DNA from: Pelobacter propionicus DSM 2379
Lineage (GTDB): Bacteria; Desulfobacterota; Desulfuromonadia; Geobacterales; Pseudopelobacteraceae
Direction: 5' to 3'
DNA length: 64,000 nucleotides
NCBI RefSeq assembly: GCF_000015045.1
Contig: NC_008609.1
Coordinates: 1,479,001 to 1,543,000, forward strand
The position numbers and the translations under genes are program-made. The number at the start of each line of letters is the position of its first letter. Position 1 is the first letter of the stretch. Below the pieces are notes generated by a model. The model did not search any database and was not told the origin of the DNA. It saw only the letters and a list, made by a program, of their open reading frames with translations. Shown one piece after another: positions 1-64,000 of the stretch.

Positions 1-1258
<1,258 letters not shown>

Positions 1259-1415
1259 TCAGATGTGGATAGGTGGCTAACGAGGGATTACATAGCTTGT
1301 CACCTTATACCACAAAGCTGGCGGGGTATTGGTGCACGTCACCTGATTGCCCAGATGGGCGGGATTATGTTGTACGTGCCTCACCATTTGCCATGGCCTT
1401 GCTCGTGGAGCAGCG

Positions 1416-1562
1416 GCGCACTGGAATCACCGGGAGGACAGCGATGACTACTCCACCCGGTCGGGCAACCTGTTCCGGCTGATGAACGCCGAGCAGCAGG
1501 TGCTGTTCGGCAATGCCGCCCGGGCCCCAGAGCGCTCTCCGAGATGCCGGCCTGACCGTTGA
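1416..1562 (+). pseudogene. Relic of a monofunctional haem catalase (C-terminal fragment)
   Basis: A short stretch in one frame reads HWNHRED then DDYSTRSGNLFRLM and NAEQQVLFGNAARA. This is the typical region near the C-terminal end of the catalase core in clade-type KatA/KatE enzymes (family pattern WNHREGNDDYxQPGNLFRLM). No start codon with a ribosome site, no haem-binding region and no upstream continuation are visible, and the match ends at about 1525 where the frame decays to a stop at 1562. It is read as the decayed remainder of a catalase gene lying head-to-head with katG. The reading rests on motif memory only. Confidence 0.6.
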
Positions 1563-1570
1563 CCAAAACA

Positions 1571-1612
1571 GAAACGACAGAGGGCGCCTTTCGGGGCGCC
1601 CTCTGTCGTTTC
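1571..1612 (-). terminator. Long perfect hairpin, intrinsic terminator
   Basis: An 18-bp perfect stem (arms 1571-1588 and 1595-1612) with a 6-base loop lies 20 bases beyond the stop of the gene ending at 1632. On the minus strand it is followed by a T-rich stretch (TTTCTGTTTTGG if the end of the stem is counted), so it best serves the minus-strand pair; it could also stop transcripts coming from the catalase relic side. Confidence 0.75.
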
Positions 1613-1631
1613 TGGTACTGTTCCGTATCCG

Positions 1632-2543
1632 TTACGGTTCGTTTCGGATCAGCCGCTCCTCAGGCGGTGTGAAGAAGCGGCTGCCCAGCTCCTCCTCGAC
1701 CCCCAGCATGCGAAGCAGGTCATTCAAGCGCTGCGCCGGTTTGCGGCGGGGCAGGTCCTTGTATTCGGCCATGATCAGCTCGTTCTTCAGGGAGTGTTCC
1801 CATCCCACCAGCTCGGTCACGTTCACCTGGTAGCCGTGGGCCTCCAGTTGCAGGCAGCGCAGCACGTTGGTGACCAGGCTGCCGAACTCCCTGGTGTGCA
1901 GCGGCCGCCGCCAGAGTTCGGCCAGGCTGCTGGCCAGGGCCTTTCCCTTGTTCCTGCGCAGCACGGCTGCCACCTCGGCCTGGCAGCAGGGGGCCAGCAC
2001 GACGAAACGGGCCCGCTTCATGAGGGCAAAGCGGATGGCGTCGTCGGTGGCGGTGTCGCAGGCGTGCAGGGCGGTAACCATGTCCACCTGCTGGGGAATG
2101 GCATCCGCATGGATGGCGTCGGCCACGCTCAGGTTGAGGAAACTCTTGGCGTCGAAACCGAGGCGTCGGGCCAGGTCACGGGACTTGTCCACCAGCTCGT
2201 CCCGTGTCTCGATGCCGAAGATGCGGCACTCGGCCTCCCTGTTCTGTCTGACGTACAGGTCGTAGAGGATGAACCCCAGATATGACTTGCCCGCACCGTG
2301 GTCCACCAGGGTGATGGAACGGTTTGCACGCCGGACATCCTCCAGCAGCGGTTCGATGAACTGGTACAGGTGGTTGATCTGCTTCAGCTTTCTCCTGCTG
2401 TCCTGGTTCAGTTTCCCGTCGCGGGTCAGGATGTGCAGTTCCTGGAGCAGTTCCAGGGACTGTCCCGGCCTGATGTCGTGCTTCTCCGGCGGTGCCGGTT
2501 CCTTTCCCGCTTTCTTGGCGCTTGTGCCTTGGCGTCTCGCCAT
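1632..2543 (-). CDS. SAM-dependent methyltransferase-like protein (Methyltransf_32 type)
   Basis: A 303-residue protein, probably cytoplasmic. The SAM-binding fold is suggested by VDHGAGKSYLGF (glycine-rich loop, about residues 80-91), an acidic residue after the second strand (FGIETR) and an LAPCCQ motif near residue 180 that is characteristic of the Methyltransf_32 group; the substrate is unknown. The first 60 residues are basic and charged. A longer reading frame exists, but the ATG at 2543 overlaps the stop of the upstream gene as TAATG, so translational coupling is the natural reading. It forms a two-gene operon with the DJ-1/PfpI-like gene and is followed by a strong hairpin. Confidence 0.75.
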   Translation of the reverse strand: MARRQGTSAKKAGKEPAPPEKHDIRPGQSLELLQELHILTRDGKLNQDSRRKLKQINHLYQFIEPLLEDVRRANRSITLVDHGAGKSYLGFILYDLYVRQNREAECRIFGIETRDELVDKSRDLARRLGFDAKSFLNLSVADAIHADAIPQQVDMVTALHACDTATDDAIRFALMKRARFVVLAPCCQAEVAAVLRRNKGKALASSLAELWRRPLHTREFGSLVTNVLRCLQLEAHGYQVNVTELVGWEHSLKNELIMAEYKDLPRRKPAQRLNDLLRMLGVEEELGSRFFTPPEERLIRNEP

Positions 2544-3124
2544 TAGAGTTCGATCGTGGTGCCCAGCAGTTTCAGGAAGCATGCCAGCCACTGGGGGTGG
2601 GCCGGCCAGGCAGGCGCGGTGACCAGGTTCCCGTCCACATGGGCCTGGTCAACCGGGATATCCACGTAGGTCCCGCCGGCCAGGGTGACTTCCGGTCCCA
2701 CCGCCGGGTAGGCTGAACAGGCCCGCCCCTTGAGCATGCCTGCTGCAGCCAGTAGCTGGGGGCCGTGGCAGATGGCCGCCACCGGTTTGCCGGTTTCGGC
2801 GAAATGGCGGACCATGTCGATGACCTCCTGGTTCAGGCGCAGGTACTCGGGCGCCCTCCCTCCCGGAATGACCAGGGCGTCGTACTCCTGGGGGCGTATC
2901 CCATCGAAACTGGCGTTGAGGGTGAAATTGTGCCCCGGCTTTTCGCTGTAGGTCTGGTCTCCCTCGAAGTCATGAACCGCCGTGCGCACCGTCTCGCCGG
3001 CCTTCTTGCCGCAGCAGGCCGCGTGCACCGTGTGTCCCACCATTTGCAGCGCCTGGAAAGGGACCATGACCTCGTAGTCCTCCACAAAATCACCCACCAG
3101 CATCAGAATTTTTTTAGCAGCCAT
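2543..3124 (-). CDS. DJ-1/PfpI (ThiJ) family protein
   Basis: A 193-residue single-domain protein of the DJ-1/PfpI superfamily, which includes glyoxalase III/deglycase-type enzymes, chaperones and peptidases. The nucleophilic elbow AICHGPQLL (Cys near residue 108) and the acidic partner in GDFVEDYE near the N-terminus are present, so the usual Cys-Glu-His geometry is likely intact. The start ATG at 3124 has an AAGGAG ribosome site seven bases upstream; the longer frame has none. The last base of the stop overlaps the ATG of the methyltransferase-like gene. A role in aldehyde or redox stress would fit the nearby katG, but this is inference. Confidence 0.85.
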
Positions 3125-3407
3125 TGCGCAGCTCCTTTCGGGAATGTGTTTGCCGGGTGGCCCGGTGGAATGAAACCTGATCCAGCGGCCCACTCCGGGG
3201 ACACATGATAGACGTTGCCGTGGCAACGTCAAGGGTGAATGTGATTTTCACCCGCATGGGGGATGGGGAAGTCGGGGACCGGGAAGCGGCAAGATATGCC
3301 GGTCTGATGGTCTGGGGCGTATTTGGGCTTGATTTTTCGGATGGTTGATGTAGTTCTAACAGCGATTGTTCGATTATTTTAACAGTACATGTGGAGGAAG
3401 CGAGATT

Positions 3408-4592
3408 ATGAATCTGGGAACACCATTGAAACCGGGCGCAACCAGGGTCCTGCTGCTGGGGTCCGGGGAACTGGGCAAGGAAGTCGCCATCGAGGCCCAG
3501 CGCCTGGGGGTTGAGGTGATTGCCGTTGACCGCTATGCCGATGCTCCGGCCATGCAGGTGGCGCATCGCAGCCATGTCATCAGCATGCAGGACCGTGAGG
3601 AGCTGAAAAGGGTGATCGGCCTGGAACGCCCCGACCTGATCGTGCCGGAGATCGAGGCCATCGACACCGAATTCCTGCTGGAGCTTGAGCAGGGAGGTCA
3701 ACGGGTGATCCCCACCGCCCGGGCCACCAACCTGACCATGAACCGGGAGGGGATCCGGCGGCTGGCAGCCGAAGAACTGGGTTTGCCCACGGCGCGCTAC
3801 GCTTTTGCCGCCAGCCTGGAGGAGATGCGCGGTCATGTGGCCCAGATCGGCTGCCCCTGCGTCATCAAGCCGATTATGAGCTCCTCGGGCAAGGGGCAGA
3901 GCGTGCTGCGCGACCCCTCACAGGTGGACGAGGCCTGGCGCTATGCCATGGAGGGGGCGCGGGGCGCCTCGGATACGGTGATCATCGAGGAGTTCATTCA
4001 GTTCGACTACGAGATCACCCTGCTGACAGTGCGCCACTGCAACGGCACTTCCTTCTGCCCTCCCATTGGCCATGTGCAGATCAAGGGGGACTACCACGAG
4101 TCCTGGCAGCCCATGGCCATGAGTCCCGCGGCCCTGGCCGAGGCCAGGCGCCAGGCCGAGGCGGTCACCACCGCCCTGGGGGGCTACGGTCTTTTCGGCG
4201 TGGAGCTGTTCATCAGCAACGACCGGGTCCTGTTCAGCGAGGTCTCGCCCCGTCCCCACGACACCGGCATGGTCACCATGATCTCCCAGAACCTGTCCCA
4301 GTTTGAGCTGCACGTGCGCGCCATCCTGGGGCTGCCGGTGGGCGAGATCGTCAACCTGGCCCCCTCGGCCAGTCATGTGATCCTGGCCGACGCCAGCTTT
4401 GATGCGGTGCGCTTCGAGGGGCTGGAGCAGGCCTTGGAGGTAGCCACCAGCAAGCTGCGCCTGTTCGGCAAACCGGATACCCGCCCCGGCCGGCGCATGG
4501 GGGTCGCCCTGGTGCAGGGGAAAGACACGGACGAGGCCCGCGGCCGCGCCGAAGCCTGCGCCCACGCCGTACGCATGGTTCCATTGTCGTAG
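3408..4592 (+). CDS. purT: Formate-dependent phosphoribosylglycinamide formyltransferase (GAR transformylase 2)
   Basis: Cytoplasmic enzyme of de novo purine synthesis that makes formyl-GAR from GAR, formate and ATP, the folate-independent alternative to PurN. At 394 residues it has the normal length. The N-terminal nucleotide-binding start [12 protein letters not shown], the ATP-grasp domain with [15 protein letters not shown] (about residues 150-165), and [13 protein letters not shown] (about 285) are all as expected for PurT rather than PurK. The ATG at 3408 is preceded by GGAGGAAG. It is transcribed alone, followed by a hairpin at 4621. Confidence 0.95.
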
Positions 4593-4620
4593 CATTTGTA
4601 AAATACATTCCGTTGCACAC

Positions 4621-4657
4621 GAAGCAGGCCGCATCCCCACCGGGTGCGGTCTGCTTC
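4621..4657 (+). terminator. Hairpin after purT
   Basis: Arms 4621-4633 and 4645-4657 pair over 13 bp with one G-T wobble (GAAGCAGGCCGCA with TGCGGTCTGCTTC). There is no clear T-run afterwards, so it is a weak or factor-assisted terminator. Confidence 0.5.
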
Positions 4658-4829
4658 GTCTGAGTCGGGACTTCGGTGCCTGGAGTGCTCCGGCGTTTGA
4701 AAGGCGCCTGCCTGCTTTACAGTGGATGTTCTTGTGCTATGAAATACTCTGACATCCCCCTGTCAGCTGCATTCGGGAGGGGGCGCAGTGACAACCCTCT
4801 GCCCGGCAGCATTCGAGGAGGAAACACGT

Positions 4830-6461
4830 ATGAACTGGTTCGGAAATCTCAAGGTCGGTACAAAACTCCTGTCAGCCTTTGGCGCGGTCCTTATTCTGAC
4901 GACACTCCTCGGCATCTTCGGCATCTACCAGATCGGCAGGGTTAACCGGGGAACCGAGGCTCTGGGCAGCAACTGGATGCCCAGCACCAATCGGGTTGCC
5001 GATCTGCATGCCCATCTGAACAAGTTCCGTCGTTCGGAATTCCAGCATATCCTCTCCACCACCCCCGAAGAGATGGACAAGTACGAGAAACGCATGGATA
5101 CGACACTGGAATCCATCAAGAGTGTTGATGCGGCCTACCAGAAACTGCTCTCCGATCCGGAGGAGCGCAAGCTGTACGATAGCTATGTCAGGATTCTGGC
5201 TTTGTACTTCGCCGAGAGCAGGAAGCTTGTGGAACTGTCGCGGCAGGGCAGAAACCAGGAGGCCCGGGACCTGCTGCGCGGAAACTCGGCCAGTTACCTT
5301 GCCGAAGCAGAGGCTGATCTGAACAAGCTGATCGAGCTGAACGTCAAGGGGGGGCAGGACGAGTACCAGAGAGCTGTGGAACTCTACAATTCCTCGAAGG
5401 TCACCATTGTGGTTACCCTTATCGTCTGTGTCGCCATCGGCATGGTCCTGGCCTTTGCCATCTCGCGCATGATAACCGTTCCGCTGGTCGCCGGAGTTGA
5501 CGCGGCAAACCGCATCGCTTCGGGCGACCTGACGGTGGATGTACGGTCCAGCTCCAGTGACGAGGTTGGCCAACTGATGAGTGCCATGAAACATATGGTC
5601 GAGAACCTGCGCACCATGATTGCGCGGACCGTTGAGATAGCGGGCAGTATTGCCTCTGCTTCGACCCAGTTGCAGTCCACGTCGGAGCAGATCGCCACCG
5701 GAGCCGAGGAGGTGGCCAACCAGACCAACACGGTGGCAACCGCCAGCGAGGAGATGTCCCACACCTCCACCGATATCGCGCGCAACTGCTCCATGGCGGC
5801 CGATGCGTCCCGCCAGACTACCGAGTCGGCCAATGATGGAGCCAGGGTCGTTCATGAGACCATTACGGGCATGAATATCATCGCCGAGAGGGTTCAGCAG
5901 AGTTCCCGGACCGTGGAGGCCCTGGGTGCGCGTTCGGACCAGATTGGCCAGATCGTCGGCACGATCGAGGATATCGCCGACCAGACCAATCTCCTGGCGC
6001 TGAATGCCGCCATCGAGGCTGCGCGCGCCGGTGAACAGGGACGCGGCTTCGCGGTCGTGGCCGACGAGGTGCGCGCCCTGGCCGAGCGGACCACCAAGGC
6101 GACTCGCGAGATCGGCGAGATGATCAAATCGATCCAGAACGAGACCAGGGAGGCGGTCAGGGCCATGGGGGAAGGGGTGCGCGAGGTGGAGAAGGGAACG
6201 GAATCCTCCCGGAAATCGGGACAGGCGCTGGAGGATATCCTCGGCAGGATCAACGAGGTTGGCATGCAGATCAACCAGATCGCCACCGCTGCCGAGGAGC
6301 AGACCGCTACGACCAGCGAGGTCTCCATGAACATCCAGCAGATCACCGAGGTCGTTCACCAGTCCGCACGCGGCGCCGAGGAAACGGCCAATGCCGCGTC
6401 ACAGTTGGCCCAACAGGCCAACGATCTGCAGGGGTTGGTCAGCAGCTTCCGGCTCAACTGA
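4830..6461 (+). CDS. Methyl-accepting chemotaxis protein
   Basis: Inner-membrane chemoreceptor of 543 residues that signals to the CheA kinase. Order of parts: short cytoplasmic N-terminus, TM1 (about residues 11-31), a periplasmic helical sensor of the 4HB_MCP type (about 35-185), TM2 (about 190-212, [19 protein letters not shown]), HAMP linker, and a long cytoplasmic coiled-coil with the highly conserved hairpin tip [17 protein letters not shown] near residue 385. No CheR/CheB-tethering pentapeptide is seen at the C-terminus. The start at 4830 follows a GAGGAGG ribosome site; an earlier in-frame GTG has none. It is a single gene with its own terminator. The ligand cannot be told from sequence. 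Confidence 0.93.
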
Positions 6462-6491
6462 GCACGGTTCCCCGGAACACGACGTAAACGG

Positions 6492-6525
6492 ACGCCCGGA
6501 GCATGGCATGAACAGCTCCGGGCGT
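6492..6525 (+). terminator. Terminator of the chemoreceptor gene
   Basis: An 11-bp perfect stem (ACGCCCGGAGC at 6492-6502 with its complement at 6515-6525) and a 12-base loop, followed by TTGTCGTTG, lies 30 bases after the stop codon. Confidence 0.7.
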
Positions 6526-6654
6526 TTGTCGTTGTGCGCTTCCATCTCGCCCCCGGCTGCCGCACTCCGGCCCCCTCTTACAAGGGGTGGCCGGATGGTG
6601 GTTTGAAGGAAGTGACTGCCGTCAGCTTTTTGCCCGCGGCGCCGCAAATTCCGC

Positions 6655-6685
6655 TTGACCCGTCTACCGCTTCACGGTTTAGCCT
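6655..6685 (+). promoter_or_regulatory. Candidate MerR-type promoter
   Basis: TTGACC (6655-6660) and TAGCCT (6680-6685) are separated by 19 bases, the over-long spacing typical of promoters activated by MerR-family proteins. The spacer contains a small dyad ACCG-N5-CGGT. It lies 55 bases upstream of the small gene that precedes the MerR-family gene, so self-regulation is plausible. Weak hexamers, no experiment. Confidence 0.35.
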
Positions 6686-6739
6686 TGTCTCTGTCATGGC
6701 CATGGCATACATTCCCGTTTGTGAAAGGAGCACAAAGCA

Positions 6740-6925
6740 ATGCAACAGAATGTGACGCAGGAAGAGTGGGTCGCGCGGTTCCGTGCCGTTGGTCTGGATG
6801 ACGCGGCGATGGAGCAGTGGCACCGGTTGTTCGAACAGGAAAATCCCCAGGGGCACCACAGTTTCCTTCAGTGGCTCGGATGTTCACCCGAGCAGATAGA
6901 GCGGATCCGCCGCGATTACGCCTAA
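6740..6925 (+). CDS. Small protein homologous to the C-terminal domain of the adjacent MerR regulator
   Basis: A 61-residue protein with no recognised enzymatic motif. Aligned by eye with the last third of the MerR-family protein encoded just downstream, about 20 of 40 residues are identical, including G-DD--AM, H, FE, PQ-HH-F and the following LG. It therefore looks like a free-standing copy of that regulator's ligand- or partner-binding domain. The ATG at 6740 has a good AAAGGAG site. It could bind the same ligand, or pair with the regulator and modulate it; neither is shown. An intrinsic terminator separates it from the regulator gene. Confidence 0.75.
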   Translation: MQQNVTQEEWVARFRAVGLDDAAMEQWHRLFEQENPQGHHSFLQWLGCSPEQIERIRRDYA

Positions 6926-6932
6926 GCAGCCA

Positions 6933-6961
6933 GCCCCCGGTGTGAACCGGGGGCGTTTTTT
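6933..6961 (+). terminator. Strong intrinsic terminator between the small gene and merR-type gene
   Basis: GCCCCCGGT (6933-6941), loop GTGA, complementary arm 6946-6954, then GTTTTTT. It ends two bases before the ribosome site of the downstream regulator, so the regulator is expressed only by read-through or from a promoter inside this region. Confidence 0.85.
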
Positions 6962-6972
6962 CGGAGGAATGC

Positions 6973-7539
6973 ATGTATCGCATTGGTGAGCTGGCGGAGC
7001 GCTTCGGCATCTCCCGCAGCACCCTCCTGTACTATGACCGGATCGGGCTGCTCTCGCCGTCCCTGCGCAGCGGGGCGGGTTACCGCCTCTATTCCGTTGC
7101 CGACCTGCAGCGGCTGGACGCGATCCGCTCCTATCGCCGGGCTGGCCTGGGGGTGGAGGATATCCGCTCCATACTTGCCTTTGGAGACGATGCGTCCACG
7201 GCGCTTCTGCAGCGACGCCTGCGGGAGGTCGGCAGGGAGATCAATGCTTTGCAGGCCCAGCAGCGGGTGCTGGCCGGGATGCTGCGGGTCAGGGGGGAGG
7301 ACCCTCCCCGGACCAGCGTGGACAAGGATATGTTCGTGGCCATGCTGCGGGCCGCCGGCATGGATGACCAGGCCATGGGGCGCCTGCATGCCGAATTCGA
7401 GCTCCGTGAGCCCCAAGCCCACCACGCCTTTCTCCTGTCGCTGGGCATTTTGGAGAACGAGGCCCTGCTGATACGGCGCTGGTCGGCCGGTGGGGATAGT
7501 GAAGGGGAAACGGCTGCCCGGGACCGGGGGAGCGCCTGA
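6973..7539 (+). CDS. MerR family transcriptional regulator
   Basis: A 188-residue DNA-binding protein. Residues 1-70 form the MerR winged helix-turn-helix (YRIGELAERFGISRSTLLYY, then the wing around GYRLYS), followed by a dimerisation coiled coil (about 75-110, rich in Leu/Arg/Gln) and a C-terminal domain of about 55 residues (DKDMFVAMLRAAGMDDQAM onward) that is shared with the upstream 61-residue protein. No cluster of metal-binding cysteines is present, so a metal sensor is unlikely. The ATG at 6973 follows GGAGGAA directly after a terminator. The effector is unknown. Confidence 0.88.
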   Translation: MYRIGELAERFGISRSTLLYYDRIGLLSPSLRSGAGYRLYSVADLQRLDAIRSYRRAGLGVEDIRSILAFGDDASTALLQRRLREVGREINALQAQQRVLAGMLRVRGEDPPRTSVDKDMFVAMLRAAGMDDQAMGRLHAEFELREPQAHHAFLLSLGILENEALLIRRWSAGGDSEGETAARDRGSA

Positions 7540-7739
7540 TGAGGGGCGGCCGTGGAAGTGCGTCGGGTATGAACGCGTTCGTGGCATATGGGTCGGATTT
7601 GTGTTAAGTGATAGAGGCTGCCCCAAGATCCTTTCCCCCGGCGGTGCAGGCTCACGGGCCAGCGGGCTTGCTGCCCCTGATGGACCCCCGTTGCAGGGGG
7701 ATGCCACCCCCATGAAATCCCTTCCGGAGAGTCAGAAAC

Positions 7740-9542
7740 ATGTCACTTACAGGTGATCTGAAGCATTTTCCCATCATCGATATCATCCAGTTGCTGCACG
7801 GGGCACGCAAGAGCGGCGTGCTGCGCCTCTCCGGTGAGAGGGGCGAGAGCCAGCTGGTGTTCCACGAGGGGGACCTGGTCAGCGCCAACTACCTTAACAG
7901 CCGCGTACGCATCGGCCAGGTTCTGGTCAGCGCCGGCGCCATAAGCGAAGAACAGCTGGCCCGGGCGCTGGAAATCCAGAACAGTGCCGGCGACCGGCGT
8001 TTGCCGCTGGTCAACACCCTGCTGGAGCAGGGCATGGTCGGTGAGACTGCGGCATACAACTGCCTTGAATCCTTGATCGAGATGACCATTATCGAGGTGA
8101 TGACCTGGAATGAGGGGCACTTTTCCCTGGAGATGGGCGGGGACGAGGGTTGCGACGGTTACCGGTTTTCCAAGACAGGCTTCCCCCAGAGAATCCTGCT
8201 GAACTCCCAGGGAATCCTGATGGAGACGCTACGCATTTATGATGAGAAGATGCGGGAGGGCTCCATGGATGAGATCCTGAGCATCGCCGGTGTCGACAAC
8301 CTGGACCTGGAAGGGGAACAGCCGGGGGGCGGGCAGGCCGTCACGGGAGGAGGCGAGCAGGAGAGGGGGCTGCCGGCGCTCCAGCAGATGCTCGCGGAAC
8401 AGAGGAACATGGTCCGCCGTGCCGGTGACCAGAGCTACCGCTCGGTGGAGGAACTGGGCAGGCTGATCGTCGACGAATTCCCCGCAGCGGCCAAGGAACA
8501 GAAGCTGGAACTGCTCTCCCTGCTGGCCGGACCCGGACCGGAAGCGGGAGGGGCTGCTGAACCCCGGGGCATGGCGGTGATCCTGGTTACCCGCTCGCCG
8601 CTGCTCTCCACCATGGTCAGATCCATCTGCCACCAGGAGGGGGTCTACGCCATAGCCACGGACAACATCGCCTCGCTGGATATGAGTATCCGGCTGCTCC
8701 TCTGCCAGGCCCTGCGCCTGTTCATTTTCCTCGACGTCCCCCATGACGATGCCGCGCAGGAGAGTCTCAGCAGCGGCGCGGAACTGCGCAAATACCCCCA
8801 GGTGTCCCTGGTGCTGACCGCCTGCTCCCGCTTCTGGGGCATGCTGGGGATGCAGGCGCTGGCTTCGGGCATGCGTGCCATCATCCCGCGCCCCTGCCGG
8901 GAGTGCGGGGAGGAGGCCTACCTGCGGCAGGCCCTGGCCTTCTGCTCGGGGTTGGGAGCCTTACTGCGGTCGCTTTCGTCGGAGCATGGCAAGAACGCCG
9001 ACCAGCGTTTTTTCAGCTGCATCTCCCGACTGCGCGACTGCAGGACGCGCACGGAGATAGCGGATGCGCTGCTGGCATACCTGATGGAGCCGTTCGAGCG
9101 CGGCATCGTCTTTCTGGTGACTGAAACGGAACTGGTGGCGGAACACTCCTTCGGCGTTGGGGAAGGCAAGGGGGAGGGACTGAAACCGCTCTCCACCCTC
9201 TGCATTGCCCGGGATGATCAGGAGATTTTCGAGGATATGGTCAAAACCGGAACGATGTACTACGGGTTTCACAGCGATTCCACCTGGCCCCATCAACTGT
9301 ACCGTCTGATCGGCAGGCCGGACAGTCCGGAGGTGCTGCTCTTCCCGCTGGTGCGCGCCAACAGGGTCGTGGCGTTCATCTATGCCGATTTTGGGTCACG
9401 GCCGGCGACCGCACCGACCCTGGCCTGCATCGAGGCGCTGGTGCAGTACAGCACCGCCCAGGTCAGCATTTCGGCATACCGCCAGAAGTTGAAGGCCATG
9501 CTGGAGCGGCAGAGAACGCAGGAACCTCCCCAGGCAGGCTGA
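7740..9542 (+). CDS. DUF4388 protein with degenerate receiver-like and GAF-like regions
   Basis: A 600-residue soluble protein. Residues 1-150 match the DUF4388 / PatA N-terminal type (MSLTGDLKHFPIIDIIQLL, GVLRLSG, FHEGDLVSA), common in Geobacter and myxobacterial signalling proteins. Residues about 280-400 resemble a receiver fold by their strand pattern (VILVTRSPLLSTMV, LFIFLDVP) but lack the phosphorylatable aspartate in the usual setting. The final 180 residues have a GAF-like look (HSFGVGEG, LLFPLVRANRVVAFIYADF). There is no output kinase or DNA-binding domain. The start has GGAGAG upstream. The role is probably signal integration; no function is known. Confidence 0.7.
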   Translation: MSLTGDLKHFPIIDIIQLLHGARKSGVLRLSGERGESQLVFHEGDLVSANYLNSRVRIGQVLVSAGAISEEQLARALEIQNSAGDRRLPLVNTLLEQGMVGETAAYNCLESLIEMTIIEVMTWNEGHFSLEMGGDEGCDGYRFSKTGFPQRILLNSQGILMETLRIYDEKMREGSMDEILSIAGVDNLDLEGEQPGGGQAVTGGGEQERGLPALQQMLAEQRNMVRRAGDQSYRSVEELGRLIVDEFPAAAKEQKLELLSLLAGPGPEAGGAAEPRGMAVILVTRSPLLSTMVRSICHQEGVYAIATDNIASLDMSIRLLLCQALRLFIFLDVPHDDAAQESLSSGAELRKYPQVSLVLTACSRFWGMLGMQALASGMRAIIPRPCRECGEEAYLRQALAFCSGLGALLRSLSSEHGKNADQRFFSCISRLRDCRTRTEIADALLAYLMEPFERGIVFLVTETELVAEHSFGVGEGKGEGLKPLSTLCIARDDQEIFEDMVKTGTMYYGFHSDSTWPHQLYRLIGRPDSPEVLLFPLVRANRVVAFIYADFGSRPATAPTLACIEALVQYSTAQVSISAYRQKLKAMLERQRTQEPPQAG

Positions 9543-9667
9543 TTGCGGCCGGGGGCAGGGAAAAACCTTCAACGAGCCGTTTTTAACTCCCGCGGAGCCT
9601 AAGCTCTACGTCGAGAGGCCAGCGCCGCTCAACGGCCGATGGGTATGGTCGCTCAGAACCTGTACAC

Positions 9668-11893
9668 TCAGACCTCGATCCTGAATTCGGCGCCCTGTTT
9701 CGTGTTGCGCACGAAAAGGGAGCCGTGCATGTTCTTCTCGATGATTGCCTTGGACATGAACAGCCCCACGCCGGTTCCCCTGTCCGGCCCCTTGGTGGTG
9801 ACGTACGCTTCAAAAATCCTGTCGATGATGTCGCTGGAAATGCCGCCGCCGTTGTCGGCAATGGTCACCACGCTCCTCCCCTTTTCGACGCCAATGGTTA
9901 CCGTGAGCCTGGGGTAGGGGGTCTCCCGTTCCGAAAAAACATCCCGTGCGTTAAGAAATACGGTCAGCAGGACCTGTGCATACTCATTGGGATAACCGGT
10001 GATGACAGGATCGTCCAATGCGTTTATTTCTACGGAAATAGCCGTTTTTCTGAAGTTTCCCGCGATCAGGGACAGGGTTCTGGTGACGACCTGCTGCACC
10101 CTGAAGGTGAGTTTCTGCTTGTCCGGTCTGAAAAAATTGCTGAAATCATTTATGGTCTGGGACATATGCAGAATCTGTTCCATGGCCCTCTCCACCGCAT
10201 CGTCCAGGTATTCCCTGCTCAGTTCGCCGTCACCATGGGTCATGGGCAGTTCCTGGAGGATAAGCCCCAGCGTATTGAGCGGCTGACGCCACTGGTGGGC
10301 TATGTTCTCGATCATCTCCCCCATCGCCGCCTGGCGGCTTTGCAGCACAAGCAGGCGTTCTTTTTCGCGGAGTTCTTCCGCCGTCCGTAGGCGTTGCAGG
10401 GTCTCCTCCCGCAAGGCCCACTCAGTCTCCCTCCTGCGGGCCTCCCGGTCCAGGTTGTCCAGGGCGAAGGAGATGTCGCTTGCCAACTGCAGCAGCAGAT
10501 CGTCCATGCCCCCATGGAAAAACAACGTTTCAGCGGCGTAGATGGTCAGGACACCGACGGCCTTTTCGTTCGATTTCAGGGCGATGGCCGCCACCGACCG
10601 GTACCCGTGGCTTTCCGCCTCCCTGTGCCAAGGCCCGCTGCCCGGATCATCCAGGAAGTCGTTGACTATTTCCAGCTTTCCACCGCGGATGGCGGAAGCG
10701 ATGCCCCCCATTGCCTGCGACTCTTCCCTGAGCAAAACCCTGAACTCTTCCAGGCAGGAATCGTCTTTGCTGCTCCATGCGGCGGATTTCACCAGGGCGG
10801 TATCCTGGTCCACCACTCCTATCCAGGCCAACTGGAAGCCGCCATGCTCAACGATAACCCGACAGATTCGCTGGAACAGGATCTGGCGGTCGCTGGAGTG
10901 GACAATGGCCTTGTTGGTTTCGCTCAGCACCGCGTAGAGCCGGTTCAAGCGAAGTATCTGCTCTTCAGCCTTCTTGCGCTCGGTGATGTCGTGGAAGTGC
11001 CCCATGGTCAGTCCCCGTCCGTTGTGCTCCAGGTAGCTACTGGTCACTTCCACGGGAATCAGCCGTCCCGAGGCGCTTCGGTGGGTTGTCTCGAACAGCA
11101 GCGACCTGCCCTGCTTCATCTGCTCCAGGCTGACATCGACGTTTTTCATGTCGAATACGGGGTCCCAGTCGGGAATGCGCATGGTGAGCAGCTCTTCGAG
11201 GGTTTTCCCGAAGTGGGAACAGGCCGCCTGGTTGGCATAGGCCATGCGGAATCCGTCCGCCGGATCAAGCACATAGACCGGGTCGCGCGTGTACTCGATC
11301 AGGGTCTTGAAAAAAGAGGCTTCCTGCTCGACTTTTTTCCGTTCCTCCACCTCCCGGGCCAGTTTCAGGTTGTTCAGGCCCTGTTCGGCCATTACCTGAA
11401 CCAGATTGCGTGAATATTCCATTATGTTTCTGATCTGTTCGCGGCTGCGTAGGGGAATCATGCCCATGGCCCGGATATAGTCGTTTTCGTTAAAGCCGAA
11501 TTCCCTGGCCTGGGCACGAAAATAGTCCGGGTCCGGCTTGTCGTCGTCGTAGAAAAACTGCCCGGTAAAGAATGTGGCCACATGCTCTCCGTTGATCCTG
11601 ATCGGCATGGCGACATCCCGCAGGCCGTTCTTGCACGTGTAGTCCAGATATTCTCCGTCAAAAGAATGCAGATGGGACTTGATGTACCTGTCACTCTCAC
11701 GGCAACGGACACAGCTGTCCGGATGTACGCGGTGGAAGCGGACGCAGAGATCCTGCCAGCCGACTGCCACCAGGATGTTTTCATCCTCATCCATGATGGC
11801 GGATGGTGTGCCGTTGATTCTGTACTGGGCTTCCAGCAGCTGCTGTAGTTGATTGATATTGACGAGTCGGGAAAAGGGGGGGGAGTTGGCCAC
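9668..11893 (-). CDS. Soluble sensor histidine kinase, PocR-PAS-GAF-HisKA-HATPase
   Basis: A cytoplasmic histidine kinase of about 741 residues. Order: PocR-type ligand domain (about 5-165, with the cysteine-containing HPDSCVRCRESD), helical linker, PAS (about 190-310), GAF (about 330-480), H-box MGEMIENIAHQWRQPLN with the phosphorylated His near residue 533, and ATPase domain with DNGGGIS and GTGVGLFMSK. The HQWRQP type of H-box is common in Geobacter and Helicobacter-type kinases. PocR domains were first described in the propanediol-utilisation regulator. Start: the frame opens with a TTG at 12007, but the 38 extra residues look non-coding, and the GTG at 11893 has GAGG five bases upstream, so the shorter form is chosen. 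No receiver gene lies next to it. Confidence 0.85.
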   Translation of the reverse strand: MANSPPFSRLVNINQLQQLLEAQYRINGTPSAIMDEDENILVAVGWQDLCVRFHRVHPDSCVRCRESDRYIKSHLHSFDGEYLDYTCKNGLRDVAMPIRINGEHVATFFTGQFFYDDDKPDPDYFRAQAREFGFNENDYIRAMGMIPLRSREQIRNIMEYSRNLVQVMAEQGLNNLKLAREVEERKKVEQEASFFKTLIEYTRDPVYVLDPADGFRMAYANQAACSHFGKTLEELLTMRIPDWDPVFDMKNVDVSLEQMKQGRSLLFETTHRSASGRLIPVEVTSSYLEHNGRGLTMGHFHDITERKKAEEQILRLNRLYAVLSETNKAIVHSSDRQILFQRICRVIVEHGGFQLAWIGVVDQDTALVKSAAWSSKDDSCLEEFRVLLREESQAMGGIASAIRGGKLEIVNDFLDDPGSGPWHREAESHGYRSVAAIALKSNEKAVGVLTIYAAETLFFHGGMDDLLLQLASDISFALDNLDREARRRETEWALREETLQRLRTAEELREKERLLVLQSRQAAMGEMIENIAHQWRQPLNTLGLILQELPMTHGDGELSREYLDDAVERAMEQILHMSQTINDFSNFFRPDKQKLTFRVQQVVTRTLSLIAGNFRKTAISVEINALDDPVITGYPNEYAQVLLTVFLNARDVFSERETPYPRLTVTIGVEKGRSVVTIADNGGGISSDIIDRIFEAYVTTKGPDRGTGVGLFMSKAIIEKNMHGSLFVRNTKQGAEFRIEV

Positions 11894-12273
11894 GCTAACC
11901 TCAATGCCTTTGTGTTCATATGCCGCCGAATCCGATAACGCCCGCGGGCGGATCGGATGAAGGGCCACAAAATATACCGTTGCTGAATGATCGATGTCAA
12001 AGAGCAATTGCCGGATTTCCGCGGTATGTTATTATTTTCGCGCTGATTGGGCGGACATCCGTTTCGCCGTCACCTCACGCCCCCTCCGCTTCACGCCGGA
12101 TTCCTTGCGTCATGGGGGGATGGCGCTAGAGTTGATGGCAGGGGTGTGAACCGGGGCGCTGGCAACGTGGAGAGTCGATACTTCCCCCCGGGGCGGGGGA
12201 GGCGGCTTTCAGCATGCCGGGCGGCCCGGATATCGGCGCACACCTACCATCATTTCTGAACAAGGAGGAGAGC
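11894..12273. other. Intergenic region between divergent genes
   Basis: About 380 bases holding the divergent 5' regions of the PocR kinase and of the orphan gene at 12274. An alternative TTG start for the kinase lies at 12007. No hairpin terminator, repeat or further gene is visible; one AT-rich stretch (TATTATTTTC near 12030) could hold a promoter. Confidence 0.4.
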
Positions 12274-12795
12274 ATGCCGCAGACCAGCGAACTGAAACGT
12301 TGCCGCTGTTTCGAGATATTTTCCCAGTCAGCCGGGGTCGAGATCCGCGAGGCGTTCAAGGCGCATGAGGAGAACGGGCTGGTGACGGAGCGCGCCGGCA
12401 GGATACAGCTGCGCTTCTTCAGGTTGACCCCAAAGACGAAACCGGATGAGATCACCCAGATCCGCTTCATCTGCGAGCCGGACGAGGCCTACGGGTTGTC
12501 GCTGATGATCGCCCAGGTAGCCGGTTCCTCGGTGCCCTGCAGGGAGAAACTCAGCCCGCACAAGTTCTCGGCCGGTGAGCAGAGGGATGAGATCGTGACC
12601 ACACTTACCGTGGAAAAATGGGAGCGGGGCGGCAAGGGAGGGTACGCCCTGACCGTGGGGCGCGGCAAGGAGTTCATCAGCGTACCGGTGACGCTGTCCA
12701 AGTTCCTCTTCGCGGGAGAATTCCTGCGTTTTCTCTCCACCGTGCAGTGCTGGGTGGAAAGGGCGGATAAGAGGGGTGGCGCCGGCAAGGAGTGA
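12274..12795 (+). CDS. Hypothetical protein
   Basis: A 173-residue soluble protein that I do not recognise. It has no signal peptide, no membrane segment and no obvious motif; the composition is mixed alpha/beta with many charged residues, and three cysteines (two within KRCRCFEIF near the start, one in VPCRE) are too scattered for a metal site. The ATG at 12274 has an excellent AAGGAGGAG site, and GC3 bias matches neighbours, so it is a real gene. It stands alone between the divergent kinase and the horizontal-DNA scar that follows. Confidence 0.75.
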   Translation: MPQTSELKRCRCFEIFSQSAGVEIREAFKAHEENGLVTERAGRIQLRFFRLTPKTKPDEITQIRFICEPDEAYGLSLMIAQVAGSSVPCREKLSPHKFSAGEQRDEIVTTLTVEKWERGGKGGYALTVGRGKEFISVPVTLSKFLFAGEFLRFLSTVQCWVERADKRGGAGKE

Positions 12796-12941
12796 CTTTC
12801 CCGCTGAACAAGTTGCTGGCGCTCCTGGGGCACCGGCGGGGTCATGGCGTTGCATATAATTGAAGCAGGCGTTCTCGGGCCAGCACACTTTTTTTGTGAC
12901 ACTATTTTTGATAACAACCGAGGACACACACCAAAGAAAAC

Positions 12942-13184
12942 ATGACCCATGAACGATGCGTTCCCTCACCCACCATTATCCGCACCAACGGCATCCGCAT
13001 GGCCGTGTACCAAGAGGGGGCGGCTTTCCGCTGGTGCTCTGCCACGGCTTCCCCGAGCTGGCCTTCTCATGGCGTCACCAACTCCCGGCCTTGGCCCGTG
13101 CGGGGTTTTGGGCCATCGCCCCTGACCAGCGCGGCTACGGAAGGAGCGACAAACCGGCTGCCGTGGAGGAGTACGACCGAATAG
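12942..13184 (+). pseudogene. Alpha/beta hydrolase (epoxide-hydrolase-like), frameshifted and truncated
   Basis: The N-terminal 80 residues of an alpha/beta hydrolase are recognisable: [12 protein letters not shown] in the ATG frame, then, one frame over, [20 protein letters not shown] (oxyanion HG-P loop) and [21 protein letters not shown]. The switch of frame falls in a run of five G at about 13016; one extra G would restore a single reading frame. The homology stops abruptly after EEYD at about 13182, before the catalytic nucleophile, and foreign sequence follows. The remaining two thirds of the gene are not found on the other side of the foreign block. It is a dead gene cut by a rearrangement. 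Confidence 0.75.
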
Positions 13185-13387
13185 ACTCGGTTGAAAAATT
13201 CCCGATGCCCCTGGTAGACCTCCAGCAGCTCGCCAACGGTCATGTCGGCAACCGACCGCTCCACGACCCGGCGCACCAGGCCATCCAGGAAGAGCCCGTT
13301 GCTCTCAGCGATGCCGCCCAGTGCTATGATCTCCAGCAGGCTGTCAATGGTGGTCCTGGTGTGCCCTCCTGTTTTAGTCGCTTTTTT
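13067..13387 (-). CDS. -1 frame extension of the 13548 gene (frameshift product or broken gene)
   Basis: Read in the -1 frame from the AAAAAAG heptamer at 13387-13381, translation continues as [20 protein letters not shown] and on through a well-behaved, leucine-rich sequence ([32 protein letters not shown]). This frame is open for about 107 codons to a stop at 13067. The last part, beyond about 13185, is merely antisense to the broken hydrolase, so the original C-terminus has been lost or replaced. The alpha-helical second half is more protein-like than the 11 residues that close the zero frame. It may be made by programmed frameshifting, by reinitiation after the AGGAGG at about 13370, or the gene may simply be damaged. 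Confidence 0.4.
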
Positions 13388-13548
13388 GATTTCTTTCGCT
13401 CGTGGCCTTCCAGTGCGGCGTTGACCCTGGCCACATACGAGTCCGGCGGAGCGGGTAAATTAGGGCGCTGCTCTGCTCTCAGCGCTTCCCGTACCGCTTC
13501 AGTGATGAGCCGCTTCAAGTCGGCTATGTCGATCGTGACGGCGGGCAT
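13324..13548 (-). CDS. Small protein of the RHH operon, zero-frame product
   Basis: A 74-residue protein beginning [19 protein letters not shown], helical and charged, of no family I recognise. It starts two bases after the stop of the 55-residue gene upstream, so the two are one operon. The zero frame ends soon after a TCA AAA AAG sequence; the -1 frame stays open much longer. The first 53 residues up to that point look genuine, while the tail ([18 protein letters not shown]) does not. It belongs to the small foreign block between the hydrolase fragment and the DUF1456 gene. Confidence 0.5.
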
Positions 13549-13550
13549 GA

Positions 13551-13718
13551 TTATATGTTGTAGGTCCTCGGCCGAACCATGTTGGTGAAGGCGGCCCTTA
13601 CGAGCTTGGAAAGATCCATGCTCCTCCGCACGGCCAAGTCGTTCAACATCTGCTTAACTACGTGATCCACTCGCACGTTGATTGTTGCGACTTGGGTATT
13701 TGCCGCTGATTTGCCCAT
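13551..13718 (-). CDS. Small ribbon-helix-helix-like DNA-binding protein
   Basis: A 55-residue protein. A beta-strand with alternating residues ([12 protein letters not shown]) is followed by two helices ([27 protein letters not shown]), the pattern of Arc/CopG-type ribbon-helix-helix repressors. The ATG at 13718 has a clear AAGGAG site; upstream in-frame codons do not. It is divergent from the CI-like gene at 13815 with 96 AT-rich bases between, the classic arrangement of a phage or integrative-element switch. It could be the antirepressor or copy/excision regulator of the former element. Confidence 0.6.
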
Positions 13719-13814
13719 AGTGAACTCCTTTCTTGAAAAATTCGTGATGTATGATATTGTGGTGGTGTGCAATAAATGATGTTTAGCTATGAAATAATAT
13801 GCAGGTAAAATTGC

Positions 13815-14306
13815 ATGGAGAACGAATTTGTTTCAAGGATTAAAGCTGCGTTTAACGCAATGGGCGTTGCGAAACGCGGTGTTGTTAAGGAAGTTGCTGT
13901 AAAGACAGGTTATTCGGAGGGAATGGTTAGCAGAATACTGGCGGGAAAAAATGAACCTTCTGAAAAGTTCCTCCTTTCTGTCGCCGCAGCTTACGGCATC
14001 CGCCCTGATTGGGTCTTGAAGGGTGAAGAGCCGATACTATCCCCCGGCAAAGGTTTCACCATCGCGAGCATAGACCGGCAAATATTCATGGAGGTGGCCC
14101 GGTCAATAGCTGGTGATCCCCAGCCGTCCACCTGCGACCAAGAGCGGATTGATAGAGAGGTTTTCGGACATGTATCTGACGAGAGGAGGGACCAGGAGCG
14201 AACCATCATTACTGTGCTGCAAAAACGATGGTTGACAGATGATGAATTGGCCCAAGTCGAAAAGCTGGTCTCCGACATGATGAACCGTAAGCAAGGGGGG
14301 AGGTGA
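13815..14306 (+). CDS. Phage-repressor-like helix-turn-helix protein
   Basis: A 163-residue protein. The N-terminal 70 residues hold an HTH of the XRE/CI type (VVKEVAVKTGYSEGMVSRIL, then LLSVAAAYGIRPDWVLKGEE). The rest has no LexA-type peptidase motif (no Ser-Lys pair in the usual setting) and resembles the C-terminal part of short Bacteroides/Geobacter phage repressors. The ATG overlaps a small inverted repeat ATGCA-N8-TGCAT (13799-13816), a possible operator for autorepression. Codon use and the AT-rich upstream region differ from the flanking genes, supporting a foreign origin. Confidence 0.75.
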   Translation: MENEFVSRIKAAFNAMGVAKRGVVKEVAVKTGYSEGMVSRILAGKNEPSEKFLLSVAAAYGIRPDWVLKGEEPILSPGKGFTIASIDRQIFMEVARSIAGDPQPSTCDQERIDREVFGHVSDERRDQERTIITVLQKRWLTDDELAQVEKLVSDMMNRKQGGR

Positions 14307-14328
14307 CGGGCCTTTTTTGTGGTACATT

Positions 14329-14413
14329 TGGGGGTATACTGTGTTCTTGTTGCTCGAGATAGTTTAGTAATTACGGCAGGTCGAAGCTGGTGTTCGATCC
14401 CGGCTCCGACGAA
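14329..14413. other. Possible integration-site relic (tRNA 3'-end-like sequence)
   Basis: After the repressor gene come GTGGTACA and TGGGGGTATACT, G-rich boxes like those often found between tyrosine-integrase genes and their tRNA attachment site, then CTGGTGTTCGATCCCGGC and TCCGAC, which resembles the T-arm and acceptor of a tRNA (GGTTCGATCCCGGC) with two extra bases in the loop. No complete tRNA can be folded and no integrase gene is present. Read as a decayed att site at the right edge of the foreign block. Confidence 0.35.
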
Positions 14414-14459
14414 GTCACAGCAAAAAACCCGCTAGAAATAGTGGGTTTTTTGCTGTGAC
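14414..14459. terminator. Bidirectional terminator hairpin
   Basis: GTCACAGCAAAAAACCCGCT (14414-14433) pairs with the arm 14440-14459 through about 20 bp with one G-T wobble. The A-run in one arm and T-run in the other give a U-tract inside the stem on both strands. Confidence 0.75.
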
Positions 14460-14518
14460 GATTTGCAAATATCAGGTCTGGCGTTCGCTTTGCGCACACG
14501 GACCAGCCAGGAGAGGAT

Positions 14519-15007
14519 ATGACTCAGAACGATATACTGCGCAGGCTCCGCTACGCCCTTGATATACCTGATGGCGTGATGCTGGAGATATTCAGGCAGT
14601 CAAACCACGAAATTGACCAGACCACCCTGCGTAATCTGTTGAAGAAGGAAGATGACCCGGCTTGGCTGGAGTGCAGCGAAGAACTGCTGGGGCTGTTTCT
14701 GGATGGCTTGATCCTTCTTAAAAGAGGACCCCGCGAGTGCGCGGATTGTAGCCCCGCCCGCTCCGTCGCGGCGCTTACAAATAACGACATCTTGAAAAAA
14801 ATACGCATCGCCCTTGAGTTGCGGGAAGATGAGTTGATCGCCACCATGAGACTGGCCAAGGTCAGTATTTCAAAGTCTGAGTTGAGTGCACTGTTTCGGA
14901 GCAGGGGACAGAAGAATTACAAGACGTGCGGGGACCAGTTTTTGAGACAGTTCCTGCAGGGGTTGACGATCCGTTGCCGGGGAACCGCTGGTGTGGAAGG
15001 ACAATAG
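14519..15007 (+). CDS. DUF1456 family protein (YehS-like)
   Basis: A 162-residue cytoplasmic protein with two tandem copies of the DUF1456 unit, as in E. coli YehS: NDILRRLRYALDIPDGVMLE with KKEDDPAWLECSEELLGLFL, and NDILKKIRIALELREDELIA with CGDQFLRQFLQGL. The family has no established function. The ATG at 14519 has AGGAGAGG eight bases upstream. It lies just beyond the terminator that closes the foreign block and is convergent with the cytochrome gene, 17 bases away. Confidence 0.88.
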   Translation: MTQNDILRRLRYALDIPDGVMLEIFRQSNHEIDQTTLRNLLKKEDDPAWLECSEELLGLFLDGLILLKRGPRECADCSPARSVAALTNNDILKKIRIALELREDELIATMRLAKVSISKSELSALFRSRGQKNYKTCGDQFLRQFLQGLTIRCRGTAGVEGQ

Positions 15008-15024
15008 CCGGCAGGATGAGACGC

Positions 15025-15345
15025 TCACGGCTGCTGCGGCTGCAGCTTGTGGCAGAAAAGACAACGGTTTTTCGGGGGGTGGTTGGGCGGAAAACGAACG
15101 TTGCGCGCCTTGTGGCATGGCTCGCAGTAGGTTTCCGCCCCCTTTTTGTCCGGTTTGAAGAACATTCTTCTGACAAACGATGCATTTGCGTCCGGAGCCC
15201 CGGCGTAGGCAGCCTGATAAACGATGTGGTGGTTTTCGTCCTGGGGCACCGTCTTGGTCTTCTCCTTGCCGGTGAGGGAGATGACGACACCCAGCACCAC
15301 GGCGATCAGCGCCACAAACGCCATGTCCCGTTTATCCATCTTCAT
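15025..15345 (-). CDS. Membrane-anchored small diheme c-type cytochrome
   Basis: A 106-residue protein with an uncleaved-looking N-terminal membrane helix (about residues 8-25) and two haem-binding motifs, CEPCH (74-78) and CLFCH (95-99), separated by only 16 residues, with extra histidines (HPP, NHH) that may act as distal ligands. It should face the periplasm and carry electrons, a common type in Geobacteraceae. It is encoded 20 bases after the stop of a three-helix membrane protein and probably shares its transcript. No strong ribosome site precedes the ATG, so translation may depend on the upstream gene. Confidence 0.85.
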   Translation of the reverse strand: MKMDKRDMAFVALIAVVLGVVISLTGKEKTKTVPQDENHHIVYQAAYAGAPDANASFVRRMFFKPDKKGAETYCEPCHKARNVRFPPNHPPKNRCLFCHKLQPQQP

Positions 15346-15365
15346 GGGTAGGGGGGGGCCCTGCG

Positions 15366-15710
15366 CTAATCGGATTTGACCAGCGAGAAGTAGATGATGA
15401 CCCCGCCGATAACCCCTCCGATGACCACAAAGGGTACAATCGAGCCCAGCGACAGCTCTTCGCTCGTGGAGGACGCGGGTATGGCGAAACGCACGAGAAC
15501 GATCAGGCCGATCAGGCCGAACAGCGATAGCAGGACGGTTTTCGAGCGCTTGATGACGCCGAGAAACAACACGATGGCGATAACCCCCAGCACCACCGGG
15601 TTGGTGAAGATCTGCTTCATCGTCAGGGTCTGCATGGTGTGCATCAGGTTCGCTGTTTCAAGCGGTCGCAGAGCCTCGGTGGTTTTTTCGATGAGCTGCT
15701 GTTTTTCCAT
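15366..15710 (-). CDS. Small inner-membrane protein of unknown function
   Basis: A 114-residue protein with an amphipathic N-terminus and three predicted membrane helices (about residues 37-53, 58-77 and 90-108). I recognise no family. The ATG at 15710 is followed closely by the cytochrome gene, suggesting that the membrane protein and the diheme cytochrome work together, for example as a small membrane redox unit; this is inference from position only. Confidence 0.7.
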   Translation of the reverse strand: MEKQQLIEKTTEALRPLETANLMHTMQTLTMKQIFTNPVVLGVIAIVLFLGVIKRSKTVLLSLFGLIGLIVLVRFAIPASSTSEELSLGSIVPFVVIGGVIGGVIIYFSLVKSD

Positions 15711-15813
15711 GTGATCTCCACTCTGTTTCGCTGTTCGACTGCGGAATACTATGACAAACCGGCGGTTATGGCAATGGAAATGGAAAAGACGCCGGGGGGT
15801 GCGCTCCTCGTGC

Positions 15814-16947
15814 TCAACTCAGGAAATCCATCACCTTGTCAAGAAAGCCCTTCTTCATGGGGTGGCTCTCGTCCGTGCTGTGTCTGGCGAATTCTTCCAG
15901 CAGCTCCTTCTGTTTGCGGGTCAGATTGGTGGGGGTCTCAACCCGAATGACCACCAGTTGGTCGCCGCGGCCGTATCCCTGCAGCGAGGGGAAACCCTTG
16001 CCCCTCAAGCGGTAGACCTTGCCCGACTGAGTGCCTTCGGCGATCTTCATGCTTACCTTGCCGTCCAGGGTGGGCACCTCTATCTCGCACCCCAGTGCGG
16101 CCTGGATGAAGCTGATGGGGAACTCGCAGATGACGTTGTTGTCCTCGCGCTGGAAGAGCGGGTGCTCCTTGACGGATAGGGCAACGTACAGGTCGCCGTT
16201 GGGGCCTCCCTTGAGCCCCTGTCCGCCGTCACCGGCCGATTTGAGGCGCAGGCCGGTTTCCACTCCCGCCGGGATCTTGATGGAGAGGGTTTTGGTGTCC
16301 TTGACGCTCCCCTTGCCGCGACAGTCGGGGCAGGGGTCAGTGACGATCTTTCCTTCTCCGTTGCACTGTCCGCAGGTCTTGCTGACACTGAAGATCCCCT
16401 GCTGATAGCGGACTTGGCCAGCTCCGCGGCAGGTGGGACAGACCTTTGGCTCGGAGCCCGGACGGGAGCCGGAGCCGTTGCAGCTGCCGCAGCGTTTCGC
16501 GAAGGGTACCTCGATCTTCTTTTCAACGCCGAAGGCCGCCTCTTCGAAGCTTATCTCCAGGTTGTAGAGCAGATCGTCGCCCCGTCTCCCCTGGCTGCGG
16601 CCGCGTCCACCGCCTCCGCCGAAGATGTCGCCGAAGATGTCGCCGAAGATATCACCGAAGGGGGTGCCGGCGCCAAACCCGCCGAAGCCTCCGCCGGAGA
16701 ATCCGTTGGAACCTGATACTCCCGCATGGCCGAACTGGTCATACTGGGCGCGCTTCTGGGCATCGGAGAGCACCTCGTACGCCTCGGAGAGTTCCTTGAA
16801 TTTTTCCTCGGCAGCCTTGTCGTTGGGATTCTTGTCGGGGTGGTACTGCAGGGCCTGCTTGCGGAAGGACTTCTTTATTTCCGTATCCGAGGCGTTTCTG
16901 TGGACGCCCAGCACCTCGTAGTAGTCTCTCTTTTCGCCGTTTGCCAA
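15814..16947 (-). CDS. dnaJ: Chaperone DnaJ (Hsp40)
   Basis: Co-chaperone that delivers unfolded proteins to DnaK and stimulates its ATPase. The 377-residue protein has the J domain with HPD (YHPDKNPND near residue 34), a Gly/Phe-rich region, four zinc-binding CxxCxGxG repeats ([32 protein letters not shown]) and the C-terminal substrate-binding part. The G/F region contains a triple repeat [12 protein letters not shown] encoded by near-identical 12-base units. The usual N-terminus ([14 protein letters not shown]) and an AAGGAAA site point to a TTG start at 16947 rather than the ATG seven codons earlier. Last gene of the hrcA-grpE-dnaK-dnaJ cluster; a hairpin lies between dnaK and dnaJ. Confidence 0.95.
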
Positions 16948-16971
16948 AATGATTTCCTTGTAATGCAAAGA

Positions 16972-16996
16972 GCAGCGCCCTCAGGTGAGGCGCTGC
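16972..16996 (-). terminator. Hairpin between dnaK and dnaJ
   Basis: A perfect 8-bp GC-rich stem (GCAGCGCC with GGCGCTGC) with a 9-base loop, followed on the minus strand by TCTTTG. It lies 75 bases after dnaK and 25 bases before the dnaJ start, so it may reduce dnaJ transcription or protect the 3' end of dnaK mRNA. Confidence 0.5.
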
Positions 16997-17070
16997 CCGT
17001 TGCAGGTAATGAGATACACCCCGTGGCGTTCGATCTTCGACGCCTTCCGGCGCCACGCCACTGGGGCTGG

Positions 17071-18981
<1,911 letters not shown>

Positions 18982-19100
18982 AACGCTCTATCCTCCTTGT
19001 CAATTCTTTCTGCTCTCAAAAGTAGTCATCGTTGGGGTGAAAAACAAGGGCGCCGGGAAAAATAAGTTCGCCGCTTACCCTCCGCGGAGAGGAACGGGGC

Positions 19101-19673
19101 TTACTTGGGCGCCGTGGCCACCGAAACCATGGCGGGACGCAGCAGGCGCTCCTTGAGCAGGTAGCCCTTCTGGAACTCCTCCACCACCGTATTGGGTGGG
19201 TGCTCATCGGTGGGGATCTGGGTCATTGCCTGGTGGAAGGAGGGGTCGAACGGGGCGCCGGACGTTTCCAGGGGGGTGACTCCGAACTTCTTCATGGCGT
19301 TGAGCAGCAAGCCGTGGATCATCTGGACCCCTTCCGTCAGGCCTGTCGAACCGTTTTCGTTGGCATGGGAAAGCGCTCGCTCCAGGTTGTCCACCACCGG
19401 CAGTATCTCTTCAAGTAGTGATTTTGTACCGTAGTTGAGCAGCTCTTCCTTTTCCCGGTTGGACCGTTTGCGGAAGTTCTCCAGATCGGCGCGTTCACGC
19501 ACGAAACGGTCCCAGTTCTCGCGACACTCGGCCTCTTTGGCGGCCAGTTGCTCCTCGAGCCGCGAGATGCGTTCTTCCGGGGTGGCAGCCTCGGCAGCGC
19601 TGCTTTCGGGAGATGCCTGTTCCGCCTCGGGTGCGGCGGAAGTTTTCTGTTCTTCTGTTACATGCTTTTTCAT
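19101..19673 (-). CDS. grpE: Nucleotide exchange factor GrpE
   Basis: Releases ADP from DnaK so that the chaperone cycle can continue. The 190-residue protein has an acidic, disordered N-terminal extension (about 35 residues), a long coiled coil ([20 protein letters not shown] to [12 protein letters not shown]) and the C-terminal beta domain with [11 protein letters not shown] and [20 protein letters not shown], the family signature. It lies 53 bases after hrcA and is convergent with nothing; transcription comes from the CIRCE-controlled promoter upstream of hrcA. Confidence 0.97.
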
Positions 19674-19726
19674 GGTTCAGTGAGTCCTTTTTGTGCGTTT
19701 CATTTTTGATGCGAATGTCCTGGCGG

Positions 19727-20758
19727 TCAGTCGTTGTTCAGGAAACGGCTCAACAGGCGGGCTGTATAGTCGACGATGGGGATGACGCTGGAATAACCCA
19801 TGCGGGTGGGGCCGATGATTCCCAGCATCCCCACGGCGTTGCTGCTGGTGACGAATCGCGAGGTGATCAAGCTGACGCCGGCGGTCTGGCTGAGCGGGGC
19901 TTCGGATCCGATGAAAATGCGCACACCCTCGGCGGACATGCAGCGGCCGAGCAGCTGCAGCAGGCGCCCCTTTTCCTCGAAGGCCCGGAAAATGTCCCTC
20001 ATTCTGGTTACATCGCTGAACTCCGGTTGGTCCAGGATGCGGGCCTGCCCCTCCAGGAATATTTCGTCTCGTTCCACGCTCACCGCCTGCTTGCTGATGC
20101 GCAGTGCCTGGGAGAGCAGGTGGTCGTACTGGGTCTTTTCCTTTTTCATTTCTTCCAGGATCCGTTCCCTGGCCTGGGAGATGGTCAGCCCCTGCATCAG
20201 TTCGTTCAGGTAGTTGCCCATTTTTACCAGGTCGTCCGGAGAAATTTCCTCATCCGTTTCCACCAGCCTGTTTTGCACCGATCCGTTCCTGGAGACAAGG
20301 ATGGCCAGCACCCGGCGGGGTCCCAGGTGGATGAATTCGATGTAGCGGAACACGTCGGAGGTTATGCTGGGGGCCACCACGATGCCCATGTAGTTGGACA
20401 GGGACGAGAGGGCGCGGCTGGTTTCCTTAAGGATCTCGGTCAGTCCCGCGCCGGACCGGCGACAGCTGTGGATGATCTGTTTCTTCTCTTCGCGGGTCAC
20501 CTTGCGCAACGCCACCAGTGAATCTACGTAGAAACGGTAGGCCTTTTCGGTGGGGATTCTTCCCGCGGAGGTGTGGGGCGAGGTCAACAGCCCGAGTTCC
20601 TCCAGATTGGCCATGACGTTGCGGACCGTTGCCGGTGAGAGCGTCATGGCGTGTCGGCGGGCCACGGCGCTGCTGCCCACCGGTTCGGCTGTCGCGATAT
20701 AGTCTTCGACGATGGCCTCGAGTATCTGTCTGCTTCTTGGTGAGAGCTTCACATCCAT
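19727..20758 (-). CDS. hrcA: Heat-inducible transcription repressor HrcA
   Basis: Repressor of class I heat-shock genes that binds the CIRCE element and is kept active by GroEL. The 343-residue protein has the N-terminal winged helix (SPRSRQILEAIVEDYI, EPVGSSAVA, LSPATVRNVMANLEELGLL) and the GAF-like middle and C-terminal dimerisation region ending near GMLGIIGPTRMGYSSVIPIV, which is the family signature. The ATG at 20758 has a GAGG site. It is the first gene of the operon and controls itself through the CIRCE element 18 bases upstream. Confidence 0.97.
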   Translation of the reverse strand: MDVKLSPRSRQILEAIVEDYIATAEPVGSSAVARRHAMTLSPATVRNVMANLEELGLLTSPHTSAGRIPTEKAYRFYVDSLVALRKVTREEKKQIIHSCRRSGAGLTEILKETSRALSSLSNYMGIVVAPSITSDVFRYIEFIHLGPRRVLAILVSRNGSVQNRLVETDEEISPDDLVKMGNYLNELMQGLTISQARERILEEMKKEKTQYDHLLSQALRISKQAVSVERDEIFLEGQARILDQPEFSDVTRMRDIFRAFEEKGRLLQLLGRCMSAEGVRIFIGSEAPLSQTAGVSLITSRFVTSSNAVGMLGIIGPTRMGYSSVIPIVDYTARLLSRFLNND

Positions 20759-20775
20759 TCCATGACCTCAAAAAA

Positions 20776-20802
20776 ATAGCACTCATGACTGGAGAGTGCT
20801 AA
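20776..20802 (-). promoter_or_regulatory. CIRCE operator
   Basis: Inverted repeat TTAGCACTC-N9-GAGTGCTAT on the minus strand, one base away from the perfect CIRCE consensus. It lies between the promoter and the hrcA start, where bound HrcA would block transcription of the operon. Confidence 0.97.
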
Positions 20803-20812
20803 TTTCCTTCTG

Positions 20813-20841
20813 AATTTAATCAGTGACCTATGATTTGTCAA
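20813..20841 (-). promoter_or_regulatory. Sigma-70 type promoter of the hrcA operon
   Basis: TTGACA (20841-20836), a 17-base spacer and TAAATT (20818-20813) on the minus strand. The expected start of transcription falls just before or in the CIRCE element, the normal arrangement for class I heat-shock operons. Confidence 0.85.
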
Positions 20842-20954
20842 GGGGATTTGCCGGTCTGATCCGTTATCGGAAACCTGTCCGCCTGTTTCGCATGCCCTGC
20901 CCGGAATGTCGGGTCGAATGGAGAAGCGTCACCGTGTGTTGCCTCTCCAATGTA

Positions 20955-20970
20955 TGTGATTTCGATCACG
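20955..20970. promoter_or_regulatory. CRP/FNR-family-like palindrome
   Basis: TGTGATTTCGATCACG fits the CRP-type pattern TGTGA-N6-TCACA with one mismatch. It lies in the 375-base region between hrcA and the PilZ-type gene, 207 bases upstream of the latter. The remainder of this region (20842-21177) shows AT-rich promoter-like sequence near 21010-21035 and no gene. Confidence 0.4.
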
Positions 20971-21177
20971 AACACCCGATTCTTTTTTTCACATGTGGCT
21001 TTCCAAGGGATTGTAATGTTTTGATTTTATGCTACTGTAGGACGCTGTGGGGTGGTGTGCGCAACGGTTGGACCGTTTCACCCCCGGCATGGGCGGTAGG
21101 GTCCGGAGGTGATCGGCTGAAAACGGCGGAGAAGCCCGCGACGCCTCCCAGCCACTAGTTGCAGAGGAGAAACGGCA

Positions 21178-23247
21178 ATGTCTGTCCCCCCCCCCGACTG
21201 TCCCCAGGACGTCCCGCAGGGCCGGGAAGCGAGCAACGGCAAAAGCGTTAACAGGCGGCAGTTGGTCAACAAGCTGAATTTTATTAATTTTCAGGATGAA
21301 ACCATCATCGCCCATTTCAGACACGCGAAGTATGACAGCAGCCTCGGCCTGAAGATCAAGCCGCTTCCCTGCGCCGGGGAGCAGCTCGACTGCTGCTGGG
21401 TGGATACAGCAGCGCTTCCCCAGGTCATGAGGAATTACCAGTTCGACCACCTGCTGATTCCCGACGGGAAAAAACCGCTCCTGGCGCGGCCCAAACTGAT
21501 CAACAGCAGCGCGGAGGGGATCAGTTTTCTGCTTCCGCTTACCTGCCGCGAGTTCAAGTTGAGAAAGATAAAGCGCCATCCCGTCGCGGGGATCAGGGCC
21601 CAGTTCACCCAGAACAGTGCGCCCTTCCACGGCGTTTTGATGGATTTCACGCCGGTCGCCCTGCGGGTGGAGGGGGACCAGGATGCACCCCAGACATTCA
21701 GCTGGATCAACCCCGATATCCCCGTTGACCTGCACCTCTATGACGGGGATCAACTGATCTATTCCGGTGAGTGCAGCATCATCCGCTCCAGCACCAGGCA
21801 GTCAACGCGAACCTTTGTGCTCAGCCCGGTCAACAGCTCCATCCGCAGGTTTCCGCCGAAACAGTACCGTACCCGGCGACACCAGTTGGTGCCCGCGCCC
21901 AACGTCGTATTCAGGCACCCTTTAATCGCATCGACGATCAACCTGAAGGCGGTTGACCTGTCCGGTGCCGGTGTGGCGGTGATGGAGAACGAAGAGGATT
22001 CGGTGCTGATGCCGGGCATGATCATACCGGAACTTGAGCTGGCCCTTGCCCACGGCTTCAGTATTGCCTGCAAGGCCCAGGTGCTCTCCCGCAATGTCAT
22101 CGACAAGGGGGATGGGGAGAGGGATGTCAGGTGCGGCCTGACGATCCTGGACATGGATATCCACCAACATGTGCGGCTCCTGTCCCTTCTGCACCAGGCC
22201 GGCAACAGTCACTCCTATGTCTGCAACAACGTGGATATGGACGCCCTGTGGGACTTCTTCTTCGAAACCGGATTCATCTATCCGGAAAAGTATGCCTTCT
22301 TTCAGGCCCGCAAGGAGGAGATCAAGAAGACCTATATCAGGTTGTACGAAGAGACGCCCCACATCGCGCGGCACTTCATCTACCAGGACCGGGGGGCGAT
22401 CCTGGGGCACATGGCTATGGTGCGCTTCTATGAGAACTCCTGGCTGATCCACCACCATGCCGCGCGCAAGACCGTTTCGCTGAAGGCCGGGCTGACGGTG
22501 CTCAATCAGATCACCCAGTACGTGAATGAGCTGCATAACCTCTATTTTGCCCATCTGCACTATGTCTACTGCTATTTCAGGCCGGCCAACAAGTTCCCCA
22601 ACCGGGTGTTCGGAGGCTTTGCACGCCAACTCGCCAATCCCCGGGGCTGTTCGCTGGACGAGTTCGCCTATGCCCATTACCTGAAGAAGGAGGGCGAGGA
22701 GCGCCGCGGGATGCCTGGCGGCTGGGAACTGGTCGAGACCAATGGCGCCTCCGACTTGACCGAGCTGGGAAACTTCTATGGCTATGTGTCCGGCGGTCTG
22801 ATGATCGATGCCTTTGACCTGCGACCCGAAACGTCCTGCCTCGATGACCTGGAAGAAGAGTACCGGCGTCTGGGGTTCGTCAAGAAGCGGCGCTTCTACT
22901 CGCTGTTTCACGAAGGAACCTTGAAGGCCCTGGCGATTACCACGATCACCGATGCCGGTTTCAATATGGCTAATCTCACCAACTGCGCTACGCTGATGGT
23001 GTTGGATGAAACCATCCCCCGCCAGGTAGTGGATATATCCCTTGAAAAACTGTCGAGCCAGTATGAGGGCGAGGAGATGCCGGTGCTGATCTATCCCCGC
23101 GCCTATGTCGAACAGCAGTCCATACCCTATGAAAAGATGTACATGCTCTGGATTCTGAACCTGCGCTACCTGGACGACTTCTTCAAATATTGCGACGACC
23201 TGTTCGGGGGGGACGAGAAAGGTGCCCGTACTGGCGACACGCGGTGA
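21178..23247 (+). CDS. PilZ-domain protein with large C-terminal domain
   Basis: A 689-residue soluble protein. After an N-terminal region of unknown fold, a PilZ domain is suggested by the basic KQYRTRRHQ near residue 230 and VDLSGAGVAV near 260 (the [D/N]xSxxG motif), i.e. a probable receptor for cyclic di-GMP. The C-terminal 350 residues contain HMAMVRFYENSWLIHHHAA and conserved-looking Tyr/Phe-rich segments reminiscent of an acyltransferase (GNAT-like) fold, but this is uncertain. The ATG at 21178 has an AGGAG site. It lies directly next to the HD-GYP gene (4 bases between stop and start), so the pair probably makes one c-di-GMP response unit. Confidence 0.75.
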   Translation: MSVPPPDCPQDVPQGREASNGKSVNRRQLVNKLNFINFQDETIIAHFRHAKYDSSLGLKIKPLPCAGEQLDCCWVDTAALPQVMRNYQFDHLLIPDGKKPLLARPKLINSSAEGISFLLPLTCREFKLRKIKRHPVAGIRAQFTQNSAPFHGVLMDFTPVALRVEGDQDAPQTFSWINPDIPVDLHLYDGDQLIYSGECSIIRSSTRQSTRTFVLSPVNSSIRRFPPKQYRTRRHQLVPAPNVVFRHPLIASTINLKAVDLSGAGVAVMENEEDSVLMPGMIIPELELALAHGFSIACKAQVLSRNVIDKGDGERDVRCGLTILDMDIHQHVRLLSLLHQAGNSHSYVCNNVDMDALWDFFFETGFIYPEKYAFFQARKEEIKKTYIRLYEETPHIARHFIYQDRGAILGHMAMVRFYENSWLIHHHAARKTVSLKAGLTVLNQITQYVNELHNLYFAHLHYVYCYFRPANKFPNRVFGGFARQLANPRGCSLDEFAYAHYLKKEGEERRGMPGGWELVETNGASDLTELGNFYGYVSGGLMIDAFDLRPETSCLDDLEEEYRRLGFVKKRRFYSLFHEGTLKALAITTITDAGFNMANLTNCATLMVLDETIPRQVVDISLEKLSSQYEGEEMPVLIYPRAYVEQQSIPYEKMYMLWILNLRYLDDFFKYCDDLFGGDEKGARTGDTR

Positions 23248-23251
23248 TGCC

Positions 23252-25216
23252 ATGGATCCTGCCGATCTGTCACAAAGCCAGCTCTACAACAGCCGGATAA
23301 TCGACTCCTACCTACGTCTGATCCGCTTCCGCTACGGCTACGTTAACGTGGGTGAACTGCTCGAGTATGCGGGAATGAAGGAGTATGAGGTTGCCGACCA
23401 GGGGCACTGGTTCAACCAGGAGCAGGTGGACCGTTTTTACGAGAAGCTGGTCCAGATGACCGGGAATCCGGGCATCGCCCGCGAGGCCGGCCGTTATGCG
23501 GCATCCCCCGATGCCCTGGGCGCCATGAGAAAGTATGTCCTCGGTCTGGTGGGCGCGGCCCACACCTTCGAGCTGATCGACAAGACCGCCGCCAACTTTG
23601 CCAGATCATCCCACTACAAATCGCGCAGGATCGCCGCCAACAGGGTCGAGGTGGTGGTGAGCCCTGTCGTGGAAGGGTTGGAAAAACCGTTCCAGTGCGA
23701 GAACAGGATCGGTTTTTTCGAGACCATTGTGCTGATGTTCAACTACAAGAACCCCGTTATCCGTCATCCGGAGTGCGCCTTCAAGGGGGGGCGGGTCTGC
23801 CGCTATATCATCTCCTGGGAGAGAACCCTTGCCGACGTATTCAAGAAGGTAAGAAACATCGTGGCCCTGTTGCTGGCCCTCTGCAATCTGGGTTTGCTGC
23901 TGACGGGGCAGGTGGCACTCCTGAAGAACAGCCTGCCGCTTTCGCTGTTGCTGCTGCTGGTCGTGGTTATTGCCGCCGCGGAAAGCGAGAAGCGGGAGCT
24001 CGTCGCGAGCCTCAACAACACCAGGGATTCCAGTGAAAACCTGCTGGAACAGATCAATATCAATTACAGCAACGCCCTGATGACCAACGAGGTGGGGCAG
24101 GCGCTGAGCATGTACATGACGACCGGTGAGGTGCTCGCCAGTGTTGCCCGGATCATGGAGAATCGGCTCAACTACGACCGGGGTGTCATTCTCCTGGCCA
24201 ATGCGGAAAAAACCAGGCTGGAGATACATGCCGGCTACGGCTACTCTTCCGACCAGTTGCTCGTTTTCGACAATCTCTCCTTCAGTCTGGACAATCCCGA
24301 ATCCACGGGGATTTTTTTCAGTTGTTTCCGGGAGCGGCGGCCGCTGCTGGTCAATGATCTGAAGGACGTGGAGGGAAGTCTCTCCCCCCGCAGCCTGAAC
24401 ATTGTCCGGCAGATCGGCACACGCTCGTTCATCTGCTGTCCCATTGTCTGCGAGGGGGACACCATCGGCGTACTGGCCGTGGACAACGTGAATACCAAGA
24501 AACCGCTGGTCCAGAGCGACATCAGCCTGCTGATGGGGATCTCGTCGGTTATCGCCATCAGTATCCGCAACAGCGAACTGATCGAGGCCCGTTTGCGCCA
24601 GTTCCATTCTGTTCTGCACGTGCTGGCGGCCAGCATCGATGCCCGCGACTCACTCACCGCCGGTCATTCGGAAAAGGTCACTGAATACGCCCTGGACATC
24701 TGCCGGGAGCTGGAACTGCCCTCTGATTTCTGCGAGGTGATCCGGGTTGCCGCGCTGCTCCATGACTACGGCAAGATCGGCGTTCCGGACACGATACTGA
24801 AGAAGCCGGACCGGCTGACCGACGAAGAGTACGAGATCGTCAAGACCCATGTGAACAAGACGACCGAGATTCTCTCCCAGGTTAGTTTCGAGGGGATCTA
24901 CCGCGAGGTGCCGGATATCGTCGCGGCGCACCACGAAAAACTGGACGGCAGCGGTTATCCGCTGGGACTTAAGGGGGAGGCCATTCCCCTGGGCTCCAGG
25001 ATCATTTCGGTTGCGGACTACTTCGAAGCCATCACTTCCAAGCGCCATTACCGCGACCCCATGCCGGCGCAGGAGGCCTTCGACATCCTGCGCAAGGAGA
25101 GTGTTAACCACCTGGATAGACGCCTGGTGGAGGCCTTTATCTCCACCTATGAGAAAAACGCTTCCCGGGAAGCGGGCGAAGGCAGGTTGCCCGAAGAGCG
25201 GGACCTCGGGCACTAG
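23252..25216 (+). CDS. Membrane-associated GAF / HD-GYP cyclic di-GMP phosphodiesterase
   Basis: A 654-residue signalling protein. An N-terminal globular domain resembling the V4R/haem-NO-binding-associated type (about 1-180, with HPECAFKGGRVCRY), two adjacent membrane helices (about 200-250), a coiled coil, a GAF domain (about 290-450) and a canonical HD-GYP domain: HSEKVTEYA, LLHDYGKIG (about 502-510) and HHEKLDGSGYPLGL (about 559-572). All metal-binding and GYP residues are present, so it should hydrolyse cyclic di-GMP. A GTG start at 23222 overlapping the PilZ gene is possible; the ATG at 23252 is preferred. The pairing with a PilZ protein supports a joint role. Confidence 0.9.
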   Translation: MDPADLSQSQLYNSRIIDSYLRLIRFRYGYVNVGELLEYAGMKEYEVADQGHWFNQEQVDRFYEKLVQMTGNPGIAREAGRYAASPDALGAMRKYVLGLVGAAHTFELIDKTAANFARSSHYKSRRIAANRVEVVVSPVVEGLEKPFQCENRIGFFETIVLMFNYKNPVIRHPECAFKGGRVCRYIISWERTLADVFKKVRNIVALLLALCNLGLLLTGQVALLKNSLPLSLLLLLVVVIAAAESEKRELVASLNNTRDSSENLLEQININYSNALMTNEVGQALSMYMTTGEVLASVARIMENRLNYDRGVILLANAEKTRLEIHAGYGYSSDQLLVFDNLSFSLDNPESTGIFFSCFRERRPLLVNDLKDVEGSLSPRSLNIVRQIGTRSFICCPIVCEGDTIGVLAVDNVNTKKPLVQSDISLLMGISSVIAISIRNSELIEARLRQFHSVLHVLAASIDARDSLTAGHSEKVTEYALDICRELELPSDFCEVIRVAALLHDYGKIGVPDTILKKPDRLTDEEYEIVKTHVNKTTEILSQVSFEGIYREVPDIVAAHHEKLDGSGYPLGLKGEAIPLGSRIISVADYFEAITSKRHYRDPMPAQEAFDILRKESVNHLDRRLVEAFISTYEKNASREAGEGRLPEERDLGH

Positions 25217-25231
25217 CCTGCCTCACACCCC

Positions 25232-26041
25232 TCAGGAAAGCGGCTTGCAGCCCCGGCAGGCGATCAGCGGGGTGTAGGTGAAGCGCCGCGGGTCGGCGAA
25301 AAAGACCTTGAATTCCTCCAGAAACTCCTCGAATCCCCCCTCGTACTCGGCGAACGGGTAGCCTGAATTCCGGGCCGCCACCTCCAGCTTCTTTGTCCAG
25401 TTGTAGCCGTCCATGTCCGTCAGGGGGCCGTAGATCAGATGGTGGTGGTCCATGTGGACGCTGATGTCCGTGAACTGCATGTCGTAGAGGAACGAATAAA
25501 GTTTCCGGCCGATATGGGGGTCGAAGTCGTGCCTGGTCTCCAGTTCGGCCATAACCCCCTGGATGGCGTCTTCCAGGCGAGGTGAGAGGCCGTAGTGGTT
25601 CAGGCAGTTGTGATCAAGGTCGATCAGGCAGAGTATGCCTCCCGGATTGAGCAGTTCCGACAGGTTGCGAACAATCTCGACGCTTTTGGCGCGGTGGTAC
25701 TCCAGCACAAAGCGCACCCAGATGAAGTCGAATCCACCCAGCCCGTCCAGGGGGTGGTAAAAATCACGCTGTACGAAGCTTAAGCCCTCTGTGCCGTAAT
25801 GCTCGGTTGCATGCCTGATTCTGGACTCCGAGGCGTCTATGCCGACAGCCTCGCCCCCGGGCTGGATCAGGCTGTGCAGAAAAGCGGTGGTCTTGCCCGA
25901 GCCGCAACCCACGTCGGCCACCCGCATGCCGGGACGTATGCCGGCCCAGCCTGCCTGTCTGGCAATCGCCTCGCCACCGGTCTTGATGTCGAGGCGGAGC
26001 GCCTCGTCCTGGTGCTCCATGATATAGCCTGTCGTACCCAT
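25232..26041 (-). CDS. Class I SAM-dependent methyltransferase
   Basis: A 269-residue cytoplasmic methyltransferase. Motif I is VADVGCGSGKTTAFL (about residues 41-55), the acidic ribose-binding residue lies in VGIDASESRI (about 68), and LLNPGGILCLIDLDHN follows at about 130. The C-terminal part ends in two cysteines (ACRGCKPLS) of unknown role. The start ATG at 26041 has a G-rich ribosome site; the 64 residues upstream in frame look non-coding. The substrate is unknown. It converges with the HD-GYP gene, 15 bases between stops, and no terminator is visible there. Confidence 0.82.
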   Translation of the reverse strand: MGTTGYIMEHQDEALRLDIKTGGEAIARQAGWAGIRPGMRVADVGCGSGKTTAFLHSLIQPGGEAVGIDASESRIRHATEHYGTEGLSFVQRDFYHPLDGLGGFDFIWVRFVLEYHRAKSVEIVRNLSELLNPGGILCLIDLDHNCLNHYGLSPRLEDAIQGVMAELETRHDFDPHIGRKLYSFLYDMQFTDISVHMDHHHLIYGPLTDMDGYNWTKKLEVAARNSGYPFAEYEGGFEEFLEEFKVFFADPRRFTYTPLIACRGCKPLS

Positions 26042-26360
26042 GTTCCCCCCCTTTGGAAAAATCAGACCCGCCCCTTGGGTTCCGCAGCCGCGGGTCGGAA
26101 GAAATCGTTGCGTTTGTCGCCGATACAACGTACTACAACATTTGTCGTCGATGGGGCTGCCGGGCCTGAGGTTCGCATCTCCTGGATGCGTGGTCAGGGC
26201 TGGCGAATTGCCGGATTCAGCTCGATTCGCCATTGAGGTCTCACGGCTTCTGGTATATCAGACCGCTTGCCGTTGCAAAAGCAATAAATTGAATAATACT
26301 GGACGGTATGCTCGGGGGAGATCTCTTTGCCTTCCCGGCGGTCAAGGTACGGAGGGGACA
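26042..26360. other. Divergent intergenic region
   Basis: 319 bases between the methyltransferase and fadL-type genes. No gene is supported. Near the fadL side an AT-rich patch (26273-26300) holds the palindrome TTGCAAAAGCAA followed by TAATAC, which may combine a promoter with an operator; the hexamer spacing (15) is short. Confidence 0.35.
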
Positions 26361-27581
26361 ATGGACAGCATGGGAAGGCGTGTGGTTGTGGCGGCGCTGC
26401 TCTGCGCGGCAACCGTTACAGGAGGCGTACATCCGGCCCTGGGGTCGGGATTCGGCATCTTCACCCAGGGCGCATCGGCCCTTGGTCAGGCCGATGCGGT
26501 TGTCGCCCACGGGGATGGGCCTTCGGCGCTCTTTTTTAATCCGGCCCAGATCAACGGCTTAGCCGGGACCCAGCTTGAGTTCGGTACCACCCTGATCTTC
26601 CCCCACCGGGAGTATAAAGACTCCAGCGGCGATGTTTCGCACACCAAGGATTCGGTCTTCTACCCCAGCAGTTTCTATCTGACCCATGCATTCAACGACA
26701 GCATCAGCGCCGGCCTGGCCGTCTTCAACCCCTTCGGGCTGGGAACCGACTGGGGCGGGGACTGGCCGGGGCGCTACATCGCCACCACGTCCAAGATAAC
26801 CACCTACAACATCAACCCGGTGGTCTCCTGGCGCATCGCTCCCTTTCTCTCCATCGCCGCCGGTCTGGATATCGTGCAGCTGGATGCGACGTTTAAGAAC
26901 AAGATCTTTACTCCTTCCGGCGATGTGAAGCAGAAATTCACCGGCGACGGCACGGGCCTGGGCTACAACCTGGGGCTGTTCATCGATGCCGGAAAGGGGA
27001 TCACTATAGGCGCCTCCTACCGCAGCGAGGTGAAGATCGATATCGACGGAAAAGACGAGTTCAGCCCAGCGGTCTATCCTGATATGGACGGAAAAACCTC
27101 TCTGAAATTGCCCCAGCAGGTTTTAGCCGGTGTGGCCTGGCAGGCCAGCGACCGGTTGGTAGTGGAGACCGGCATGCGCTGGGAGGACTGGAGATCCTTC
27201 AAGCAACTGCGCATCAGCTTGGACCAACCGGGGGGGGGCTCCACCGTCGCAACCTATCCCCGCAATTGGCACTCCACCTTTGCCGTGAACGCCGGTGGGA
27301 AATACCGGTTTAACGATAGCCTGTCAATCATGGCCGGCTACCTGTACGGCTGGAACCCGGTGCCGGACAGCACCTTTGAGCCGGCCATCCCCGACTCCGA
27401 CAGCCATCTCTTCTGTCTGGGTGGGGAGCTGCGCCGGGGGAGCATGACCCTCAGTCTGGGGTACGGCTACCAGCTCCAGAAGGGGCGCAGTAAGTCCACC
27501 AACCAGTACGGCTCTGTCGCCAACGGCGACTATGACTCCGACCTGCATCTCCTGGCCCTCAGCCTGGGGTACCGCTTCTGA
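26361..27581 (+). CDS. FadL/TodX family outer-membrane transport protein
   Basis: A 406-residue outer-membrane beta-barrel of the FadL family, which takes up long-chain fatty acids or hydrophobic hydrocarbons. A signal peptide (about 1-30, ending near ALGSG) precedes the family's N-terminal hatch with GFGIFTQGASALGQADA and FFNPAQINGL (the NPA motif). Alternating aromatic strands run to the C-terminal SLGYRF, ending in Phe as required for barrel assembly. The ATG at 26361 has GGAGGGG upstream. The gene appears monocistronic; in Geobacter relatives such porins are linked to fatty acid or aromatic uptake. Confidence 0.9.
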   Translation: MDSMGRRVVVAALLCAATVTGGVHPALGSGFGIFTQGASALGQADAVVAHGDGPSALFFNPAQINGLAGTQLEFGTTLIFPHREYKDSSGDVSHTKDSVFYPSSFYLTHAFNDSISAGLAVFNPFGLGTDWGGDWPGRYIATTSKITTYNINPVVSWRIAPFLSIAAGLDIVQLDATFKNKIFTPSGDVKQKFTGDGTGLGYNLGLFIDAGKGITIGASYRSEVKIDIDGKDEFSPAVYPDMDGKTSLKLPQQVLAGVAWQASDRLVVETGMRWEDWRSFKQLRISLDQPGGGSTVATYPRNWHSTFAVNAGGKYRFNDSLSIMAGYLYGWNPVPDSTFEPAIPDSDSHLFCLGGELRRGSMTLSLGYGYQLQKGRSKSTNQYGSVANGDYDSDLHLLALSLGYRF

Positions 27582-27729
27582 ATTTCTCCGACCGGGGAGG
27601 CCATGGATTGCGGAAGATCGGGACAGGGGCGCACAGGCGCGGCAAATGGCTTGCCTCAGCCGTAAGAATAGGTTTATAGTTCGCATTTACGTTGTATCCC
27701 ACCACAGTGAAAAAGGAATACCCATACCC

Positions 27730-28548
27730 GTGTCCTGGCGCTCCATTGGCATATTCGATTCAGGGGTCGGCGGCCTGACGGTCCTGCGTGAGATCATCAA
27801 GGCCATGCCCCAGGAGGACACCATCTATTTCGGCGATACCGCCCGGGTGCCCTACGGCACCAAATCGCCGGAGACGGTGATCCGCTACGCCCATGAAATC
27901 ACTTCCTTCCTGGTCAGGCGCGACATAAAGCTGCTGGTTGTGGCCTGCAATACGGTGTCTGCGGTCGCCCTGAACGGACTGAAGCGCCACTTCCCCATCC
28001 CGGTGGTGGGGGTGATCGAGCCGGGCGCCAAGCGGGCGGTTGAGGTGAGCCGCAGCGGCCGCATCGGCGTCATCGGCACTGCCGGCACCATCAAGAGCAG
28101 CGCCTACAGCCGCGCCATCAAACGACTCAATGCCCAGGCCGAGGTGCTGACCCGCGCCTGTCCGCTCTTCGTGCCGCTGGCCGAGGAAGGGTGGATCGAC
28201 AACCAGGTGGCGCGCCTGACGGCCCAGAGCTACCTCCAGGATCTCAAGGAGGCCGGCGTGGACACCCTGGTGCTCGGCTGCACCCACTACCCGCTGCTGA
28301 AGCCGCTTATCTGCGAGACCATGGGGCCCGATGTCACCCTGGTGGATTCGGCCGAAGAGACCGCCCGCAGCGTGGCCGAGATCCTCTCCCGGAAGAAGCT
28401 TCTGCGCCCCCCCTCGGAAAAGGGGAACCACCACTACTTTGTCAGCGACGTCCCGGCCGCCTTCATCAGGGTGGGGAACCGCTTCCTGGGCGGACGTCTG
28501 GGCGATGTGTACCAGGTGAATCTTGATGACGAGCGGGAGGAAGGGTAG
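27730..28548 (+). CDS. murI: Glutamate racemase
   Basis: Makes D-glutamate for peptidoglycan. The 272-residue protein contains IGIFDSGVGGLTVL near the start, the first catalytic cysteine in VVACNTVSA (about residue 73) and the second in LVLGCTHYPLL (about 184), so both acid/base cysteines are present. The family start and an AAGGAA site favour the GTG at 27730; the long upstream extension overlaps fadL-type coding sequence and is not likely. It is followed after two bases by the GerMN gene, and this in turn overlaps the methyltransferase gene, making a three-gene operon. Confidence 0.95.
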   Translation: MSWRSIGIFDSGVGGLTVLREIIKAMPQEDTIYFGDTARVPYGTKSPETVIRYAHEITSFLVRRDIKLLVVACNTVSAVALNGLKRHFPIPVVGVIEPGAKRAVEVSRSGRIGVIGTAGTIKSSAYSRAIKRLNAQAEVLTRACPLFVPLAEEGWIDNQVARLTAQSYLQDLKEAGVDTLVLGCTHYPLLKPLICETMGPDVTLVDSAEETARSVAEILSRKKLLRPPSEKGNHHYFVSDVPAAFIRVGNRFLGGRLGDVYQVNLDDEREEG

Positions 28549-28550
28549 CC

Positions 28551-29162
28551 ATGGCGCCGGTACGACGCAAGAAGAGTACGATAAACCTGCTGGTCCCCTT
28601 CCTGATCATCGCCCTGGTGTTCGGTTTCCTGATCTGGAACAAGTACCGCGCCAGCCGCATGCCCAACCCCCGGCCCCATGTGCAGCACCCCTCGGGTAGC
28701 CGCAGGGTGGTGCTGTTCTTCGTGGCCGACGGGACCCGTCTTGCCCGGGAGGCCCGGGAGCTGGAGTCGTGCGCGGATACCGCCTCCTGTGTCAGGGAAA
28801 CCCTGAATGAGCTCTTCAACGGCCCGCTGGGGGAGCTGGACAAGGCTCTGCCTGAGGGGGCCCTGCTGAATAACGTGCGGGTGGAGGGGGATACGGCGCT
28901 GGTAGACCTGAGCCGCACCTTCGTGGATGCCATGCCATCGGGCAGTTCGGCCGAGATGATGGCGGTCTACTCCATCGTCAACACGGTCTGCGTCAATTTT
29001 CCCGCTATTACCAAGGTGCGGCTGACGGTGGCAGGGGAGGGGAACCTCATCCTGAAACACCTGGACCTGTCCGCACCGCTGACCGCCGACTATGGGCTGG
29101 AGGGGCCGCCCTCCGATGCCGCGAAACCATCACATACAGACACCACAGGGGGTACACCATGA
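28551..29162 (+). CDS. GerMN domain protein
   Basis: A 203-residue protein with a basic N-terminus, one membrane anchor (about residues 11-30) and a periplasmic GerMN domain (about 50-180; LFFVADGTRL, LFNGPLGE, VDLSRTFVDAMPSGSSAE). GerMN domains occur in sporulation protein GerM and in lipoproteins linked to the cell wall; in Gram-negative bacteria their role is not known, though position next to murI suggests a wall connection. The last four bases overlap the start of the next gene as ATGA. Confidence 0.88.
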   Translation: MAPVRRKKSTINLLVPFLIIALVFGFLIWNKYRASRMPNPRPHVQHPSGSRRVVLFFVADGTRLAREARELESCADTASCVRETLNELFNGPLGELDKALPEGALLNNVRVEGDTALVDLSRTFVDAMPSGSSAEMMAVYSIVNTVCVNFPAITKVRLTVAGEGNLILKHLDLSAPLTADYGLEGPPSDAAKPSHTDTTGGTP

Positions 29163-31579
29163 CACCATTTCTCGAGGCGATCCAGGAGAGGGTGCTGATT
29201 CTGGACGGGGCCATGGGTACCATGCTTCAGGAGCGGGGGCTTCGGCCGGGCCAGTCTCCCGAAGAACTCAACCTGACCATGCCCGATGTGGTGGCGTCGG
29301 TCCACCGTGAGTATATCGAGGCTGGCGCCGACATCATCATCACCAACAGCTTCGGCGGATCGCGCTTCAAGCTGGCCCACTTTGGGCTGGAAGGGCGCCT
29401 GGCCGAGATCAACGCCCGCGCCGTGGAGATTGCCCGTGGCGAGGCGCGGGGCAGGGCCTATGTGGGCGGCTCCATGGGTCCCACCGGTCAGTTCGTGGAG
29501 CCCTTGGGTGAGGTTTCCTTCGACCGTATGAAAGAATCCTTCCGTGAGCAGGCCGAGGCGCTGGTCTCGGCCGGGGTCGATCTGATCAGCCTGGAGACCT
29601 TCCTGGACATCAAGGAGTGCCGCGCAGCGGTGATCGCCATCCGCGAGGTCTCGCCGACCATCCCGATCATCGCCATGATGACTTTCGATGACAACGGCCG
29701 TTCCGTATTGGGAACGCCGCCCGAGGCCGCCGCCATCACCCTGGCCGCTGCTGGCGTCGATATCGTCGGCTCCAACTGCGGGCTGGGGGTGGAGGGGATC
29801 CACGACATCCTGGTGCGCATGCGCCGGGTGACCTCCCTGCCGCTCATCTCCCAGGCCAACGCGGGGCTGCCGATCCTGAAAGACGGAATCACCGTCTTCC
29901 CCGGAACCCCACGGGAGATGACCGACTACCACGACCGGCTGATCAGCCTGGGGGTGCGGGTGATCGGCGGCTGCTGCGGCACCACGCCGGCACATATCAG
30001 GGCCATGAAGGAGGCCCTTGCCGGCCGCCAGCAGGTTTGGCAGGAACCGACTCACCTGGAAGGAATGACCCTGCTCTCCTGCCGGGGCGGGTGGACCGCC
30101 GTGGGGCCCGGCCAGAAGACCGCCATCATCGGCGAACGTATCAACCCCACCGGCAAGAAGCTCTACTCCAAGGAACTGCAGGAGGGAAAGGTCTCCTACA
30201 TCCGCCGCGAGGCCATGGAGCAGGCGCAGTTGGGGGCCACGTTGCTGGACCTGAACGTGGGGGCGCCGGGGATCGACGAGCCGGTTGCCATGGAGCGGGC
30301 CGTGTTCTGCGCCAGCGGGGCAGTCGGCGTGCCGCTGGTGCTGGATTCCTCCAGCCCTGCCGCCCTGGAGGCGGGGCTCAAGGCGGCCGACGGCAAGGTG
30401 CTGATCAACTCCGTCTCCGGCGAGGCCAAGAGCCTCTCCCGGGTGCTGCCACTGGCCAAGAAGTACGGTGCAGCCCTGATCGGCCTGACCCTGGATGCCA
30501 AGGGGATACCGGACAGCGCCGAGGGGAGGCTGGCCATCGCCCGCAGGATCCGCAACGCCGCCCGGCGGCAGGGGATTCCTGACCAGGACATCATCATCGA
30601 CTGCCTGACCCTGACGGTCAGCGCCGAGCAGAAACGGGCGGCCGAGACCCTGCGCACCATCCGTCTGGTCAAGGAGAAGCTGGGGCTCTCCACGGTGCTG
30701 GGGGTCAGCAACATCTCTTTTGGCCTGCCCCAGCGGCCGCTGATCTCGTCCTCGTTCTTCTCCATGGCCATGGCCGCCGGTCTGGATGCGGCCATCATCA
30801 ACCCAAGGGAAAAGGCCATGATGGATGCCTGGCGTTCGGCCATGGTGCTGCTCAACCGCGACCCACGGGCCGAAGCATTCATCCAGACCTATCGGGACGA
30901 ACAGGCGGTTGCCACGCCCGCCGCCCCTGTTTCGGACGCGCCCCAGGAGATCCGGCAGCGGCTGGGCCAGGCGGTGATCAACGGCGACAGGGACGGCATC
31001 ATCGGGCTGGTGGAAGAGGCTCTGGCCCAGGGGCTGGCCCCGCTGCAGATCAGCAACGAAGGATTCCTCCCCGGCCTGGAGGAGGTGGGGCGGCGTTTCG
31101 AGAAGAACATCTTCTTCCTCCCCCAGGTGATGCAGTCGGCCGATACCATGCACGCCGGTTTCGCCCGCCTCAAGGAGGAGATGAAGGGGCAGCCTCTGGA
31201 GAGCCGCGGCCGAATCCTGATGGCCACCGTGGAGGGGGACATCCACGATATCGGCAAGAACATCGTCTGCACCCTGCTGGAGAATCACGGCTTTGAGGTG
31301 TTCGACATCGGCAAGAACGTGTCTGCCGCCACCATCGTCGCCAAGGCCAGGGAGTTCGGGGTGGATGCTGTGGGTCTCTCGGCGCTGATGACCACCACCA
31401 TGGCCGAGATGGACACGGTCCTCAAGAAGCTCAAGGCGGTGGGGATCAAGGCATTCACCATGATCGGCGGAGCTGTGGTGACCCAGGAGTACGCCGACCG
31501 CATCGGCGCCGATATCTACGCCCGTGACGCCATGGAGGCGGTGGCCAAGGTCAAGAAACTGCTCCAGATAGCCGATTAG
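29159..31579 (+). CDS. metH: Cobalamin-dependent methionine synthase, short form without activation domain
   Basis: An 806-residue methyltransferase that should carry a methyl group from methyltetrahydrofolate through cobalamin to homocysteine. Domains: homocysteine-binding barrel (1-290) with zinc cysteines in GSNCGLG (about 206) and GGCCGTT (about 270-271); pterin-binding barrel (about 310-560; IGERINPTGKK); cobalamin cap (about 610-680); B12 domain with EGDIHDIGKN (DxHxxG, about 692-697). The C-terminal SAM-dependent reactivation domain of E. coli MetH is absent, as in several anaerobes, so reactivation must use a separate protein. Translation is coupled to the GerMN gene by a 4-base overlap. 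Confidence 0.92.
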   Translation: MTPFLEAIQERVLILDGAMGTMLQERGLRPGQSPEELNLTMPDVVASVHREYIEAGADIIITNSFGGSRFKLAHFGLEGRLAEINARAVEIARGEARGRAYVGGSMGPTGQFVEPLGEVSFDRMKESFREQAEALVSAGVDLISLETFLDIKECRAAVIAIREVSPTIPIIAMMTFDDNGRSVLGTPPEAAAITLAAAGVDIVGSNCGLGVEGIHDILVRMRRVTSLPLISQANAGLPILKDGITVFPGTPREMTDYHDRLISLGVRVIGGCCGTTPAHIRAMKEALAGRQQVWQEPTHLEGMTLLSCRGGWTAVGPGQKTAIIGERINPTGKKLYSKELQEGKVSYIRREAMEQAQLGATLLDLNVGAPGIDEPVAMERAVFCASGAVGVPLVLDSSSPAALEAGLKAADGKVLINSVSGEAKSLSRVLPLAKKYGAALIGLTLDAKGIPDSAEGRLAIARRIRNAARRQGIPDQDIIIDCLTLTVSAEQKRAAETLRTIRLVKEKLGLSTVLGVSNISFGLPQRPLISSSFFSMAMAAGLDAAIINPREKAMMDAWRSAMVLLNRDPRAEAFIQTYRDEQAVATPAAPVSDAPQEIRQRLGQAVINGDRDGIIGLVEEALAQGLAPLQISNEGFLPGLEEVGRRFEKNIFFLPQVMQSADTMHAGFARLKEEMKGQPLESRGRILMATVEGDIHDIGKNIVCTLLENHGFEVFDIGKNVSAATIVAKAREFGVDAVGLSALMTTTMAEMDTVLKKLKAVGIKAFTMIGGAVVTQEYADRIGADIYARDAMEAVAKVKKLLQIAD

Positions 31580-31696
31580 CTCTCTGTTGCCTGCCGGGAA
31601 GGTTTTTTCCCGCTTACCAGGTTCCTGCTGCGCTACAGTAAACAAACAACGGTGACTCGTACCTGGTCTCCAGTCGCCAGTTCAACGGACAACGAC

Positions 31697-32167
31697 ATGG
31701 TTCTCGGATTCAATCACAACATCATGTACAGGGGAGAGGTCTTCCACGTCCAGACCGAGGACAGCGGTGTGGAGATCCCCAACATCGTCACCCTGCTCTA
31801 CAAGGGAGGGGTGATTCTCTGCTCAATGAAGACCAGCTATGCCGACATCCTCAAGATGGAAAACCTGGAGGATGTGGTGGAAGAGCTGATGAAGGAGCAG
31901 CACAAGGCGGTGATGCGTCGGCTCAAGTCGGGGGAGTTCGACGAACGCGCCTTTCCCGTGGAACCGGACTCCGGCGGGGAGCCTGCGGCGGAAGAGTTCT
32001 CGCCTCTGGCCGCTCCCGATTCCCCAACGTCCGAGGAGCCCTCAGCGCCCGTGGGGGGCGCTGAACAATCTTCCGACGGGGCTGCCGGGGGAAAAGGGGG
32101 CACGATAGGCGCGAGCAGGAGCCTGAACGATGAGATTCTCCGCTTCTTCGGCATCCTTGAAACCTAG
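31697..32167 (+). CDS. Conserved hypothetical protein, Geobacter type
   Basis: A 156-residue soluble protein. The first 70 residues (MVLGFNHNIMYRGEVFHVQT, LLYKGGVILCSMKTSYADIL) look like a small beta domain followed by a helix and recall a recurrent Geobacter hypothetical family; the rest is a long acidic, proline- and serine-rich, probably disordered linker ending in a short helix (LNDEILRFFGIL). No function is known to me. A GTG 15 codons earlier is possible; neither start has a good ribosome site. Its last 38 bases overlap the pseudopilin-like gene. Confidence 0.65.
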   Translation: MVLGFNHNIMYRGEVFHVQTEDSGVEIPNIVTLLYKGGVILCSMKTSYADILKMENLEDVVEELMKEQHKAVMRRLKSGEFDERAFPVEPDSGGEPAAEEFSPLAAPDSPTSEEPSAPVGGAEQSSDGAAGGKGGTIGASRSLNDEILRFFGILET

Positions 32168-32621
32168 GTTGGATAACGGCGGTTTCACCTATCTGTTGGC
32201 ACTGATGATCGTCGTGATCATGGGGATCATGCTGGGGGCCGCAGGGCAGTCCTGGAAGACCATTATGCAGCGGGAACGGGAGGAGGAACTGCTCTTCCGC
32301 GGCAGCCAGATCAAGGATGCCATTACCCGCTGGTACACCCCCCAGGGCAAACAGCCCGCTGCCACGCCGCTCAGGGACCTGCGGGACCTGCTGCGCGACC
32401 CCCGCTCGGCGACTCCCTTGCGCTATCTGCGCCGTCTCTACAGCGACCCCATCACCGGTAAGGAGTGGACGATCATCAGCGATGCCAACAAGGGGATCAT
32501 CGGCGTGGCCAGCAGCAGCCCGCTCACGCCACTCAAGGTGGACAACTTCCCCGACGACCTCAAAGACTTCGCCGGAAAGCAGCAGTACAGCGACTGGAAA
32601 TTCATGTATGTGAAAAAATAG
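32130..32621 (+). CDS. Type II/IV pseudopilin-like protein
   Basis: A 163-residue protein with a 19-residue leader, cleavage motif NGG|FTYLLALMIVVIMGIML typical of prepilin peptidase substrates, and a GspG-like C-terminal domain (REREEELLFRGSQIKDAI, LYSDPITGKEWTII). Position 5 of the mature protein is Leu, not the Glu that main pilins need to enter the fibre; minor pseudopilins of the GspK type lack it too. The ATG at 32130 has GGAG seven bases upstream and overlaps the previous gene by 38 bases. No other secretion gene lies nearby, so it must work with machinery encoded elsewhere. Confidence 0.8.
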   Translation: MRFSASSASLKPRLDNGGFTYLLALMIVVIMGIMLGAAGQSWKTIMQREREEELLFRGSQIKDAITRWYTPQGKQPAATPLRDLRDLLRDPRSATPLRYLRRLYSDPITGKEWTIISDANKGIIGVASSSPLTPLKVDNFPDDLKDFAGKQQYSDWKFMYVKK

Positions 32622-32663
32622 CCGCGTTCACTCCCCCTGGCGCAGGTAGTCAGGCTTGAGAAG

Positions 32664-32709
32664 CGCAAACGGCCGGCCCGGATTGTTCCGGGCCGGCCGT
32701 TTGCGTTTT
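32664..32709 (+). terminator. Strong terminator after the pseudopilin gene
   Basis: Perfect 18-bp stem (32664-32681 with 32688-32705), 6-base loop, then TTTT. It separates the convergent pseudopilin and parvulin genes. Confidence 0.9.
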
Positions 32710-32728
32710 CATGGGCTGGGCGGGTGCG

Positions 32729-33733
32729 CTACTTCAGGTACGTCTCGATCTTGGAGGTTTTGCGCGCATCGTCCAGATAGGCGGTGATCGCCGAATTTAC
32801 CTTCTGATTTTTCAGGTAGTCGACGATACGTGCCTTGGCGTCGGCGTAGGAAACGGTCTCGGCGTTCTTGTGGCCCATCTGCTTGATGATGTGGTATCCG
32901 AACTGGGTTTCCACCACGTCGCTGACCTCACCCTGCTTGAGGCTGAAGGCTGCCTGCTCGAAGGGGGGGACCATCTGCCCTCTGGGGAAGAAGCCCAGAT
33001 CCCCTCCCTGCTGGCTGCTGGGGCAGGTGGAATTCTCCCGTGCCAGGGTGGCGAAGTCCGCCCCTCCCGCCAGTTCCTTGCGCAGCTTTTCCGCCTTCTC
33101 CCGTGCCTTCTTCCTGATCTCGGGATCGGCCTTGGGGTCCACGCCGATCAGGATGTGGCTGGCCCTGACCGACTCGCTCTGCTTGAATTTGTCCTGGTTC
33201 TCGTCGTAGAACTTCCTGCTCTCCTCGTCGCTGACCGTCACCTTGGAAGCAAAGGTCTGCTGGACGAAATTGGCGATGACGGCGTCGCGGCGCGTGTATT
33301 CGCGCAGGTCGCTCTCGTTCATGCCCAGTCCGGCGATGGCCTTCTGGAACTCCTCGGTCGTGGCGAACCTGGCCTTGCCCTGGCTCATCTTGGCCTCAAC
33401 CTGTTTGTCGATATCCTTGGTGTCCAACTTCTCGCCCGCCTGGTAGAGCAGTTCGGCCGAGGTCAGTTGGTTGAGCGCCATTTTGTCGAACTCCTTCTGG
33501 TGCTCGCTGGGGATCTGCTGGTTCGGCCGGCCGGCAAGGAGCGCCTTCTTGACCCGTTCCAGTTCACGGGCATAGACCGGTTTCCCATTCACCCGCGCCA
33601 CCACGTCTTTCTGTTGTTGCGCGCTGGCTGCGGGAGTCTTTGCCGGCTTGGCGTCGGCTGCCGATGATGGGGTGCTGAAACCGAAAAGCGCCGCCATCAG
33701 GGCGAGACGCAGGGCGATTGTTCGTCTGTTCAT
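32729..33733 (-). CDS. Periplasmic peptidyl-prolyl isomerase, PpiC/SurA parvulin type
   Basis: A 334-residue exported folding factor. The signal peptide (about 1-26, ending SSAADA) is followed by a SurA-like N-terminal chaperone region (RVNGKPVYARELERVKKALL, LTSAELLYQAG), then one parvulin domain (about 175-270) with VRASHILIGV, GGDLGFFPRGQMVPPFEQA and FGYHIIKQMG. The single rotamase domain and long helical N-terminus fit the PpiC/PrsA group found in Geobacter in several copies. The ATG at 33733 has AAAGGAG upstream. Confidence 0.93.
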   Translation of the reverse strand: MNRRTIALRLALMAALFGFSTPSSAADAKPAKTPAASAQQQKDVVARVNGKPVYARELERVKKALLAGRPNQQIPSEHQKEFDKMALNQLTSAELLYQAGEKLDTKDIDKQVEAKMSQGKARFATTEEFQKAIAGLGMNESDLREYTRRDAVIANFVQQTFASKVTVSDEESRKFYDENQDKFKQSESVRASHILIGVDPKADPEIRKKAREKAEKLRKELAGGADFATLARENSTCPSSQQGGDLGFFPRGQMVPPFEQAAFSLKQGEVSDVVETQFGYHIIKQMGHKNAETVSYADAKARIVDYLKNQKVNSAITAYLDDARKTSKIETYLK

Positions 33734-33814
33734 GGAGATCTCCTTTGGGGAAAGAATAGGGGAGCTATAGCACACTTTTGCGGGCATGCAAAGGGAAAGG
33801 GGCGCCGAAGCCAC

Positions 33815-34621
33815 TCAGGGCGTTTCCCCCAGTATGCGGCCGGCTTCGGCCGTGTACGCTCCGTCCTGGCGACGTACCAGCAGCGGCGGGAGCACCATGG
33901 TTGTCCCCTTGCGCCCCTTGGCCAGCTCGGCCAGAAATATCCTGGCCGGCGAGCCCTGGTCGGGGTGGACCATGCGCAGTCGCAGCAGTGACAGGTTGAG
34001 CCCCGCTGCCACATGGATGAACTCGGCCAGCCGCTCGGGGAGATGGACGAACCAGATCCTGCCCCCCGGCTTGACCAGGTATTTGGCCGTTGCCAGAAAA
34101 TCGGACAAGCCGGCGCTTGACTCGTGGCGCGCCGTGTCCCGGCCGGCCCGGGGACTGATCCTGCCGCTCTGGGGGGTGCGGAAGGGGGGGTTGGCGGTGA
34201 CTCCGTCGAAGCTGGAGACCGGGTAGTGACGCCGCAGCTCCAGGATATCCCGCTCAACAAACGCCGCCCGCTGCTCCAGCCCGTTACGCCGGGCGTTTTC
34301 CGCGGCAAGCCGGGCCATGGAACCGTTGCTCTCGAATCCCACCGCCGTTGCCGACCCGAAGCGGCGGCAGAGGAGCAGCGGGATCACGCCGCAGCCGGTT
34401 CCCAGGTCGGCCAGGCGGGCATCATCGGCGCAGGCGACGAAATCCGCCAGAAGCAGCGCATCCAGGGAGAAACGGTACCCCTGGCGCGGCTGGGCGATAG
34501 CCAGGTCGAAGCGCCGCAGCGAGTCCAGCGTCAGCTCATCACTACTCGCTGGTGACTGGTGATCGGTGACTGGTATCAGGTGGTCTGTGACCAGGCGCGG
34601 CGTTTTCTTCTCACTCCTCAC
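33815..34621 (-). CDS. N6-adenine methyltransferase, TrmN6/YfiC-like
   Basis: A methyltransferase of about 268 residues, similar to the enzyme that methylates A37 of tRNA1(Val). The family start is LTLDSLRRFDLAIAQPRQGY (about residue 30 here), followed by motif I ADLGTGCGVIPLLL (about 70) and the catalytic NPPFRTP (about 145) preceded by FDGVTA. The first 28 residues (including VTDHLIPVTDHQSP) are encoded by short repeats and are not part of the family fold. The frame opens with GTG at 34621; no better start or ribosome site is visible, so the true N-terminus is uncertain. It lies 10 bases after the YfhO-type gene. Confidence 0.85.
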   Translation of the reverse strand: MRSEKKTPRLVTDHLIPVTDHQSPASSDELTLDSLRRFDLAIAQPRQGYRFSLDALLLADFVACADDARLADLGTGCGVIPLLLCRRFGSATAVGFESNGSMARLAAENARRNGLEQRAAFVERDILELRRHYPVSSFDGVTANPPFRTPQSGRISPRAGRDTARHESSAGLSDFLATAKYLVKPGGRIWFVHLPERLAEFIHVAAGLNLSLLRLRMVHPDQGSPARIFLAELAKGRKGTTMVLPPLLVRRQDGAYTAEAGRILGETP

Positions 34622-34650
34622 TGTCCGCTCCTCACTGTCCGCTGTTCACT
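34535..34650. repeat. Heptamer tandem-repeat patch (STRR-like)
   Basis: On the minus strand a run of seven-base units AGTGAAC-AGCGGAC-AGTGAGG, then AGCGGAC-AGTGAGG-AGTGAGA spans 34650-34608, and a second run of units like ACCAGTC / ACCGATC lies at about 34580-34545 within the N-terminal codons of the methyltransferase. The 7-base period and variable units resemble short tandemly repeated repetitive sequences known from cyanobacteria and seen in some Geobacteraceae. Confidence 0.65.
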
Positions 34651-37064
34651 GCCGTTCTCCTGTGCATCAGCCACTCCCGTCCCAGCATACCGGCGAAGAA
34701 CGCGAAGGAGGCCAGGGTCAGCCATTTGCCGATCCTGAAGGGGAGCGGGTCGAAGACAAACTCAACCCTATGCCTTCCCGGCGTCAGGTAGACCCCGCGC
34801 AGGACGTGGTTGACCGGATGGATAGTGGCGGTTTGACCATCCACCCGCACCCGCCATCCATGGAAGTACTTTTCACCCAGTACCAGCAGGCTGTTCACGT
34901 GGGAGATCGCCATGAGCTCGATCCGTTCCCTCCCGTACTGGTTGATGGCGACCGTTCCGGGAGGGGATGGGGGCGTTTGGACTGTCGTGGCCAGGGGGAT
35001 GGGGGGCGGGCTCTCCACCAGGGCGGTGGCCGTGGGATCGAAGCCGGGATCCTGGAGCATGCGCAGGGTCTGCTCTCCCTCCCGGACAACCCGTGCCGTG
35101 GAAACCAGCCACGCCTTGGGAAGCACGTCCCGGTTTTCCAGCACCAGCTCCCGGTGGTCGGGAGACAGGAATACCGGCTGGAATTTGCGGGGGATGCGTT
35201 TCTTTTCGCGGGCGTACTGTCCGGCATCCAGCACCAGGTACCTGAGGTTCATCTGGTCCGGCATGGACGAGTTCAGGGTGAAGGCATCCAGGTACTCCTG
35301 CCAGCGCACCTGCTGGACCGGGTTGGAGGTATACAGGACCGGAATCCCGTTGCTGGCGTAGAGCATCGGGTCGTCGTTGTTCATGGGCAGGGTCCGGTAC
35401 TCCCCTGGCGAGCGGCTGAGGAAGTCGATCACCGCCGTGCGGCTGTTACTGCTCTTCTCCGGGACATCCACCAGGAACAGGAATTTGTCGTTGATCCTGG
35501 TCACGTCTCCCAGGAAGAGCAGCAGCAGCGCGCAGGGGAGCAGTCGGGAGGAAAGCCAGCCCCGTGTCAGGGCGTACAGGCTGGCAACGCAGGTGGATGC
35601 CAGCGCCGCGGCAATGGCGGTTTCCATCACCAGGTTATTCCAGCGCTGCATGACCAGCTGGGGCCCCTGTTCGTAACGGGTCGGTTGGGCCAAAAGGGGA
35701 GAGATGGTGGAGAGCCAGAACTCCCTGCCCACCGCTTCGATGGCCAGCAGCAGGAACAGTGACAGGGCAAGCCCCCCCGCCCCCAGCAGATAGCGTTGGA
35801 AGGCGATGCTCCGCCGCACCCGTTCCTCCCGCAGCAGGTCCACTCCCCTGGCGGCAAGCAGTGCCAGGCCCATGACCGGGATGAACATGATCATCTTGGG
35901 AACCCGGAAGCGGTTGATGCCGGGGAAGATGTCGAACAGCAGGTTGTAGAAGGGGGTGTACTTGCCCATGGCAAACAGCACCCCTCCCCCAATGGCCAGG
36001 AGCGCAAGCCAGGTGTAGCGATCGCGGCGGAACAGGAGCGGCAGCGGCAGCAGCAGCCAGGGTATGAGCCCCATGTAGCTTGCGGTCTGGGTAAACACCA
36101 TGCGGCCCCAGTAGTAACTGCGGATGGAGGCGGGGTTCGGGCCTGCCTCCTGGCGGGAGAGGCCGAAGAAGCCGGGGATGACGAAGCCGGCCAGCTCTTC
36201 CGGCGGCAGAGACCAGGACATGGCCTCATCCCGCTCTAGTCCCCCCTTGCCCTGGTTCGCGCCGCTCTGGACGCCGCGGTTGGTGTCCTTGGACCAGTCC
36301 GCCAGCGGGAGCAGGGAGATGGATACGCTGGTCAGGAAGAACAGCAGCACCACCAGGTTACATGCCAGCAGGCGGAGCAACGGGAAAGGTGGCTTCCCCT
36401 CTGTGGCGCACAGGATGCCCAGGGAGCGGAGCAGGCCGTACAGCCCCAGGCAGAGACAGGTGTAGAAGGCGATCTGCCAGTGGGTGTTGAAGAACTGAAA
36501 GGCCAGGGTCAGGCCACAGCCCATGAAGAAGATCAGGCGACGGCTCTGGAAACCCCGCTCCAGCAGGTAGAATGCCCAGGGAGCGAAACTGATCGTGGCG
36601 ATCTTCATCACATGGCCGGCGTTGATCAGCGAGACGTTTTCCGGCGCCAGGGCGAAGATGGCGCCACCCAGGAGGGCTCCCCAGGCACTGCACCCCACCA
36701 GGCGGCAGCAGAAGAAGACTCCCGCGCCCCCCAGAAACAGGTGCAGCACCATGAACCAGGCAACGCTTGCCGGGGGAGGGATGAAATGCAGGATCAGCCG
36801 CTGGTACAGCAGAAACTGCTGGGAGACCATGCCGCCGTTGGTGGTGTGGCCGCTGTTGATCAGCGGATTCCAGTCGGCTGTCAGGTTGAAGCGGAAGAGA
36901 TCGGCCAGGCCCATGTCGGCGTAGCTCTTCAGCCACCAGTAGGATTCGTTGAGGATGTCCGGCGCGCGGACGATTCTGTCGGTGAAGAGGATCCGCGAAA
37001 AGAGCAGGATCATCAATCCCAGCAGTGCTGTCAGACAGAGCAGGTTTTTCCTGCGTTCGGTCAT
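34632..37064 (-). CDS. YfhO-type integral membrane glycosyltransferase-like protein
   Basis: An 810-residue membrane protein with a basic start, about 12-13 membrane helices over residues 1-560 and a long extracytoplasmic C-terminal part (about 560-780) before a final helix. It matches the YfhO family (GT-C-like fold): PDILNESYWW and FNLTADWNPLINSG in the first loop, HWQIAFYTCL, and a C-terminal FHGWRVRVDGQ-type segment (here YFHGWRVRVDGQTATIHPV). Members modify wall or surface glycans using lipid-linked sugars. It is the last gene of the polysaccharide operon. The ATG at 37064 has a GGAG site. Confidence 0.85.
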   Translation of the reverse strand: MTERRKNLLCLTALLGLMILLFSRILFTDRIVRAPDILNESYWWLKSYADMGLADLFRFNLTADWNPLINSGHTTNGGMVSQQFLLYQRLILHFIPPPASVAWFMVLHLFLGGAGVFFCCRLVGCSAWGALLGGAIFALAPENVSLINAGHVMKIATISFAPWAFYLLERGFQSRRLIFFMGCGLTLAFQFFNTHWQIAFYTCLCLGLYGLLRSLGILCATEGKPPFPLLRLLACNLVVLLFFLTSVSISLLPLADWSKDTNRGVQSGANQGKGGLERDEAMSWSLPPEELAGFVIPGFFGLSRQEAGPNPASIRSYYWGRMVFTQTASYMGLIPWLLLPLPLLFRRDRYTWLALLAIGGGVLFAMGKYTPFYNLLFDIFPGINRFRVPKMIMFIPVMGLALLAARGVDLLREERVRRSIAFQRYLLGAGGLALSLFLLLAIEAVGREFWLSTISPLLAQPTRYEQGPQLVMQRWNNLVMETAIAAALASTCVASLYALTRGWLSSRLLPCALLLLFLGDVTRINDKFLFLVDVPEKSSNSRTAVIDFLSRSPGEYRTLPMNNDDPMLYASNGIPVLYTSNPVQQVRWQEYLDAFTLNSSMPDQMNLRYLVLDAGQYAREKKRIPRKFQPVFLSPDHRELVLENRDVLPKAWLVSTARVVREGEQTLRMLQDPGFDPTATALVESPPPIPLATTVQTPPSPPGTVAINQYGRERIELMAISHVNSLLVLGEKYFHGWRVRVDGQTATIHPVNHVLRGVYLTPGRHRVEFVFDPLPFRIGKWLTLASFAFFAGMLGREWLMHRRTAVNSGQ

Positions 37065-37111
37065 GGAGATCTCCGTGGGTGTGTTTGGGGACGGCCGGGG
37101 GAATTCCGGCG

Positions 37112-38302
37112 TCAACGTTTGTGAACTAGGCAGCGCAGCAGCTGCTCCAGCGGCTCGGCCAGTCTGCTCCAGCTGAACTGCATCTGCAGATGGGCGTACT
37201 GCTCATCCGCCAGGTTCCGGCGCAGGCAGGGCTCCTCCAACAGTCGCACGACCTGTGCCGCCATGCGCCGCCACTCCCCCGGGGAGCAGAGCGTGTCGCG
37301 GCTTTCGGGCAGGTACTCGCACAGCTGGCCGACCCGGTCGCCTACCACCGCCACCCCGGCATTAACCAGCTCGGTCAGCTTGGCCGGGCACTTGGTGCGG
37401 TTGATCAGGGTGTCGTCGAACAGGTAGGGGGCCACGTCTCCGGCGGCCAGGAGGTCGGCCAGGTTTTCCGGTTCGACCCAACCGGCCATGACCAGGGCCT
37501 GGTCAAAGCCCCGCTGCCGGGCGGCCCGGAGCAGCAGCTCTTCCTCCCCATCTCTGCCTGCGCCCACCACCAGGAAGCGCACCCCCGCCACCCTGGCGTG
37601 GATCTCGGCGAACAGGTCGTGCAGCCGCTGCTGTTGAAACTCGAAGAAACGGCTGTAGAGCAGCACCAGCGGCGCATCGGCCGGGATGCCGAACCGCTGC
37701 CGTGTTAACGCTCCATCGCCGCGCCGGCCGGGCGTGACGCCATTGGGGAGGTAGAGCACGGTCTGCCTCCCCCCGGTCATGTCGGTCACCCGGCGCTGCA
37801 GCTCCCGACTGGCAACGGTGACGGCATCGGCCCGGCGCAGCAGCCACTGCTCCTGGATCTGGAACACCAGGCGTTGGGCAGGGGAGTAGGGGAGCAGGTC
37901 GTTCATGCCGCCCTTGCCCTCCCAGTCGTCGCTGTCCACGAGAAGCGGCGGGAGGTCGGGCCGCAGGCGGCGCATCAGGGCCAGGTACATGGCTGCCAGC
38001 CCGCCGTACCCCTTGGGCTTGAAGAGCTGGATCAGGTCGGGTTGCTCAGCCATGGCGGCCCGGTACATGCGCAGGCTGAGCAGCAGGGTAGTCGCGGCGG
38101 GGGGCGCCTCCAAGGGGATGTTCCTCAGCCTGATCCCCTGGACCGTTTCCTCTTTCCCCGCGTCTTCGGGGTTGGTGTAGGGGGGGGCGATGATCATTAC
38201 TTCGTGGCCGGCTTTTTTCAGGGCCATTGCCAACGGAAGCATGCGTGCCAGAAGGGTTCCCTTGGGGCGGATGCCGAAGGGGGCCAGGAATACGATCTTC
38301 AT
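37112..38302 (-). CDS. Glycosyltransferase, GT4 family (GT-B fold)
   Basis: A 396-residue cytoplasmic or membrane-associated transferase. The N-terminal Rossmann half starts KIVFLAPFGIRPKGTLLARM; the C-terminal half shows LVVGAGRDGEEELLL, VMAGWVEPENLADLLAAGD and the sugar-nucleotide-binding region KCPAKLTELVNAGVAVV in place of the common EGxPxxxxEA motif. Donor and acceptor cannot be told. It lies three bases after the GT2 gene and is part of the eight-gene surface-polysaccharide operon. Confidence 0.88.
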   Translation of the reverse strand: MKIVFLAPFGIRPKGTLLARMLPLAMALKKAGHEVMIIAPPYTNPEDAGKEETVQGIRLRNIPLEAPPAATTLLLSLRMYRAAMAEQPDLIQLFKPKGYGGLAAMYLALMRRLRPDLPPLLVDSDDWEGKGGMNDLLPYSPAQRLVFQIQEQWLLRRADAVTVASRELQRRVTDMTGGRQTVLYLPNGVTPGRRGDGALTRQRFGIPADAPLVLLYSRFFEFQQQRLHDLFAEIHARVAGVRFLVVGAGRDGEEELLLRAARQRGFDQALVMAGWVEPENLADLLAAGDVAPYLFDDTLINRTKCPAKLTELVNAGVAVVGDRVGQLCEYLPESRDTLCSPGEWRRMAAQVVRLLEEPCLRRNLADEQYAHLQMQFSWSRLAEPLEQLLRCLVHKR

Positions 38303-38305
38303 GGC

Positions 38306-39082
38306 TCAGCGTCCCCCACTTCGTTTGATGCGCCGATAGATTCCGCTCCCTGCCATGCGGTAATAGATCTCCAGCAGGGGCTGTGGCGTACGGGAAAGGA
38401 GGCCGAAGAAGTCAGGGTGTTTATGCATCAGCTGTCGGTGCAGGTTTGCCTTCAGCACGGGATCCATGGAGCTGGCCATGGAGCTTTCGCTCTTGCGGTA
38501 GTGGAATCCGACGTATGGCAGGCAGTGCACGGTGAGCCCCAGCTCCAGGAGCGCCAGCCAGAAGTCCCAGTCCTCCCACCCCCGTTGCAGGTTTTCGTCG
38601 TACCCCCCCACCCTCTGCCAGTCGCTCTTCTGGTAGAGCGCGGAACAGAAGATCACATTACCCAGCCCCATGCGGAGCCTGCTGAAAGGGGGGAGCCGCC
38701 AGGTCCCCTGCTCGGCCCCGAACTTTTCGGCCCGGCAGTAGACGATGCCGCACAGCGGGTCGGATTCAAATGCAGCTAGGGCCTGCCTGATGTAATCCGG
38801 AGCGATGCGGTCGTCGCAGTCCAGGGGGAGGATGTAGCGTCCATGTGCCGCATTGATGCCGCTGTTACGAGCCGCGGCCAGGCCGCCGTTTTTACGCCGC
38901 AGCAGTCTGGTGGCCGTTCGATTCAGGGCGTCCAGGACCTCCCGGGTCGCCGGATCACTGGAGCCGTCATCTACCACGATGATTTCCAGGTCGCTGAAGG
39001 TCTGCCCCAGCACCGAGTCAATCGCCTCGTGCAGGTACTGTCCCTGGTTGTAGCAGGGTATGATCACGCTGACCTCAGGCAT
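38306..39082 (-). CDS. Glycosyltransferase, GT2 family (GT-A fold)
   Basis: A 258-residue inverting glycosyltransferase. Typical elements: VSVIIPCYNQGQYLHEAIDS near the start, IIVVDDGSSDP (about 35), ARNSGINAAHGRYILPLDCD with a DxD metal motif (about 87), and GWEDWDFWLAL, the probable catalytic ED pair (about 180). The frame is open to 39244, but the ATG at 39082 has the best-placed purine-rich site and overlaps the end of the upstream gene by 8 bases. It adds a sugar to the growing repeat unit of the polysaccharide. Confidence 0.9.
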   Translation of the reverse strand: MPEVSVIIPCYNQGQYLHEAIDSVLGQTFSDLEIIVVDDGSSDPATREVLDALNRTATRLLRRKNGGLAAARNSGINAAHGRYILPLDCDDRIAPDYIRQALAAFESDPLCGIVYCRAEKFGAEQGTWRLPPFSRLRMGLGNVIFCSALYQKSDWQRVGGYDENLQRGWEDWDFWLALLELGLTVHCLPYVGFHYRKSESSMASSMDPVLKANLHRQLMHKHPDFFGLLSRTPQPLLEIYYRMAGSGIYRRIKRSGGR

Positions 39083-40274
39083 GGGCATCATATCCGCCAG
39101 GCGCCAGAATCCGGCGGTATGCTTCACAGAAACGGGCCGATGAAAAATGGGCGGCGGCATACTCATGTGCGGCCTGGGACATCGTTTCAAGCCGCTGTGG
39201 ATCGGAGCATGCCTGGGCAATGAGTGAACAGGCGCTCTCCACAATCAGCTCCTGGTCATCATGGTTCCCGATCAGCCAGCCGTTTTCTCCATGATGCAGA
39301 TGTTCCGGGATCCCGCCCACTGCCGTTGAAAGGGGAACCACGCCATGGGCCATGGCCTCCATGATCACCAGGGGGAAACCTTCCCGGCTGGAGGTGAGCA
39401 GCAGCAGGTCGGCTGTGGCATAGAGTCTGTCCATTTTTTCCCGGTCATGGATCTCACCGCTAAAGATGCACGATCGGGCCGCCCCTTCGCCCAGCGTCTC
39501 CGGGGCAATGTCACCGACCAGGGTAACGCTGACCGCTAGGCCGCGCTGAGAGCAGGCGGCGGCAATGCTGCCCACCAGATGAACTCTCTTTTCTTCGGAG
39601 GCGCGACCGACGTACAGAATGCGCAGTTTCCCCTCCCGCTTTCTGCGGGGCGGGGAGGGGGGGACTTCAACGCCGTTCGGTATCAGTACAACCCGCTCCA
39701 GCAGATTCGGATCAATCCCCCTGTCGCGGTACTGGGTTGCCAGATCCTCTCTCGTCCGGGAGGTTATCAGGACCCGGGCATCCAGTACAGGCACTGCCGG
39801 CAGGCTGAATTCTTCCGTTCCCCCCCCGAAGGCGTGCAGCAGGTCCAGACGCCGCACCCCCTGCCGCAGATGGGGCAGCAGCAGGTAGTAGAACAGGCTG
39901 TTGCTGCCAAACACCACCGGACGTTTGTGACGGTTGATCAGGCCGGCCATGATGCCGATGCTGAAGGGATAGCCGTGTTTAAGCAGGAACCAGATGTTGA
40001 ACAGCCTGGCCCGGGCCGAGAACAGCGGGCGGAAGCGTTGGTTGTCCGAGCGTTTGGTGAAGAAGACCCAGGGGCGTTTGTCGGCTACGCAGCCAATCAG
40101 GGCGGCGTGCACCCGCTCTGCCCCCCCCACATGCAGGAAGGGGAAAAAGAAGAACAGGGCAGAACGGTTACGGAACGGCAGCAGCCAGCCCAGCGGCATG
40201 GCCAGCCGTACGAGCAGGCGGATGAAGGGCGTGCGGCTGAGTTTGGTGATGAGCATGTCGTCGAGAAGTGGCAT
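39075..40274 (-). CDS. Glycosyltransferase, GT4 family
   Basis: A 399-residue GT-B fold enzyme. The N-terminal half contains FFPFLHVGGAERVHAALI; the C-terminal half contains LRILYVGRASEEKRVHLVG, the acidic pair of TSSREGFPLVIMEAMAHGVV (EG-PL-I-EA motif, about 310) and GGIPEHLHHGENG. The basic, hydrophobic first 40 residues may attach it to the inner membrane. Overlaps the next gene; part of the polysaccharide operon. Confidence 0.9.
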   Translation of the reverse strand: MPLLDDMLITKLSRTPFIRLLVRLAMPLGWLLPFRNRSALFFFFPFLHVGGAERVHAALIGCVADKRPWVFFTKRSDNQRFRPLFSARARLFNIWFLLKHGYPFSIGIMAGLINRHKRPVVFGSNSLFYYLLLPHLRQGVRRLDLLHAFGGGTEEFSLPAVPVLDARVLITSRTREDLATQYRDRGIDPNLLERVVLIPNGVEVPPSPPRRKREGKLRILYVGRASEEKRVHLVGSIAAACSQRGLAVSVTLVGDIAPETLGEGAARSCIFSGEIHDREKMDRLYATADLLLLTSSREGFPLVIMEAMAHGVVPLSTAVGGIPEHLHHGENGWLIGNHDDQELIVESACSLIAQACSDPQRLETMSQAAHEYAAAHFSSARFCEAYRRILAPGGYDAHA

Positions 40275-40295
40275 GAAGCGTCCGGTTTGCGGCTG

Positions 40296-41447
40296 TTATC
40301 GTGGGGTTTCCAACGCAGCCAGGGCGCTGGCGATGAGCTGGCAGGAGGCGCTGAACATCTGTTCCTGACTGAACAGGCTGACGGCCCGCTGGCGCAGGAT
40401 CGAGCCGTACTCGTTTCGCAAAGGCGCGTTTTCCAGCAGCAGGCAGATTTTTTCCGCCATGGCGGCATGGTTGCCCACCGGCGCCAGGAATGCCGCTCCC
40501 TCCGCTCCCACTGCCTCCAGAATGCCGGGTATGGCGGTGCCCACAACCGGCAGGCCGGCTGCCATGGCCTCCAGAACCGCGTTGGGGATCCCCTCGCTCC
40601 GCGAGCTGTAGGCGAACAGGTCCACCGCATGCAGCAGACCGGACACATCTGCCACAGGACCCAGCAGCCTGATGGAATCGGCGAGATTCAGTTCAGCGGC
40701 CAGTGCGCGCAAACGCTGGGCGGCGTCGTCAAACCTGCCTGCCAGCAGCAGCACGGGGGAGGCACCGTATCGGGCCTCGGTGACCAGCCGCCAGGCACGC
40801 AGCAGTGTCTCGTGATCCTTGTAGCGGCTTAAGTTGGCCACCATGCAGGCAACGGGCGCGTTGTCGGGCAGGCCGAGCTCTGCCCGCCATTGGTCGCGCT
40901 GTTGCAGGGGCGCGCTGAGGGTGATGCCGTTGCGGATCAGGTGGACCTTCTGTTCCGGAATACCGTAGGTGTCGACGAGAAAACGTCTGCCGCCCGAGGA
41001 GTTGGATATGAAGCAGTGCGGCTGTCGTACGGCCCAGCGATGCAGCGGCAGGCGGTTCATGAGCAACCCCTCGTCCTCCTGACGCCAGACGCTGAGTTTC
41101 GCGTTCACCAGCCGCCGGCCGATGGCGGAGACCAGGTTGGGCACGCAGGTGGAGGAGATGAGCACATCGGCCTTCTCGGCCCGCAGGGCGGCGATGGCCT
41201 GGGGCAGATAGTACCAGCGGCGGCTGAGCCCCCAGTGGAAGGGGATACCCTTCCAGGGGATCCCCCGCTGATCGCACAAGTGCGACAGCCTGCCGGGTCG
41301 CGGGTCCAGGGCCAGGACCTTGACGTCGGCGCCATGGGTGGCGTGGAGGTGATCCGCCAGCAGCAGCCCCTGCTGCTCGGCGCCACCCAGGTCGAAGCTG
41401 CCGAACAGAAAGACGATGTTACGTCCCCCCAGGGAAAGCTCCGTCAT
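40296..41447 (-). CDS. Glycosyltransferase, GT4 family
   Basis: A 383-residue GT-B enzyme. Near the N-terminus FGSFDLGGAEQQGLLLADHL is the usual GGAE loop; the donor-binding region SSRSEGIPNAVLEAMAAGLP (about 290-310) fits the retaining GT4 motif, followed by VVGTAIPGILEAVG. Its ATG overlaps the stop of the methyltransferase gene as ATGA. One of four transferases that together would build a repeat unit of several sugars. Confidence 0.9.
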   Translation of the reverse strand: MTELSLGGRNIVFLFGSFDLGGAEQQGLLLADHLHATHGADVKVLALDPRPGRLSHLCDQRGIPWKGIPFHWGLSRRWYYLPQAIAALRAEKADVLISSTCVPNLVSAIGRRLVNAKLSVWRQEDEGLLMNRLPLHRWAVRQPHCFISNSSGGRRFLVDTYGIPEQKVHLIRNGITLSAPLQQRDQWRAELGLPDNAPVACMVANLSRYKDHETLLRAWRLVTEARYGASPVLLLAGRFDDAAQRLRALAAELNLADSIRLLGPVADVSGLLHAVDLFAYSSRSEGIPNAVLEAMAAGLPVVGTAIPGILEAVGAEGAAFLAPVGNHAAMAEKICLLLENAPLRNEYGSILRQRAVSLFSQEQMFSASCQLIASALAALETPR

Positions 41448-42283
41448 GATCCGTCCCGTCCCCGCCGGACGTTCTCTTGACTGGCAGGAACTCCGGGATC
41501 GTTTTTGACGCCGCTGGCAACGATGAAGGGGGCGAGCCAGGGGAGCCCGCCGGTAATCGGCAGGCGCTTCATGATCATCTGGAAGAGGATGTTCGCTCCC
41601 TGGGCCAGGGGGGCCACCAGGCCGTCCAGGCGTCTGAAACGGGGCTGGACGCCCCGGGATACGATGCCCACCGATGCGAGCCCGGCATGGCCCGTGCGTA
41701 TGCCACTCAGGCCGAGCCTCTGGTAGGTCTGGGCAAGCTCATCCCTGGTGACGACGCGGTGTTTTTTTAGCACCTCCGGCTGGTAGAGCCACATCCCCAG
41801 GCCGTGCAGGGAGCGCAGGTTCGGCACGGAGGTGAACAGCACCCCGCCGGGGCGGACGAAGCGCAACAGGCGGGAGAGCACGTTGTTCAGGTCGGCGAAA
41901 TGCTCCACCACCCCCAGGGAGTAGACCAGGTCAAAGGTTCCGGTCTCCTCGGGGGAAAGAGTGAACAGATCGCGGCAATACACCGTGCCCCGGGTGGACG
42001 ACTGCCGCAAACGATGGCGGGCAAGCTCGCATCCCCTTTCGGAATAGTCGATTCCGGCTATCTCAAGGCGGTACTCCCTGGCCAGATAGGGGAGCCAGGG
42101 GGAGTCGCCGCAGCCGACCTCAAGCGCCGAGGCGGGACGGAAGTGGCGCAGCACCCGGTCCAGCTCGTGACCGAGTACTCGCTCCTCATAGCCCCGCGGA
42201 CTCCAGTCCGCCCCGTTCGTATCGGACAGGGCCCCGTACACGTCGTCCCAGTATTGTTTTTTCGCCAGGCCTGACTGTTTCAT
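41444..42283 (-). CDS. Class I SAM-dependent methyltransferase of the polysaccharide operon
   Basis: A 279-residue methyltransferase with ALEVGCGDSPWLPYLA (motif I, about 53-68), GIDYSERGCELA (about 77) and DLVYSLGVVEHFADL (motif IV-V, about 118), then LRFVRPGGVLFTSVPN. Its place between the flippase and the glycosyltransferases suggests that it O-methylates a sugar or caps the chain end, which in other systems fixes chain length; this is inference. Start codon six bases after the flippase stop; 4-base overlap with the next gene. Confidence 0.87.
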   Translation of the reverse strand: MKQSGLAKKQYWDDVYGALSDTNGADWSPRGYEERVLGHELDRVLRHFRPASALEVGCGDSPWLPYLAREYRLEIAGIDYSERGCELARHRLRQSSTRGTVYCRDLFTLSPEETGTFDLVYSLGVVEHFADLNNVLSRLLRFVRPGGVLFTSVPNLRSLHGLGMWLYQPEVLKKHRVVTRDELAQTYQRLGLSGIRTGHAGLASVGIVSRGVQPRFRRLDGLVAPLAQGANILFQMIMKRLPITGGLPWLAPFIVASGVKNDPGVPASQENVRRGRDGS

Positions 42284-42289
42284 GGATAG

Positions 42290-43624
42290 TTACCAAAATT
42301 TCGGCATCAGGAGTGCGCGGGTCAGCATCCGGCCGGTTCTGAACAGTGATGGATGGAGAAAGGAGATGCCGTGGGCGGCGGCCCAGTAGGAAACTAGCGA
42401 TGCGACAACCGCCCCCATGCCGCCATAACGTGGGATCAGCAGGACGTTGAGCAACACGTTTGTGATCGCGCCCAGGGTTACCGCCACCAGCAGCACCCGC
42501 GACCAGTTCATGGCGAACAGAAAGGCGTTCCTCGCCACGGTGAGATTCGCGAACAGTCCTGCCCAGACCAGCAAAGTAAGCATCGGGCCGGCGGCGGCAT
42601 ATTTCGGGCCGAACAGCAGGTTGATGATAAATCCACCGCAGAAGGTGAGGGGGATTGCGACCATATATCCCATAAAGGCCATGAGGTTGTAAAGCCTCTG
42701 CAGTCGCCGGTAAAACTCGTCCTCATCGGACTCCCTTGCCTTGATGATGGTGGGAAAGACCGATGATACGACAGCGGTGGGGATAAAATACCAGATCTCG
42801 GCCACACGCACGGCAGCCGCGTAGATTCCCACTTCTCCGTCGCCGGCCATCTGTCCCAGCAGTACCTGATCCACCCTCAGGTAGACCATGAAAACGATTC
42901 CGGAAAGGACCAAGGGAAGGCTTTCCGACAGTAGTTGCTTGATCCTGGTCGTCCGTACCCGCCAGCGTGACATGAACTGCCCATCGTGGCGGTAGACAAC
43001 CATCAGTCCCAGGGCGCCCAGGACTATCTCCAAGGCATTGGCCAGGGCGAAGGCGAAAAGAGGCGCCCTGCCCAGTATGAGCGCCACCTTCACTGCCGTG
43101 CTGCAGAGGAACGCGCCGTTCTTGGCAATGACCACGTAGCGGGACTTGACCTCGGACTGGAACCAGAGGTCAATCACGTCGAAGGCCTGAAAGATCAGCA
43201 TGGAACATGCCAGCGCCACCAGCAGCCGGGTCAGCGGTTCCCCGGGTCTGATGATGACGATGGTGAGCATTGCCAACGCAAAGGAGATACCACCGGAGAG
43301 AAGGCGGAGGAAAAAAGTGGTGCCGAGCAGGTCTTCCCGCCCCGTGGGGGTTCGCACCAGCTCCCGGACGATGATGGCTTCCAGCCCCAGGAGCGCCGGA
43401 GCGGAAAACAGGGTGGCAAATGAGCCGGCAAAGCTCAGCAGGCCAAACTGGACAGGACCCAGGTATCTGGCCAGCCAGACGCCGACTAGGAGTCCCGCTC
43501 CCATTCTGAGCAGCTTGTCGGCAAAGAGCCAGCCGGTGTTGTCGATGGCGCGCTGAAGTTCATGGCGATTCTCAAGCCGTCTGCTGATGAATGACGGCAG
43601 GAATCGCATCCAGGTTTTATGCAT
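42290..43624 (-). CDS. Polysaccharide flippase, Wzx/MATE-like (MOP superfamily)
   Basis: A 444-residue inner-membrane protein with about 12-14 helices. It begins with ELQRAIDNTGWLFADKLLRM and GVWLARYLGPVQFGLLSFAG, the standard start of Wzx-type repeat-unit flippases, and has YLRVDQVLLGQMAGDGEVGI in the middle. It would move the lipid-linked oligosaccharide to the periplasmic side. No wzy polymerase or wzz is seen in the operon, unless the YfhO-type protein or a gene elsewhere fills that role. Confidence 0.9.
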   Translation of the reverse strand: MHKTWMRFLPSFISRRLENRHELQRAIDNTGWLFADKLLRMGAGLLVGVWLARYLGPVQFGLLSFAGSFATLFSAPALLGLEAIIVRELVRTPTGREDLLGTTFFLRLLSGGISFALAMLTIVIIRPGEPLTRLLVALACSMLIFQAFDVIDLWFQSEVKSRYVVIAKNGAFLCSTAVKVALILGRAPLFAFALANALEIVLGALGLMVVYRHDGQFMSRWRVRTTRIKQLLSESLPLVLSGIVFMVYLRVDQVLLGQMAGDGEVGIYAAAVRVAEIWYFIPTAVVSSVFPTIIKARESDEDEFYRRLQRLYNLMAFMGYMVAIPLTFCGGFIINLLFGPKYAAAGPMLTLLVWAGLFANLTVARNAFLFAMNWSRVLLVAVTLGAITNVLLNVLLIPRYGGMGAVVASLVSYWAAAHGISFLHPSLFRTGRMLTRALLMPKFW

Positions 43625-43633
43625 AGCGCCCCG

Positions 43634-44602
43634 TCACCGACCGCTCCCGTTCTCCAGGAACCACTGGTATGCTGCCGCGATCCCCTCCTTGAGCCCGGTC
43701 CTGTGGCGCCAGCCAAGTGTGTGGATGCGGGAGAGGTCGGCCAGTTTGCGCGGGGTTCCGTCCGGTTTGTCCCGGTCGAAGAGCAGTTCGCCGTCAAAAC
43801 CGGTGATCTCCTTCACCAGCAGCGCCAGGTCGCGGATGGAAAGTTCCTCCCCCGAGCCGACGTTGATCAGAGCCGGGGCCACCGGGTCGTTCAGCAGCGT
43901 ATCGAAGCGGTCGTCGTCCAGGTTCATCAGGAACAGACAAGCCTCGGCCAGGTCGTCCACCTGCAGGAATTCGCGTAGTGGGGAGCCGCTCCCCCAGACG
44001 GTCACGGTTGAGGCCTCGCTCTCCTTCGCCTCGTGGAACTTGCGGATCAGGGCCGGCAGGACGTGGGATGTCTCCAGGTCGAAGTTGTCGCCCGGGCCAT
44101 AGAGGTTGTTGGGCATGATGGCCAGGTAGTTCGTGCCGTACTGGCGGTTGTAGGAGCGGCACTGGTAGATGCCGGCGATCTTGGCCACCGCATAGGCGTC
44201 GTTGGTCGGCTCCAGGGGGCCGCTCATCAGGTACTCTTCCTTGAGCGGTTGGGGGGCCAGTCGGGGGTAGATGCAGGTGCTGCCCAAAAAGAGCAGCCGT
44301 TTTACGCCGTTTTTCCAGGAATTGTGGATGATGTTCTCCTGGATCAGCAGGTTGTTGTGGATGAACTCCGCCGGATAGCTGCTGTTGGCAACGATGCCGC
44401 CTACCCTGGCGGCTGTCAGGAAGACGTACTCCGGCCGCTCCTCCGCCAGGAAACGGGCCGTGGTCTGCTGGTCGCGCAGGTCCAGTTCCTTGCTGGTGCG
44501 CAGGATGAGGTTCTCATACCCGCTGGCCCGCAGCTGGCGGACGATGGCGGAACCGACCATGCCGCGGTGGCCTGCCACATATATTCTCGCATCCCTGTTC
44601 AC
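43634..44602 (-). CDS. fcl: GDP-L-fucose synthase
   Basis: Converts GDP-4-keto-6-deoxy-D-mannose to GDP-L-fucose by epimerisation and NADPH reduction. The 322-residue SDR protein shows VAGHRGMVGSAIVRQL (cofactor loop), FLGSTCIYPRLAPQPLKEEY (catalytic Ser/Cys region), NDAYAVAKIAG (Tyr and Lys of YxxxK) and GSGSPLREFLQVDDLAEA, all typical of Fcl/WcaG. The GTG at 44602 is chosen because GGGAGG lies upstream and the protein then begins at the usual place. First gene of the operon, so the surface polysaccharide probably contains fucose or a related 6-deoxy sugar; the partner Gmd is not in this window. Confidence 0.93.
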   Translation of the reverse strand: MNRDARIYVAGHRGMVGSAIVRQLRASGYENLILRTSKELDLRDQQTTARFLAEERPEYVFLTAARVGGIVANSSYPAEFIHNNLLIQENIIHNSWKNGVKRLLFLGSTCIYPRLAPQPLKEEYLMSGPLEPTNDAYAVAKIAGIYQCRSYNRQYGTNYLAIMPNNLYGPGDNFDLETSHVLPALIRKFHEAKESEASTVTVWGSGSPLREFLQVDDLAEACLFLMNLDDDRFDTLLNDPVAPALINVGSGEELSIRDLALLVKEITGFDGELLFDRDKPDGTPRKLADLSRIHTLGWRHRTGLKEGIAAAYQWFLENGSGR

Positions 44603-44797
44603 CGCCACCTCCCTGTGCCGAAAAGCTGTTTTTTGCAACCGGAGCCGTCCGCCATCTGCGCTTGACCCCCGATCAGCCACGCCCCGCAGGCGCCCTGATC
44701 CGCCGGATTGGAAACCGGGCCGCCGGACAACCGGGAAACCTAGCATACTTCAGGCCCCAAGCTCCATGTTTTTTCTCCGGGAGGCTTGCGGCGACGC

Positions 44798-45778
44798 TCA
44801 TTCTCCGCTGGTAATCCTTTTGCTGCGGCCCGAGGAGATGCCGTCGAAGGCCAGCCTGCCCAGGTATTCGCCGTTGCGGTAGAGCGCGGCCTCGCCTGGC
44901 GGCAGATAGTTTGATCCCGTATTTGTCAGCAGGGCGGAGAAGGAACTGCGCAGGCCGCTGTCGAAGCTCACCTCCTCCGCCGGCAGGGTCAATTCCATCA
45001 GACGGGAGAGCGTGCCGGCCGAAGCGGGTAGTGCGCCGGCCAGGGCGGAGTCGTTCATGGCGCCCGGCGAGGCGCGCAGCAGATAGCCGGCCGGCACGGG
45101 TGGCAGCTGGCCATAGAGAGTCAGGCCCGCCGTGCCGTTGGTGTGCATGCGCAGGTCGTAGCGAGGTGCCCAGGAGCGTCCGGCCAGGGCGTAGCGGGCC
45201 CTGACGCGGCCGTTGGCGGGTGTCACCTCCAGCCGGGCCGCGGATCCCCCGGCGCTCTTCCTCTCGCGCAGGTCAGCGATGCGGGCGTCGATGCGGCGCA
45301 TCTCACCCATGGTCCCGCGCCGCGCTGTAGTGACCGCTTCCAGTTGTGCCATGGCGAAATCCGTTCCCTGGCGTAGGGTGAGCAGGGGGTCGGGGTTGTT
45401 CTTGGTTTTGCGCGGCGCCTTGCTGCTCTGGGCCTTGACGGCCGACGTGAAGATCTCCTCGCGGGTCGCCAGGGCCTGGATGCGGTCCTCCAGGCGGCTT
45501 CTGCGCTCCAGGAGCGTTTTTATCTCCCGCTCCCTGGCCGCGTCCGGCCGCAGGGGCACGACCCGGACCTGCCGGATGCGTGCGCTCCCCAGCGGTCTGA
45601 TGCGCAGGCTGTTGTCGATCATGCCGGCCTGGAGAGGGATTTCCGCCCTTCCCCGTGTGGCGGTTGCCTCGATTTCCACGATCGCTCCGTCCGAGAAGCA
45701 GGTGATGACCCTGGTAGCTGCCAGGGCGTTGCCGGTGGTGAGCATCGACAGGATCAGGGTGAGTACGACATGTCTCAT
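44798..45778 (-). CDS. DUF4139/DUF4140-type exported protein (mucoidy-inhibitor-like), short
   Basis: A 326-residue exported protein: signal peptide (about 1-20, ending NALA), an N-terminal domain with VITCFSDGAIVEIEATA, a long coiled coil (REREIKTLLERRSRLEDRIQ to DARIADLRERKSA), and a beta-rich domain with ARYALAGRSWAPRYDLRM (the W-P-YD-R pattern of DUF4139). Family members usually run to 450-550 residues; this one stops after LYRNGEYLGRLAFDGI, where longer members carry on, so it is either a short form or truncated. The ATG at 45778 has AAGGAGC upstream. Confidence 0.7.
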   Translation of the reverse strand: MRHVVLTLILSMLTTGNALAATRVITCFSDGAIVEIEATATRGRAEIPLQAGMIDNSLRIRPLGSARIRQVRVVPLRPDAAREREIKTLLERRSRLEDRIQALATREEIFTSAVKAQSSKAPRKTKNNPDPLLTLRQGTDFAMAQLEAVTTARRGTMGEMRRIDARIADLRERKSAGGSAARLEVTPANGRVRARYALAGRSWAPRYDLRMHTNGTAGLTLYGQLPPVPAGYLLRASPGAMNDSALAGALPASAGTLSRLMELTLPAEEVSFDSGLRSSFSALLTNTGSNYLPPGEAALYRNGEYLGRLAFDGISSGRSKRITSGE

Positions 45779-45899
45779 GCTGAGCTCCTTCCGTGACCGT
45801 ACGATCCGGTCTTCGGTTTTATGTCGCCCGCGGTTGCGCCGGGCGGGGGTTCGGGCTATAATCTCGCACGTTTCGCACAGTTCCGGGAGGGGAGCACCC

Positions 45900-47444
45900 A
45901 TGGATTACGATGATGAGGTATCGGTCAAGGACATAGTCAATTTTCACATAAAAATCAATAACGCAGCCAAGGCCAAGCGGGCCCTGGCGCGGCTCTCCTC
46001 CAAGGACAAGGTGGCGGCATTCGATATCATTGATATTTCCACAGCCAGCCGGGAATTCAAGATCGAGGTGGCCAAGTACTTCGTCTACGACCTTGACATG
46101 CGCGTGCGCCGCAAGGCCGAGGTGATACTTGAGACTCTGATTCCGGGTTGGGTGGCGGATCCGGGCGAGAGCATCCTGGCGCTGCTCAAATCAGCCGGAG
46201 GAAAGGGGGCGGCCAAGCGTAACGCAGCGGTCCGGTTCCTTTTCGGCATCATCGACGCCAACAGTTTGCGGGATACCTTGCTGACCCTGCTCAACAGCCG
46301 CAACAGGGAGCATATGGTGGAGATCATCGCCATCCTGGAGGAGTACATCGATTCGTCCAGCGACGAGGCCGAACAGGTCAAGATCTTCGACGGTTGCCTT
46401 GATATCGTGCTCTCCGATGAGGCCGAGCATTCCGTCAAACACCATGCTTGTAACCTGCTGAGCGTCTTCTTCAAGAAGGTCGCCTCGACCCAGTTGGGCG
46501 AGATTCTGCACCAGAAATACATCGAGCGCCAGGTGGAGAAGGCCGACAGTGTTCACCGCTACCTCTGCAGTGGCGCCGCGGGTCTCAACTCCTACTTCCT
46601 GGAGGACCTGATCAGGCCGCTCAGCGAGGGAGGCAAGACCTATCAGCTGAAGATGGTCGGCTATTTCGCCTATGTGATCGAAAAGATCAAGGATCCGGCC
46701 ACGGTGGATGCGATCCTTGATACCTATCCCGACTCCTGGAGTGTGAACGAGCCTCCCAAGGAGGAAAAAGTCGGCATCATCTGCCGTCGTATCATGCAGG
46801 CGCTGGAAGAACTCTGGGAGGCGACGGACGACGGTGATGTGCGCGGCATGATCATGGGCATCAAGTACGATGAATACCCCAACAAACGGGAACTTCTGGA
46901 GCAGATCAAGAACAGGCTTGATGACCGGAATCTGAGCGCCGCGGGCCGGCAAAAGGTCGTCCTGATGCTGCGCTGCTTCCTGCGGCCGGGGGAGGATGAG
47001 GCGCTCAGGCTCCAGGCGGCGCAGCTTATGCTGTTCAGGGCCGGGGACACGACGAGCAGGCGGGCTGGCCTGGAGTATCTCGTCTCCTCTGTGGAGCGCA
47101 GGAACCTGAATACGGCTGAAAAGGGAAGCGTGGCTGCGGCCATGGAATCGCTTCTGGGAGATGATGGGCTGGCCGATGTTCTGCGACCCATGGCCCGTTA
47201 CCTGCTCTTTGTGGTGGCTCCCGAGCGCATCACCGCCGCGGCAGAGCAGACGGCGCTGTTGGAGTACCTGCTGGAACTCCTGGAGGGGAGCGGCCTTGGC
47301 AGTGAACGTGCCGAGGAGCGGGTGCAGTGCTCCCTGTCGATTCTCATGCCTCTGCTGGCGTCGGACGATCTGTGTGATGTTGCCCGCTACCTGGAGTCAA
47401 AGATGAGCAGGCAGTCTGCCGCCGAGACGGAAAAAACGACCTGA
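45900..47444 (+). CDS. HEAT-repeat-like helical protein
   Basis: A 514-residue, almost wholly alpha-helical soluble protein with no signal peptide or catalytic motif. Repeating helix pairs (for example KAKRALARLSSKDKVAAFDI, MRVRRKAEVILETLI, NRAEHMVEIIAILEEY-type segments) suggest a HEAT/ARM solenoid used for protein-protein contact. Conserved Geobacter proteins of this type are of unknown function. The ATG at 45900 follows GGGAGGGGAG; the much longer frame upstream only shadows the divergent gene. It is transcribed divergently from the DUF4139-type gene and precedes the tRNA. Confidence 0.75.
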   Translation: MDYDDEVSVKDIVNFHIKINNAAKAKRALARLSSKDKVAAFDIIDISTASREFKIEVAKYFVYDLDMRVRRKAEVILETLIPGWVADPGESILALLKSAGGKGAAKRNAAVRFLFGIIDANSLRDTLLTLLNSRNREHMVEIIAILEEYIDSSSDEAEQVKIFDGCLDIVLSDEAEHSVKHHACNLLSVFFKKVASTQLGEILHQKYIERQVEKADSVHRYLCSGAAGLNSYFLEDLIRPLSEGGKTYQLKMVGYFAYVIEKIKDPATVDAILDTYPDSWSVNEPPKEEKVGIICRRIMQALEELWEATDDGDVRGMIMGIKYDEYPNKRELLEQIKNRLDDRNLSAAGRQKVVLMLRCFLRPGEDEALRLQAAQLMLFRAGDTTSRRAGLEYLVSSVERRNLNTAEKGSVAAAMESLLGDDGLADVLRPMARYLLFVVAPERITAAAEQTALLEYLLELLEGSGLGSERAEERVQCSLSILMPLLASDDLCDVARYLESKMSRQSAAETEKTT

Positions 47445-47502
47445 GGGGAGCATGGCCGGGGTTGTCCCTGCCGGTTTTGTGGTGTTCGTGCTGTCGAGGG
47501 GC

Positions 47503-47531
47503 TTGACAGAAACCGGCCTGTCTGGTATCAA
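47503..47531 (+). promoter_or_regulatory. Promoter of tRNA-Val
   Basis: TTGACA (47503-47508), 17-base spacer, TATCAA (47526-47531), ten bases before the tRNA. The near-consensus -35 box and spacing fit a strong sigma-70 promoter. Confidence 0.85.
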
Positions 47532-47540
47532 GATGCTTCC

Positions 47541-47615
47541 GGGCGCTTAGCTCAGCGGGAGAGCACTGCCTTCACACGGCAGGGGTCACTGGTTCGATCC
47601 CAGTAGCGCCCACCA
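47541..47615 (+). tRNA. tRNA-Val, anticodon CAC
   Basis: A full cloverleaf folds from 47541: acceptor GGGCGCT pairs with AGCGCCC, the D arm starts TAGCTCAGC, the anticodon stem CTGCC/GGCAG holds the loop TTCACAC (anticodon CAC, reading GUG valine codons), and the T arm is CTGGTTCGATCCCAG. The CCA end is encoded. A good promoter lies just upstream and a terminator follows eight bases later, so it is a single-tRNA transcription unit. Confidence 0.97.
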
Positions 47616-47622
47616 CAAAATC

Positions 47623-47655
47623 AAGGGGTTAGCTGAAAAGCTAGCCCCTTTTGTT
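47623..47655 (+). terminator. Terminator of tRNA-Val
   Basis: AAGGGGTTAGCT (47623-47634), GAAA loop, complementary arm 47639-47650 with one G-T pair, then TTGTTGTTT. Confidence 0.85.
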
Positions 47656-47707
47656 GTTTATATGGAACACATATGGAGCGCACAGTGACCTGCAGCGCAC
47701 ACGCAAC

Positions 47708-47738
47708 AAAGCCGCCTCCCTGATGGGAAAGCGGCTTT
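47708..47738 (-). terminator. Hairpin AAAGCCGC / GCGGCTTT
   Basis: An 8-bp perfect stem (47708-47715 with 47731-47738), extendable by CCTCCC/GGGA pairing inside. Both strands have T-rich ends. On the minus strand it would close transcription of the kinase operon that ends at 47935. Confidence 0.55.
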
Positions 47739-47745
47739 CTCTTTG

Positions 47746-47790
47746 CCGGTTAACCAGGGCGGTTTCTTCGTGTGGGCAATGCAGCCCGTA
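47746..47790 (-). repeat. Copy 1 of a conserved intergenic element
   Basis: On the minus strand GCTGCATTGCCCACACGAAG, then AAACCGCCCTGGTTAACCGG. About 31 of 38 bases match a second copy at 54136-54181 in the same orientation. Both copies stand directly upstream of an intrinsic terminator in intergenic DNA, which suggests a structured RNA element or small-RNA remnant. No known riboswitch class is recognised. Confidence 0.5.
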
Positions 47791-47813
47791 GGGAGACGAT
47801 CCCCTTGAACTGT

Positions 47814-47882
47814 GACTACTCGACACTATTGGCTTGATGCCTTTGTGGCACAAGGCTTTTGGTGCAGAAATGTCGAGTAGTC
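47814..47882. repeat. 69-bp element with perfect 12-bp terminal inverted repeats
   Basis: GACTACTCGACA at 47814-47825 and its exact complement at 47871-47882 enclose 45 bases that contain a smaller fold around GCCTTTGTGGCACAAGGC. No gene fits. It may be a tiny mobile-element relic or a long-stem RNA structure at the 3' end of the kinase operon. The rest of the 319-base gap (47616-47934) holds the two terminators and the repeat listed separately. Confidence 0.6.
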
Positions 47883-47934
47883 TTGTTTCGGGTGATCCGA
47901 TGAGGTGCTGGCGGTCTGCAGTCGGGGATGATCG

Positions 47935-50010
47935 TCAGGTGGGAGCGTCTTGGGTAAACAGTTCCTCCAGCACCCTGATCAGATCCTGCATGCTGTAGGG
48001 TTTGGATAGAATGGTGCAGAACCCGTGACTGCGGAAATCGGGCAGTGCCATGTCACTGGCATAGCCGCTGGAGACTATCCCCTTTACCTCCGGGTCGATT
48101 TCCCGCAGGCGCGCCATGGTTTCCCTGCCCCCCATTCCTCCCGGGACCGTCAAATCAAGAATGACCGCATCGAAGGGGTCTCTACTGTCTCGAGCCCGCT
48201 GGTAACGGGTCAGAGTCTCTTTTCCGTCGCAGGCTGTTTCAACCCGGTGCCCCAGCATATTCAGCATGGAGGTGATGACGTCCCGCAGCATTTCCTCATC
48301 ATCCATAACCAGGATTTTGCAAGGGCGTGTCAGGATCTGATGGGGTTCGACCGAGGGAGGGAGTACAGTGGCCACCGTGGCCGGGAGAAAGATGCTGAAG
48401 ATGGCTCCCTTACCGGGCGGCGAATTAACTTCGATGTAACCGCCATGATTTCTGATAATGGAGTAGGAGGATGCCAGTCCTAGGCCACTACCTTGCCGCT
48501 TTGTGGTGAAGTAGGGATCGAAGATGCGGGGCAGGACCTCGGGCGTAATCCCTTCTCCCTGATCTTCTATGTCGATCCTGACAAGGTCTGCCTCCCCCTC
48601 CGTGACAGCGGCAACGTTGCTGCAGGTGATGGTGATGACTCCACCGTGTGGCATGGCCTGCACCGCGTTGATCACCAGGTTGTGGATCACTTGGCTGATC
48701 TGTCCCTCGTCTATTTCCGCCTGCCAGAGTCCGTTGGCTACGTGGAAGTTGCAGAAGGTTCCGCTTCCTCGTACGACAAAGGAGGCGCTCTCCCTCACGA
48801 TCTGCTCGACGGAGGCAAGCCTCCTGACCGGAGCGCCCCCTTTGGAGAAGGTCAGTAGCTGGAGGGTCAGGTCGCGGGCGCGCAAACAAGCCTTTTCGCT
48901 TTCGGCCAGTAGAGAAACCGAACGGGAGCCAGGCTGGAGTAACATGGAGGCAAGCGAGATATTGCCCATGATGGCGGCCAGCAGGTTGTTGAAGTCGTGG
49001 GCGATACCGCCGGCAAGAAGGCCGATGGATTCCATCTTCTGGTTCTTGAAGAGGTCCTGTTCCATCTTCTTGGTATCGGTAATGTCGCGGCAGATGGTGT
49101 GCAGTAGGGGGCGCCCGGCTGTTGTCATCATCCTCATGGTCACCAGCACATCGCGGAACTCCCCACCTTTGGCGCACAATCTGGCCTCGAAGGTGTGGTC
49201 CCCACGCTCCAAAGCAATTCGGACGCGCCGAGCAACCTCATTCCGATCATCCTGCGCCGCAACGTCCGGTATCGCCAGGGCCGCGAACTCGTCGAGGGAA
49301 TAGCCCAGCATCCGGTGGGCGGCATGGTTGCAACGGAGTGTTCTCAAGGATTCGGGGTCGATCAGCATGATGCCGTCAGGGGACTGCTCGAAGAGCATGC
49401 GGTACAGTTTCTCCGCCTCCTGGCGAGCAGTCGTTTCTCGTTCCAGGGCTTGATGTGTCTGGAGCAGTTGTTGGTGGGTCTGTTCCAGCACACTGTAGTT
49501 GGAGATCTCGTTGCCGAGCATCAAGGCTGCGTAGACGAAGAATGGCTGCAGTTGGATGCGGATGGAGTCGTGAGCGATGATCATCCCCTCCATCACCACG
49601 ACTCCCACCAGACGCTGCTGCACCAGCAGGGGAAAGGCCCAGTTCTCCGGGCGACTGTCACCGGGGAGAAACTCCCGCGCATCCTGCTGTTCCCGCTGGA
49701 AGATACGCTCCCGTACGCAGGCTGCTACCAGGGGGGTGTCGGGCGACTCCATCTCACGGGCGCTTCCGAAGAGATCGCGGCAGTGCCAACGGCCATCGAC
49801 GAGGTAGTAAACCAGCAGATTGAACGCGCCGATGGTTTCCATCAGGGTTCGAAGGATCTGCTCAACAACGTTTTCCAGGCCACTGGCCGAAGTGAGGCTG
49901 AGCAGCATGCGGTTGATCAGTTTCAGGTGGGCATTATCCCGGGCAAGGTCGGTCACCCTGCCGCGCAGCGTTTCCAGTTCTCCCGGCGGTGTAATGGATT
50001 CTTCGTTCAC
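47935..50010 (-). CDS. Soluble hybrid sensor kinase, GAF-PAS-HisKA-HATPase-receiver
   Basis: A 691-residue cytoplasmic signalling protein without membrane segments. GAF-like sensor (about 45-200), coiled coil, PAS (about 205-325, with GYSLDEFAALAIPD), H-box GGIAHDFNNLLAAIMGN with His near 338, ATPase domain (DQGEGITPEVLPRIFDPYFT, GSGLGLASSY) and a C-terminal receiver domain (about 565-690; acidic VMDDEE, phosphoacceptor Asp near 619 in VILDLTVPGG, Lys in LSKPYS). The GTG start overlaps the stop of the DUF1638 gene as GTGA, so the sensor is translated together with a corrinoid methyltransferase module and probably senses its substrate or redox state. No DNA-binding partner is adjacent. Confidence 0.9.
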   Translation of the reverse strand: MNEESITPPGELETLRGRVTDLARDNAHLKLINRMLLSLTSASGLENVVEQILRTLMETIGAFNLLVYYLVDGRWHCRDLFGSAREMESPDTPLVAACVRERIFQREQQDAREFLPGDSRPENWAFPLLVQQRLVGVVVMEGMIIAHDSIRIQLQPFFVYAALMLGNEISNYSVLEQTHQQLLQTHQALERETTARQEAEKLYRMLFEQSPDGIMLIDPESLRTLRCNHAAHRMLGYSLDEFAALAIPDVAAQDDRNEVARRVRIALERGDHTFEARLCAKGGEFRDVLVTMRMMTTAGRPLLHTICRDITDTKKMEQDLFKNQKMESIGLLAGGIAHDFNNLLAAIMGNISLASMLLQPGSRSVSLLAESEKACLRARDLTLQLLTFSKGGAPVRRLASVEQIVRESASFVVRGSGTFCNFHVANGLWQAEIDEGQISQVIHNLVINAVQAMPHGGVITITCSNVAAVTEGEADLVRIDIEDQGEGITPEVLPRIFDPYFTTKRQGSGLGLASSYSIIRNHGGYIEVNSPPGKGAIFSIFLPATVATVLPPSVEPHQILTRPCKILVMDDEEMLRDVITSMLNMLGHRVETACDGKETLTRYQRARDSRDPFDAVILDLTVPGGMGGRETMARLREIDPEVKGIVSSGYASDMALPDFRSHGFCTILSKPYSMQDLIRVLEELFTQDAPT

Positions 50011-50591
50011 GTAGCGTCCTTGAACGCGGCCCGGATGGTTGCCTTCAGGGTCCGTTCCAGTTCCTCAAGCCCGACATCGATCCAGCGCAGGTCCAGAGTG
50101 GTGCTGCGGGAGATTTCTTTGGCTTGGAGCGTGAAGTCACCCGAGCAGGGGGTGCGGATGGCCAGCAGGTACTGGTGGGCCGACCGGAAGATGTCGGCCA
50201 CAACCGAAGGGGACATCCCTTGGCTGCCGCCGATGATACTGTCCCAGTGCAGAGCCCACTCCTCGAACAGGAAGAAGGCGCCAGCGGCCAGTTCACGATC
50301 AAATAACTCGCGCCCCAGGTATATCTCCACGCAGTTCTGGCCGGGCGTGCGGATGCAATGGGCGTCCTCGAGTATCCGCTCCATAAGGGGGTGACAGGCG
50401 CCGTAGAACAGCATGGCCGACCGGTCGTGGCGTCTGAGACACTCCTCCAGGGCGTGCCTGAGTTTTTCAAAATCCACATGCAACCCTGAGGGAAGAAACA
50501 GGGGGGTGATCGCCCAGTGGTTTTTCCTGATCAGGAAGTCGATCTCCTTTCGCAGGATTCCGCAGGCGATCATAGTCAGGGGGGCGCCCAT
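50007..50591 (-). CDS. DUF1638 protein of a corrinoid methyltransferase cluster
   Basis: A 194-residue soluble protein of the DUF1638 type: it opens MGAPLTMIACGILRKEIDFL, has YGACHPLMERIL near residue 62 and NCVEIYLGRELFD near 87 (cysteines at about 10, 65 and 87 could bind a metal or cofactor). Proteins of this family are found next to methylamine- and methanol-type methyltransferases in methanogens and acetogens, but no activity has been assigned. Here it sits between the UroD-like methyltransferase (one base away) and the sensor kinase (4-base overlap), so all three are translated together. Confidence 0.85.
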   Translation of the reverse strand: MGAPLTMIACGILRKEIDFLIRKNHWAITPLFLPSGLHVDFEKLRHALEECLRRHDRSAMLFYGACHPLMERILEDAHCIRTPGQNCVEIYLGRELFDRELAAGAFFLFEEWALHWDSIIGGSQGMSPSVVADIFRSAHQYLLAIRTPCSGDFTLQAKEISRSTTLDLRWIDVGLEELERTLKATIRAAFKDAT

Positions 50592-50592
50592 A

Positions 50593-51630
50593 TCAGGCCC
50601 CCCTCTTGTAGCTTCCGTACCGATAGGCTGACTCCAGCATGGCGCGGATATTCTCCTCCGGGATGACGTATGGCATCATCAGCGTGCCAAAGGCAAAACC
50701 GGTCACCCTTTTGCCCTGTTCCATGATGCCCTTAACCTGATCATCGATCTCCTCTTTGCTGCCGTTGATCAAGCGGATGTCGTTGATCGTGCCCACCAGC
50801 AGTGCCTGGCCGTTCAGCATCCCGGCTGCCTCGCCGATATCGTCGAAGGGGTTGATGTAGAATGCCCGCAGAGGGGTCTGCTCCACGAGTGTCTTCAGCT
50901 GGGGATTGATCTGGCCGCCACCGTTGAAATAGACCAGATCACCTGTTCCTATCCCCTCCAGATCCCGCAGCACCGAGGGGAGTACCAGATCATGGAACTG
51001 GCGGGATGTGACGAACGTGGCCGTGCCGACCGAATTGGTGTAGACAATCAGGTCGGCTCCGGCTTGGCGAAGCGCCAGGATTTGGCGACGGCAGAACTGG
51101 GAACATTTCTCCAAGAGCAGCGAACGGAGTTCGGTCGGCCCGCTGAGAAAGAGATTCAGCCATCCGGAGATGCCCATCAGCATGGCGGGCAGGGTGAAGG
51201 ACGCGGTCACCACACCGATCACCGGGAAGCGTCCCGCCGCCTCCCGTTTGAGGATGCGGATGCAGGCGGACAGTTCCCTGAAACGAGGCAGCTCTTCCAT
51301 GTCATCCGGTATCTGGAGCCTCCTGATATCCTCCGGCTCGCTGATGATCAGCTGTCCCACGTTGGGTGGGCCGTCCTCGGCGTAGATGATTGAGCGGCAG
51401 CCGAGCATCTCCGCCTCCATGGCTACATAGAACAGCCCAAGTAGACTATCGTAGCCGTACTTCTTCCGCATGTGCAGTTGCCCTTCAGCCACGTTCTCGC
51501 CGCGCCGGTAGTACTCCTTGATGCTCATACCGAGCTCACGGGCTCCCTGGTCCAGCAGATTGCACAGGACTGGTACCCGATCGGGGAGCTGGCCGGCCAT
51601 GATTGCCTGGAACCGCTGCATTCCGGTCAT
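50593..51630 (-). CDS. Uroporphyrinogen-decarboxylase-like corrinoid methyltransferase (MtaA/MtbA/CmuA type)
   Basis: A 345-residue TIM-barrel protein of the URO-D superfamily. It begins TGMQRFQAIMAGQLPDRVPV, has VIGVVTASFTLPAMLMG at about 136, QILALRQAGADLIVYTNSVG (about 190) and a C-terminal zinc-type region. Haem-pathway HemE would have a different N-terminus and conserved arginines; the pairing with a B12-binding protein fits the group that transfers methyl groups between a corrinoid protein and a thiol or folate. The methyl acceptor is unknown. ATGA overlap with the corrinoid gene upstream. Confidence 0.88.
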   Translation of the reverse strand: MTGMQRFQAIMAGQLPDRVPVLCNLLDQGARELGMSIKEYYRRGENVAEGQLHMRKKYGYDSLLGLFYVAMEAEMLGCRSIIYAEDGPPNVGQLIISEPEDIRRLQIPDDMEELPRFRELSACIRILKREAAGRFPVIGVVTASFTLPAMLMGISGWLNLFLSGPTELRSLLLEKCSQFCRRQILALRQAGADLIVYTNSVGTATFVTSRQFHDLVLPSVLRDLEGIGTGDLVYFNGGGQINPQLKTLVEQTPLRAFYINPFDDIGEAAGMLNGQALLVGTINDIRLINGSKEEIDDQVKGIMEQGKRVTGFAFGTLMMPYVIPEENIRAMLESAYRYGSYKRGA

Positions 51631-52295
51631 TGCGCACGTACCTCCTTGATCAGGCGGGAGATGATCTCCGCCCCCTCCACTGCCGTTGCCGCCCAGGCAT
51701 CTGCCCCCGCCTGGAGGTAGAGTTGCTCATCGTAGCGGTAGGGGGCGCCTCCCACTATCAGCTTGATCCGCTCTTCCAGCCCCCCCTCACGGAGCAGCTG
51801 CCGTACTCGTCTGGAACCCATATCCCCCAGGGCGGTGTGGACCATCATGGAGGATACGCTGATCACCTGGGCCCCACCGTTCACCGCCGCCTCCACGAAA
51901 CGCTCAGGGCGGACATTGATTCCCAGGTCGGTCACCTGAAACATCTTGGCTCTCAGGCAGCCCCCCACGATCTTCTTCCCAAGACCATGGAAATCGCCGA
52001 AACTGCTGCCGATTATCACATGCCCCTGCATCTCCGGCGCGGTTGCAAAGCGGGGAATCAGCATGTCGGTGACCTCTTCGGCAATCTGGGACGCCAGGAA
52101 GTGCTGGGAGAGGGTAACCAGCGAATCGGTCACCATACCGCCGATCATCTTCTCCATGGAGGGGACGATGATCCCGAAAATGACCTCTTCGGGGGTAACG
52201 CCACCATCCAAGGCCTGCCGGATAACTTCTAAAGCCCGATCACGGTCGGTATCGAAAACGGCGTCGAAATAGTCGTTCAGATATCTGTTTTCCAT
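51627..52295 (-). CDS. Corrinoid (B12-binding) protein, MtaC/MtbC-like
   Basis: A 222-residue methyl carrier. Residues 1-90 form the helical cap that shields the methyl-cobamide (RALEVIRQALDGGVTPEEVI, GGMVTDSLVTLSQHFLASQI); the Rossmann-type B12 domain follows with SSFGDFHGLGKKIV, in which D-x-H-x-x-G (about 102-107) supplies the lower-face histidine. The ATG at 52295 has AGGAA six bases upstream. It is the first gene of a tightly packed operon with a UroD-type methyltransferase, DUF1638 protein and sensor kinase. A substrate-specific methyltransferase and a reductive activator are not present here. Confidence 0.9.
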   Translation of the reverse strand: MENRYLNDYFDAVFDTDRDRALEVIRQALDGGVTPEEVIFGIIVPSMEKMIGGMVTDSLVTLSQHFLASQIAEEVTDMLIPRFATAPEMQGHVIIGSSFGDFHGLGKKIVGGCLRAKMFQVTDLGINVRPERFVEAAVNGGAQVISVSSMMVHTALGDMGSRRVRQLLREGGLEERIKLIVGGAPYRYDEQLYLQAGADAWAATAVEGAEIISRLIKEVRAQ

Positions 52296-52346
52296 TATAA
52301 ATTCCTGCATAGGCGAATAAAGCCGGCATGTAACCGGAGTATCAGG

Positions 52347-52375
52347 AGTATAGCTAAAATCGGCCGACAAGCCAA
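52347..52375 (-). promoter_or_regulatory. Promoter of the corrinoid operon
   Basis: TTGGCT (52375-52370), 17-base spacer, TATACT (52352-52347) on the minus strand, giving a leader of about 45 bases before the ATG at 52295. The rest of the 374-base gap up to 52669 holds no gene or terminator that I can support. Confidence 0.65.
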
Positions 52376-52669
52376 ACCGGCGCCTTATTCCCGTTGCCTG
52401 ACGCATACCATGCCGACCGGAACTGCACAGGCCGCGGACAGAGTGCTGCTCTTTCCTGCAAGGAACCACTAACAACGCTCATGGGCAGGTTCGTTGTCTC
52501 TTCCTTAGTTGCCTGATGCCTGGCCTTCCGATAGCCCCTCCGCTATTCCCTGCTTTTGGACTTTTGAACGAAGCAGGGTATGATGACGAAAGGGCCTTGC
52601 TGGTTATGAACGAACAACGATGGTACAGAATCCTGGTTACGCAATCAAGCCCTAGGCGGGAGGCGATGT

Positions 52670-53188
52670 ATGAAGCGGATACTGTTGATGCTGGTTGGAG
52701 CGCTGATGACACTACTGTGGGTTGGAACGGTTTTGGCGGGTGGCAATCGCTTTGTCGTATCCGGCAAGACAGTGGAGGATACGCACACTGGTCTGACGTG
52801 GACACGGGATGCTGATCTGGCCAAGCTGAGCTGGTCAGGCGCCACCGATCTCGTCAAACAGATGAACGAGGAAGGATACGCCGATGCAAAGAATTGGAAA
52901 CTTCCAAGCCGGGAAGAGTTGATGACCCTTGCGGATTATGCCATGCGTGCTGGCTACATTGGCGGAACGTATTTTGCTCCTCCCTACGAACTGTTTAACA
53001 GAACAGGATTCCATGGTGTTCAACCCAACTTTTACTGGTCGTCGACTTCTTACGAAGACAATACCGCCTACGCGGACGTCATCAACATGTGTAATGGCGT
53101 GCCACGCAGCGAAAATAAGGAAAAGGAATTCTATGTGTGGCCCGTTCATGATGTCCAATTGGGGGAACAGTCACCAGAGAGCAAATAG
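52670..53188 (+). CDS. Exported DUF1566 (Lcl C-terminal-like) protein
   Basis: A 172-residue exported protein with a signal peptide (about 1-23, ending VLAGG). The DUF1566 domain is clear: FVVSGKTVEDTHTGLTWTRD, NWKLPSREELMTLAD, then FYWSSTSYEDNTAYADVINM and FYVWPVHD. Such domains are common in exported Geobacter and Legionella proteins, the latter binding collagen or glycosaminoglycan, but no function is known here. The ATG at 52670 has a GGGAGGCG site. It stands alone between the divergent corrinoid operon and a strong terminator. Confidence 0.88.
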   Translation: MKRILLMLVGALMTLLWVGTVLAGGNRFVVSGKTVEDTHTGLTWTRDADLAKLSWSGATDLVKQMNEEGYADAKNWKLPSREELMTLADYAMRAGYIGGTYFAPPYELFNRTGFHGVQPNFYWSSTSYEDNTAYADVINMCNGVPRSENKEKEFYVWPVHDVQLGEQSPESK

Positions 53189-53279
53189 GTGTCTGCAAGG
53201 AAACAAGGAGTCTTTCACGGGAGCGAACGTGTTGGTTGATCATGCTTCAGCTGTCCTGATCCGACTCGCATTCCGAATC

Positions 53280-53318
53280 AACGAAAGGCCAGAAGCGTAA
53301 TACTTCTGGCCTTTCGTT
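53280..53318 (+). terminator. Strong hairpin after the DUF1566 gene
   Basis: Perfect 16-bp stem AACGAAAGGCCAGAAG (53280-53295) with its complement at 53303-53318, 7-base loop. It lies 90 bases after the stop; a second hairpin (CCGTAACC with GGTTACGG, about 53366-53408) overlaps the stop of the convergent SYLF gene and probably terminates that one. Confidence 0.8.
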
Positions 53319-53402
53319 AAGGAGGCAGGAATGACCGAGCGAGACGTGTGATTCCTGAAAGCTCCGTAACCATCCAACAGGGTATGCCCGTACCTGTGGC
53401 GG

Positions 53403-53963
53403 TTACGGATTGATCCTGGTGATCTTCGATCCCTGAATGCCCAGACCGGCCATCAACCCCTTCTGGCTGAATATGAAGGCGTACACGTCATCCTTAGCGG
53501 TGGTAGTTGTCAATGATTTGGCAACACCGGCGTCCACGACGACGATGCTCGGGCCGACACCGATCTCCCAGCCGCCGCTCTTGTCGATAGAGGCCCGTGC
53601 CGAGTCGGTCATTAGGAACATGGCATAGCCGAACTCCTGGGCACCGGCCTGGAGGCCGTAGGATGCCGCTGCAATGTTGTAATAAGCCACGATTTTATTG
53701 TTCTCAAACAGTGCACCATTGCCGCCCTGCGCGCCGATGATGAAACCGGCCTTAAGGATGCCGGGAAAGACCAGGACGGCCTTTGCCTTTTTCTCAAGTG
53801 TTTTGGCCAAAGGGGTCGTTTGGTACAGTTCCTGGAGGACGGCTCTCGACTCGCGGTCGATTGCCGCCGCATCGGCTGCCATGGCCGGACGGGGGGCGGT
53901 CAGGATTGCTGTTGTCATGAACGTGATAAGCAGGGCCACGATGGTTCTGATCTTTATTTCCAT
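53403..53963 (-). CDS. Exported SYLF-domain (Ysc84-like) lipid-binding protein
   Basis: A 186-residue exported protein. After a signal peptide (about 1-29, ending AMAAD) comes the SYLF domain: DRESRAVLQELYQTTPLAKT, AKAVLVFPGILKAGFIIGAQ, YYNIAAASYGLQAGAQEFGY, and GVGPSIVVVDAGVAKSLTTT. Eukaryotic SYLF domains bind phosphoinositides and actin; the bacterial ones are periplasmic or outer-membrane-associated and their role is poorly known. The ATG at 53963 has AGGAGG; the longer frame upstream runs through a repeat and is not coding. Confidence 0.9.
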   Translation of the reverse strand: MEIKIRTIVALLITFMTTAILTAPRPAMAADAAAIDRESRAVLQELYQTTPLAKTLEKKAKAVLVFPGILKAGFIIGAQGGNGALFENNKIVAYYNIAAASYGLQAGAQEFGYAMFLMTDSARASIDKSGGWEIGVGPSIVVVDAGVAKSLTTTTAKDDVYAFIFSQKGLMAGLGIQGSKITRINP

Positions 53964-54121
53964 GTGTTTGTTCCTCCTGTCGTGTGCTGGGTGGATCGAA
54001 CGGTGCGCTGGATACTGGGGGACGGCATAGGGGGCAGAGAACACAATTTGTGATGAGTGTGACATCGTTGCTTGTAATTTCAACTGAATAGAGGCTGTTT
54101 GAAGCCATGCGCTCGATATGG

Positions 54122-54153
54122 AAAAACCGCCCGGTCGGATAACCGGGGCGGTT
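54122..54153 (-). terminator. Terminator of the small exported-protein gene
   Basis: On the minus strand AACCGCCCCGGT pairs with ACCGGGCGGTT (one bulge), loop TATCCG, followed by TTTTTC. It begins inside the repeat element copy 2. Confidence 0.8.
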
Positions 54154-54181
54154 TCCTTGCATGCGCAATGCGGTCCCCGGG
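54136..54181 (-). repeat. Copy 2 of a conserved intergenic element
   Basis: On the minus strand CCGCATTGCGCATGCAAG, then GAAACCGCCCCGGTTATCCG, matching copy 1 at 47746-47790 over about 31 of 38 bases. Here the element's 3' half forms the 5' arm of the terminator. Confidence 0.5.
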
Positions 54182-54248
54182 AAGGAGGGCCATTGTGGTG
54201 AAGTTGCTTCATCCTCCGCTCGTGGCGGATCTGTGCCCATCCCTTCGG

Positions 54249-54569
54249 CTACGGAGCAGTAATATCGTCGGGGGTGACCATCCATTTTCCCGTGCAGTTG
54301 TCATGCGCGAAATGGGCGCATTCCTTGTAGCAGGCGCCGAAGGTGGTCAGCATGGCCGCGGTCCAGAGAACGGCGCTCGTGGCGCAGAGAATCGCCTTGC
54401 CGGGAACGTAAATCGTATTGCTCAGCGCCGCGGCGACCGCTGCACCCCCATGTGTCTCTGGTTGCGCCTCTATCTGCGCTGCCGGTTCGTCCGCGGCCCA
54501 TGCGCGGGGAATGCAGCCAACCGTCAGTACTAGCGCCATAATCAGTGCAATCAACCGGTTCGCAATCAT
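54249..54569 (-). CDS. Small exported protein, unknown function
   Basis: A 106-residue protein with a signal peptide (about 1-25; the VGC near residue 19 could instead be a lipobox, though its context is atypical) followed by an acidic linker, one hydrophobic helix (about 50-75, containing AILCATSAVLWTAAML) and a cysteine-containing tail (CYKECAHFAHDNC). No family is recognised. The ATG at 54569 has AAAGGAGA. The terminator 100 bases after the stop suggests a single-gene transcript. Confidence 0.7.
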   Translation of the reverse strand: MIANRLIALIMALVLTVGCIPRAWAADEPAAQIEAQPETHGGAAVAAALSNTIYVPGKAILCATSAVLWTAAMLTTFGACYKECAHFAHDNCTGKWMVTPDDITAP

Positions 54570-54702
54570 ATCCGTCTCCTTTGATCACATTCATGGACAA
54601 GGCGTTACCTGTCTTTTGTTTGAACATTTTTCAGCAATAACTCTATAAGAGAAGCGCTGTTTGTCAACAGGAGAGCATGTGGCCGCTTTGGCGGTGAGGC
54701 GA

Positions 54703-55230
54703 TCACGTGCCGGAGAGGAGCGCTTGGGCGATGGTCAGGCGCTGGGGGAAATCGGGAGGCGCCTCTATCTGCCTGAGGTAGAGGGAGTTGACGGCGACCA
54801 GCACGCTGTTCAGCCGGTCCAGGTCGATGATGCTGGAGCCGGAGAGGGATTCCCGACTGGCCAGGTTGAGCGGACAGCAGTCCAGGCGCTGTGCATCTCC
54901 TTCGGTGAAGAGGATCGGCAGGCCGTGGGTGCGGCAGATAATGGGGCGTGCCCGGTAGAGCAGGCAGCGCCGGTCGCGGAGTAGAGGGCAGCGTTCCCCT
55001 CCGGCGTGCTCCGTCACATGATCGCGGATGGCCGTCTGCTGCTCTTCCGTCTGGTCCGCCAGGGCCTGTTTCAGGGCAGCGGCTTCCACCGGGAAGACGG
55101 TGATGGAGGTGCAGCAGTCGCTGCATCCCTCGGAGCAGGTGATCTGCTCCGCCAGCGCGTCCTGGATTCCGGCGCAGAGCCCATCCACGCGGGCCAGCAA
55201 CTGGCGGTAGTTGTCGAGAACATTTTCCAT
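54703..55230 (-). CDS. YkgJ-type cysteine-cluster protein
   Basis: A 175-residue cytoplasmic protein of the YkgJ (UPF0153) family, annotated as putative zinc- or iron-chelating. The cluster CSEGCSDCC (about residues 32-40), CPLL plus RRCLLYRARPIICRTHGLP (about 80-103) and DCCPLN give the eight-cysteine pattern of the family. The biochemical role is unknown. Start ATG at 55230 without a strong ribosome site; divergent from the subtilase-like gene. Confidence 0.85.
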   Translation of the reverse strand: MENVLDNYRQLLARVDGLCAGIQDALAEQITCSEGCSDCCTSITVFPVEAAALKQALADQTEEQQTAIRDHVTEHAGGERCPLLRDRRCLLYRARPIICRTHGLPILFTEGDAQRLDCCPLNLASRESLSGSSIIDLDRLNSVLVAVNSLYLRQIEAPPDFPQRLTIAQALLSGT

Positions 55231-55403
55231 GGTGATTACTCCCTTGTTTCTATGGTATCAGAGAAGCATGGCTGGTGCCGCAGGAGCGATGCTCCGTGGT
55301 CGGCAGTGGCCCCTGTCAGCAGGACGGAGGAGGGAGGTTGGCTGTGGAGGGGAGAGAACGGTTGTGCCCGCAAGCTGCGCGTGTGCCGTTGCCGGAGCGG
55401 GGC

Positions 55404-56438
55404 GTGAGCGGGAAAGTTCTGCTGCTAATCGTGGCAGTTGCTCTTTTGGTCGTTACGCCGCGGTTCTGCCAGGCCGGTACTCCGGTCAGGCTGCGCATCA
55501 ATACCCTGCATGGAATCGAGAATGCCAGGGGAGCTGTGCTGGATGCCGGTCTGGGACCTGCCCAGGTGTCGGTCACCGCGTCGTCGGAGCACAACGGCCG
55601 TCCCTATCTAGTGCCCGACGCCCTGCTGGCCGACGGCCTGGCCCATGGCGCGACGATCTTAAGTTCCAGTTTCAGCGGTTGGAACTACCTCTATGATTCG
55701 GTCGGTTACCGCAAGCTGGTCGACAGCGGCGTGGTCCACGTGTATGCCTATGAACCACGCCGGACACAGCCGCTGCAGGCTCCGCCGCCGGCGGCGTTCG
55801 TGACGGTCAACCGGCTGGGGGGGGAAAGCGGCGGCGGCATCGAGTTCGGGGTTGCGTCCGATTATATGCGCGGGAGGGGAGGGAGCGGGACCGCATCGGG
55901 AGTTACCTCCCAGGTCGCCGGCCTGATGGCTTGTCTGAAATACCGCCACCCATCCTGGAACTGGTTCGACGTCAAGGCTGCCCTGCGTGCCACCGCATCC
56001 AATTACGCCACGGGATATGATCCGGCCAGGCATGGCTACGGCAGCATCGAGTACCACGCCGCCGATGCCCTTGTGGATGCGGAAAAGCTGCCGCTCTTCG
56101 GCCCGGCGGCCGTTGTCCGCCGTCTGCCGGGGGGCCGGTTTGTCTTTCTGGTCAATGCCTTCAGGCAGAAGCGTCGCTTCTCGGATGTACTCTTCCTGTT
56201 TCCGTCCCGCCCCAGGCCGTTGCTGAAGGAGCTGACCCTGGCGGAGATAGGCGCCATGGGGGGCAGGCACCTGTTTTCAAGCTACTTGAGGCGTCAGTCC
56301 GGCGTCTTTACCTACCGCCTCTCCCCCGGTGAGAGCGCGTGCTTCGTCTGGTTCACCCAGGACGGCAACGGAAGGTACTCCCGCATGGAGGCCTATTCCA
56401 TCCTCGGCCCCTTTACGGCGCCCATGACCGGGGGATAG
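55404..56438 (+). CDS. Exported subtilase-like (S8) protein, catalytically degenerate
   Basis: An exported protein of about 344 residues. Signal peptide VSGKVLLLIVAVALLVV to RFCQAG. Residues about 160-250 look like the second half of a subtilisin fold: GATILSSSFSGW (as in the strand before the active site), then GSGTASGVTSQVAGLMACLK, which matches the serine loop SGTSxAxPxVAG, and WFDVKAALRATASN. No D-[ST]-G or HGT motif of the Asp and His catalytic residues is seen, and the protein is short for the family. It may bind rather than cleave peptides. The start is uncertain: GTG at 55404 has GGAG upstream; the frame is open from 55275. Confidence 0.6.
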   Translation: MSGKVLLLIVAVALLVVTPRFCQAGTPVRLRINTLHGIENARGAVLDAGLGPAQVSVTASSEHNGRPYLVPDALLADGLAHGATILSSSFSGWNYLYDSVGYRKLVDSGVVHVYAYEPRRTQPLQAPPPAAFVTVNRLGGESGGGIEFGVASDYMRGRGGSGTASGVTSQVAGLMACLKYRHPSWNWFDVKAALRATASNYATGYDPARHGYGSIEYHAADALVDAEKLPLFGPAAVVRRLPGGRFVFLVNAFRQKRRFSDVLFLFPSRPRPLLKELTLAEIGAMGGRHLFSSYLRRQSGVFTYRLSPGESACFVWFTQDGNGRYSRMEAYSILGPFTAPMTGG

Positions 56439-56457
56439 GGCTGCCGGCCCTTCCTGC

Positions 56458-58815
56458 TCAGCGGCACCAGCGGTTGAGCAGCGCCTGGAGCTGGATCGGG
56501 GTGAAGGGCTTGGAGGCGTAGTCATCCATGCCGGCGCTCAGGCAGGTTTCCCGGTCCCCGTCCATGGCGTGGGCGGTCAGAGCGATGACGGGAATGTGCC
56601 GCGTTTGCTCGCCCGTTTCAGCCTCACGCTGCCTGATGCTCCTGGTCGCCTCGTATCCGTCGACCTCGGGCATCTGGCAGTCCATGAACACCAGGTCGTA
56701 CTCCCTGTCGGAAACAGCCTCCACCGCCTGACGGCCATTCCCCACCACATCCACCTTGCATCCCAGGGATTCCAGAACCAGCCTGCCCAGCTCCTGGTTG
56801 ACCGGGTTGTCCTCGGCCAGCAGCACCAAGGGGGTGCGCTGCGTTGCCGGGCGCTCGCTATTCTCCTCCATGGCGTCGTCGGCCGGCAGCAGGGCGGGGA
56901 TGGATTGGGCGTGTCGCAAACAGAGGGTGAACCAGAACAGGGAACCGGTGCCCGGCTCGCTCCGCACGCCGATCGTTCCTCCCATGGCCTCCACCAGTTC
57001 CCGGGAGATGGCCAAGCCGAGGCCGGTTCCCTCGTGGCGTCGCGCCATGGAGTTGTCCGCCTGGGAAAAGGCATCGAAGATATACGGCTGGGCGTCCAGC
57101 GGTATGCCGGTGCCGGTGTCCCGCACCTCGAAGCGCAGCTGCGTGTTTTCGGCCGTCGTCTCCATCAGGCTGACCCCCAGGAATATCTGGCCGTTTTCGG
57201 TGAATTTTACCGCATTGCCCACCAGGTTGATCAGTACCTGTCGCAGGCGGACCCCATCTCCCCTGACGGTGTTGGGTACGCTGTCATCGATCTGGCAGAT
57301 CAGCCTGATGTTTTTGTCCTGGGCCTTTACCCAGAACATGTCGGCCACCTCGCGCACCGTCTCACGCAGTGCGAAATCGGCCATGTGCAGCTGGAAGCGG
57401 CCCGCCTCGATCTTGGAGAAATCCAGGATGTCGTTGATGATCTCCAGCAGTTTGTCGGCCGAGCCGTGGGCCATGCTGGCCAGCCTGAGCTGGTTTTCGT
57501 CCAGGCGGGAGTCCATCAGCAGGTCCAGCATCCCCAGCACGCCGTTCATGGGGGTGCGGATCTCGTGACTCATGTTGGCCAGGAACTGGGACTTGGCCCG
57601 GTTGGCGGCCTCGGCATTTTCCTTGGCGATGCGCAGCGCCTCCTCGGCCTGCTTTCGTTCGGTGATGTCCAGGGCGACGCAGACGATGCCCTGAGCGCTT
57701 TTTCCCGCGCCATGCATGACCGATGCGGAGAAAATCACCGGGATCAGGCGGCCGTCCCTGGCCCGGTAGAAGGTTTCCACCTTGTTGATAAACCCCCGGG
57801 GGATCAACCCGGCCAGATCGGGGACAGGCGCTGCCCCCTCGCCCGTTGCCGCGTCTGACGCCAGAATCTTGTCGATGTTGGACCCGATCAGCTCCCTTTC
57901 GTCATAGCCCAGCAGGTTGAGTGTGGCCGTGTTGACCCGATCGATGATGCCTTCGGGGGAAACCACGATCATGGCGTCGTTCATGGATCTGATGATGTTG
58001 TCGGTGTACTCGCGGGCGGCACTCATATCGCCCTGGGTTTGCTGCAGCTGTTCCGTCATGATGTTGAAGGAGCGCCCCAGGTGCTCCAGTTCGTCGCCGG
58101 TTCCGATGTCGGCGCGCGCGGTCAGGTTCCCCAGGGCAACCTGTCTCGTGGTGTCCACCAGGCTTGAGATCGGTTTGGTGATCTTGCGGGCAAAATAGAG
58201 CGCCACGACGATGCCCACCGAGAGGCAGAGCAGGGTCAAAAGGCCGGTGCGCAGGTACAGTGCCCTGATGTCGCTGTGGAACTTGTTCAGGGAAAGTCCG
58301 ATGTGGATCCATCCCCAGTCGATGCCGGAGTACTGGAAGGGGTGCGAGTAGTGGTACACCTCATGGGGGGCAAAGTCGCTTTTCAGGAAACGGCTGCCGG
58401 CGACGCGCTCACCGGTGGGTAACCATACTCCCTTGAGGCTGTTCTGGCTCCAGCCGGTCTTGGTGATCACCAGGGAAAAACCGTCGTTGCGGGTCACCAC
58501 CACATAGCTGATGGAGGGGCTTTCCCTGACCACCCGCAGGCAGTGCTCCACCACCGTGCCGAAATCCTCGGTGATGATGGCGCTGGCGGTGACCTGGTCG
58601 ATGGAGGTGACCGTGCTCCTTGCCTCGGACTCCATGGCCTCCAGGGTCGCCCTGCGCTGGAAGGGCATGTTGACCAGGATGAACAGTCCCAGGGTGATCA
58701 CGATCAGGGCCGAAAAGGTCAGCGTTAGGCGCAGCACGATCCGTTTCGGCTTGAAGTGACCGATCCGTCTCCTTGTGGTTGGTGCGGTAAGCGCTGTCTG
58801 CCGTGTTTCCTGCAT
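56458..58815 (-). CDS. Membrane-bound hybrid histidine kinase with receiver domain
   Basis: A 785-residue inner-membrane sensor kinase. TM1 (about 28-50), a periplasmic sensor of about 150 residues, TM2 (about 190-212), HAMP (about 212-265), PAS (about 280-395), HisKA with FLANMSHEIRTPMNG (His near 417), HATPase (DTGTGIPLDAQPYIFDAFSQ, GTGLGLAISR) and a C-terminal receiver (about 660-785; phosphoacceptor Asp near 712 in VFMDCQMPEVDGYE). Kinases of this layout need an Hpt protein to pass on the phosphoryl group; a stand-alone Hpt gene lies at the start of the same gene run. Upstream in the same direction are two PhnD-like binding proteins that may bring the ligand to its periplasmic domain. Confidence 0.92.
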   Translation of the reverse strand: MQETRQTALTAPTTRRRIGHFKPKRIVLRLTLTFSALIVITLGLFILVNMPFQRRATLEAMESEARSTVTSIDQVTASAIITEDFGTVVEHCLRVVRESPSISYVVVTRNDGFSLVITKTGWSQNSLKGVWLPTGERVAGSRFLKSDFAPHEVYHYSHPFQYSGIDWGWIHIGLSLNKFHSDIRALYLRTGLLTLLCLSVGIVVALYFARKITKPISSLVDTTRQVALGNLTARADIGTGDELEHLGRSFNIMTEQLQQTQGDMSAAREYTDNIIRSMNDAMIVVSPEGIIDRVNTATLNLLGYDERELIGSNIDKILASDAATGEGAAPVPDLAGLIPRGFINKVETFYRARDGRLIPVIFSASVMHGAGKSAQGIVCVALDITERKQAEEALRIAKENAEAANRAKSQFLANMSHEIRTPMNGVLGMLDLLMDSRLDENQLRLASMAHGSADKLLEIINDILDFSKIEAGRFQLHMADFALRETVREVADMFWVKAQDKNIRLICQIDDSVPNTVRGDGVRLRQVLINLVGNAVKFTENGQIFLGVSLMETTAENTQLRFEVRDTGTGIPLDAQPYIFDAFSQADNSMARRHEGTGLGLAISRELVEAMGGTIGVRSEPGTGSLFWFTLCLRHAQSIPALLPADDAMEENSERPATQRTPLVLLAEDNPVNQELGRLVLESLGCKVDVVGNGRQAVEAVSDREYDLVFMDCQMPEVDGYEATRSIRQREAETGEQTRHIPVIALTAHAMDGDRETCLSAGMDDYASKPFTPIQLQALLNRWCR

Positions 58816-58849
58816 ATCCGCTTATTTCCTCTTGGATGTTTTTTTCTGA

Positions 58850-59000
58850 TATCTTGGGCGACGCTTTGACCTGGCGAAAGAAACCGGCACGCCCACCCTT
58901 GCCGGTTTTCATCAGCAGGGTTTCCAGCCAGAGGTGGCCCAGGTCATGTGTGGCGCCGGAGGATGGACGTGGAGCGCTTTCGCTGCGGCGCCGCTTGTCG
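58850..59000 (-). pseudogene. Remnant of a third PhnD-like binding-protein gene
   Basis: Between the kinase and the first complete binding protein one frame reads GHLWLETLLMKTGKGGRAGF, then FRQVKASPKIS. This lines up with HLWLDVLMLREGKRDRNGFFRQV of the neighbouring protein and with HRLWLETLTLRQGVREPKRY of the other. About 35 codons survive; no start or full domain is left. It shows that the locus once had three tandem copies or that a copy was lost by recombination between repeats. Confidence 0.6.
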
Positions 59001-59017
59001 TGGTATGAATTCTGGGT

Positions 59018-59995
59018 TCATCGGTTTTGTCGTCTCTTGATTGGCCTGGCCTGCAGACGTTTGCGCTCCCTGACCAGTTCCTCAACTCCGGCAAGCTGTG
59101 AGGGGTGGAACAGCATGGTCCGCTCCAACTGGAACAGGGTCAGGATCTGTTTGCCGACGGTGTTTTCATGGAGGTGCAGGGCCGCCTGCTGGAATGCGGC
59201 CGCATATCGGGCGCTGGAGTTGCGGGGGATGCAGGTCACGCCATCCAGCAGGTAGTCGGATTCGGCGATGACGTTCAGCTGGCTGCCCATCTGGGGATTC
59301 AGCGCCGTGCTGGTTTCCAGGGCGTCGCGGCTGACGATGACCGCGTCGGCCTGCCGGAAAAAAACGGCCATGATGGCCTGGGAAGCCCTGGTCCCCTCCC
59401 GCACCTGGCGGAAAAAACCGTTGCGGTCCCGTTTGCCCTCCCTGAGCATCAGCACGTCCAGCCAGAGGTGGCTGGCCCGGTTTCTGCTGGGGGGGAGGAT
59501 GATCGATTTGCCGCCCAGCTGTTTCAGCGATGATATGCCGCTGCTACGGTGGGTGAGCAGGACGAAGCTCTTGCCCCTGCCGTTGTTGCTGGAGGAGACG
59601 ATCAGCGGTATGAGCGGGGCGGTTTCGCGTACCTGCAGATACTCCAATGCCGGAAGGCTGATCACGCTCAGTTCGCCCCGGTTGACCGCCTCCAGCATCT
59701 CCGCGGGCCTGGTGAAGATGACCGGCTGCATCTGGCTTTCCACACCGATCCTGCGGGCAACCTCCCTGGTCCAGAGGCCCATGGCGATGCGCACGTCGTT
59801 GTGGTCCAGGTCGGGGAAGAGCTGCGACGAGATCCCCACCCGCAGGATGGCAGGAATGCCGTCGTTGCCGTCAGCGCTTGCAAAGAGGGGCAGCAGGAGT
59901 ATGCACACCAGCGCCAAGAGCGGGACCAGCCGGAGAGCGGTCAGGCGAAGCCGGCGCGAAATCGACGCCCGTTCAGGAGCATCTCTCCTACTCAT
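59018..59995 (-). CDS. PhnD-like periplasmic binding protein (first copy)
   Basis: A 325-residue exported protein of the phosphonate/phosphite-binding type (PBP-like fold). After a basic N-terminus and signal segment (about 18-42, ending FASADG) come LRVGISSQLFPDLDHNDVRI, a partner-domain strand LSVISLPALEYL and ILPPSRNRASHLWLDVL, the pattern of PhnD-family proteins that serve either ABC transporters or sensor kinases. No transporter genes are nearby, and a hybrid kinase follows, so a sensing role is more likely. The ATG overlaps the stop of the second copy (ATGA). Confidence 0.82.
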   Translation of the reverse strand: MSRRDAPERASISRRLRLTALRLVPLLALVCILLLPLFASADGNDGIPAILRVGISSQLFPDLDHNDVRIAMGLWTREVARRIGVESQMQPVIFTRPAEMLEAVNRGELSVISLPALEYLQVRETAPLIPLIVSSSNNGRGKSFVLLTHRSSGISSLKQLGGKSIILPPSRNRASHLWLDVLMLREGKRDRNGFFRQVREGTRASQAIMAVFFRQADAVIVSRDALETSTALNPQMGSQLNVIAESDYLLDGVTCIPRNSSARYAAAFQQAALHLHENTVGKQILTLFQLERTMLFHPSQLAGVEELVRERKRLQARPIKRRQNR

Positions 59996-60948
59996 GTCCC
60001 GCCTCGTTGGGCGCCGTTTTTCAGGCTGTAATATTTTTTGAGAAAAGCCACGCTCGACTCCAGGAATGAGGGCTGATAGGGGATCAGTCCGCTCATGCGG
60101 AACAGGGTCAGCAGCTGCTTTCCCTCCACGCTGCGGTCAAGGGTTTCCAGGATGTCCTTCAGCTGTTCCCGCTGACGCTGGTCGCAGCTCCTGCGTATGC
60201 AGATCACTCCCGTTGCCATGGGCGCGGTTTCTTCGATGATGCGCATCTGTTTCTTGAGCTGGGGGTTCAGTTCAGCCATGACATTGAAGCTGTTGCGCGA
60301 GATGATGCAGGCGTCGGCACGCTTGAAGAAGACCGGCATCAGGGCCTGGGAGGCAGTGATTACCTCCTTCATGGAGGAGAAGTACCGTTTCGGCTCCCGG
60401 ACCCCCTGCCTTAAGGTCAGGGTTTCAAGCCACAGGCGGTGCACCGAGTTTGCTGCCCCCCGGGGATGTATCAGGTTTTTGCCCTTCAGCTGATGCATGG
60501 CGGTGATGCCGCTGTCGTTGCGGGTGATCAGGAGAAGGGCGTCGTATAGTTCGTTGGTTCGCTTTGAAAGGTAGAGAGGCTCCAACAACGTCCGGTTCCT
60601 GAGACTGAGATATTCGTTGGGAAGCAGCACCACCAGGTCCAGTTTTCCCGCTTGCAGTTCGTGCTCCAGCTCCGCCTGGTTCTGGAAGACCCTGGTTTCC
60701 GCGGCTCCGTTTTTTCCGCGCATCACCAGGTTTACCCACAGTCGTGCCGCCGCCTGAGAGTTCTCTCGGTCGAGATAACAGAAAACGCTGGAGGAATAGC
60801 CGACCGTGGCGGAGAAGTGGGCGGCCTCTCTCCCCTGTTGCGAGAATGACTCTCCTGGTATGGCGCAGACGATCAGGATTGCAAGCAGTGCGGCCATGGA
60901 GCCGGGGCGTTGCGTCATGGTCCGTAACCATGTAATCAGCCTTATCAA
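59992..60948 (-). CDS. PhnD-like periplasmic binding protein (second copy)
   Basis: A 318-residue paralogue of the protein encoded next to it, sharing the order of motifs (FSATVGYSSSVFCYLDRENS, LDLVVLLPNEYLSLRN, GKNLIHPRGAANSVHRLWLE, SQALMPVFFKRADACIISRN). Overall similarity by eye is moderate, so the two may bind different ligands or form a pair. The signal segment spans about residues 17-36. The frame opens with TTG at 60948; an ATG ten codons later (60918) is an alternative start. Confidence 0.82.
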   Translation of the reverse strand: MIRLITWLRTMTQRPGSMAALLAILIVCAIPGESFSQQGREAAHFSATVGYSSSVFCYLDRENSQAAARLWVNLVMRGKNGAAETRVFQNQAELEHELQAGKLDLVVLLPNEYLSLRNRTLLEPLYLSKRTNELYDALLLITRNDSGITAMHQLKGKNLIHPRGAANSVHRLWLETLTLRQGVREPKRYFSSMKEVITASQALMPVFFKRADACIISRNSFNVMAELNPQLKKQMRIIEETAPMATGVICIRRSCDQRQREQLKDILETLDRSVEGKQLLTLFRMSGLIPYQPSFLESSVAFLKKYYSLKNGAQRGGT

Positions 60949-60952
60949 CGCT

Positions 60953-61018
60953 TCACCGTTCGTACCCAGGGGTCCTGGCGGGGATGCGCTCCACGATGCG
61001 CCCCTTGGTTCTGGTCAT
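60953..61018 (-). CDS. Possible 21-residue leader peptide
   Basis: ATG at 61018 with a very good GAGGAGAGGG site opens MTRTKGRIVERIPARTPGYE plus Arg, a basic peptide ending five bases before the TTG start of the second binding protein. Such a peptide could couple translation to the downstream gene. Only the ribosome site and position support it. Confidence 0.3.
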   Translation of the reverse strand: MTRTKGRIVERIPARTPGYER

Positions 61019-61030
61019 CTATCCCTCTCC

Positions 61031-61254
61031 TCATCGCTTCATGTCTGCGGGAGCCATGCGGCTCGGGAATGGGCCGCGCTCGACGGACATCAGCAGCCGC
61101 GGGCTGGAGGATGACATGCCGGAGTCGGTCATTCGTGGGGAATACATACCACAGCTGACGCATTTCGTCACCTTTGTTGCCATGGCCGAACATGCCGGGT
61201 CGGGGTGTTCCGGGGAGGGATGTCCGGACGCGGTCGCGGTTCCTGCCCGGCTCA
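61031..61254 (-). CDS. Possible small protein overlapping the TolC-like gene
   Basis: A 74-codon frame whose ATG overlaps the TGA stop of the outer-membrane gene (ATGA), the type of junction used by other genes in this run. It contains MATKVTKCVSCGMYS but no recognised domain, and its codon bias is mixed. It fills most of the 303-base gap between the TolC-like gene and the binding proteins; the remainder holds the leader peptide listed separately. Confidence 0.25.
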
Positions 61255-62763
61255 TCTCTGGCCGCCGATGATGTCCGTCACCTGTTTTCCCACCACATAG
61301 TCCAGGTTTGCCCGGGCCTCGATGTGGTCGTAGAGCGCCTTGCAATACTGGGCCTTCATCAGCGACTCCACCAGCTGGGCCTCGATCACATCCTTGGTCT
61401 CCACCAGCTCCTCCTGGTAGGCGCGCTCGTTCAGTGCCCGGTTTTCCTCGGACGATGCGGCTGCTGCCTGGGAAGCCGCCTTCTGCTGCTGGCTGCTCAT
61501 CAGCTGGATGAAGATGTGCTTCACCTGCAGGGCGATCCCCTCCTTGAGCAGGAACTGCTGCTGTTTCATCTTTTCCAGGCGCGCCCGGGCCTCGCGCACC
61601 TGGCCGGTGGTGCGCATGCCGTTGAACAAGGGGAGCTCCAGCCCGATGCCGATGGCCCATGAGGTCCTGTTGTCGGGAGTCACCATTCCCTTGCTGTAGG
61701 AATTTTCGATGCGGTTCAGGTTGCCGAACAGCCCGATCTTGGGTAGGTGGCCGCTCTTGGTCTCATCGATCTTGGCGGCGGCAGCCTCAAGGCCCGCCTC
61801 CAGGCGTGCCCAGTCCGGGTTGAAGCTGTAGGCGTTGCTGACCAGTTCCTTTAGTTCGACCCTGGTCGGTAGGTAGGGGAGCTCCTGGGGGGCCGGTTCC
61901 ACCGGGTTTTGCCACTCCATTCCCATGGAGTTGGTCAGCGCTGCCCGGGCCAGCTGCTCGTTGGCCTCCAGGATCGCGATCGTGCTGCGCAGCCACTCCA
62001 CCACGGTCTTGTTGCGTAGATAGTCGGTCTTCTTGACCTTTCCGGATCCCTTGGTGTAGAGGCTCTCGGTCAGCTCCAGGGTCACTTCCATGCGGGTGAG
62101 GGCGTCCCTGCCGATCTGGAGTAGCTCCCTGGCAAGCACGGCGCCGTAGTAGTAGCGGGTGGTGTCGTAGACCACCTGCAGGTCGCTGCGGCGCGCCTCT
62201 TCCCTGGCAGCCTTCATCCCCTGCTCGGCCTGGCGGACAACGGCGCTGACCTGGCCGCCGGTGTACAGCGGCAGGGTGGCGTTCAGACTGACAACGAAGT
62301 TCTCCCTGTCCATCAGCTTGACCTTCTGTTCGGGTATCTTGTAGCTGCTTGCCGGTATGGAGATCGGCATCGGTCCCAATGGCGTTGTTGCGGTCATGGT
62401 GGATGCCGGCATCTGGAACGTTTTTGCGGGAAAGATGAAGTTGGGATCCTCGTCCATGATGCTGTAGTTGGCTTTGGCGTTGATCTGGGGCCAGTAGCCC
62501 GACAGGGCCTGGCGGTGCTGGGCCTCGGCGATCTCGATGCCGTAGCGGGAGGCCAGCCTGGAGTGATTCTTTTCCAGGGCCAGATCGATGCACTGCCCCA
62601 GAGTCAGGGCGCCGGTGCCCGGTGTGGCTGTCGTGGGGGCTGGAGTTTGCGCGTCTCCGCTGGCCTCCTGCGCCCAGGCCGTGGCAGCGCCAAACAGCCA
62701 GCAGACAAGGGTGCAGAGGAACAGCGGCCGCAGTATCCGGGCCGGTGTCATTTTCGCCTTCAT
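61252..62763 (-). CDS. TolC-like outer-membrane efflux protein
   Basis: A 503-residue outer-membrane factor. Signal peptide (about 1-31, ending AWAQE), a short Pro/Thr-rich linker, then two OEP repeats: LTLGQCIDLALEKNHSRLAS with NFVVSLNATLPLYTGGQVSA, and a second with WAIGIGLELPLFNGMRTTGQ followed by a long coiled coil. These features fit the TolC/OEP family that forms the outer-membrane duct of tripartite pumps or type I secretion. No inner-membrane pump or adaptor gene is adjacent. The ATG at 62763 has AAGGAG. It lies in the same direction as the Hpt, binding-protein and kinase genes. Confidence 0.9.
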   Translation of the reverse strand: MKAKMTPARILRPLFLCTLVCWLFGAATAWAQEASGDAQTPAPTTATPGTGALTLGQCIDLALEKNHSRLASRYGIEIAEAQHRQALSGYWPQINAKANYSIMDEDPNFIFPAKTFQMPASTMTATTPLGPMPISIPASSYKIPEQKVKLMDRENFVVSLNATLPLYTGGQVSAVVRQAEQGMKAAREEARRSDLQVVYDTTRYYYGAVLARELLQIGRDALTRMEVTLELTESLYTKGSGKVKKTDYLRNKTVVEWLRSTIAILEANEQLARAALTNSMGMEWQNPVEPAPQELPYLPTRVELKELVSNAYSFNPDWARLEAGLEAAAAKIDETKSGHLPKIGLFGNLNRIENSYSKGMVTPDNRTSWAIGIGLELPLFNGMRTTGQVREARARLEKMKQQQFLLKEGIALQVKHIFIQLMSSQQQKAASQAAAASSEENRALNERAYQEELVETKDVIEAQLVESLMKAQYCKALYDHIEARANLDYVVGKQVTDIIGGQR

Positions 62764-62896
62764 GGGGACTCCTTCTCGCGGGACAGAGCCTGGCTGGCGG
62801 GATCCGTCATCTCGATGGCAAACAGGTTGTGGAGGTGCGTGTTGCTGGAAGAAATGTCGACTGGCTGGAGTGTTGGCGGATCTTGCCGACGGGCGT

Positions 62897-63289
62897 CTAC
62901 GGGACATCCACGTCAAGGGCCTGGCGGAAGGCGGAGCAGACGGCGGCGAATTCGGTCTCGGCCCGATCCAGCAGGGCCGGCGCGTTGTCAAGGGTCTTGG
63001 CCCGTCCGAGCTGTTCAAGGGAGGAACACTGTTCGGAGAGCGTCGTTGCGCCAAGGCTCATGCTGCTGGATTTGAGGGCATGGGCCGCGTGCATGAGCGC
63101 CTGCCCGTCCAGCGTGGCGACAGAGTTCCTGATTCCCTGCATGAGTTCCGGCGATGAGCTGAGGTAGAGGGACATCAACTGCTTCCGCAGGTCCGGTTTT
63201 CCCGGTTGCTGGAACATCTTCATGCTGTCGAGCACGCTCCAGTCGATGGCTCCCGGCTGGGTGGAAACTTCCGGATCATCATGCTGCAT
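62897..63289 (-). CDS. Histidine phosphotransfer (Hpt) protein
   Basis: A 130-residue protein that is essentially a single Hpt domain: helix bundle with LRKQLMSLYLSSSPELMQGI and the phosphorylation site HAAHALKSSSMSLGA (His about residue 70). It would shuttle phosphoryl groups between the receiver of a hybrid kinase and a final response regulator. The hybrid kinase at the far end of the same run is the obvious donor. The ATG at 63289 has AAAGGAG; the earlier GTG overlaps that site and is less likely. Confidence 0.88.
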   Translation of the reverse strand: MQHDDPEVSTQPGAIDWSVLDSMKMFQQPGKPDLRKQLMSLYLSSSPELMQGIRNSVATLDGQALMHAAHALKSSSMSLGATTLSEQCSSLEQLGRAKTLDNAPALLDRAETEFAAVCSAFRQALDVDVP

Positions 63290-63554
63290 GGCGGTCGCTC
63301 CTTTCACGGATGTTCCTTTCCTGCAAAATATAGTAGTTATTCGGTTCTGAAGGCGGATACTTTAGAGCAAATCCGCCCCTGCCGGAGGTTAGCGTGCCTG
63401 ACGCTTCCTGACGAAACCGAGGCGTCGGCCTCTTTTCGGTCCCGAAAGCGGCTGTGGCGCAATGAATCCGTGGTACCATCTGGGGGACCGGGCGTCGTTG
63501 CCGCCACAGGCTCCCATGCTGGGTACATCCATTCAGGGAAAGGAAGAACCGACC

Positions 63555-64000
63555 ATGATCAGAGGAAGCGAGACACGTAAAGCGGATTATCCCATTGACC
63601 CCCTGTTTCTTGACCGCTGGTCGCCGCGCGCCATGTCCGGCGAGGAGATCCCTGAGCAGGAGCTGATGCTGCTCTTCGAGGCGGCGCGTTGGGCGCCATC
63701 GGCATACAACAACCAGCCCTGGCGGTTTCTGTACGGCAGGTGGGGGAGTGAGCAGTGGCCGCTGTTCTTCGACCTGCTGGTTCCGGGGAACAGGGTCTGG
63801 GCAAAAAACGCAGCGGCACTGGTGCTGATCGTGTCCAAGACCACCTTTGACCACAACGGCAAGCCCTCCATCACCCACTCCTTTGACTGCGGCGCAGCCT
63901 GGGGGGGTCTGGCCCTTCAGGGCACACTCAGGGGCTATGTGGTGCACGGCATGCAAGGGTTCGATTACGAGCGTGCCAGGGTGACACTCGCTATTCCCGA
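63555..64000 (+). CDS. Nitroreductase family protein (5' part, runs off the window)
   Basis: The first 148 codons of a flavin-dependent nitroreductase-type protein. The FMN-binding start PLFLDRWSPRAMSGEEIPEQ and FEAARWAPSAYNNQPWRFLY are typical; the later FDCGAAWGGLALQGTLRGY is the second FMN/dimer segment. Such proteins reduce nitro compounds, quinones or enones with NAD(P)H; the physiological substrate is unknown. The ATG at 63555 has a weak AGGAAG site. Divergent from the Hpt gene; the 3' end is outside the window. Confidence 0.9.
   Translation, partial: MIRGSETRKADYPIDPLFLDRWSPRAMSGEEIPEQELMLLFEAARWAPSAYNNQPWRFLYGRWGSEQWPLFFDLLVPGNRVWAKNAAALVLIVSKTTFDHNGKPSITHSFDCGAAWGGLALQGTLRGYVVHGMQGFDYERARVTLAIP

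Follow-up and report, generated by a model that had tools for sequence, protein, structure and literature searches.

The window, by which we mean the whole 64,000-nucleotide stretch of Pelobacter propionicus DSM 2379 DNA that was analysed, carries four open reading frames that were called on the minus strand and are listed here with their domain assignments.

51627..52295, minus strand: COR, a corrinoid-binding carrier of 222 aa (Pfam B12-binding and B12-binding_2)
50593..51630, minus strand: URO, a UroD-type methyltransferase of 345 aa (Pfam URO-D)
50007..50591, minus strand: a DUF1638 protein of 194 aa (Pfam PF07796)
47935..50010, minus strand: a GAF-PAS-HisKA-HATPase-receiver hybrid kinase of 691 aa with a GTG start (Pfam)

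The COR/URO and DUF1638/kinase junctions are overlaps of four bases (-4), reading ATGA and GTGA, respectively, and a single base (+1) separates URO from DUF1638. The spacing of -4, +1 and -4 given in the first-pass annotation is thus borne out by the reading frames and the junction bases, with gene starts set by a simple open reading frame rule that often makes them too long. The same annotation placed the four genes behind one promoter, which found no backing: the consensus scan returned 4 sites against 2.7 +/- 1.4 in shuffled sequences, and a strong single promoter was therefore rejected. A sigma-54-like pattern had zero matches upstream of COR and 13 over the window, below the shuffled mean of 18.7. 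A cobalamin riboswitch was also rejected, as neither the window nor any of five module loci gave a match at the gathering score, and so was a role in anti-phage defence, since PADLOC matched none of the four window proteins.

COR matches Pfam B12-binding (2e-19) in addition to B12-binding_2, and its motif D101-x-H103-x-x-G106 is invariant across 96 sequences. Its top PDB match is the cobalamin-binding protein 1y80; a more distant one is 8j2y, a chain named for GGDEF that we take to be a photocobilin. COR shares the B12 cap and binding domains and the D-x-H-x-x-G motif with the corrinoid proteins MtbC, MtgC and MtaC, but scores below the NCBIfam subfamily cut-offs (99.1 vs 215.3 bits for TIGR02370; 87.9 vs 310 for MtgC).

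URO (Pfam URO-D, 4.3e-58) belongs to the same UroD family as the methylcobamide:CoM methyltransferases MtaA and MtbA, and its closest solved structure by sequence is MtaA (4ay7), with a profile match spanning positions 5-338, that is, full-length similarity. MtaA-type thiol activation relies on zinc ligands formed by H-x-C and a later C. Unlike these enzymes, URO has no H-x-C zinc site, which was found in 0/95 module sequences; a Cys lies within the H-x-C stretch in 52/95 and within the second stretch in 6/95, and the window URO has neither. Moreover, its NCBIfam scores fall far under the cut-offs (79.6/400 bits for MtaA, 63.4/600 for MtbA and 81/235.4 for mtaA_cmuA). Several URO residues are invariant across the 95 sequences.

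The DUF1638 protein is a clear member of PF07796 (3e-30; 105.7 bits vs a cut-off of 27). Conserved C10, H38, C66 and C87, counted on 127 non-redundant sequences, probably form a Cys3-His metal site. The structure model (pLDDT 95.4) was built from an alignment limited to the 89 closer rows among the 127 non-redundant ones. No convincing solved relative was found by sequence (best E 0.84). Kinship with the two-lobed periplasmic-binding/LacI-like folds was not accepted, as the fold matches were weak (Foldseek, best E 5.4e-4 at TM 0.42; VIA, best Z 8.8 and rmsd 2.6 over 98 residues). The view that DUF1638 has no assigned role is outdated: according to passages of PMC5764234, methionine synthesis in Phaeobacter inhibens needs a DUF1638 gene, for which a role in B12 reactivation was proposed, although its authors put forward nothing specific for it.

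The fourth protein qualifies as a two-component hybrid histidine kinase, with PAS, HisKA, HATPase_c (2.8e-25) and receiver (Response_reg, 7.3e-16) domains; HisKA scores 24.6 bits, slightly under its cut-off of 26.9, and the H-box reads GGIAHDFNN. Pfam found no PocR domain at E 0.001. Residues 1-190 constitute a conserved GAF domain, for which Pfam gave no match at E 0.001 in the window kinase; the same N-terminal domain in a relative is predicted by a structure model to adopt a GAF fold. The possibility that this domain carries a haem ligand was not supported, since no His or Cys is conserved at 93% or more among 75 sequences, although a subgroup may have a conserved ligand of its own. The outputs carried by this GAF domain include kinase-receiver, other HisKA types, GGDEF and PAS-only adapters, and a GAF tree of 63 rows needs 22 changes to account for 16 output labels.

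We then considered how far the arrangement recurs. In the window's family, 40 DUF1638 matches were found, and 35 of the 37 examined (G032:C56, G035:C96 and G025:C82 were left out) lie in COR-URO-DUF1638 clusters. Given this commonness in the family and the spread over other phyla, the earlier claim that a Geobacter-like organism is an unusual place for the arrangement does not hold. A named-lineage survey of the best 80 of 161 relatives confirmed that the same gene order is conserved across many named lineages, and because its query was taken from module-type DUF1638 only, it shows spread, not frequency. The order and the recurrence of the GAF domain with the corrinoid genes uphold the proposal that the kinase belongs with them. 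Among the named genera with the module are iron-reducing and iron-oxidising bacteria, methanotrophs and sulfate reducers. It should be noted that two loci, L111 and L112, look near-identical under different taxon names, and some metagenome titles may be wrong.

Module-class loci were defined by a score of at least 200 with an HMM built from the family matches, the listed scores leaving a gap from 208 to 113. On the DUF1638 tree, this class is nearly one clade (2 changes vs a shuffled mean of 36); deep forks are weakly supported in both this tree and the GAF tree. Of 97 non-redundant module-class loci, 96 have URO and 94 have COR, although URO is truncated by contig edges at some loci and split in one (L086). 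A signalling gene adjoins DUF1638, or is fused to it, in 92/97. The protein after DUF1638 combines GAF with an output in 59 loci (58 kinases, 1 GGDEF), has GAF without a script-detected output in 10 and is another kinase in 18; 4 loci have DUF1638 itself fused to a GAF-kinase, and 1 has it fused to GAF-PAS-HD-GYP. In the rest, the following gene was unclassified by the script (4/97) or cut at a contig end (1/97). Junction gaps, overlaps included, are at most 10 bases at 80 of the 91 scored junctions, and COR-URO fusions also occur. By comparison, a signalling gene lies directly downstream in only 1/49 DUF1638 loci outside the module class, a control in which distant kinases can be missed, since signalling genes were detected with HMMs from module loci and motif patterns. 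These 49 control loci comprise L089, L090 and 47 loci from a phylum survey. Of the matches in that survey, 54 loci were hand-picked and fetched: 3 were module loci, 47 were scored as non-module, and L196, L209, L226 and L227 were removed by length, score or letter filters.

Some loci depart from this pattern. L149 has COR and DUF1638, with neither URO nor an adjoining signalling gene, and in L071 a phosphonate-binding-type protein precedes the kinase. Gallionellaceae-type loci carry an ethylene-receptor-like or PAS kinase in place of the GAF protein, indicating that GAF is not the sole possible receiver; the ethylene-receptor domain, found in a minority of loci only, was rejected as a general part of the module. 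The recurrent neighbours include kinases, receivers, MCP, CheW and GGDEF-EAL genes. In addition, 10 fetched stretches contain genes for nitrogenase component 1 and 7 contain aminotransferase genes, near-duplicates included, and after this recount the statement that metabolic neighbours are absent was dropped.

The methyl-transfer partners were also searched for. MttB (PF06253) was found neither in the window's own genome nor in 76 family genomes, some of them incomplete, and the single RACo-type gene of the genome is unlinked to the operon, in agreement with the initial view that the module comes without its own substrate methyltransferase and activator. RACo lies within the fetched stretch at 35/97 module loci and was absent from the search results in 11 of the 28 module genomes of the family. 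An argument from co-occurrence failed, as RACo was found in 17/28 module genomes and in 32/48 genomes without the module. The suggested partnership through folate with a short MetH lacks support: the MetH-like ORF of the window (29159-31579) is about 16 kb from the module, and one phmmer query for a pterin methyltransferase matched 0/121 other module loci (122 with the window, near-duplicates included). The same match was present in 9/49 DUF1638 loci outside the module class.

Several known systems resemble parts of this arrangement. In the mec cassette of anaerobic dichloromethane degraders, a histidine kinase, a corrinoid protein, an MtaA/CmuA-type MTI methyltransferase and a receiver occur together, with reactivation proteins in most strains, as described in sections of PMC9768040; according to the same sections, the cassette also encodes an MTII and a transporter, its kinase has a PocR domain and its receiver is a separate protein, none of which applies to the four-gene window module, and the outputs of window-type modules vary between lineages. 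In Methanosarcina acetivorans, the GAF/PAS kinases MsmS and RdmS are likewise associated with corrinoid methyltransferase genes, but, in the parts of PMC6944256 and PMC11784639 that describe them, lack the H-box, whereas both an H-box and a receiver are present in the window kinase; in contrast to haem-type MsmS, neither His nor Cys is conserved in the GAF family to which it belongs. In Phaeobacter inhibens and Ruegeria pomeroyi (PMC5764234, PMC12478193), a corrinoid protein with B12 cap and binding domain has a DUF1638 neighbour, and a RamA-like activase is encoded elsewhere in the genome or nearby. There, these parts serve a split methionine synthase or glycine betaine demethylase with homocysteine and pterin modules and MtgB, and the passages in question name no kinase, whereas the window has the UroD-type URO and a sensor, and MttB was not found in its family. 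Photocobilins and CarH-type B12 receptors also use a corrinoid-binding domain in signalling. These are fused light receptors, whereas the window has a separate carrier tied to a methyltransferase and DUF1638.

Judged from sequence and gene order, COR, URO and DUF1638 are a unit: the next or fused protein is nearly always a predicted signalling protein, GAF is constant in most loci and the output is exchanged. A recurrent trio with a changing signalling output therefore looks like an undescribed sensor front end and not like ordinary metabolism, and we think it fairly likely that the trio is a dedicated, portable input module of a signal-transduction protein. In such a module, URO would exchange a methyl group between the COR-bound corrinoid and a small-molecule partner, and DUF1638 would dock on COR, where it may join its redox reset or read its state. 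Whether COR is methylated or in its Co(I) or Co(II) form would be relayed to the GAF domain through a putative biochemical link, and in the window the GAF domain would switch the PAS-HisKA-receiver kinase; the signal could be a methylated compound or the one-carbon/redox status. Several points speak against the input-module reading: the genes of a catabolic operon that includes its regulator would stay together too; RACo, to be expected if COR cycles through Co(I), was not found in 11 of the 28 module genomes of the family; and the deviating loci and the nitrogenase and aminotransferase neighbours also have to be considered.

We think it rather unlikely that the module is a small methyltransferase operon, catabolic or assimilatory, whose kinase would sense the substrate via GAF-PAS and induce the corrinoid genes by analogy with MecA of the mec cassette or with MsmS/RdmS. 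This reading has precedents: the kinase beside corrinoid methyltransferase genes in mec and an MtaA/CmuA family that includes methanol and chloromethane MTI enzymes (PMC9768040), and the control of methyl sulfide genes by MsmS and RdmS (PMC6944256). However, neither the pterin-type MTII at the 121 other module loci nor MttB in the 76 family genomes was matched, some outputs (GGDEF, HD-GYP) exert no direct control of transcription, DUF1638 is fused to the sensor at some loci and many of the recurrent neighbours are signalling genes, though other kinds occur as well. We regard as improbable a corrinoid redox or oxygen sensor in which COR would report Co(I)/Co(II) and URO would act as a lid or pseudo-enzyme devoid of methyl chemistry. 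The lack of the zinc site in all 95 URO sequences, the 11 module genomes in which RACo was not found, and the three conserved Cys and the His of DUF1638, which would suit a redox cofactor, are in line with such a sensor; the near-universal presence of URO and its invariant residues are much to ask of a lid, and the RACo genes near 35 loci also argue against it. Mere proximity of housekeeping genes lacking a joint function, for which it can only be said that operons may carry unrelated genes, is scarcely credible, given that the same order in many named lineages, overlaps at most junctions and the DUF1638-GAF and COR-URO fusions already contradict it; recurrence across phyla puts the arrangement far beyond chance.

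Corrinoid methyltransferases are mainly known as metabolic enzymes. Should the trio be an input module, B12 methyl chemistry would serve bacteria as a means of sensing. As a more tentative proposal, the trio could represent a widespread, undescribed receptor class in which corrinoid methyl transfer is itself the sensing event: URO would load or unload methyl on COR, the cobalt state would be read by DUF1638 and converted by interchangeable GAF proteins to phosphorelay or cyclic-di-GMP signals. With the trio as an input module, DUF1638 would gain a testable role as reader or resetter of the corrinoid state, and kinases and cyclic-di-GMP proteins with unknown input would gain a candidate signal; the natural in-frame DUF1638-GAF fusions (single-chain model of one, pLDDT 92.3 and pTM 0.76) are ready constructs for testing the input role.

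The four genes of the cluster lie on the minus strand at 47935-52295, and the junctions reported in the first-pass annotation were recovered to the base: -4 (ATGA), +1 and -4 (GTGA) bases, in the order corrinoid protein (COR), UroD-type methyltransferase (URO), DUF1638 protein and kinase.

52295..51627, minus strand: COR, with Pfam B12-binding and cap domains
51630..50593, minus strand: URO, with Pfam URO-D
50591..50007, minus strand: DUF1638 protein, with Pfam DUF1638
50010..47935, minus strand: hybrid kinase, with Pfam PAS-HisKA-HATPase-receiver
47541-47615, plus strand: tRNA-Val, past the kinase end of the cluster

Because these genes overlap, one promoter common to all four is likely. The HisKA match of the kinase falls slightly under its own Pfam cut-off, and the H-box is present.

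A PF07796 search of 76 genomes of the family returned 40 matches in 29 genomes, and 35 of the 37 examined (the window and 36 fetched loci) belong to COR-URO-DUF1638 clusters, the other two being L089 and L090. Among URO relatives of 47-63% identity, the four-gene order that the first-pass annotation had proposed to look for in relatives recurs in several genera, and a second family of the order has it too. When named genomes were scanned with a DUF1638 alignment, the best 80 of 161 relatives were kept, and nearly all of these 80 show the cluster. The record titles, a guide only since many are metagenome bins, include Citrifermentans, Geobacter, Methylomonas, Methylobacter, Gallionellaceae, Mariprofundus, Desulfospira, Terasakiella, Magnetococcales, Spirochaetales, Verrucomicrobia, Planctomycetota, Ignavibacteriales, Marinilabiliales and Holophagaceae.

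After removal of near-duplicates, 97 loci with module-type DUF1638 were retained. URO is present in 96 and COR in 94 of them; the three loci without COR (L122, L145 and L157) lie on contigs that start inside URO. The gap after DUF1638 is at most 10 bases in 80 of 91 scored junctions, and of the 119 unfused loci counted before near-duplicates were removed, 78 overlap by 4 bases and 10 by 1 base. One otherwise intact module (L086:4962-5950, on a contig shared with L172) has its URO broken over two overlapping frames, through a frameshift or an assembly error.

The gene after DUF1638 encodes a GAF-kinase-receiver protein in 35 of the 97 loci, a GAF-kinase in 23, a GAF-GGDEF protein in one, and another kinase in 18. 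In 10 loci, several ending at a contig edge, our script detected a GAF domain without output, and one further locus ends at the contig edge. DUF1638 is itself fused to a GAF-kinase in four loci (L073, L074, L077 and L122) and to a PAS-HD-GYP protein in one (L207:5919-8486, 855 aa), which carries DUF1638, a weak Pfam GAF match, two PAS domains and an HD-GYP-type domain behind COR and URO. Four loci were left unclassified by the script: L128 has a cut ethylene-receptor-like ORF after DUF1638, L085 a GAF-PAS protein, L071 a phosphonate-binding-type protein with a kinase behind it, and L149 a short unclassified ORF. The last (L149:7306-8585, Candidatus Methylobacter oryzae) has COR, DUF1638 and a corrinoid activase (RACo) but no URO, and no signalling gene directly follows.

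Scanned with Pfam, a representative set of 28 signalling or neighbouring proteins proved to include several types of HisKA kinase as well as hybrid kinases, one diguanylate cyclase (L088:6510-8561) and PAS-only adapters (L115, L119 and L136). Some loci (L070, L088 and L094) carry two tandem GAF proteins. The GAF tree, which is moderately supported, accounts for its 16 output labels with 22 changes, against a minimum of 15 and a mean of 39.6 after shuffling; the GGDEF protein falls within the kinases. Comparison of the predicted genes establishes conserved linkage, fusions and output exchange.

As a control, a phylum survey found DUF1638 in 84 of 345 genomes, and three of the 54 loci fetched from it are module loci (L207, L208 and L211). 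A kinase directly follows DUF1638 in one of 49 scored non-module loci (L215, confirmed by Pfam), and any kinase occurs within the stretch in 5 of 49, versus 113 of 122 module loci. A pterin-type methyltransferase match was found in nine of the 49; among the 122 module loci only the window has one, a MetH-like ORF at 29159-31579, ~16 kb from the kinase. On the DUF1638 tree (78 module and 44 other rows, many forks weak), 2 changes account for the module label, versus 36 when shuffled, and module-class DUF1638 may have a single origin. Very long DUF1638-containing proteins also occur outside the class (L187:6240-9176, 978 aa; L195:5671-8526, 951 aa).

In seven loci (L113, L117, L118, L124, L128, L131 and L150) COR and URO form a single polypeptide of ~563 aa that begins with COR, opposite to the arrangement of domains in CmuA. 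Where such fusions occur in Gallionellaceae-type loci, the gene directly after DUF1638 has an ETR1_N-like domain, identified by Pfam in L113 and by similarity to the L113 protein in the others.

L113:8616-10520, ETR1_N-like ORF, Pfam
L118:8594-10495, ETR1_N-like ORF, similarity
L124:8429-10870, ETR1_N-like ORF, similarity
L128:4277-5110, ETR1_N-like ORF, similarity
L131:8603-11992, ETR1_N-like ORF, similarity
L150:8594-10486, ETR1_N-like ORF, similarity

L117 instead carries a PAS kinase at this position. So do L126 and L139, the latter judged from its near-identical start; both of these have separate COR and URO. With an ETR1_N-like protein or a PAS kinase in place of the GAF protein, even the signal receiver can be swapped. 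In L147, an ethylene-receptor-like protein with GGDEF-EAL sits upstream of the cluster.

COR keeps D-x-H-x-x-G in 96 of 96 sequences. The closest solved structure to URO is MtaA; H-x-C is absent in 95 of 95 URO sequences; a Cys occurs within this stretch in 52 of them, and the window protein lacks one there. Across 127 non-redundant DUF1638 sequences, 78 from modules and 49 from elsewhere, C66 and C87 are invariant; H38 is kept in 126 and C10 in 124, the remaining 3 having a gap there. Together these residues may form a Cys3-His metal site. The structural model is confident (pLDDT 95.4) and its fold matches are weak. The modelled fold of the fused relative L073 (pLDDT 92.3; PDE2A match with Z 16.6, rmsd 2.8 over 153 residues) confirms the GAF identity of the domain. 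Among 75 GAF sequences, neither His nor Cys reaches 93% conservation at any position.

Corrinoid carriers exchange methyl groups with methyltransferases, and their Co(I) state has to be rescued by reduction. An RACo-type activase lies within the fetched stretch of 35 of the 97 module loci, usually immediately upstream of COR (confirmed by Pfam in L113). The first-pass annotation had suggested looking for activase and MttB-like genes elsewhere in the genome: one activase gene was found there, and MttB, a substrate methyltransferase family, was found in 0 of 76 family genomes. The window genome yielded a single RACo-type gene (L232:5513-6775, 420 aa), unlinked to the cluster, whose ORF starts in the middle region and seems to lack the ferredoxin (2Fe-2S) part. 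RACo was not found in 11 of 28 family module genomes, some reported as 98-100% complete, and is equally common in family genomes that lack the module (32 of 48). It thus often accompanies the module but is not an obligatory component of it. Near-complete genomes with a module and no RACo match include those of L075 (G029), L077 (G016), L078 (G034), L082 (G070) and L091 (G033); corrinoid rescue there must differ or be unneeded.

The main rival to an input module is a metabolic operon controlled by its own local regulator, for which the mec cassette (PMC9768040) and MsmS/RdmS (PMC6944256, PMC11784639) offer precedents. The surroundings lean to signalling, yet are not free of metabolism: in counts that include near-duplicates, with each cluster named from one Pfam-scanned member, recurrent neighbours are kinases, receivers, RACo, REC-GGDEF-EAL type proteins (15 loci), MCP chemoreceptors (13), phosphonate-binding-type proteins (9) and CheW (8), besides nitrogenase component 1 (10) and an aminotransferase (7). 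The main argument for an input module is the fixed trio joined to a GAF protein with variable output.

Six nitrogenase component 1 genes, one identified by Pfam scan and the others by similarity, lie a few kb from modules, some on contigs with two or three modules (L063:12936-14405, L067:3-668, L069:14131-15000, L094:13890-14999, L110:13969-16569 and L172:15002-16543).

Mutant fitness in Phaeobacter inhibens ties DUF1638 to B12 reactivation, the authors offering no specific role for it (PMC5764234), and it is cited likewise for Ruegeria pomeroyi (PMC12478193). Searches of open-access full text on DUF1638, alone or together with histidine kinases, and on corrinoids with a histidine or sensor kinase, GAF domain, ethylene receptor or cyclic-di-GMP found no description of the module, which may be mentioned elsewhere. 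As an input module, the trio would work through URO methylating or demethylating COR with a small partner; DUF1638 would touch both COR and the GAF protein, and the state of COR would be passed by GAF to the output.
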